From the IMG/VR virus record IMGVR_UViG_3300019924_000024, positions 1 through 21,208 of that record: DNA of 21,208 nucleotides, one strand, 5' to 3'. Below the pieces are notes generated by a model. The model made no database searches. It was not told where the DNA came from and saw only the letters and a program-made list of their open reading frames with translations. Shown one piece after another: positions 1 to 21,208 of the stretch. The DNA comes from a virus. Every line of letters begins with the position of its first letter. The stretch's first letter is position 1. Both the position numbers and the translations under genes were made by a program.

Positions 1-2
1 AC

Positions 3-182
3 TCCGACCTCGCGCTTTCCGACCTCATAGGAGCCACGCCCGGACGGGGACGCCGCCGCCCGGTACTTATCGAGACGCCCGCGCAGATTGGCGACGGCCT
101 CTTCGACCCGCTCGTGATCCTCCTCGGGATCGACAACGCCATGACCCTTGAGAACCCCGGCCCCGGCAACGCCCTCCTGTAA
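3..182 (+). CDS. 3' end of an unidentified gene (partial, runs off left end)
   Basis: An open frame enters from the left edge and ends at TAA 180-182, giving about 59 C-terminal residues with no internal stop. The C-terminus is hydrophobic and reads ...FDPLVILLGIDNAMTLENPG.... The stop codon lies in the loop of a GC-rich terminator hairpin, which supports this being the real end of a transcription unit. No family is recognised. It could be the last gene of an operon lying outside the window. Confidence is limited because no start codon can be seen and GC-rich DNA often stays open by chance. Confidence 0.45.
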   Translation, partial: SDLALSDLIGATPGRGRRRPVLIETPAQIGDGLFDPLVILLGIDNAMTLENPGPGNALL

Positions 183-208
183 ACCCGGAGGGCCGGGGCT
201 CTTTTCTT
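155..208 (+). terminator. Rho-independent terminator
   Basis: CCCCGGCC (155-162) pairs with GGCCGGGG (191-198) and is followed by CTCTTTTCTTTC. The left arm overlaps the end of the partial gene, whose TAA lies in the loop. Unlike most terminators in this window, it has no TTGACT promoter directly behind it. Confidence 0.7.
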
Positions 209-235
209 TCGCGCACACAGACTACTACCGCAACG

Positions 236-580
236 ATGAACACGCTTCTCACGACCCCGAACGGCAAGATGGAATACAAGATTTCGGGCTTCTTCGACCC
301 GTACAAGGTGGCCGATGAGGTCGAATCGCTCCGGGAGGACTTCGGCCACGACGGATACAAGATCCGCGCCCGAGGGACGTGGCGGGATGAGGACGGGGAG
401 ACGTTCCAGATCCACTTCCCGGTCCGCGTCAAGGAGGTTAGCCGCACCACGTTCCTCATCGAGTACAACGGCGGGGAAGTGTTCGCCGAACCGGAGCGCA
501 CGCATCACTCCTCGGGCCCTCGCCTCGTGATCTCCCCGGCCCAGGAGGAAGGAGAGGAGACGGCGATCCGCGTCCGCTAA
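236..580 (+). CDS. Small acidic protein of unknown function (114 aa)
   Basis: No family is recognised. The protein is acidic and looks beta-rich, with alternating charged and aromatic residues across residues 12-80 and a Glu-rich tail. The ATG follows a CACACAG...ACCGCAAC leader, the same type that precedes most genes here, and there is no Shine-Dalgarno sequence. It stands alone between a terminator at 155-208 and one at 599-638. No promoter of the repeated family lies between 208 and 236, so it may depend on read-through from the left. It is probably an early phage accessory protein, by position only. Confidence 0.7.
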   Translation: MNTLLTTPNGKMEYKISGFFDPYKVADEVESLREDFGHDGYKIRARGTWRDEDGETFQIHFPVRVKEVSRTTFLIEYNGGEVFAEPERTHHSSGPRLVISPAQEEGEETAIRVR

Positions 581-598
581 CAGCCTGACCCCTCCACT

Positions 599-638
599 CC
601 CCGGCTCCCGGAGAAACCGTCCGGTGGCCGGGGTTTTC
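599..638 (+). terminator. Rho-independent terminator, first of the terminator-promoter cassettes
   Basis: CCCCGGC (599-605) pairs with GCCGGGG (627-633), followed by TTTTCT. The -35 box of the next promoter begins three bases after the T tract. Confidence 0.85.
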
Positions 639-640
639 TG

Positions 641-669
641 TTGACTCTGATTAGTCCCGTACTGATACT
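641..669 (+). promoter_or_regulatory. Sigma70-type promoter, repeated family, copy 1
   Basis: TTGACT (641-646), a 17-bp spacer, then GATACT (664-669). The spacer begins CTGATTAGTCCCG as in other copies, and the transcript would begin near 676-678. Downstream, the conserved leader ATTGGAGGGGAGAGGACGCG and a CACACACAGAC stretch lead to the gene at 725. Confidence 0.9.
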
Positions 670-724
670 GGAAGCGCATTGGAGGGGAGAGGACGCGCCC
701 CGCACACACAGACCCTTGACCGCC

Positions 725-943
725 ATGCCTACCCTCACGCAGAAGCAGAAGCTCGAACTGGACGCCAAGACGGACGGCGAGGTGGAGGACGTTGCTTCCC
801 TCGACTCGCATTGGGACCTGGCGAAGCTCATGAGCGGCGACATCTTCGCTGTTCCCCGCTACGACAACACCGATAGCCCGTCCGACTTCGCCCCGTACAA
901 GACGAACCAGAAGCAGTGGGATTGGGCGACTCGCTCCCGGTAG
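725..943 (+). CDS. Small acidic protein of unknown function (72 aa)
   Basis: No family is recognised. This is the first gene after promoter copy 1. An in-frame TTG lies at 641, but that is the -35 box itself, so the ATG at 725 is the sensible start. The N-terminus is Lys/Gln-rich and the middle is acidic (EVEDVASLDSHWDLAKL), followed by a Pro/Tyr-rich part. It lies 41 bp upstream of the gene at 985 and probably shares its mRNA. Position behind a strong promoter suggests high expression. Confidence 0.7.
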   Translation: MPTLTQKQKLELDAKTDGEVEDVASLDSHWDLAKLMSGDIFAVPRYDNTDSPSDFAPYKTNQKQWDWATRSR

Positions 944-984
944 CACGCTCACCGCATCCTCTCACGCAGACCGCAACCGCACCG

Positions 985-1194
985 ATGCCGCAACAGATTC
1001 CCGACCCCAAATTCGACGTAGGCGATCCCGTTCTAATCTCTTGGGGCAACGACAAGCCCCGCACAATCGAAGGCCGCCAGTTCTTCCCCAACTTTACCGT
1101 TGGAGGAGGCCCCGGCTCGTGGGAGTACGACCTCTCCGGGAAGCCGGGATGGACCCGCGAGGCTGCTCTCCGACCATCGAAGGCGAAAGCCTAG
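985..1194 (+). CDS. Small SH3/KOW-like beta protein (69 aa)
   Basis: The pattern FDVGDPVLISW followed by RTIEGRQF and a GW-REAALRP ending resembles small SH3-like beta-barrels found in phage genomes. This is inferred from the pattern and I cannot name a family. The start is the ATG directly after ACCGCAACCGCACCG, the standard leader of this genome. It is the second gene of the 725-1194 unit and is followed at once by a terminator. It may bind nucleic acid or protein, but nothing in the sequence decides this. Confidence 0.72.
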   Translation: MPQQIPDPKFDVGDPVLISWGNDKPRTIEGRQFFPNFTVGGGPGSWEYDLSGKPGWTREAALRPSKAKA

Positions 1195-1213
1195 CCGACT
1201 GACCCCTCTCTTC

Positions 1214-1259
1214 CCCCGGCTCCTCCCGAGAAGATCCATCGGGACGGGCCGGGGTTTTC
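1214..1259 (+). terminator. Rho-independent terminator
   Basis: CCCCGGC (1214-1220) pairs with GCCGGGG (1248-1254), followed by TTTTCT. It closes the 725-1194 unit and precedes promoter copy 2. Confidence 0.85.
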
Positions 1260-1271
1260 TAGTTTCCCCTG

Positions 1272-1300
1272 TTGACTCTGATTAGCCCCGTACTGATACT
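1272..1300 (+). promoter_or_regulatory. Sigma70-type promoter, repeated family, copy 2
   Basis: TTGACT (1272-1277), 17-bp spacer, GATACT (1295-1300). It differs from copy 1 by one base in the spacer (TTAGCCCCG in place of TTAGTCCCG) and keeps the GGAAGCGCATTGGAGGGGAG leader. Confidence 0.9.
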
Positions 1301-1356
1301 GGAAGCGCATTGGAGGGGAGAGGACGCGCCCCACAAACAACACCCCGCAACCGCTT

Positions 1357-1626
1357 ATGCCTGACCTCGCAGAGACGATCAACGCCAACTCCCGCGCCAC
1401 GCAGCCCGAACGAAGCCGAGGCTCCGTGAGTGGAGCCAGCTCCCTCGCCGAGATCCCGGACGCCGCAGACTGGATCGAGGTCGAGGGGAACGCTTCGGAC
1501 GGATTCATGGGCCAGTCCTTCAAGGGCCCGGACGCCAAGGCCGACGCGATTGAGTGGGCCACCGACACCCTCATTGAGCTTGGACGGATTCGCTACACCG
1601 TGGGCAGTCACGGCACGGTGATCTAA
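1357..1626 (+). CDS. Small acidic protein of unknown function (89 aa)
   Basis: No family is recognised. The N-terminal third (residues 1-30) is rich in Ser, Arg and Asn and looks disordered. The rest is acidic with a likely helix around residues 57-75 (DAKADAIEWATDTLIELG). The ATG follows CCCCGCAACCGCTT. It is the first gene of the unit driven by promoter copy 2, followed by genes at 1693 and 1966. Confidence 0.7.
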   Translation: MPDLAETINANSRATQPERSRGSVSGASSLAEIPDAADWIEVEGNASDGFMGQSFKGPDAKADAIEWATDTLIELGRIRYTVGSHGTVI

Positions 1627-1631
1627 CCTCC

Positions 1632-1692
1632 GGGGCCGGGAGGCCCCTCCCCGAAAGGGTTCACCCGCAACCGCAACCAACCGCAACCAACC
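1632..1692 (+). promoter_or_regulatory. Intercistronic hairpins plus CGCAAC leader
   Basis: GGGGCC-GGGA-GGCCCC (1632-1647) is a 6-bp GC stem capped by a GNRA-type tetraloop. A smaller CCC-GAAA-GGG (1650-1659) follows, then TTCACC and three CGCAACC units (1664-1692) ending at the ATG at 1693. The same order recurs before other internal genes. Confidence 0.6.
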
Positions 1693-1896
1693 ATGGACTA
1701 CTTCGAAGCCCTCGACGCCGCACGCACAAAGAGGGACGACACCGGACGCGAGCAAGGTGTCGTCTGCACGAAGGACTTCGCTCATCACAGCGAGACCGAG
1801 TACGAGGTACGTCACCTCGAGGACTGCCCGACGCCTCCGACCAAGGGAGGCCCCATCGCCCCTCCTCACTTCATTTGGGGTACGGCGCGACCGTAA
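1693..1896 (+). CDS. Small protein of unknown function (67 aa)
   Basis: No family is recognised. The N-terminus MDYFEALDAARTKRDD is helical and charged. One Cys (residue 25) and a HLEDC segment (41-45) are present, but no complete metal site. The tail is Pro/Gly-rich. The start is the ATG after a triple CGCAACC repeat. It is the middle gene of the 1357-2178 unit. Confidence 0.65.
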   Translation: MDYFEALDAARTKRDDTGREQGVVCTKDFAHHSETEYEVRHLEDCPTPPTKGGPIAPPHFIWGTARP

Positions 1897-1917
1897 CGGC
1901 CACCGAAGCCGCAACCG

Positions 1918-1965
1918 CCCCGAGAGGGGTTCACCGCAACCGCAACACAGACCGCAACCGCACCC
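1918..1965 (+). promoter_or_regulatory. Intercistronic hairpin plus double CGCAAC leader
   Basis: CCCC-GAGA-GGGG (1918-1929, GNRA loop) is followed by TTCACC and two ACCGCAACCGCA blocks (1933-1946 and 1951-1962), then the ATG at 1966. Confidence 0.6.
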
Positions 1966-2178
1966 ATGAGCTACACGACCACCGACCCCGAAACGACCAT
2001 TCTTCGCCAGTCCGCAACTGCGACCCTCTACCGCCTCGACTACGAGCGAGAGCGGAGGGGCTCGCAAGTAGCATGGAAGGTCGAATGGATGGACCTCAAG
2101 GACAAAGAATGGTCCTCGGAGATATGCCACAGCAAGGCCGTCGCCGTCCCGTTCTACGAGCAACAGGTCGCGCAGTAG
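1966..2178 (+). CDS. Small protein of unknown function (70 aa)
   Basis: No family is recognised. Residues 15-65 alternate polar and hydrophobic residues as a small beta-sheet protein would (ATLYRLDYERER, WKVEWMDL). It has a single Cys and many aromatics. The ATG follows ACCGCAACCGCACCC. It is the last gene of the unit and a strong terminator starts 25 bp after its stop. A longer + frame from 1875 crosses this gene but is not credible over this stretch. Confidence 0.7.
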   Translation: MSYTTTDPETTILRQSATATLYRLDYERERRGSQVAWKVEWMDLKDKEWSSEICHSKAVAVPFYEQQVAQ

Positions 2179-2203
2179 GCCCCTCTCGAAGCTGTGCTAA
2201 CGG

Positions 2204-2235
2204 CCCCGCATCGGCGCTCCCGGTGCGGGGTTTTT
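2204..2235 (+). terminator. Rho-independent terminator with 10-bp stem
   Basis: CCCCGCATCG (2204-2213) pairs with CGGTGCGGGG (2221-2230), including one G-U pair, with a 7-nt loop and a T5 tail. The stem differs from the usual CCCCGGC type but its place just before a promoter is the same. Confidence 0.9.
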
Positions 2236-2247
2236 CTGCGTCTCCTG

Positions 2248-2276
2248 TTGACTCTCATAAGTCCCGTACTGATAAT
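2248..2276 (+). promoter_or_regulatory. Sigma70-type promoter, repeated family, copy 3
   Basis: TTGACT (2248-2253), 17-bp spacer, GATAAT (2271-2276). The spacer carries CTCATAAGTCCCG, a variant shared with copy 5 at 5193. Confidence 0.9.
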
Positions 2277-2330
2277 GGAAGCGCATTGGAGGGGAGAGGA
2301 CGCGCCCCGCACACACAGACCTCAAACGCC

Positions 2331-2558
2331 ATGCGCTCGGTCAAATACGTAGACGGACCGGTTAGCCGAAACAAGACGACGTACCACGTCACTCACGGCT
2401 CCAAGGAGGCCGCCCTCGAAGCCGCCCTCGAGAACAAAGATGGCTGGTACACCTGGGGAGGAGACTCCGGGCACACAGGGGCCGTTCGGTACAACGAGAA
2501 GGGCTTTACCGTCCGAGACGATAACCTTGAGATCGACAGCAATCTTCGCCCCGCGTGA
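2331..2558 (+). CDS. Small protein of unknown function (75 aa)
   Basis: No family is recognised. The ATG at 2331 follows CACACACAGACCTCAAACGCC, matching the leader of the gene at 725, and is preferred to in-frame starts far upstream that would run through the promoter. Residues 26-37 form a likely helix (EAALEAALENKD), followed by a Gly/Trp/Tyr-rich part (WYTWGGDSGH). It is the first gene of the unit that also contains 2608, 3294 and 3694. Confidence 0.68.
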   Translation: MRSVKYVDGPVSRNKTTYHVTHGSKEAALEAALENKDGWYTWGGDSGHTGAVRYNEKGFTVRDDNLEIDSNLRPA

Positions 2559-2607
2559 CTTCCACCGGGGGCTCTCGCAACCGCTCACACAGACCGCAAC
2601 GACTACC

Positions 2608-3213
2608 ATGTTTCGCTCCATCACAGACCTTGGCAACATCAGCCTCATCGACTCCGCTTCTCCCTGCGCCCTCCGGGACGGGGACACGAGGAAGGAGGCC
2701 ATCCACAACGACGACCCCGACCACAACGAGTACCTCTACCTCTCCGGGCGTCGGCCCCTCGGAATGTGGTTCTCCCCCGATTGGGAATACTCCCACATCT
2801 CCGGGGCCACAGGCTGGTCCATTATCGGCACGAGCGACCCGCTCTCGATGAAAGCCCTCAACAGCTACGAGCTTCGCCCGGTAGACGAAATCACCCGCTC
2901 CGCGAGCGTGATCCGGGAGTGGGACCTCGTAAGCGACCTCGCCGCTTACGTCGGGGACTCTTACGACCCGGATTCGGTGGCCCTTCTCCACCAGACCGCG
3001 CCGGGGACGATCACCGTGTCCAGCTACCGGGAGGACGGGCACATTGGCAACCTCTCGTTCATCATCGACGGCGAGGGCCCCTACGCAACGGGCGAGGGGA
3101 CTTTCATGCGAGGCGTTTCGATCCTCCTCGAAGGCGACCGGGAGATGATCGAGCCCCGGTTCGCCCTCTCGATGCTCGATGAGTGGGGCTTCTCAAGCAT
3201 GAAGGCTGCGTAG
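2608..3213 (+). CDS. Acidic protein of unknown function (201 aa)
   Basis: No family is recognised. It is one of the two longest proteins of the left-hand region and strongly acidic. Residues 30-75 hold an Asp/His/Asn-rich stretch (HNDDPDHNEYLYLSG) and several Trp. The second half contains regular beta-like segments (GTITVSSYREDG, GNLSFIIDGEG). The start is the ATG after CACACAGACCGCAACGACTACC, which fits the leader pattern; a longer frame upstream would overlap the previous gene. It is the second gene of the unit driven by promoter copy 3. Confidence 0.75.
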   Translation: MFRSITDLGNISLIDSASPCALRDGDTRKEAIHNDDPDHNEYLYLSGRRPLGMWFSPDWEYSHISGATGWSIIGTSDPLSMKALNSYELRPVDEITRSASVIREWDLVSDLAAYVGDSYDPDSVALLHQTAPGTITVSSYREDGHIGNLSFIIDGEGPYATGEGTFMRGVSILLEGDREMIEPRFALSMLDEWGFSSMKAA

Positions 3214-3219
3214 CACGCC

Positions 3220-3293
3220 GGGGCGGGAGTGCCCCGAAGGGACGGGGAGAGCCCTTCGGAGCACTCTCACCCTCATAACCGCAACTGAACACG
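3220..3293 (+). promoter_or_regulatory. Intercistronic double hairpin plus CGCAAC leader
   Basis: GGGGC (3220-3224) pairs with GCCCC (3231-3235), and CCGAAGGG (3234-3241) pairs with CCCTTCGG (3252-3259). The two stems share two bases, so they may be alternative folds. CACCC and ATAACCGCAAC follow, then the ATG at 3294. Confidence 0.55.
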
Positions 3294-3668
3294 ATGAGCG
3301 AGTTTGACCGCAGCACAGACCACCTCCACGACGAGTCTCTCACCGACCTCGACCCGCTCCAACGGGAGACGCGAGAGATCGCCGCCGAAGTCCGGGAGTC
3401 CTTCTACGACACGGCGTTCTCCATCGACGGGGTTCACGACTACAGCTTTACGGTGGCCCACAAGGGGTCGCCGCTCTCCCTCGTCTTCTCCGTGGAGCCT
3501 CCTCGGGAGGATCGGGGGCACACGGTCAAGGTGTACGCGAAGACCTCCCCGGATGCCGTTTGGACGGGCGAGGAGTGCCTCGCCACCTTCAACACCACCT
3601 CGCAGGAATCGAAGATGCCCCTGGCCGACTCGATTGCTGCGTTCGCAAAGCGATTCATTCGCCGGTAG
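3294..3668 (+). CDS. Small acidic protein of unknown function (124 aa)
   Basis: No family is recognised. An acidic, helical N-terminus (residues 1-38) precedes a likely beta core (39-90: YDTAFSIDGVHDYSF, HTVKVYAK) and a helical, slightly basic C-terminus ending FAKRFIRR. The ATG follows ATAACCGCAACTGAACACG. It is the third gene of the unit and lies 25 bp before the next one. It is probably an early phage protein that acts in the host cytoplasm. Confidence 0.7.
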   Translation: MSEFDRSTDHLHDESLTDLDPLQRETREIAAEVRESFYDTAFSIDGVHDYSFTVAHKGSPLSLVFSVEPPREDRGHTVKVYAKTSPDAVWTGEECLATFNTTSQESKMPLADSIAAFAKRFIRR

Positions 3669-3693
3669 ACCCTCACCCGACCCCGCAGCCGTT

Positions 3694-4092
3694 ATGGTCA
3701 ACCCACCACCGTACGAATCCCGCGACCCCTCCACCGAAGAGTGGGGGATGCTCCACGACTACATCACCGCCATCTGGGATGAACTGGCCCCAATGGTTCG
3801 CTACTCGATCTTGAACCAGAGCCGGGAGGGAGGCCGCCACCGGATCTCTTGGGGGCACGGAGGCCGGGAGATTGGCTTTTCGGAGATCGCCCCCATGAGC
3901 TACGGCCCGGAGGAGACGAAGAAGCAAGGATACGGCCTCATCGTCCCCTCCGTGAAAGAGCGGTACGCGAAGTGGCTCGATGATTTCTTCCCCTCGGAAG
4001 GATCGGCAGCTCGGGCCGCGCTCGTTTACCCGGCCAAAGCAAGGGCGACGGGCGCGATGGAGCAGGAAACGTACCGCCGCCAACCGGCGTGA
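3694..4092 (+). CDS. Protein of unknown function (132 aa)
   Basis: No family is recognised. The start at 3694 follows CCCCGCAGCCGTT, a weak copy of the CGCAAC leader; the frame is open further upstream, but that part overlaps the previous gene. Residues 12-40 form a likely helix with Trp residues (EEWGMLHDYITAIWDELAPM). A Gly/His-rich middle (ISWGHGGREIGFSEIAP) follows. It is the last gene of the four-gene unit and precedes a terminator. Confidence 0.68.
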   Translation: MVNPPPYESRDPSTEEWGMLHDYITAIWDELAPMVRYSILNQSREGGRHRISWGHGGREIGFSEIAPMSYGPEETKKQGYGLIVPSVKERYAKWLDDFFPSEGSAARAALVYPAKARATGAMEQETYRRQPA

Positions 4093-4117
4093 CTCCCCGG
4101 CAGTTATCCCGGCAGAT

Positions 4118-4153
4118 CCCCGGCCCGGCCCCTCCGGTCAGGCCGGGGTTTTT
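4118..4153 (+). terminator. Rho-independent terminator
   Basis: CCCCGGCC (4118-4125) pairs with GGCCGGGG (4141-4148), followed by T5. It ends the 2331-4092 unit. Confidence 0.9.
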
Positions 4154-4165
4154 CTGTGTCCCCTG

Positions 4166-4194
4166 TTGACTCTGATTAGTCCCGCTCTTATAAT
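4166..4194 (+). promoter_or_regulatory. Sigma70-type promoter, repeated family, copy 4 (consensus -10)
   Basis: TTGACT (4166-4171), 17-bp spacer, TATAAT (4189-4194). This copy has the full sigma70 -10 consensus and is likely among the strongest of the set. The leader carries a small hairpin, CGGGC-GTGA-GCCCG (4218-4231). Confidence 0.93.
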
Positions 4195-4266
4195 GGGAGC
4201 GTATTGGAGGGGAGGGACGGGCGTGAGCCCGCAACCGCAACCGCTCCCACAGACCGCAACGAGCAG

Positions 4267-4758
4267 ATGGCCGACTTGACCTCGAAGCCTTGCCCCAATT
4301 GCACGCCCGACGAGACGCTCGAGCAGCACGAGGACCCGCACGGGAAGCACGTCCCCGGCTTCTGGAGGACGAATCGCTCCGAGAACACAAAGACGTGTTA
4401 CAACTGCGGGTACACCGAGGACTATCACCCGAAGTCCTCCCGCAACGGGAAGGAGCACGGCACCACGAAGTCTCAAGAGGAGAAGCTCGAGAAGCTCCGG
4501 GAGCACGCCGAAGATCACTCCCACACCGATTGGGAGATGGAGACGGAGCACCTCGACTCCGGGCCGATGAGCATTCGCCTTGAGTTTGATCCCGACGAGG
4601 CCCTGACCGGGGCCACCTTCCACGTCCACCTCTCGCGCCGGGGAAAGCTCGAAGTGAACTCTTGCTTCCCGCCCCTTGGAGGAGGAGCCGAGGACGCCCT
4701 CGTGTCGATGCTCGTCCGGGACACTGGCGGCCACGACGCACGCAACAAGTTTGAGTAG
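4267..4758 (+). CDS. Zinc-ribbon-like acidic protein (163 aa)
   Basis: Two CxxC pairs, C9-x2-C12 and C44-x2-C47 (CYNCGYTEDY), sit about 30 residues apart and suggest an N-terminal zinc ribbon. Residues 20-33 between them are His-rich. A charged helix follows (about 63-85, SQEEKLEKLREHAED), then a beta-like C-terminal half (98-140). The start is the ATG after ACCGCAACGAGCAG; in-frame upstream codons lie in the promoter leader. It is the first gene behind the consensus promoter. Zinc ribbons often bind nucleic acid or RNA polymerase, so a role in host transcription takeover is possible but unproven. Confidence 0.75.
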   Translation: MADLTSKPCPNCTPDETLEQHEDPHGKHVPGFWRTNRSENTKTCYNCGYTEDYHPKSSRNGKEHGTTKSQEEKLEKLREHAEDHSHTDWEMETEHLDSGPMSIRLEFDPDEALTGATFHVHLSRRGKLEVNSCFPPLGGGAEDALVSMLVRDTGGHDARNKFE

Positions 4759-4766
4759 CTATCACC

Positions 4767-4816
4767 GGGGCCGAGAGGCCCCTCTCTTTTCACCCTCACA
4801 ACCGCAACGAAAACCC
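4767..4816 (+). promoter_or_regulatory. Intercistronic GNRA hairpin with T-run plus CGCAAC leader
   Basis: GGGGCC-GAGA-GGCCCC (4767-4782) is followed by TCTCTTTTCACCC and ACAACCGCAAC, then the ATG at 4817. The hairpin plus T-run could act as a partial terminator between the two genes of this unit. Confidence 0.65.
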
Positions 4817-5131
4817 ATGAACCCTTCCGAAGTCAACTACGACCGCTTCACCCGAGTTGCTAGGCTCAACGTGTTCGCAGACCCGAACACGCAGGCTTCT
4901 TCCTTCTTGCAGGATGCCGCCAAGATTTGCGAGAAGACCTCCGACCACAAGGACGTGCTGGTGGCCGAAGATCACGATGAGATCCTAATTGAGTCCGACC
5001 ACTTTGGCGACCCTATTCTTCTCGACAAGGATGAGGCCCACGTCGTCTGCCTCTTCATCCTCGACACCTACGACGAGGGCTTCAACGACGCCTTCGATGC
5101 CGCGACGGAGGCACTCGAGGAGGCCCGGTAG
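4817..5131 (+). CDS. Small acidic protein of unknown function (104 aa)
   Basis: No family is recognised. It is strongly acidic, mostly helical, and ends in a Glu/Ala-rich helix (AFDAATEALEEAR). The ATG follows ACCGCAACGAAAACCC. It is the second gene of the unit driven by promoter copy 4 and is closed by the terminator at 5153-5188. Small acidic phage proteins sometimes mimic DNA, but nothing specific shows that here. Confidence 0.7.
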   Translation: MNPSEVNYDRFTRVARLNVFADPNTQASSFLQDAAKICEKTSDHKDVLVAEDHDEILIESDHFGDPILLDKDEAHVVCLFILDTYDEGFNDAFDAATEALEEAR

Positions 5132-5152
5132 AGATCCTGTCCCGGCCTCCAG

Positions 5153-5188
5153 CCCCGGCCCCGGACGATCCCGGTTGGGCCGGGGTTT
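5153..5188 (+). terminator. Rho-independent terminator with short T tail
   Basis: CCCCGGCC (5153-5160) pairs with GGCCGGGG (5178-5185), followed by only TTT then CC. The tail is weaker than in the other cassettes, so some read-through into the next unit is likely. Confidence 0.75.
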
Positions 5189-5192
5189 CCTG

Positions 5193-5221
5193 TTGACTCT
5201 CATAAGTCCCGTGCTGATACT
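5193..5221 (+). promoter_or_regulatory. Sigma70-type promoter, repeated family, copy 5
   Basis: TTGACT (5193-5198), 17-bp spacer, GATACT (5216-5221). The leader has a GGGGCC-GACT-GGTCCC hairpin (5246-5261) before the CGCAAC repeats. Confidence 0.9.
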
Positions 5222-5294
5222 GGAAGGGCATTGGAGGGGAGGGACGGGGCCGACTGGTCCCATTCGCAACCGCTCACACAGACACCGCAACACC

Positions 5295-5531
5295 ATGTAC
5301 CGTTCTCCCGACTACCGCACGCTCGAAGAGGCTTGCAAGCTCGCCCGCGAGGAGGAGTCCAACGTGGCCGTCAGTAAGGACGGAACGCTGGACACGACCT
5401 CCCGCACCCGCCCCGACCGGGCTCCGTTCAAGCGAGCCATCATCACCTTCGAAGGGGCCGCCAGCGAGCTTCGCCTTACCACTTTCTCCGACGCCCTCAT
5501 GGACGCCTGGGACAACCTCCGGGGCAACTAG
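5295..5531 (+). CDS. Small protein of unknown function (78 aa)
   Basis: No family is recognised. The N-terminal helix (residues 7-24, DYRTLEEACKLAREEESN) is followed by a Thr/Arg-rich loop and a beta-alpha end (FKRAIITFEG...FSDALMDAWDNL). The ATG follows CACACAGACACCGCAACACC. In-frame upstream codons are not used because they run through the promoter. It is the first gene of the unit that continues with 5606, 6202 and perhaps 6651. Confidence 0.7.
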   Translation: MYRSPDYRTLEEACKLAREEESNVAVSKDGTLDTTSRTRPDRAPFKRAIITFEGAASELRLTTFSDALMDAWDNLRGN

Positions 5532-5605
5532 CAGAGGGCCGGGGCGAGGGACCGCAACCGCAACGGGCCGACAGGCCCATACCCACAACAAACCGCAGCA
5601 AGCAG

Positions 5606-6205
5606 ATGGACACACGCACCGCAACTGACCAGATCCAAGACGCGCTCCGGGAGGCCGACGAGATCCCGAAGCGGATCACCAAAGAGCGCCACCTCACCCG
5701 CTCCTCCTACGTCAACGGCCACCTCCCCCACGAGGCCGGCGAAGCCTACGGGCTCGACTTCGAGCTTTGGTACTGCCGGAACGAAGGGATTTCGCACCTT
5801 GAGGACTTCATCCTCCTTCGGGTCCACCGTGGCGACAAGCTCGTTCCCGGCAAACGCCGGACTCGAAGAGGCCACACCGAAGACCAATTCCACCTCCTCG
5901 ACGCTCACAACTACGAGGACACCCGCAAAGAGGTGTGGCGTCGTCTCTTTCGCCTCTACCACAAGCACGTCCGGGAGGAGCCAGAACGCCCGGTCAAGGA
6001 TGCTCGTGAGACGATCCGGGAGGTTCGCCGGGAGCGCGAGCGGCTCAAGAAGCGTCAGGAGGAGATGGCCCGGTACAGGAGGGAGGAGCGAAGGAAAGCC
6101 GGGAGGATGTTTGGCCGCGCCCCGGAGCAAGTCCGTTCCCACCACATCGACGCCGTTCGCAACATGGGCGGTGACATGGCACGAAAGAGCCCCGCGCACC
6201 GATGA
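5606..6205 (+). CDS. Basic coiled-coil protein of unknown function (199 aa)
   Basis: No family is recognised. Residues 40-105 look globular (LDFELWYCRNEG, LEDFILLRVHRGDKL). Residues 110-165 form a long Arg/Glu/Lys helix, likely a coiled coil (ARETIREVRRERERLKK), and the C-terminus is Arg/His-rich. The net basic tail stands out among the acidic proteins around it and suggests binding to DNA or RNA. The start follows AAACCGCAGCAAGCAG. The stop overlaps the next start by 4 bp (ATGA), so the two are probably coupled in translation. Confidence 0.75.
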   Translation: MDTRTATDQIQDALREADEIPKRITKERHLTRSSYVNGHLPHEAGEAYGLDFELWYCRNEGISHLEDFILLRVHRGDKLVPGKRRTRRGHTEDQFHLLDAHNYEDTRKEVWRRLFRLYHKHVREEPERPVKDARETIREVRRERERLKKRQEEMARYRREERRKAGRMFGRAPEQVRSHHIDAVRNMGGDMARKSPAHR

Positions 6206-6588
6206 GCCAGAGACACCTAGACCTCCCCCCGCAGGACCTACCGAAGACGGACGTGGACTCGTTCCAGACGTATCGGTGGGAGATGAGCACCGCCATTCGC
6301 CCCCTGTGGGGGCACCGGAACGAGATGCCGTACAAGGTTCACCTTCGCCGGGAAGCCTATTTCGGGCGCATCGCTCTGGCCGAGCCTGTCCGGGGCAAAC
6401 GGACGGGGCCTCCCTTCACGGTCCAGACGATGCCCTCTGACACCGCGATCCCCTACTCGACGCAGGAGGAGGTGTCCCTGTGCTTCTCGCGGGAGGAAGC
6501 GGTCCGGGCCGTGCGGCGGTACGAGGCCGCTCGCATCAAAGAGGAGACGGAGCCGACGCTTTTCGAAGCCCGACCCTTTGCATCGTAA
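6202..6588 (+). CDS. Protein of unknown function (128 aa)
   Basis: No family is recognised. It starts inside the stop of the 5606 gene (ATGA overlap). Residues 25-55 are rich in Trp, Arg and His. A helix near the C-terminus (residues 94-115, SREEAVRAVRRYEAARIKEE) is charged. Tight coupling suggests it works with the basic coiled-coil protein upstream, but this is inferred from position only. Confidence 0.72.
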   Translation: MSQRHLDLPPQDLPKTDVDSFQTYRWEMSTAIRPLWGHRNEMPYKVHLRREAYFGRIALAEPVRGKRTGPPFTVQTMPSDTAIPYSTQEEVSLCFSREEAVRAVRRYEAARIKEETEPTLFEARPFAS

Positions 6589-6609
6589 ACTTCGGGAGGG
6601 AGGCCTCGT

Positions 6610-6643
6610 AGGACGGGCGAACAATCACCGCAACAACCGTCCT
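6610..6643 (+). promoter_or_regulatory. Hairpin around the start leader of the PH-domain gene
   Basis: AGGACGG (6610-6616) pairs with CCGTCCT (6637-6643), with the ACCGCAAC element in the loop, 7 nt before the ATG at 6651. The stem would present or hide the leader and could affect translation. Confidence 0.4.
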
Positions 6644-6650
6644 CCTCCCT

Positions 6651-7034
6651 ATGCCCGACGATGTTCTGTTTCGAGCACAACCGAAGATGTGGAAGGCCAA
6701 TCCTGGTGGGGTCGTTCTCTCGGTCTTGTTGATCCCCGCATTCGGTCTTGGCCTCCTCATCCTCGGGGTGTGGTGGCTTCGGACGTGGAGCCGGGAAATC
6801 GTGGTCACTCCACAACGCCTTCGGAAACGGACCGGAATCGTCTCGAAGGCGACGACCGAACTTGAGCACCGGGACGTGCGCAACGTCCAAGTAGAGCAGG
6901 GACCCGTGGGCCGAATGATGGGGACCGGGACCGTGCGCGTTTCCAGCGCAGGGCAGAGCGGTATCGAGATCGAGATTAGAGGCGTAGAAGCCCCGGAGGA
7001 GATCCGGGATCTTCTCTACGACCAACGGGAGTAG
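6651..7034 (+). CDS. Bacterial PH-domain (bPH2/YdbT-like) membrane protein (127 aa)
   Basis: The protein has a membrane segment or helical hairpin at about residues 20-45 (VVLSVLLIPAFGLGLLILGVWW), then the typical bPH2/DUF304 pattern: REIVVTPQRL, RKRTGIVSK, the RDVRNVQVEQG segment and GTGTVRVSSAG, ending in a short helix. This family is known from bacterial YdbS/YdbT membrane proteins of unknown exact role. Finding it in a phage is uncommon; it may be a captured host gene that changes the envelope or protects against other phages. The start follows ACCGCAACAACCGTCC. It converges on the - strand operon with a single base between the two stops and no clear terminator. Confidence 0.82.
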   Translation: MPDDVLFRAQPKMWKANPGGVVLSVLLIPAFGLGLLILGVWWLRTWSREIVVTPQRLRKRTGIVSKATTELEHRDVRNVQVEQGPVGRMMGTGTVRVSSAGQSGIEIEIRGVEAPEEIRDLLYDQRE

Positions 7035-7035
7035 T

Positions 7036-7239
7036 CTACTCCCCGGCCTCTTCTTGGGCGGTGGCCTTGGCCTCCTCCTCTGTGTCCCGGACCGGGGCCT
7101 CGTTGAGCCGGAAGAACGGCGGCGGCATATGAGCCCGGTTCCACTCCCGCGCCCTCTGCACGTCCCGCTCGTCAATGCTGGAAAGTCGGTCGAGATCCTC
7201 TTCGTCCCATCCTTGCGACGGGCCTACGTTGGCTCCCAT
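7036..7239 (-). CDS. Small acidic protein downstream of the portal gene (67 aa)
   Basis: No family is recognised. It is the last gene of the long - strand operon, 21 bp after the portal gene. It contains a charged helix (DLDRLSSIDERDVQRAREWNR), a Pro/Phe patch (MPPPFF) and a Glu/Ala-rich tail. Small genes next to the portal often encode head or scaffold accessory proteins, but no motif supports a particular role. Its stop lies one base from the stop of the convergent gene at 6651-7034. Confidence 0.65.
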   Translation of the reverse strand: MGANVGPSQGWDEEDLDRLSSIDERDVQRAREWNRAHMPPPFFRLNEAPVRDTEEEAKATAQEEAGE

Positions 7240-7260
7240 GGGTCTTGAGTGATGATTGGA

Positions 7261-8844
7261 TTACTGGCGAGTGCGAGGCACGGCGGCCTCCATTAGCTCG
7301 TCGGCCTCCTCGTCGGAGAACCCGGCCACCCGCGCTGCGGCACGGATGTTGGCTCCGGCTGCGGAAAGCTCTTTCGCAATCGTCGCCATCGCTGCTCGCC
7401 GCTCCACGGTTGGGATGTTCTCCTCGGCGATGCGGTCAAGCTCTTGCTCCACGTCAGAGATCCCAATGCGGTCGAGCATCGTTCGGAGCGAAAGCTGTTC
7501 CTTCTCCACCTGCTCCATGAGGACCCGGATCTCGTCCTCCGACAACACGCCCCGGTCTAGCCGAAGGTTGATCGAGGGCTCTACTCCCTCCATCCGATTG
7601 TCCCCGGAGAGGACCGACGCCATTCGTGGGAGGGTGGAGAGGATCCACTCCCCGCCCGAACGGAGTGTCCGCATCGTCGGGCGCAGGGAGGCGATGAACT
7701 CCTTCCGGGCCGCGATTCGGGCGATCCCGGAGGAGGATGCGTCCCCAGCCATGAGGACGTGTCGCTGGTCCGTCTCGGAGAGGATCGTCTCGTAGTGTAG
7801 GTCCCGCGTATCCTTGAAGGTATCCACCGGGGTCGGGTCCCGAAACTCCACGGAGGGGCTGTTGACCGTCTGATCCCCGTCTGCCGTCTCCTCCACGATC
7901 CCAGCGAGGAATGTTGTCTGCCCGGCCCCAGCCCGGTAGGGCGCATCGACCCACTCCGTCTCTCCGGACGCTCGCTCGACTTTCTTCTGTGGCCGTTGCG
8001 CGTTGAGGAAGATCCGTTCGGTGAACCCTGCCCAATCGAGGTTCGTGTCGCTCATCGTCAGGGCCTTGTTGACCGCGTGTTGCTGCTGGCGCACTTGCTC
8101 GGTGACGAGGGTTTCGCGGTCGATGGGCGTCATGTGGAGCCCCATTCCAAGATCGAGCGGGTCGGACCGGTCCACGGTGCGCTCAATCCCGTCCGGGGTC
8201 TTCTCCTGCTGAATGACAGCGAGGATGGTTCGCCCCTCCCCGTCCAGGATCGACACCTCCACAGTCTTTTCGTCAGCCCCGGCTTTTCGCCAGTACGCCG
8301 CAATCTTCTCCCCTTCGATTGTGGTCACGAGCCCCTGTTTCGGCTCCACGATCTCGAGGGTGAGAAGCTCGGACGCCAGCTCGAAGGACAGATCCTCCCG
8401 GAGCGTCCCCTCCTCGTTGTACGCCATGGGGCTCGGGTAGAGGCGAAAGTGCGGGGTCGCCCCGCAGAGGGTGTGGCGTCCCGCTTTCCGGAGGAGGTCG
8501 GTGATCTCTTCGGCTCCCGGCATCTCCTCCGCTACATCCTCGGCCCGGTCCGGGTCCTCGCTGCCGGGGTTTCGGAGGTAGTCCACAGAGGGCAGCCGAC
8601 CGATCACGCCGTTCAGGTGGCGCTCCACAACTTCCCGCACGACGTTCTGGCTGGTGAACGCCTGCTCGACGCGCCTCTTCTCCTTGTTGTGCTTCTCCGG
8701 GTTCTCTCCGGGGTCGGGGAGGACGCTCTCCCACCCTTCGCCCTCCTGCCAGTGATCCCCGTCCCACATCTGGTAGGCGGGGCCGTATCCGTCCGGGACG
8801 GACGGGCGAAGCTCATCGAGGTCGATCTCTTCGAGGTCGATCAT
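7261..8844 (-). CDS. Phage portal protein
   Basis: This 527-aa protein has the length, order and sequence style of portals of the SPP1 gp6 / DUF4055 type. An N-terminal alpha-beta region (about 50-190) leads to a helix with VRQQQHAVNKALTMSDTN (251-268), a motif-like LMAGDASSSGIARIAARKEF (364-383) and a helical C-terminus (about 431-510) typical of the portal crown. Portals form a ring at the head vertex through which TerL pumps DNA. It lies 91 bp after terL in the operon. Its leader holds three GGTTGCGG units, which are CCGCAACC in the sense of the gene. The assignment rests on pattern and position; no catalytic motif exists to check. Confidence 0.82.
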   Translation of the reverse strand: MIDLEEIDLDELRPSVPDGYGPAYQMWDGDHWQEGEGWESVLPDPGENPEKHNKEKRRVEQAFTSQNVVREVVERHLNGVIGRLPSVDYLRNPGSEDPDRAEDVAEEMPGAEEITDLLRKAGRHTLCGATPHFRLYPSPMAYNEEGTLREDLSFELASELLTLEIVEPKQGLVTTIEGEKIAAYWRKAGADEKTVEVSILDGEGRTILAVIQQEKTPDGIERTVDRSDPLDLGMGLHMTPIDRETLVTEQVRQQQHAVNKALTMSDTNLDWAGFTERIFLNAQRPQKKVERASGETEWVDAPYRAGAGQTTFLAGIVEETADGDQTVNSPSVEFRDPTPVDTFKDTRDLHYETILSETDQRHVLMAGDASSSGIARIAARKEFIASLRPTMRTLRSGGEWILSTLPRMASVLSGDNRMEGVEPSINLRLDRGVLSEDEIRVLMEQVEKEQLSLRTMLDRIGISDVEQELDRIAEENIPTVERRAAMATIAKELSAAGANIRAAARVAGFSDEEADELMEAAVPRTRQ

Positions 8845-8846
8845 GG

Positions 8847-8873
8847 CTGCGGTTGCGGTTTGGGCGGTTGCGG
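8847..8873 (-). repeat. CGCAAC leader repeats before the portal gene
   Basis: On the - strand this reads as three CCGCAAC units ending two bases before the portal ATG. It shows that the + strand leader element is also used by late structural genes. Confidence 0.6.
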
Positions 8874-8935
8874 AGAACCCCTCTCGGGAGAGTCTTTTGG
8901 AGGCGGAGCCCCTCCCCGGCCAGAGGCCGAAGGGA

Positions 8936-10231
8936 CTAGGCCACCCGGCTGCGGACCGGGGGCGAGGACTTGCGGTTGCGGATTCGTTTTGCGATCACCG
9001 TGTAGAGGAAGTACCGGAGCGCGTCCATCGTGTGGTCGTTCTCCTTCACGGGCTTGTTGTGCTGGACGCCATCCCGCTCGTCCCACACGTAGGACTGGAA
9101 CTCCTTTCGGACTGGCTTCGTCGATGGAATATCGTTTACCCACAGGCGTTCCTCCCCCGGCGCTTCGTAGCCCAAGAGCCCGGCTGTGAAGTTGATGCCG
9201 TTGATTACGTCGTTGTCCCCAGCTTGCACCTCGAACCCTCGCTCTCGCAACTCGGCGATGAAGTCAGCCGCAGAAGGGTCCACCACGATTGCCTCCGGGC
9301 TCGTCCCCCGCAGGAAGTCCTCGAAGTCGTCTGCGTACTGCGGGTTTGTTTTGCGGGACTCGTTTTCGGCCCCGCCCTCGTGGAAGTAGCAGTCGAGGAG
9401 GTGAATCCGCTCTCGAGGGTCGTCCCACCCGAAGAGGAGATACGTGGTGGGGTTGACCGTCCCCTTGTCCACCGAAACCCCGTAGTGGTCGAATCCTTGG
9501 GGACAGTCCCGGACGTGGACGCCCGAGTTGAACATATCGTAGATCGCCCCCGCTGCCATGACCCACATTCCGAGGACGAGGCGTTGGTAGTAGAGGCCCT
9601 GGTACTCCCGTTCGATCTGCTTTACGAACTCCGATTCGAGGAACGGGTTGTCCTCCAACCGAAACCGGAAGTGCAGCCAGTCGAGGCTGTCCCCCTTGAT
9701 GCGGGAGAGCCAGTCCTCCCACAGCCAATGATTCGGGTGGTCGGGGTTGGTCGTCCCAATGCCCATCGCTCCTTTCGGGCTCATTCGCCCGAGAAGCTCA
9801 TCGAAGAAGTTTTGGGGCCAGAGCGTCACCTCGTCCCCGAGCCACCCGGCACACGTCATCCCCCGGAGTTTCTTGAACGAGCGGCGGTTGTAGGCCGAGA
9901 GGAGGTGGATCTCATGCCCGTCAAGGTTGGCCGACCGGTTCCCGAGCTTGTAGCTGAATACGTCGTCCCCGAAGAGGTTTTGGGCCGGGGTGAGGACGTT
10001 GCGCTCGAGGGAGTCGAGGGACTTCCCAATCATGATGAGTTGCCCCCGGTCGCCCCGGTTGTAGACGTGACGTGCCCACGGGAAGAGTGCCCCCATGGTT
10101 TTGCCGCTACGGATGGAGCCGACGTACAGAGCGATGCGAGGGTCCACCCTCCCAATCACGTCGGTCGCCCAAAGCTGCTTCGGGGCGATCCCGAACTCCT
10201 CCCCCTCAATGGCAAACGTCGGGAGGCTCAT
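8936..10231 (-). CDS. terL: Terminase large subunit (ATPase and nuclease)
   Basis: This 431-aa enzyme packages phage DNA. Walker A is GSIRSGKT (38-45), with the Walker B Asp-Glu at D133/E134 (GWLGDEVTL). The RNase H-like nuclease has acidic residues D255 (SVDKG), D318 (VVDPS) and D403 (DHTMDALRYFLY). The length is normal for the family. An in-frame ATG much further upstream overlaps the phosphoesterase gene. The ATG at 10231 is preferred because it overlaps that gene's stop by 4 bp and follows CAACAACCGCGCC. It lies between the phosphoesterase and the portal. Host-cell cytoplasm, at the procapsid vertex. Confidence 0.96.
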   Translation of the reverse strand: MSLPTFAIEGEEFGIAPKQLWATDVIGRVDPRIALYVGSIRSGKTMGALFPWARHVYNRGDRGQLIMIGKSLDSLERNVLTPAQNLFGDDVFSYKLGNRSANLDGHEIHLLSAYNRRSFKKLRGMTCAGWLGDEVTLWPQNFFDELLGRMSPKGAMGIGTTNPDHPNHWLWEDWLSRIKGDSLDWLHFRFRLEDNPFLESEFVKQIEREYQGLYYQRLVLGMWVMAAGAIYDMFNSGVHVRDCPQGFDHYGVSVDKGTVNPTTYLLFGWDDPRERIHLLDCYFHEGGAENESRKTNPQYADDFEDFLRGTSPEAIVVDPSAADFIAELRERGFEVQAGDNDVINGINFTAGLLGYEAPGEERLWVNDIPSTKPVRKEFQSYVWDERDGVQHNKPVKENDHTMDALRYFLYTVIAKRIRNRKSSPPVRSRVA

Positions 10232-11664
10232 GGCGCGGTTGTTGTAGCCTGTTCGGGAAGTAGGTCCGGGATGTAGGGGCGGTGACGGATGAGGCCGTGC
10301 TCGCGGTGGTAGTCGTGCGCCTCCGCAGCACGGAGCGCCCCGACGTAGCTGTTGCGCTTGTGGTAGGCGTCGGCAGGGCAGAGGGTCGGGGAGGTTCGGA
10401 CGAGGACGCCTTTGTGCTCCACGTAGCCCCCGACGCCTTCCAGGTGGCGGTTGTGAGTGTGCCCGGTGCGGACTTCGGTGTATTCGGCCCGGTGCCATTC
10501 CGGGTGCTCTGCGGCGAGGGCGTAGAGGTCCTTGGGCGCGAGGAGGCGACCCTCGTAATTCTTCCCGTGCGTGAAGCCGAGGAGCACTCTCCCGAACCGA
10601 AGGAACTGCCACGGATCGGCGCTCCGGTGAATCGTGGTCCCCTCGTCCTCCCGGAACCGCATCGAAAGGCATCGGCCCATCCAGTCGGCGGGGTCGAAGT
10701 CGTGGTTGCCGTGGACGACGACGCCGTGGACACGGAAGCCGAGGGACCGGGCCTCCTCAACGCCCCACTCATACATCCTCGCCATGGCCTCGCTCGTGTG
10801 GTGAGCCGGGGCGACCTGCGAGTACGGAGTCCCGTTCGCGCTCTCCCCCCGGACGCCGTTCATGTGCGCTGCGTCGTTTCCCACGTCGAACACCAGATCC
10901 GTCACCCCGTCCTCCTTCGCTCCCTCCATGAGATACGTGAAGGCGCTTCGCCATTGCTCCGTGCCGATGTCCAGATTCCACTCCATCTCTCCCCTCTTGC
11001 TCCAGATGAGGTTCCCCAGGTGGAGGTCAGGAATCCCGATCACGCGGACGATCTCCTCGGCAGGCGCATTGGGGAGGTTGATTTGAGGCGGGTCGTAGTC
11101 CTCCATGAGCCCTTCCGCGAACGCCACAGCCATTCTCCGATGCGTGGCCCGCCGCCACGTTACGCTGATTCGGAAGCACGGCACCTTCACCCCTTCCTCC
11201 TCCCGGACGAGCCGCTCGGTCCCCTCCACCTCCATCGTGGTGACGTTCTTGAGTTTCATCGGGACCTCGTGTTGACCACACTCGACCTTTTCCGGATAGA
11301 ACCGGTCTTCGTCCACGTCGAAGAACTCCTTGGCCTCATCGACGGAGTGAATCGGCTCCCGGACGTTGCGGACCGTCTTGAGCGTCTCCCCGTCTCTCAC
11401 GTGCTCCTCCTCGGGAGGGATCTCGGGGTCGGCCCGTTGCCCCTCCTCGAAGCCAATCTCCTCGCCTCGGGCGTACACCGCATCCAAGAGGTTCGCAAGG
11501 TAGGTGGGATCATTCTCGTGAGCGCGATACTGCCGGGTCCCGATTTGAGCGTTGAGCCACTCCTTGAGAGTAGAGTCGGGCATCTCGATGGCATCTGCCA
11601 TCGCCCGTTTCGAGTCGAAGTGCTGCTGGCTGATTCGTAGGGCTCGATGTAGGGGCTGGTGCAT
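10228..11664 (-). CDS. Calcineurin-like metallophosphoesterase with N-terminal HTH-like region
   Basis: The metallophosphoesterase motifs appear in order: PDLHLG (D213, H215), DVGND (GND 262-264), HGNHD (GNHD 319-322), THG (H366) and GHTH (401-404). Residues about 18-40 (SKRAMADAIEMPDSTLKEWLN) resemble a helix-turn-helix. The length of 478 aa is usual for phage SbcD-like or DNA-directed phosphoesterases, so a nuclease that works on phage DNA ends or on host DNA is the likely role. Cyclic-nucleotide or protein phosphatase activity cannot be excluded. The start is the ATG at 11664; the frame upstream to 11820 lacks domain sequence. The stop overlaps the terL start by 4 bp, implying coupled expression with packaging. 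Confidence 0.88.
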   Translation of the reverse strand: MHQPLHRALRISQQHFDSKRAMADAIEMPDSTLKEWLNAQIGTRQYRAHENDPTYLANLLDAVYARGEEIGFEEGQRADPEIPPEEEHVRDGETLKTVRNVREPIHSVDEAKEFFDVDEDRFYPEKVECGQHEVPMKLKNVTTMEVEGTERLVREEEGVKVPCFRISVTWRRATHRRMAVAFAEGLMEDYDPPQINLPNAPAEEIVRVIGIPDLHLGNLIWSKRGEMEWNLDIGTEQWRSAFTYLMEGAKEDGVTDLVFDVGNDAAHMNGVRGESANGTPYSQVAPAHHTSEAMARMYEWGVEEARSLGFRVHGVVVHGNHDFDPADWMGRCLSMRFREDEGTTIHRSADPWQFLRFGRVLLGFTHGKNYEGRLLAPKDLYALAAEHPEWHRAEYTEVRTGHTHNRHLEGVGGYVEHKGVLVRTSPTLCPADAYHKRNSYVGALRAAEAHDYHREHGLIRHRPYIPDLLPEQATTTAP

Positions 11665-11831
11665 AGGGGCGGGGGACGGAGAGTCTAGAAGCCGATGAGA
11701 TGGCCTGTCTGCTCTCGACTTGTCGGTCGGTCCTCGGAGAAGGCCCGGAAGGACAGTCCCGGCCCGGAAAGCCACTCGCTCAATTTCGGCCTCGACTGCC
11801 CCCTCCCCGGACAGAAGCAACGAGTCCGCTC

Positions 11832-12302
11832 TTAGCGGGTCCCGATTGGCCCCTTATTCCAGGCGTCCCACATGAGGGACTTCGCAAGGGTCGTGCGGTG
11901 GGACTTCCGGGCCTTGCTCTTGGTGAGCCGGGGTGCGGATTCCTTCTTCTCGAGGCCGTCCGGGGTGACGTAGGTGAGGCCAGCATACTCCGGGAGGTCC
12001 TGTGGCCCGACGAGCCCCGGCGGGGTCGCGTAGAAGAACCGGGCGGGCACCGACCCGCTCCGTTCCCCCTTGCTTCCCTTGTAGTGAGCGAGGAGCGCCG
12101 CGTGGCGGGACTTTCTCCGGTCGCGCTGGAAGTCCGACCGGGACAGCTTGATCTCATACTCCACGAGGTAGCCCGACGAGGTGATTGCCACCACATCGGA
12201 CTCCCACCCGTACAGGTGGACGTTGGGCGTGACGTGGGAGTAACCCCGGTCGGCCAAGGGCTTGAACATGGCGCGTTGAACTTTCCCTTCGGTTGGCTTC
12301 AT
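11832..12302 (-). CDS. PD-(D/E)XK nuclease-like protein (MmcB-like)
   Basis: This 156-aa protein carries the core ESDVVAI (D36) followed by a strand ending EYEIK (E50, K52), which fits the PD-(D/E)XK nuclease pattern as seen in MmcB-type DNA repair proteins. The next segment, LSRSDFQRDRRKSRH, is basic and could contact DNA. The C-terminal half is Lys/Arg/Pro-rich. It overlaps the holin-like gene by 4 bp (ATGA) and lies before the phosphoesterase, after 167 bp with no gene. It may process DNA during recombination or packaging, or degrade host DNA. Catalytic function is predicted from motif only. Confidence 0.75.
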   Translation of the reverse strand: MKPTEGKVQRAMFKPLADRGYSHVTPNVHLYGWESDVVAITSSGYLVEYEIKLSRSDFQRDRRKSRHAALLAHYKGSKGERSGSVPARFFYATPPGLVGPQDLPEYAGLTYVTPDGLEKKESAPRLTKSKARKSHRTTLAKSLMWDAWNKGPIGTR

Positions 12303-12532
12303 GTGTCGCTGTCGCTGGTAGGGTCCGGGTCCGGGTTCCGTGTTGCCTCGATCTCGCTTTCGTGATTAGTGAGGTACGATGCTACCGCTACGATACACGT
12401 AACGAGGGCCGACGCCACCTCCGGCCCAACCTTGATCCCGAAAAGCGCATGGAGGAGAAAGATGAAGGACGTAGTGGCCGCACCCGTGAGGCCCGACCAT
12501 CCTGTTTTGCGGTCCGGGGTGAATCTTGGCAT
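12299..12532 (-). CDS. Small holin-like membrane protein (77 aa)
   Basis: Two hydrophobic segments, about residues 15-32 (LTGAATTSFIFLLHALFG) and 37-55 (PEVASALVTCIVAVASYLT), flank a short turn. The N-terminus is basic and the tail is acidic and hydrophilic (NPDPDPTSDSDT). This arrangement fits class II-like phage holins that open the inner membrane at lysis. No endolysin is visible in the window, and placement between the TerS-like protein and a nuclease is not a classic lysis cassette, so other small membrane roles remain possible. Its stop overlaps the next start by 4 bp. Confidence 0.62.
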   Translation of the reverse strand: MPRFTPDRKTGWSGLTGAATTSFIFLLHALFGIKVGPEVASALVTCIVAVASYLTNHESEIEATRNPDPDPTSDSDT

Positions 12533-12555
12533 TCTGGTCGAGTGCTAGGAAGGAG

Positions 12556-13152
12556 TCATCGGATCTCTTCGTCCTCGAACTGCTCCATGTCTACCTCCTC
12601 TCGCGTCTTCTCCATGACCTCGACCATCTTCTCCATCCTGCTTCCGTCCTTCTTCGGCTCGTAGTCGTACATCCCGAGCAGTTGCCGACGCTTCTCTTGA
12701 ACGTGGAGGATGTGACGCCAGAGGCGAGGGTCCCGGAGGTTTTCCTTTGTCCGGGTCTTGAGCTCTCGTTCCGTGGGCTGTTTGTCCGTGGTCACTTTCC
12801 CTTCGGCGAGGTCCCCGCTTTCGGTGACCTTCATTTGGCTCGTTCGGGCGAGCACCTCTTTCACCTCCTTCGTTCGCTCCTCCGTGGGCTCCCCGCTCTC
12901 CTCCAACTGCTCAAAGAGCATCCGCTCGTTCATATCGAGCCGAGCAAGCTCCCGTCGCATTAGCTCGTCCATATCGACCAGCGCGGATTCCTGCCACCGG
13001 TCCTTGATGATCCCAAGATCCCGGTTCACCGTCGCCACGGACATATCGACCTCCTCCGCGATGATCCGTTGCGAGTAGCCTTGGAGGTACAGCCGAGCCA
13101 CTTTCTGCCGCCTCTTCGCAAGCTCAACCTTTTTCTGTTTGCTCGTACCCAT
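12556..13152 (-). CDS. HTH protein, probable terminase small subunit
   Basis: Residues about 17-47 form a helix-turn-helix (YLQGYSQRIIAEEVDMSVATV) preceded by a basic N-terminus. Long charged helices follow (60-110 and 165-195), rich in Glu/Arg and likely to oligomerise. Terminase small subunits combine an N-terminal HTH that binds the packaging site with a helical oligomerisation region, and this 198-aa length and position upstream of terL fit. A transcription regulator is the alternative. Four genes separate it from the portal, so the pairing with TerL rests on operon context. Confidence 0.68.
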   Translation of the reverse strand: MGTSKQKKVELAKRRQKVARLYLQGYSQRIIAEEVDMSVATVNRDLGIIKDRWQESALVDMDELMRRELARLDMNERMLFEQLEESGEPTEERTKEVKEVLARTSQMKVTESGDLAEGKVTTDKQPTERELKTRTKENLRDPRLWRHILHVQEKRRQLLGMYDYEPKKDGSRMEKMVEVMEKTREEVDMEQFEDEEIR

Positions 13153-13249
13153 ACGGTTGAACGTCGGTCACGGGAAGGAGGGCGATTGATCGGCTCTGTG
13201 GTCGTGGTCAATCCCGCGCCCGCACACGCGCCTGTCAGCCGGGGTCTGT

Positions 13250-13537
13250 TTAGGTCCCATGGCGTTCAAGAGCGGCGGCCCATGTTGGCTCCCGGCCAGT
13301 GTACGGGAACACCGACTCCCCGAGGACGCCCCTCCATCGAGAGACGGTCTTAGGGTCTACGCCGTAGAGCCACGCGACAGCCTCATCGGTCTCCTCGAGG
13401 GTGTATCCTTTCTCGCTGAAACGAACGCACAAGGACACCGCACTCGCACGAGCCTCTGGCGTGAGCGGGGTGTTCGGCGGGCGAGGGGCAAGGGTCCCCT
13501 CTAGTTTAGAACGGAGGTTCTTCCTCGACTGGCTCAT
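13250..13537 (-). CDS. Small HTH-like protein (95 aa)
   Basis: Residues 39-77 (SLCVRFSEKGYTLEETDEAVAWLYGVDPKTVSRWRGVLG) look like a helix-turn-helix with a recognition-type helix DPKTVSRWRG. The N-terminus is basic and Pro-rich. The start is the ATG at 13537, overlapping the end of the ParB-like gene by 32 bp; the frame further upstream lies wholly inside that gene. It may be a DNA-binding regulator or a second packaging-site factor next to the TerS-like protein. No family is named with confidence. Confidence 0.62.
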   Translation of the reverse strand: MSQSRKNLRSKLEGTLAPRPPNTPLTPEARASAVSLCVRFSEKGYTLEETDEAVAWLYGVDPKTVSRWRGVLGESVFPYTGREPTWAAALERHGT

Positions 13538-14291
13538 TGACTTCTTCGGTATCAATTGGAGCGCCTGTGAGATGGTCGGCGGCCAGAAGCTCAAGGATCT
13601 GGCCTCTGCGAAGCGGCGGGTCGTCCGGGAGGTCGTACCCCTCTTCCTCAAGCTGCTGGAGGACCCGCTCCTTTGCCTCCTCCCATACGTTCATCTGGTT
13701 TTCCGTAAGGAGAAACTCGACGGTTTCCCAATGGTCGGGGTCGTCCCCCTCTCCTTCCGCGCCCTCCTCGTCGTCCTCCGGGGCCTCCACCGAGTCCCAA
13801 TCGAAGTCGAGCATGTCATCGAAATTGTCCATCTCCTGCTCTGTGAACGGCGAGGTTTGCATCCAGTCCTCGCGCCCGAACTCCTCCTCGATGTCGTTCA
13901 GGGTTTCGGCCAGGTCGAGCGGGTCGGCATCGAAGTCCCCTTCGTTAATCTCCACGGCGATGCGCTTGGCGTGCGCTTCGGTGATCTCCCCCTTGTTGTA
14001 GCACACCGCCTCCTCCCTGCCGGCCTTGAGGTACGCCTCGATCCGGTGATTCCCGTCTACGGCCTCGAACAAGGGGCCGCCATCGTCTGCGGTCTGGTTC
14101 GGGAGAAGCCGAACGACGAGGTTCACGATTGCTCCCTCCCGCTCGATCTTTGCCCGTAGCTGTTCGGCCCGTGCGTCGTCCTCCTCCTTGTAATTCCATG
14201 GAGCCTTGACGATGCGGTGGACCGGGATGGAGACGTACCCCTCCGTGGTGGGCTTCTCGAGGAGGGTGTCGGTGTCGATGAATGTTTCCAT
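13506..14291 (-). CDS. ParB/sulfiredoxin-fold protein with DGNHR motif
   Basis: This 261-aa protein has an N-terminal ParB-like domain: IPVHRI (22-27), a helix through about 50, a strand pair, then VDGNHRIEAYLKAG (78-91) with the DGNHR box at 79-83. The C-terminal half is highly acidic and ends in EEPPF. In ParB-type proteins this box binds nucleotide and supports NTPase or nuclease activity. It follows the transporter and dpdA-like genes. The ATG at 14291 is chosen because CAACCGC precedes it; an in-frame ATG at 14369 overlaps the transporter stop by 4 bp and would add 26 residues. It may act in DNA modification, as DpdB does, or as a general phage ParB-like nuclease. Confidence 0.82.
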   Translation of the reverse strand: METFIDTDTLLEKPTTEGYVSIPVHRIVKAPWNYKEEDDARAEQLRAKIEREGAIVNLVVRLLPNQTADDGGPLFEAVDGNHRIEAYLKAGREEAVCYNKGEITEAHAKRIAVEINEGDFDADPLDLAETLNDIEEEFGREDWMQTSPFTEQEMDNFDDMLDFDWDSVEAPEDDEEGAEGEGDDPDHWETVEFLLTENQMNVWEEAKERVLQQLEEEGYDLPDDPPLRRGQILELLAADHLTGAPIDTEEVNEPVEEEPPF

Positions 14292-14365
14292 GGCGTAGGG
14301 CGGTTGGGGAGGAAGCAGGCGAGGGGAGGCCACGGGTTCGGCTGTCGGCCCGAGGCCGGTGGCAG

Positions 14366-15007
14366 TCATGCGGGGAGGGGCGAGGACCCATCAGAAGCGG
14401 AGTACCGGAGCACGATGATGTAGAGGAGTGCCCAGGCGACCCCGCCGATGGACTTGCTCCCCCACTGGCTGACCGCGATCCAAGAGTTGACTGCCCCGAA
14501 AGCGACGAGCGGGAACAGGATCGAGTCCATCGCTGCCCCAAAGACGTTGGAGATTGTCATTCGCCAGAAGCGAGACACGTCGGGCCGGTAGTGCAGGATG
14601 AGGTCGTACCCAATGGTATTGGCAAGGGTGGCCCCGGTGAACCCGGCCACCGACCCGGCAACGACCCACCCGGAAGCGGGATGGATGAGGACCGTAACGC
14701 CTCCCGCAACTGCGATTAGCAGGAGAAACCCCCGGTACACCTCCATGCGTGTCCGAGCCGCCCATTTCTCATGGAGCACGTCCCGCGCCACGAGATCGAA
14801 CGGGATGAGGACGAATGCCGTGAACGGGAGCGCGATCTGCCCGAAGGTGTAGACGAGGAGGTTGGCCGCAACGACCGCCCCAACGAAGAGGAGGATGCAC
14901 GCCCAACTTGCACGGGTCGTGCGGAGCCACTCCGGGAGGGTGTCCGGGGCCTCCGTCGCCAGAAAGTCAGGGAGCCAGTCAGTCTTGAGGTCCGGCATAT
15001 TTGGCAT
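14366..15007 (-). CDS. VUT-family queuosine precursor transporter (YhhQ-like)
   Basis: This 213-aa membrane protein has about six hydrophobic segments, beginning with ILLFVGAVVAANLLVYTFG (36-54). The pattern FVLIPFDLVARDVLHEKW (63-80) and a later SNVFGAAMDS match the VUT/DUF165 family. YhhQ, the characterised member, imports preQ0 or preQ1. In phages with deazaguanine DNA such transporters can salvage a precursor from outside the cell. The N-terminus overlaps the dpdA-like gene by 29 bp (a second Met at 14998 would shorten this). Substrate specificity is inferred from the family and the neighbours. Inner membrane. Confidence 0.85.
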   Translation of the reverse strand: MPNMPDLKTDWLPDFLATEAPDTLPEWLRTTRASWACILLFVGAVVAANLLVYTFGQIALPFTAFVLIPFDLVARDVLHEKWAARTRMEVYRGFLLLIAVAGGVTVLIHPASGWVVAGSVAGFTGATLANTIGYDLILHYRPDVSRFWRMTISNVFGAAMDSILFPLVAFGAVNSWIAVSQWGSKSIGGVAWALLYIIVLRYSASDGSSPLPA

Positions 15008-15785
15008 ACTCGTTGAGGGAGATTGCGGCGGACCAGTAGGTGCGGTCCTCTCGCTTGTTTTCGTAGCGGGAGGGCTGTGCGTCGATGCGGTCCAGCTTGA
15101 TGAGGCTGTCGTGCTCGCCCCGGTTCGGGAGGTCGGGGCCGGGAAGTTTGTCGTACATCACTCCCGCAAGCCATGAGGTAGAGTCACACGTATCGCACCA
15201 CCGAAACTGCTTGAGGAACTCGAATCCGGTGCAACCGAGGAGGTGAATCTTGAGCCCCATCTTTCGGGCCCGAGCAGAAAGGGCGGCGGTGAGCGAGGCC
15301 CGGTCCGGGGCATCCTTGTCCCGTAGCTCTGGCTGGCTGATCCCAATGTAGTCGCTGAACTCAAGGAGGTCGGTCGGGTCCTCGTCCTCGAGGTGGTACA
15401 CGTTCATGATCCGAGTATCCGGGGGCACACGCTTCCGCAAGTCCTTCCGAAGCCGCCATGCGGCCTCCGGGCCGAGCTTCTTCTGTACGTCTAGCTCAAC
15501 GAAGCTCACGTTCTCGAGCGGGAAGTCCCGGATGAACTCCACGTACTCGTCCTGCCACTCCTTCGCTTTCTCAAAGGTGAGGGTCTTGTCCGAGTCCGAC
15601 CCGAACATCATCGTGAAGAGGCCCGAGTCAATGATGAGATGCTCGAACTCGGAGTACACCTCCGTATCCTCGTCGGTCCACCCGTCCCCCTTGCGGAGAT
15701 AGTAGTAGGACCGGAGCGTGTACTTCACCCCGGCATCGAGCAGAACAGGAGGATGGAAGCCGTTCCCGGCGAAATGAACTTTCAT
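14979..15785 (-). CDS. dpdA: DpdA-like DNA guanine transglycosylase (TGT superfamily)
   Basis: This 268-aa protein has marks of phage DpdA: NGFHPPVLLDAG at the N-terminus, LIIDSGLFTMMFG (D53, matching the DSGGF Asp of tRNA-guanine transglycosylases), FVELDV (95-100), YIGIS (146-150), IHLLGCTG (180-187) and CDTCDSTSWLAG (197-208), whose D201 fits the nucleophile. No C-terminal zinc site is evident, as in other short DpdA proteins. The enzyme would replace guanine in phage DNA with a 7-deazaguanine base. It is the first gene of the long - strand operon, ahead of the transporter and ParB-like genes. Assignment to DpdA rather than tRNA TGT rests on sequence style, length and context. Confidence 0.85.
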   Translation of the reverse strand: MKVHFAGNGFHPPVLLDAGVKYTLRSYYYLRKGDGWTDEDTEVYSEFEHLIIDSGLFTMMFGSDSDKTLTFEKAKEWQDEYVEFIRDFPLENVSFVELDVQKKLGPEAAWRLRKDLRKRVPPDTRIMNVYHLEDEDPTDLLEFSDYIGISQPELRDKDAPDRASLTAALSARARKMGLKIHLLGCTGFEFLKQFRWCDTCDSTSWLAGVMYDKLPGPDLPNRGEHDSLIKLDRIDAQPSRYENKREDRTYWSAAISLNEYAKYAGPQD

Positions 15786-15839
15786 GGGGCGCAGGAGAGG
15801 TCGCAGTTACAGAGCAGTCGAAAAGCCGGGCCTGTCTCG

Positions 15840-15868
15840 TTGACTCTTATTAGAGCGAGTCTTATAAT
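15840..15868 (+). promoter_or_regulatory. Sigma70-type promoter, repeated family, copy 6 (consensus -10)
   Basis: TTGACT (15840-15845), 17-bp spacer, TATAAT (15863-15868). The spacer differs from other copies (CTTATTAGAGCGAG). It faces right from the start of the - strand operon and has no terminator directly upstream, unlike the other family members. Confidence 0.92.
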
Positions 15869-16001
15869 GGGAGTGCGTTAAGGAGGGACGGGGCACGGCC
15901 CAAACAGGGCCGCCCGGCCCGATGCCAAGACGCCCGACCGCAACCGCAACCGAAGCGCCAGTTTCGAGGCGCAAGTTTCTCACTCAACCGCAACGGCTAC
16001 C
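15869..16001 (+). promoter_or_regulatory. Structured leader of the 16002 gene
   Basis: CGGCCC-AAACA-GGGCCG (15896-15912) forms a 6-bp hairpin. ACCGCAACCGCAACCG lies at 15937-15952. A second stem, GCGCC (15955-15959) with GGCGC (15968-15972), precedes AACCGCAAC and the start codon. A 27-codon open frame begins at 15922 and its TGA overlaps the ATG at 16002; it may be a leader peptide or chance. Confidence 0.5.
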
Positions 16002-16292
16002 ATGATGCAAGTAACCAGAGGCACCGACTCCCGCCGCATCGTCATCACCGATGGCCTTGTCGCTGACGGCGTTCTCTCCGTCTACGTCGAGATCGGGCAC
16101 GATAACATCGAGCGCGGGGACGAGCCCGTGCGCCCGGTACATGAGACCAAGGATCTCATCCTCAACTTTCTCAACGAGGCGTGGCCGCAGATCGAAGGCC
16201 GGGACGCCGCAGGCATCAAGGAGGACATCGAGCAGCTTATCGAGCCCGATTACGTCAACCCTCGGGTGTTCGTGAGCCTTCGCGTTCACTAG
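16002..16292 (+). CDS. Small acidic protein of unknown function (96 aa)
   Basis: No family is recognised. Residues 10-40 form likely beta strands (RRIVITDGLVADGVLSVYVEIG) and residues 48-75 a helix (ETKDLILNFLNEAWPQIEG). Two adjacent ATGs at 16002 and 16005 could start it. It is the only gene of the unit driven by the consensus promoter at 15840 and lies between the two - strand modification blocks. Its 3' end overlaps the convergent T-fold-like gene by 38 bp. A strong private promoter suggests early or constant high expression. Confidence 0.72.
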   Translation: MMQVTRGTDSRRIVITDGLVADGVLSVYVEIGHDNIERGDEPVRPVHETKDLILNFLNEAWPQIEGRDAAGIKEDIEQLIEPDYVNPRVFVSLRVH

Positions 16293-16767
16293 GACTGTCC
16301 AGCACATCGGCCCCAATTGTGGTCACTTCATCCCGCAAGGGGATCTTCGCCGCCTCTCCGGTCGAATCCGGGGGGGCGGCTTTTTCTTTGCGGCTCCCGT
16401 ACAGAACCTTGGCTCCGTTCTCCCCGTCCTCGGACACCTCCACCGACCGAACGGAGTACTCACGGCTGAAAAGGAGGTAGGCGATGCGGTGGCACATCTC
16501 CTCGCAGGACGTTTCGGCTTGATACCCGGAAAGCCACTCCTCGGCGATCCCTTCGACCTCCTGCTTGAGCATGATGAACTCCACGTCCCGGTCGTCATGC
16601 CCTACTGCGACGTGGACCTCGGCCCGAAACTCGTGTCGGTGCGGGTGTTGGAGGAAGTCCACCACCGGAGGGGCGCTCGACCAGTGATGAATCCCGGACC
16701 ACCGGACGGTGCAGTAGACCGTCTTCTCTCGCTCGACTAGGGTTTGGTCGCTGGTCGGGTGTGCCAT
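16255..16767 (-). CDS. T-fold (QueD-like) phage protein of unknown function (170 aa)
   Basis: Residues 20-60 (VRWSGIHHWSSAP then HPHRHEFRAEV) place a His pair and an HxH box as in the zinc site of 6-carboxytetrahydropterin synthase. VEVSEDGENGA (109-119) sits where QueD has its WET...A end. The catalytic Cys that precedes HGH in QueD is missing. Similar proteins with HRH and EDGENGA boxes occur in other phages without a known function, to my knowledge. It is the last gene of the QueD-QueE-FolE block, 12 bp after folE, so a role in the same pathway is a fair guess. A + strand terminator lies inside its coding region. Confidence 0.72.
   Translation of the reverse strand: MAHPTSDQTLVEREKTVYCTVRWSGIHHWSSAPPVVDFLQHPHRHEFRAEVHVAVGHDDRDVEFIMLKQEVEGIAEEWLSGYQAETSCEEMCHRIAYLLFSREYSVRSVEVSEDGENGAKVLYGSRKEKAAPPDSTGEAAKIPLRDEVTTIGADVLDSPSEREGSRTPEG
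16349..16389 (+). terminator. + strand terminator inside the opposing gene
   Basis: GCCGCC (16349-16354) pairs with GGCGGC (16375-16380), with an inner CCGG/CCGG pair, followed by TTTTTCTTT. It would end the transcript from promoter 15840 within the antisense T-fold-like gene. Confidence 0.75.
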
Positions 16768-16779
16768 GGGCAGGGCTCG

Positions 16780-17376
16780 CTAGGTGCGGTTTCGTAGGCG
16801 AAGAAATTCGGACCGGGCCTTGGAGTCCTCCTTGAAGATCCCGGTCACGCATGAGGTGGTCGTTTCGGCGTCGGGCTGCTCCACTCCCCTCATCTCCATG
16901 CACAGGTGTCGGGCCGTAGTGACCACGGCAGTCCCGCGAGGCGCAAGCTCCTCCTCGAGAAAGTCGCTGATCTGGCGCGTCATGCGTTCCTGCGTTTGAA
17001 GGCGTCGGGCGTAGAAGCGCACCAGCCGGGAGAGCTTCGAGAGCCCCACGAGGTCCCCGTCCGGAAGATACGCGACCGTTGCGTGGCCGAAGAACGGAAG
17101 CATATGATGCTCGCACAGGGAGTAGAACCGAATGTCGGTCTGGGCGACGACCTGATCTGCGGTCGGGTCCGCGAAGGTCGTAAAGTTGATCGTCGCATCC
17201 TCTTTGATGAAGTCGCGCCACCACTCTTGGACTCGGCGCGGTGTCTCCTCGAGGTCTGGACGGTCGTGGGACTTGGGCTCGACGTAGGCGAGGACGCCCC
17301 GCACGAGATCGCGGATGGTCTTCTCCCGTTGTGTTGGAGGCGTTCGCTGTTTGGACTTCGGGGCCGGGGGTTCCAT
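16780..17376 (-). CDS. folE: GTP cyclohydrolase I
   Basis: This 198-aa enzyme turns GTP into 7,8-dihydroneopterin triphosphate, the first step to folate and to 7-deazaguanines. The signature SLCEHHMLPFFGHATVAY (86-103) gives zinc ligands C88 and H91, and HLCMEMRGV (157-165) gives C159. VGLSKLSRLVRFYARRLQTQERMT and the TTTSCVTGIF end are typical of the type I enzyme at full length. The ATG at 17376 follows AACCGC and begins 5 bp before the end of queE on the coding strand; an upstream TTG at 17394 is less likely. In this block it supplies QueD. Confidence 0.97.
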   Translation of the reverse strand: MEPPAPKSKQRTPPTQREKTIRDLVRGVLAYVEPKSHDRPDLEETPRRVQEWWRDFIKEDATINFTTFADPTADQVVAQTDIRFYSLCEHHMLPFFGHATVAYLPDGDLVGLSKLSRLVRFYARRLQTQERMTRQISDFLEEELAPRGTAVVTTARHLCMEMRGVEQPDAETTTSCVTGIFKEDSKARSEFLRLRNRT

Positions 17377-17380
17377 GCGG

Positions 17381-18157
17381 TTATTCTGCTCCAAGGGTCT
17401 TATGAGACTGCGTTGAGGCTCTCCATCCCTCTCGGCTTGTGGTCACGTCCTTCACGATGTTGCACGCCTCCTCGAAACGTGGCCCCGCTTCGGGCTGGAC
17501 GTAGAGATGCTTCTGTGGGCCTTGAGGTGTGGTTCGCTCGCGGCATTTCTCCTCAAGGGTCCAGTAGTCTTTCGGGTGGAAGTCCGGGACGACGAGCTTG
17601 GCCTCATCTACGGCCTCAATCTTGATCTGGCGTTGCGCTACCTTTGGCGAGCAGCATACCCAATCCGGGGTGGCCGGGTTGGTGTGCTCTACTGCCCCGA
17701 ACACGCCTTCCAAGGGCTGCGTCCCGTTGGTCTCGACGGTGATACACAGATCCGGGAACCGCTCGTGGAGCCGGAAGAAAAGGTCGGAGTCGAGTTGTAG
17801 GAGGGGCTCCCCGCCCGTGAAGACAGCGAGGGGAGGAGTACCTACTCGCTCAATCTCGTCCCCGATCTGCTTTGCCTTGAGCATCTCACTTCCCTCTGGC
17901 CGGAAGTCCGTGTCGCACCACATTGGGCAGCCGTAGGGATCATCCCCCTCCGTGTTGCGGCGAGCGTCCCGCTCCCGGTCCTTCTCGTACCCGCTCCACA
18001 TATTGCATCCGGTGAGGCGAACAAACACCGCATGGGTTCCCGACCAGAAGCCCTCCCCCTGAATGGTGGGGAAGATTGCTTTCACCCGGTACTCCGGGAC
18101 TGCACTACTGGAATCGCTTGAGAAATTGGCGGGGAGGGACGCGGAGGTAGGGCTCAT
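17381..18157 (-). CDS. queE: 7-carboxy-7-deazaguanine synthase (radical SAM)
   Basis: This 258-aa enzyme converts 6-carboxytetrahydropterin to 7-carboxy-7-deazaguanine. The start AIFPTIQGEGFWSGTHAVFVR (28-48), the cluster-binding RLTGCNMW (C51), GCPMWCDTDF (C77, C81) and the SAM motif FTGGEPLLQ (113-121) are clear. The Cys spacing is CX25CX3C rather than the usual CX3CX2C or CX14CX2C. The C-terminus contains a cysteine-containing CCSPK and a KLVVPDF segment. The first 20 residues are Ser/Ala-rich and probably disordered. It lies between queD and folE in a - strand operon. Confidence 0.94.
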   Translation of the reverse strand: MSPTSASLPANFSSDSSSAVPEYRVKAIFPTIQGEGFWSGTHAVFVRLTGCNMWSGYEKDRERDARRNTEGDDPYGCPMWCDTDFRPEGSEMLKAKQIGDEIERVGTPPLAVFTGGEPLLQLDSDLFFRLHERFPDLCITVETNGTQPLEGVFGAVEHTNPATPDWVCCSPKVAQRQIKIEAVDEAKLVVPDFHPKDYWTLEEKCRERTTPQGPQKHLYVQPEAGPRFEEACNIVKDVTTSREGWRASTQSHKTLGAE

Positions 18158-18208
18158 GCCTTGAGGGGCCAGTTGGGGAAGAATTAGAGGAGGCCATCGG
18201 CCAGGAGC

Positions 18209-18643
18209 CTACGCCACGATCTCGCAGTACATCGAATCGGTTTCCCAAAGGCGCACCCGCGAGATGCCCAGGCTCGTCTCCTCCCGGAGCCGATCCAGAG
18301 CCCATTCGACTAGGTTCTCGGCGGTCGTCGTGGCCCCAATCTCGACAACTCGGTAGTCCAGCTCTTTGAGGACTGGCGTGATGGGCTCCTCCCCGGACGC
18401 GATGAAAGAGTGGTCGAGCTTGTCCACGACCGCCTCCTTGACTTCGGACTTGATGCGACGGGCGTTAGCGAGCATCCCTTTCTCTACGCCTTCGCTCTGG
18501 CGCTCCCCGAATATCTCAACCTCGAGATGGTAGGTGTGGCCGTGGACCTGTTGACAGTCCTTGACGCCGGGGACGCTGTGGGCAGCGTGGAAGTGAAATT
18601 GCTTCGTGACCGTGGGCTCCGGGGTTGGCTCGTCGGTCGGCAT
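18209..18643 (-). CDS. queD: 6-carboxy-5,6,7,8-tetrahydropterin synthase
   Basis: This 144-aa T-fold enzyme makes 6-carboxytetrahydropterin from dihydroneopterin triphosphate. Zinc ligands are H22 (FHAAHSVPG) and H34/H36 (HGH), and the catalytic Cys is C30 (DCQQVHGH). LDHSF (76-80), TTAENLVEWALDRL and the closing VRLWET (E134) match the family. The ATG at 18643 fits its usual length; an open extension to 18748 adds a basic, unlikely stretch. It is the first gene of the QueD-QueE-FolE block, and 51 bp separate it from queE. Confidence 0.95.
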   Translation of the reverse strand: MPTDEPTPEPTVTKQFHFHAAHSVPGVKDCQQVHGHTYHLEVEIFGERQSEGVEKGMLANARRIKSEVKEAVVDKLDHSFIASGEEPITPVLKELDYRVVEIGATTTAENLVEWALDRLREETSLGISRVRLWETDSMYCEIVA

Positions 18644-18776
18644 ATGGAATCTCGTGGGGCGGGAGAAAAGATGGCGGTGTGAGTATTCACGCCGACTGGT
18701 ATGGGGGTGTTTCATGTTGCGGAAACAGACAACAAACTCGCCGTACAAGAGCCCGAAGCCTACAGACTCGCCCCGG

Positions 18777-18846
18777 TGTTTCGGCCATAAGAAAAGAAAT
18801 CAAAAGGGCATTATCTCGCGTTTTCTCTGGCCGAAACATTTTTCAC
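18777..18846 (+). promoter_or_regulatory. Long hairpin with T-run in the divergent control region
   Basis: TGTTTCGGCC (18777-18786) pairs perfectly with GGCCGAAACA (18829-18838), and AGAAAA/TTTTCT extends the stem after a small internal loop. ATTTTTCACCCC follows on the + strand. It lies between queD (-) and the MazG-like gene (+), with the T-run facing the latter, so it could be an attenuator, an operator, or both. In the 223 bp from 18644 to 18866 I see no convincing sigma70 promoter. Confidence 0.65.
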
Positions 18847-18866
18847 CCCAATACTGCACCCTTCCC

Positions 18867-19139
18867 ATGGCCTCCAACGAGCAAACGCCCGGTTCTCCCG
18901 CGACCCGCGAAGAAGACAAGCCAGTAGGCCCCAAAGACCGGTCTGATGTTGCCGACCTCGTGCATTCCGACATTGAAAGCCGCGCCGAAATAGGCCGGGA
19001 GAAGTACGGGGAACGGCTCTCGATTTTCAACGGCAGAGATGCGCTGGTCGATGCCTACCAAGAGGCCCTCGACCTTGTGATGTATCTTCGGCAGCGAATT
19101 GAGGAGCGAAACCAAAGCGAGCCACCGACCTCGAACTGA
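18867..19139 (+). CDS. MazG-like helical phage protein (90 aa)
   Basis: The core ADLVHSDIESRAEIGREKYGERL (29-51) followed by DALVDAYQEALDLVMYLRQRIEER (58-81) matches a small family common in phages and usually annotated as MazG-like or nucleotide pyrophosphohydrolase-like. The E...E and D residues in these helices fit the all-alpha NTP-PPase fold, which would act on abnormal or excess nucleotides, but the metal-binding set is incomplete. The N-terminal 25 residues look disordered. Start: ATG at 18867. An open extension upstream runs through the hairpin and is rejected. Its TGA overlaps the ATG of the next frame (TGATG). Confidence 0.75.
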   Translation: MASNEQTPGSPATREEDKPVGPKDRSDVADLVHSDIESRAEIGREKYGERLSIFNGRDALVDAYQEALDLVMYLRQRIEERNQSEPPTSN

Positions 19140-19308
19140 TGCTTTTTTTGCTCGCGTGCTGGACTCCTTTCTGTGGGTTGACCTCAATACAGTCGAGCGG
19201 GAGAAGTGGATCTACTCCTGTTACCCCGAGAAATGGAGGGCGGTCAGCTACAAGGTAGACGGGGGCAAGGACAACCCGAGATACTTTCCTGGAATCATGC
19301 TCAACTAG
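19139..19308 (+). CDS. Small protein that may need a frameshift or a non-ATG start
   Basis: The protein-like frame reads ARVLDSFLWVDLNTVEREKW then SCYPEKWRAVSYKVDG and ends at TAG 19306-19308, but it has no ATG in frame. An ATG at 19139, overlapping the TGA of the MazG-like gene, opens a frame with codons ATG CTT TTT TTG. A -1 shift on this T7 run joins it to the good frame, giving about 56 residues. The alternatives are a GTG start at 19156, a TTG at 19099, or one missing T from a sequencing error. No family is recognised. Confidence 0.5.
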
Positions 19309-19720
19309 GAGGGGCAGGTTTCTCGCTATGTCTGATCGAGTCTTGTGCCCCATCGATCTGCCATATTGAGCAGTTGAGCCATTCGGCAATCTTCGGGTGA
19401 GTGCGCCCAAGGAGGCCGTACGCCCGTTGGAGGAGAGCCTTTGCAACTGAAAGAGCCTCGAGGGCTGTAAACCTCTCCATCAAGACATCAGCCACCTCTT
19501 CCGGAGAGAAGTCCTCCAAGTTTTTTGAGACACCTTCCAACTTTTCTAGCTCCGTGATCTTTGCCCGAGTAATTGCGGCGTGCTCATAGGCTTCGTCCTC
19601 CAACTGTTTTTCTAGAACAGCTTGTAGAGTCTCTACCCGAGAAGCATCCATCATCTCTTTGAACTCCTCTGCGGTAACTCCATGGTGAATAGCGGGCTTT
19701 TTTGAGTCGGCTATTGCCAT
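19301..19720 (-). CDS. Helical protein of unknown function (139 aa), lower GC
   Basis: No family is recognised. The protein is almost all helix: residues 15-85 form charged helices (EEFKEMMDASRVETLQAVLE) and 88-115 a second set (FSPEEVADVLMERF). The start is the ATG at 19720, directly after two copies of an 18-bp repeat. The long open frame upstream is GC-rich shadow. Codon use is less GC-rich than in neighbours, with more T-ending codons, which suggests a recent arrival. It overlaps the convergent gene by 8 bp. It is a helical protein of possible regulatory or multimeric function. Confidence 0.68.
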   Translation of the reverse strand: MAIADSKKPAIHHGVTAEEFKEMMDASRVETLQAVLEKQLEDEAYEHAAITRAKITELEKLEGVSKNLEDFSPEEVADVLMERFTALEALSVAKALLQRAYGLLGRTHPKIAEWLNCSIWQIDGAQDSIRHSEKPAPPS

Positions 19721-19756
19721 CTTGTTTAGGCAGTCAGTCTTGTTTAGGCAGTCAGT
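19721..19756 (-). repeat. Perfect 18-bp tandem duplication before the 19301-19720 gene
   Basis: CTTGTTTAGGCAGTCAGT occurs twice in a row (19721-19738 and 19739-19756) immediately upstream of the ATG at 19720. It contains AGTC/GACT-type submotifs and may be an operator. It could also be a recent slippage duplication. Confidence 0.85.
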
Positions 19757-19858
19757 GAAAAAGGCCTCTTCCCCAAAGGAAAGAGCAGAGATTGAGGGAA
19801 GAGACCCAGGGCGGGCTTGTTTCCCGATCACACAACAACATACATCTCTTTGGCCCCA

Positions 19859-19900
19859 ATACAAACCCCGGCCCCGGAGCGGTCGCTCTAGGGGCCGGGG
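19859..19900 (-). terminator. Rho-independent terminator for the 19921-20319 gene
   Basis: CCCCGGCCCC (19866-19875) pairs perfectly with GGGGCCGGGG (19891-19900), with an inner GAGC/GCTC pair. On the - strand it is followed by TTTGTATT. It lies 20 bp after the stop of the 19921 gene. Confidence 0.85.
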
Positions 19901-19920
19901 CGAAAGAAAAACGGAGGACG

Positions 19921-20319
19921 CTACGGGGAGAGGGCCGCCAGCTTCTCCTCGGCCCACTCTCGAACGGGGCCGGCCTCCGTCCCTGCGGAGTTGTGGCCGC
20001 CTCCCTCCTTCCACTCTTCGTAGAGGCGGTCGGGGACGGGCTCTCCGTAGTCCTCCCAAATCTGGCGGGGCACTTGCATCGGGAGGCCGTTGTTGCCGTA
20101 TGCCCCGGTGACGGTAAAGGACTCGCCCCCAATCCGAGCATCTCCCATCATGAAGTGCCCAATCTCTTCGAGGGCCACCTGGCGGACGCACGCACGGAGG
20201 TTGTTCTCCTTCACGTTCTCGTCCTCCGGGGTGAGCAGGAGCAAGAAATCCCCCTGCGAGTGCTTTTGCTGCCCACCTGTGGCGTAGTAGGTGTGAGAGT
20301 CATCGGTGCCTAAGTACAT
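19921..20319 (-). CDS. Acidic protein of unknown function (132 aa)
   Basis: No family is recognised. The N-terminal half is hydrophilic with a hydrophobic strand GDFLLLLTPEDE (23-34). A mixed segment, ACVRQVALEEIGHFMMGDARIGGESF (residues 43-68), and AYGNNGLPMQVPRQIWEDYGEPVP (73-96) look well conserved in style. The C-terminal tail is charged. The leader CCGCAACCGCAACGATATG on the - strand fits the genome pattern. It is the second gene of the unit from the promoter at 20698 and ends at a strong terminator. Confidence 0.7.
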   Translation of the reverse strand: MYLGTDDSHTYYATGGQQKHSQGDFLLLLTPEDENVKENNLRACVRQVALEEIGHFMMGDARIGGESFTVTGAYGNNGLPMQVPRQIWEDYGEPVPDRLYEEWKEGGGHNSAGTEAGPVREWAEEKLAALSP

Positions 20320-20321
20320 AT

Positions 20322-20371
20322 CGTTGCGGTTGCGGTTGATCGCGGTTGCGGGGTGAAAATTGCTCCGGGCG
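20322..20371 (-). promoter_or_regulatory. Intercistronic hairpin, TTTTCACCCC and CGCAAC leader
   Basis: On the - strand CGGGCG (20387-20382) pairs with CGCCCG (20371-20366). GAGCAATTTTCACCCCGCAACC follows, and then two more CGCAACC blocks up to the ATG at 20319. This is the same layout as the + strand intercistronic elements. Confidence 0.6.
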
Positions 20372-20378
20372 CGAGCAT

Positions 20379-20615
20379 CTACGCCCGAGTGTAGTCGATG
20401 CCGAGGGAGTCGAGGATGGACGCTACCTTGTCAGCCGTTTCGTGGGCGGCGATGCCTTGGCACGTCACGAAGTAGTTGGCATTCGCGTCTTGCCCGGTGT
20501 TCTCCCCAAAGAACAGGGCGTCCGGGAGCGAGGAGTAGATCGTGTCTTTGACCTCCTCGAAGTTGTCGGCGTCGAATCGAAGCTCGGCCTTGCGGGACTT
20601 GCTGATTCCTTTCAT
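20379..20615 (-). CDS. Small protein of unknown function (78 aa)
   Basis: No family is recognised. The N-terminus is basic (MKGISKSRKAELRF) and the rest is acidic with a beta-alpha pattern: helix 18-30, strand ANYFVTCQG (46-54), helix AHETADKVASILDSLG (57-72). The ATG follows CTAACCGCAACG on the - strand. It is the first gene behind promoter copy 7. A small soluble alpha-beta fold is likely. Confidence 0.7.
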   Translation of the reverse strand: MKGISKSRKAELRFDADNFEEVKDTIYSSLPDALFFGENTGQDANANYFVTCQGIAAHETADKVASILDSLGIDYTRA

Positions 20616-20669
20616 CGTTGCGGTTAGGTTTGTGTGCGGGGCGCGTCCTCTCCCCTCTAATGCAATACC

Positions 20670-20698
20670 AGTATCAGTACGGGCCTAATGAGAGTCAA
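20670..20698 (-). promoter_or_regulatory. Sigma70-type promoter, repeated family, copy 7 (- strand)
   Basis: On the - strand TTGACT (20698-20693), 17-bp spacer, GATACT (20675-20670). The spacer CTCATTAGGCCCG and the leader GGTATTGCATTAGAGGGGAGAG match the + strand family with a few changes. It shows the cassette works on both strands of this genome. Confidence 0.9.
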
Positions 20699-20700
20699 CA

Positions 20701-20741
20701 GGAAACCCGGCCCGACCCGATGTTTCTGGGCCAAGGCCGGG
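20701..20741 (-). terminator. Probable terminator for the right-edge gene
   Basis: On the - strand CCCGGCC (20741-20735) pairs with GGCCGGG (20712-20706), followed by TTTCC. It is the terminator half of the cassette with promoter copy 7. The T tail is short. Confidence 0.7.
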
Positions 20742-20775
20742 ACCTTCCGGCGGCTCTCTGTGGAGAGGGAGGCGG

Positions 20776-21208
20776 TTATACGTCGGCGTGCTCTATGACG
20801 TCGAGCACGTCCTCAATGGACCGGCGAGCATCGAGGAGCCCGGTGCGCTTCCCTTCCTCCATGTTGCTTTGCATGAGCTCGTTTTCGATCCGGGAGTGCT
20901 CCGAGGCGGCGTGCTCCTTGAACTGCGACAGGGCGTAGGCCAGGTCGTAATCCTCCCAGTCCTCGGCGAGCACCTGTGCCCGGTCCCGAAGACTGCTCAT
21001 GCGCCTGTTGTACTGCTCCTCCGCCACTACGTTAGAGCCTTGCGTCCGCACCGCGTAGGGGAGGCTGTAATCCTCTCGCATGAGATCGAACTGCTCCTGT
21101 GCGTACTCCCGCTCGCCCGTGAAGCGAACGAGGTTGCGAATGAACCGGGGCGCGTCCCCAAGATCCTCCGGGGTGATCGTGTCGGAATCAGTCTGCGTGG
21201 TAGTAGCC
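20776..21208 (-). CDS. Helical protein of unknown function, N-terminus beyond the right edge
   Basis: The frame is open to the window edge, and 143 residues are visible. The visible N-terminal part includes TPEDLGDAPRFIRNLVRFTG, then EQYNRRMSSLRDRAQVLAED and a final acidic helix ending EDVLDVIEHADV. It is rich in charged helices and likely oligomeric. An ATG at 21081 exists, but good protein sequence continues upstream of it, so the start lies outside. No family is recognised. It is followed by the cassette terminator at 20701-20741. Confidence 0.7.
   Translation of the reverse strand, partial: ATTTQTDSDTITPEDLGDAPRFIRNLVRFTGEREYAQEQFDLMREDYSLPYAVRTQGSNVVAEEQYNRRMSSLRDRAQVLAEDWEDYDLAYALSQFKEHAASEHSRIENELMQSNMEEGKRTGLLDARRSIEDVLDVIEHADV

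Follow-up and report, generated by a model that had tools for sequence, protein, structure and literature searches.

A probable phage 7-deazaguanine DNA-modification cassette branching at CDG, encoded upstream of the terminase genes

A 21,208-nt virus fragment (IMGVR_UViG_3300019924_000024), analyzed over its whole length and referred to here as the window, carries queD, queE, folE, DpdA-like and VUT genes, all on the minus strand and upstream of the terminase. Such a gene set raises the question of which base would be made and inserted into phage DNA, and of what its position beside the packaging genes means. The relevant features are as follows.

18209-18643, minus strand: QueD, 6-carboxytetrahydropterin synthase (PF01242, E 3e-25; phrog_2389)
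17381-18157, minus strand: QueE, 7-carboxy-7-deazaguanine synthase, radical SAM (phrog_2076, E 5e-24)
16780-17394, minus strand: FolE, GTP cyclohydrolase I (PF01227, E 5e-60; phrog_2197, E 4e-58)
16255-16767, minus strand: ORF-X, QueD-fold protein (phrog_17812, E 5e-21)
16002-16292, plus strand: small opposing gene, antiparallel, conserved in loci L001 and L094
15840-15870, plus strand: promoter-like TTGACT-17-TATAAT element serving the small opposing gene, divergent from dpdA
14979-15785, minus strand: DpdA-like DNA guanine transglycosylase of a clade here named DpdA-A (phrog_887, E 1e-16)
14366-15007, minus strand: VUT/YhhQ-type (COG1738) transporter (PF02592, E 6e-7; phrog_4899, E 2e-19)
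13506-14369, minus strand: ParB-like protein, located between modification and packaging genes (phrog_723, E 8e-11)
12556-13152, minus strand: HTH protein, probable small terminase, TerS-like (PF06056, Terminase_5, E 7.5e-5; phrog_645, E 1e-16)
about 8936-10240, minus strand: large terminase TerL (PF03237, E 1.5e-15; phrog_2, E 2e-39)
7261-8844, minus strand: probable portal protein, directly after TerL and conserved in L094

FolE, QueD, QueE, the DpdA-like protein and VUT, which an initial annotation had named, were all recovered on the minus strand by family matches; a further module member, ORF-X, had been left out, and it is the most informative gene of the module. The modification genes had also been described as interleaved with the packaging genes. 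This is not strictly so: the module lies upstream of them and is split by the small opposing gene. Among the packaging genes placed on the same strand, TerS-like and TerL were borne out by matches, whereas the portal is assigned by position, its protein having no match in Pfam or PHROG (both searched).

The QueD motifs (HAAH, catalytic Cys, HGH, DH and E) were all kept, and QueE shared about 30% identity with annotated QueE proteins of phages. An alternative, longer queD ORF with a TTG start extends to 18748. The PF02592 match of VUT (30.4 bits) was above the cut-off of 27.2, and this transporter probably carries deazaguanines. The same gene order was present in a relative, L001, whose DpdA is 79% identical; because the order is kept there, it is not a chance arrangement.

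ORF-X and the QueC step

The AlphaFold model of ORF-X (pLDDT 94.7) has the QueD fold (Z 14.7; Foldseek E 2e-6 and TM 0.82 against E. coli QueD). It is a T-fold with a likely His3 zinc site, in which H27, H43 and H45 are conserved. In a profile alignment its HRH motif fell on the HGH of QueD, the catalytic Cys of QueD (C65) had no counterpart and the LDH/Asp-His pair was lost; where this catalytic set is missing, ORF-X has invariant R60, E63, C88 and E89. A search of PDB sequences with the ORF-X profile gave only weak QueD/PTPS matches along with unrelated entries. Homologs are found near queD, queE or folE in named phages. The gene is directly upstream of the DpdA-A gene and often overlaps it, yet ORF-X is also present alongside unrelated DpdA types and in phages that lack DpdA-A, and because of the latter we rejected the idea that it is a mere DpdA-A subunit.

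Distribution of ORF-X and QueC was mutually exclusive. Across 139 loci from three slightly overlapping samplings, 76 had ORF-X only, 58 had QueC only and none had both. Sampling led by QueE gave QueC without ORF-X in 56 of 57 loci, and sampling led by ORF-X gave no QueC in any of 51; the DpdA-A-led set contained 25 loci with ORF-X only, 2 with QueC only and none with both. QueE was also present in 46 of 47 ORF-X records, while a full QueC was found in none of these 47, only partial or weak matches being detected. In the window and L001, QueC was not found; since the window is a fragment, a QueC may lie elsewhere in this phage or in its host. At least two ORF-X/QueC exchanges (changes of QueC label) are needed on the DpdA-A tree, in which long branches make the placement of the window's own DpdA unsure, and this placement was not used. 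In L094, whose TerL is 80% identical to that of the window, Gat-QueC and a classic DpdA occupy the same slot. Some DpdA-A loci (L120, L126, L169 and L179) had neither ORF-X nor QueC, so the DpdA-A clade is not strictly dependent on ORF-X.

Given that QueC is missing and that a QueC-excluding QueD-fold protein is present, a preQ0/G+ type base is not a likely product of the module. The general idea of a 7-deazaguanine module was supported with respect to base-making and DNA-inserting genes; however, the initial annotation did not mention the missing QueC and named no product. Judged from its residues, model and distribution, ORF-X is most likely a 7-carboxy-7-deazaguanine (CDG)-processing enzyme in the place of QueC and a candidate decarboxylase. 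Decarboxylation itself is our best guess, drawn from the branch point and from earlier work: further phage deazaguanine pathways have reportedly been described, including a proposed CDG decarboxylase, "DpdL". ORF-X may be DpdL, since its homologs in Cellulophaga phage phiST and Acidovorax phage ACP17 are near FolE, QueD and QueE genes in records that show no QueC.

Two other accounts of the QueC-less locus were considered. CDG itself might be inserted as dCDG; ORF-X would then not be a decarboxylase but would bind or deliver CDG, passing it on to the transglycosylase. The presence of the QueE product without QueC, a fold that binds pterin or purine, and the gene's place directly upstream of DpdA-A are consistent with this, and the QueC substrate was considered as a possible modification in the QueC-less phage Bipper (Hutinet et al., PMC6884629). 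However, the full zinc-site His triad and the invariant acidic, Arg and Cys residues are enzyme-like, and occurrence with unrelated DpdA types argues against a DpdA-specific delivery partner, which makes dCDG an unlikely product. Alternatively, a preQ0-type modification could be finished by a host QueC, the role of ORF-X being unrelated to the base. QueC is common in hosts, the window is a fragment, and DpdA-A occurs together with QueC in L139, L168 and L170. A host contribution has also been proposed for other phages (PMC6884629). Nevertheless, ORF-X is tied to the QueC step by exclusion in all three samplings, by the repeated exchanges on the tree and by L094, where Gat-QueC is swapped in at this locus, and we give completion by a host QueC only a slim chance.

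If ORF-X is indeed the CDG-processing enzyme, this one small gene would predict which phages carry a non-preQ0 deazaguanine and would explain the absence of QueC from many QueE-bearing phages. Loci with ORF-X in one phage and QueC or Gat-QueC in another would then offer natural swap pairs for matching of base and transglycosylase.

The DpdA-A transglycosylase

In the model of the DpdA-A protein, residues 1-266 form a TGT fold (Z 18.6), and D53, D99 and D201 were invariant in 36 relatives; D53 and D201 were matched to the TGT catalytic aspartates by motif judgement. Together with the phrog_887 match, these data agree with the earlier identification of a DpdA-like transglycosylase with D53 and D201. 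The protein had no Pfam match, and a sequence-profile search of PDB found nothing. Its relation to 9g-type DpdA was detected by profile-to-profile alignment (hhalign E 6.5e-9).

The enzyme might instead act on tRNA, the cassette boosting host queuosine during infection, and the solved relatives of the fold are indeed tRNA TGTs. The initial annotation had looked to a structural alignment with tRNA-specific TGTs for a decision. The TGT fold was found, but the TGT-fold structures among the PDB matches listed were all tRNA enzymes, so such an alignment cannot by itself separate DpdA from tRNA TGT. Several other features argue against a tRNA target: a search of the window gave no match to PF01702, the C-terminal Cys3-His zinc motif (CxCxxC...H) is absent from the protein, and its length is 268 residues, compared to about 370 for bacterial TGT. 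The match to a phage DpdA family, the absence of QueC and the location upstream of terminase point the same way. A tRNA target is therefore very improbable, and grouping of the window transglycosylase with phage DpdA is supported by sequence. By homology and predicted fold, DpdA-A would exchange guanine for a 7-deazaguanine in DNA.

Proposed pathway and known systems

We consider it probable that the window encodes a phage cassette for 7-deazaguanine modification of DNA whose pathway branches at CDG and bypasses preQ0. FolE, QueD and QueE would convert GTP to CDG, which ORF-X, with its likely zinc site and lost QueD catalytic residues, would process; decarboxylation to 7-deazaguanine is the most likely reaction. 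DpdA-A would replace guanine in phage DNA with the resulting base, VUT could supplement the base supply from outside the cell, and the modified DNA would probably block restriction enzymes. In phage CAjan, DNA is shielded from restriction by DpdA-dependent 7-deazaguanines (PMC6884629).

Enterobacteria phage 9g and Escherichia phage CAjan have dG+/dPreQ0 modification systems (Hutinet et al. 2019, PMC6884629). Like the window, they encode FolE, QueD, QueE and a TGT-like transglycosylase of their own, and presumably gain protection from restriction. Phage 9g, however, has Gat-QueC and a 9g-type DpdA set among replication genes, whereas the window has ORF-X, no QueC and a module before terminase; its DpdA forms a distant clade related to the 9g type by profile match only. 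The present analysis measured the DpdA-A clade together with its linkage to terminase and the swaps between ORF-X and QueC.

In Mycobacterium phage Bipper, gp1-gp11 encode ParB-like, DpdA, QueD, QueE, FolE, TerS-like, TerL and portal proteins on one strand, also with no QueC nearby. Unlike the window, Bipper has a 9g-type DpdA, and none of its proteins that were tested matched VUT. It also has gp4, a protein of unknown function, which we rejected as an ORF-X homolog because it did not match the ORF-X profile. In Faecalibacterium phage Roos, orf76-orf79 (ParB, ORF-X, DpdA-A and VUT) are at the record end, and TerL and portal are at the record start; its VUT (PF02592, E 2e-42) has the same position after DpdA. 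In contrast to the window, no QueE match was present in the Roos record, and its CDG or base would thus come from the host or by import.

Linkage to packaging genes

In 39 contigs carrying the DpdA-A clade, terminase followed downstream on the strand of the module, with one clear exception, whereas in nearly all ORF-X phages without DpdA-A it was at least 10 kb away. The link between module and packaging genes is real at the level of conserved gene order. As regards order, the earlier proposal that dpdA is tied to these genes is supported more strongly than was known; co-transcription and any functional link to packaging are hypothetical. Because the module is just upstream of terminase, DNA is probably modified late, not long before it is packaged, and the conserved linkage makes coordination of the two processes testable. 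A tighter coupling has a small likelihood: DNA would acquire a QueC-independent deazaguanine at a late stage only, at the terminase complex or close to it, and recognition by terminase or headful cutting would depend on the modified base or follow it. If true, the conserved slot before TerL would reflect function and not gene order alone.

A sigma70-like minus-strand promoter was sought ahead of dpdA and none was found. The opposing gene has its own promoter, as listed, and a terminator-like hairpin at 16349-16380. The TTGACT-17-TATAAT element occurred in 7 copies in the window, compared to 0 in 100 shuffles.

A deazaguanine module and its transglycosylase

The window spans 21,208 bases of a virus record. 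The initial annotation had described deazaguanine genes interleaved with packaging genes, an observation that was confirmed here and whose module order was shared by a second contig, L001 (DpdA 79% identical). Its interpretation as a deazaguanine DNA modification system was judged right; a coupling to packaging in expression or function is putative. The new element of our analysis is a further gene, designated ORF-X, which alters the predicted base.

Genes of the modification module and packaging region
18209-18643, minus strand: queD
17381-18157, minus strand: queE
16780-17394, minus strand: folE
16255-16767, minus strand: ORF-X (no prior name; phrog_17812)
14979-15785, minus strand: DpdA-like gene (phrog_887)
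14366-15007, minus strand: VUT transporter
13506-14369, minus strand: ParB-like gene
12556-13152, minus strand: HTH/TerS-like gene
10228-11820, minus strand: phosphoesterase
about 8936-10240, minus strand: TerL
7261-8844, minus strand: probable portal gene, assigned by position (zero family matches in searches)

In addition, a small plus-strand gene (18855-19139) is divergent from queD; the C-terminal part of its product matches the end of phage deoxynucleoside monophosphate kinase, as well as other families (phrog_7609, phrog_139).

The DpdA-like protein had no Pfam matches and was assigned to its PHROG at 1e-16. An AlphaFold model built from 36 relatives (pLDDT 85.9) revealed a TGT fold spanning residues 1-266 (Z 18.6), with archaeosine TGT as the top Foldseek match (4.9e-5). 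D53, D99 and D201 were invariant in the alignment of this clade, named DpdA-A, and the zinc motif of tRNA TGTs was absent. Profile comparison linked DpdA-A to the DpdA type of Enterobacteria phage 9g (E 6.5e-9), and each of the two profiles scored members of the other weakly. Relatives in named phages were limited to Faecalibacterium phage Roos and one weak unannotated record. The cassette was also present in two contigs binned as Thermoguttaceae (Planctomycetota; L175 and L176), and may thus have a wide host range.

ORF-X in the place of QueC

ORF-X was found beside or near folE, queD or queE in the 11 named phages inspected, mostly annotated as hypothetical. Among 47 ORF-X records searched whole, QueE occurred in 46 and full QueC in none, the exceptions being weak or partial matches. 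The AlphaFold model of ORF-X (78 sequences, pLDDT 94.7) folds like QueD/PTPS, matching 4ntk in Foldseek at E 2.3e-6 and TM 0.82, with Z 14.7. Because H27, H43, H45 and E113 are retained on this fold, while the catalytic Cys and Asp-His pair of QueD have no counterpart, ORF-X uses the QueD scaffold yet does not pass as QueD itself. It has invariant residues of its own, R60, E63, C88 and E89.

ORF-X and QueC are mutually exclusive. Loci whose anchor gene lay at least 2.5 kb from both ends were surveyed with local profiles, and the two genes co-occurred in none of three samples: QueE-led (n=57; 56 with QueC only, one with neither), DpdA-A-led (n=31; 25 with ORF-X only, two with QueC only, four with neither) and ORF-X-led (51 of 51 without QueC). 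The pooled Fisher value of 1e-33 is only indicative: there is relatedness among the contigs, some were counted in two samples, and the query behind the QueE-led sample was headed by phages that carry QueC. Replacement of one gene by the other is better evidence. QueC was present in L168, L170 and L139, whose sister contigs have ORF-X, and at least two changes of label are required on the DpdA tree. In L094, a member of the window's own phage group (TerL 80% identical), queD, queE and folE are followed by a fused Gat-QueC gene and a DpdA of the classic type, which fill the slot of ORF-X, DpdA-A and VUT.

FolE, QueD and QueE make 7-carboxy-7-deazaguanine (CDG), which QueC converts to preQ0 (PMC13329287). 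As ORF-X takes the place of QueC, its substrate is likely CDG, from which it would strip the carboxyl group; for a protein that has the QueD fold but lacks the ATP site of QueC, decarboxylation is the simplest reaction. This reading agrees with a CDG decarboxylase (DpdL) reportedly proposed by Cui et al. in 2023. Phage Roos contains ORF-X, DpdA-A and VUT and lacks QueE, and L168 contains QueC, DpdA-A and VUT with no QueD, QueE or FolE within the stretch read; both gene sets are compatible with a base or CDG that is imported or host-derived. In the QueC-less phage Bipper, an HFHT-motif protein without assigned function (gp4; L164, 2047-2472) is encoded between DpdA and QueD, possibly representing another route from CDG.

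Transcription and terminase linkage

A plus-strand gene (16002-16292), conserved in antiparallel orientation in L001 and L094, lies between ORF-X and dpdA. It has a strong promoter-like element at 15840-15868, and a hairpin resembling a terminator at 16349-16380. Because this opposing gene intervenes with its signals, the base-making genes and dpdA are likely separate transcription units, dpdA probably being the first gene of a unit running on towards TerL. Gene overlaps (dpdA/VUT, 29 nt; VUT/ParB, 4 nt) support a predicted single transcript for dpdA, VUT and the ParB-like gene. No sigma70-like promoter was found on the minus strand in front of dpdA. The promoter-like element, TTGACTCTnATnAGnCCnnnnCTnATAmTGG, has seven copies in the window and none in 100 shuffles; six are on the plus strand (641, 1272, 2248, 4166, 5193 and 15840) and one on the minus strand (20668). 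These copies mostly precede small early-type genes. A leader, approximately ACCGCAACnG, recurs just 5′ of start codons (e.g., 2580-2613, 4240-4273 and 15928-15953), where an obvious Shine-Dalgarno site would be.

The gene order beside packaging genes was also judged right: TerL lay downstream on the same strand in 39 DpdA-A contigs, which are not independent events, some being near-copies and short contigs revealing near neighbours alone. These comprised all 27 contigs having a PF03237 match (three below the family cut-off), with 1.0-4.7 kb from the DpdA end to TerL (two across contig ends), ten whose first large downstream ORF was TerL (PHROGs), and L169 and L178. The linkage also held in contigs longer than 30 kb (L113, L114, L115, L126, L140, L155, L135 and L143), and a portal gene was downstream of DpdA-A in L165. 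The terminase is a common end point of several differing gene orders. The search for a downstream terminase gave no matches in L146 and L179, and L139 is a counterexample, with two tandem DpdA-A genes and QueC, no ORF-X, and then primase/helicase rather than terminase. In controls (ORF-X records without DpdA-A, and phages with 9g-type DpdA), TerL was at least 10 kb away, mostly more than 18 kb, a contrast weakened by the larger genomes of many controls; nearer cases were G002 and G018, with DpdA genes beside ORF-X, and G025, with TerL at 7.3 kb. The arrangement is not unique to the DpdA-A clade, because Bipper has the same order (ParB-DpdA-QueD-QueE-FolE-TerS-TerL), but with a 9g-type DpdA. 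L165 is the genome of a cultured strain, Veillonella montpellierensis DSM 17217, in which ORF-X, DpdA-A, QueD, QueE and FolE accompany the downstream portal gene; this locus is a possible inducible prophage.
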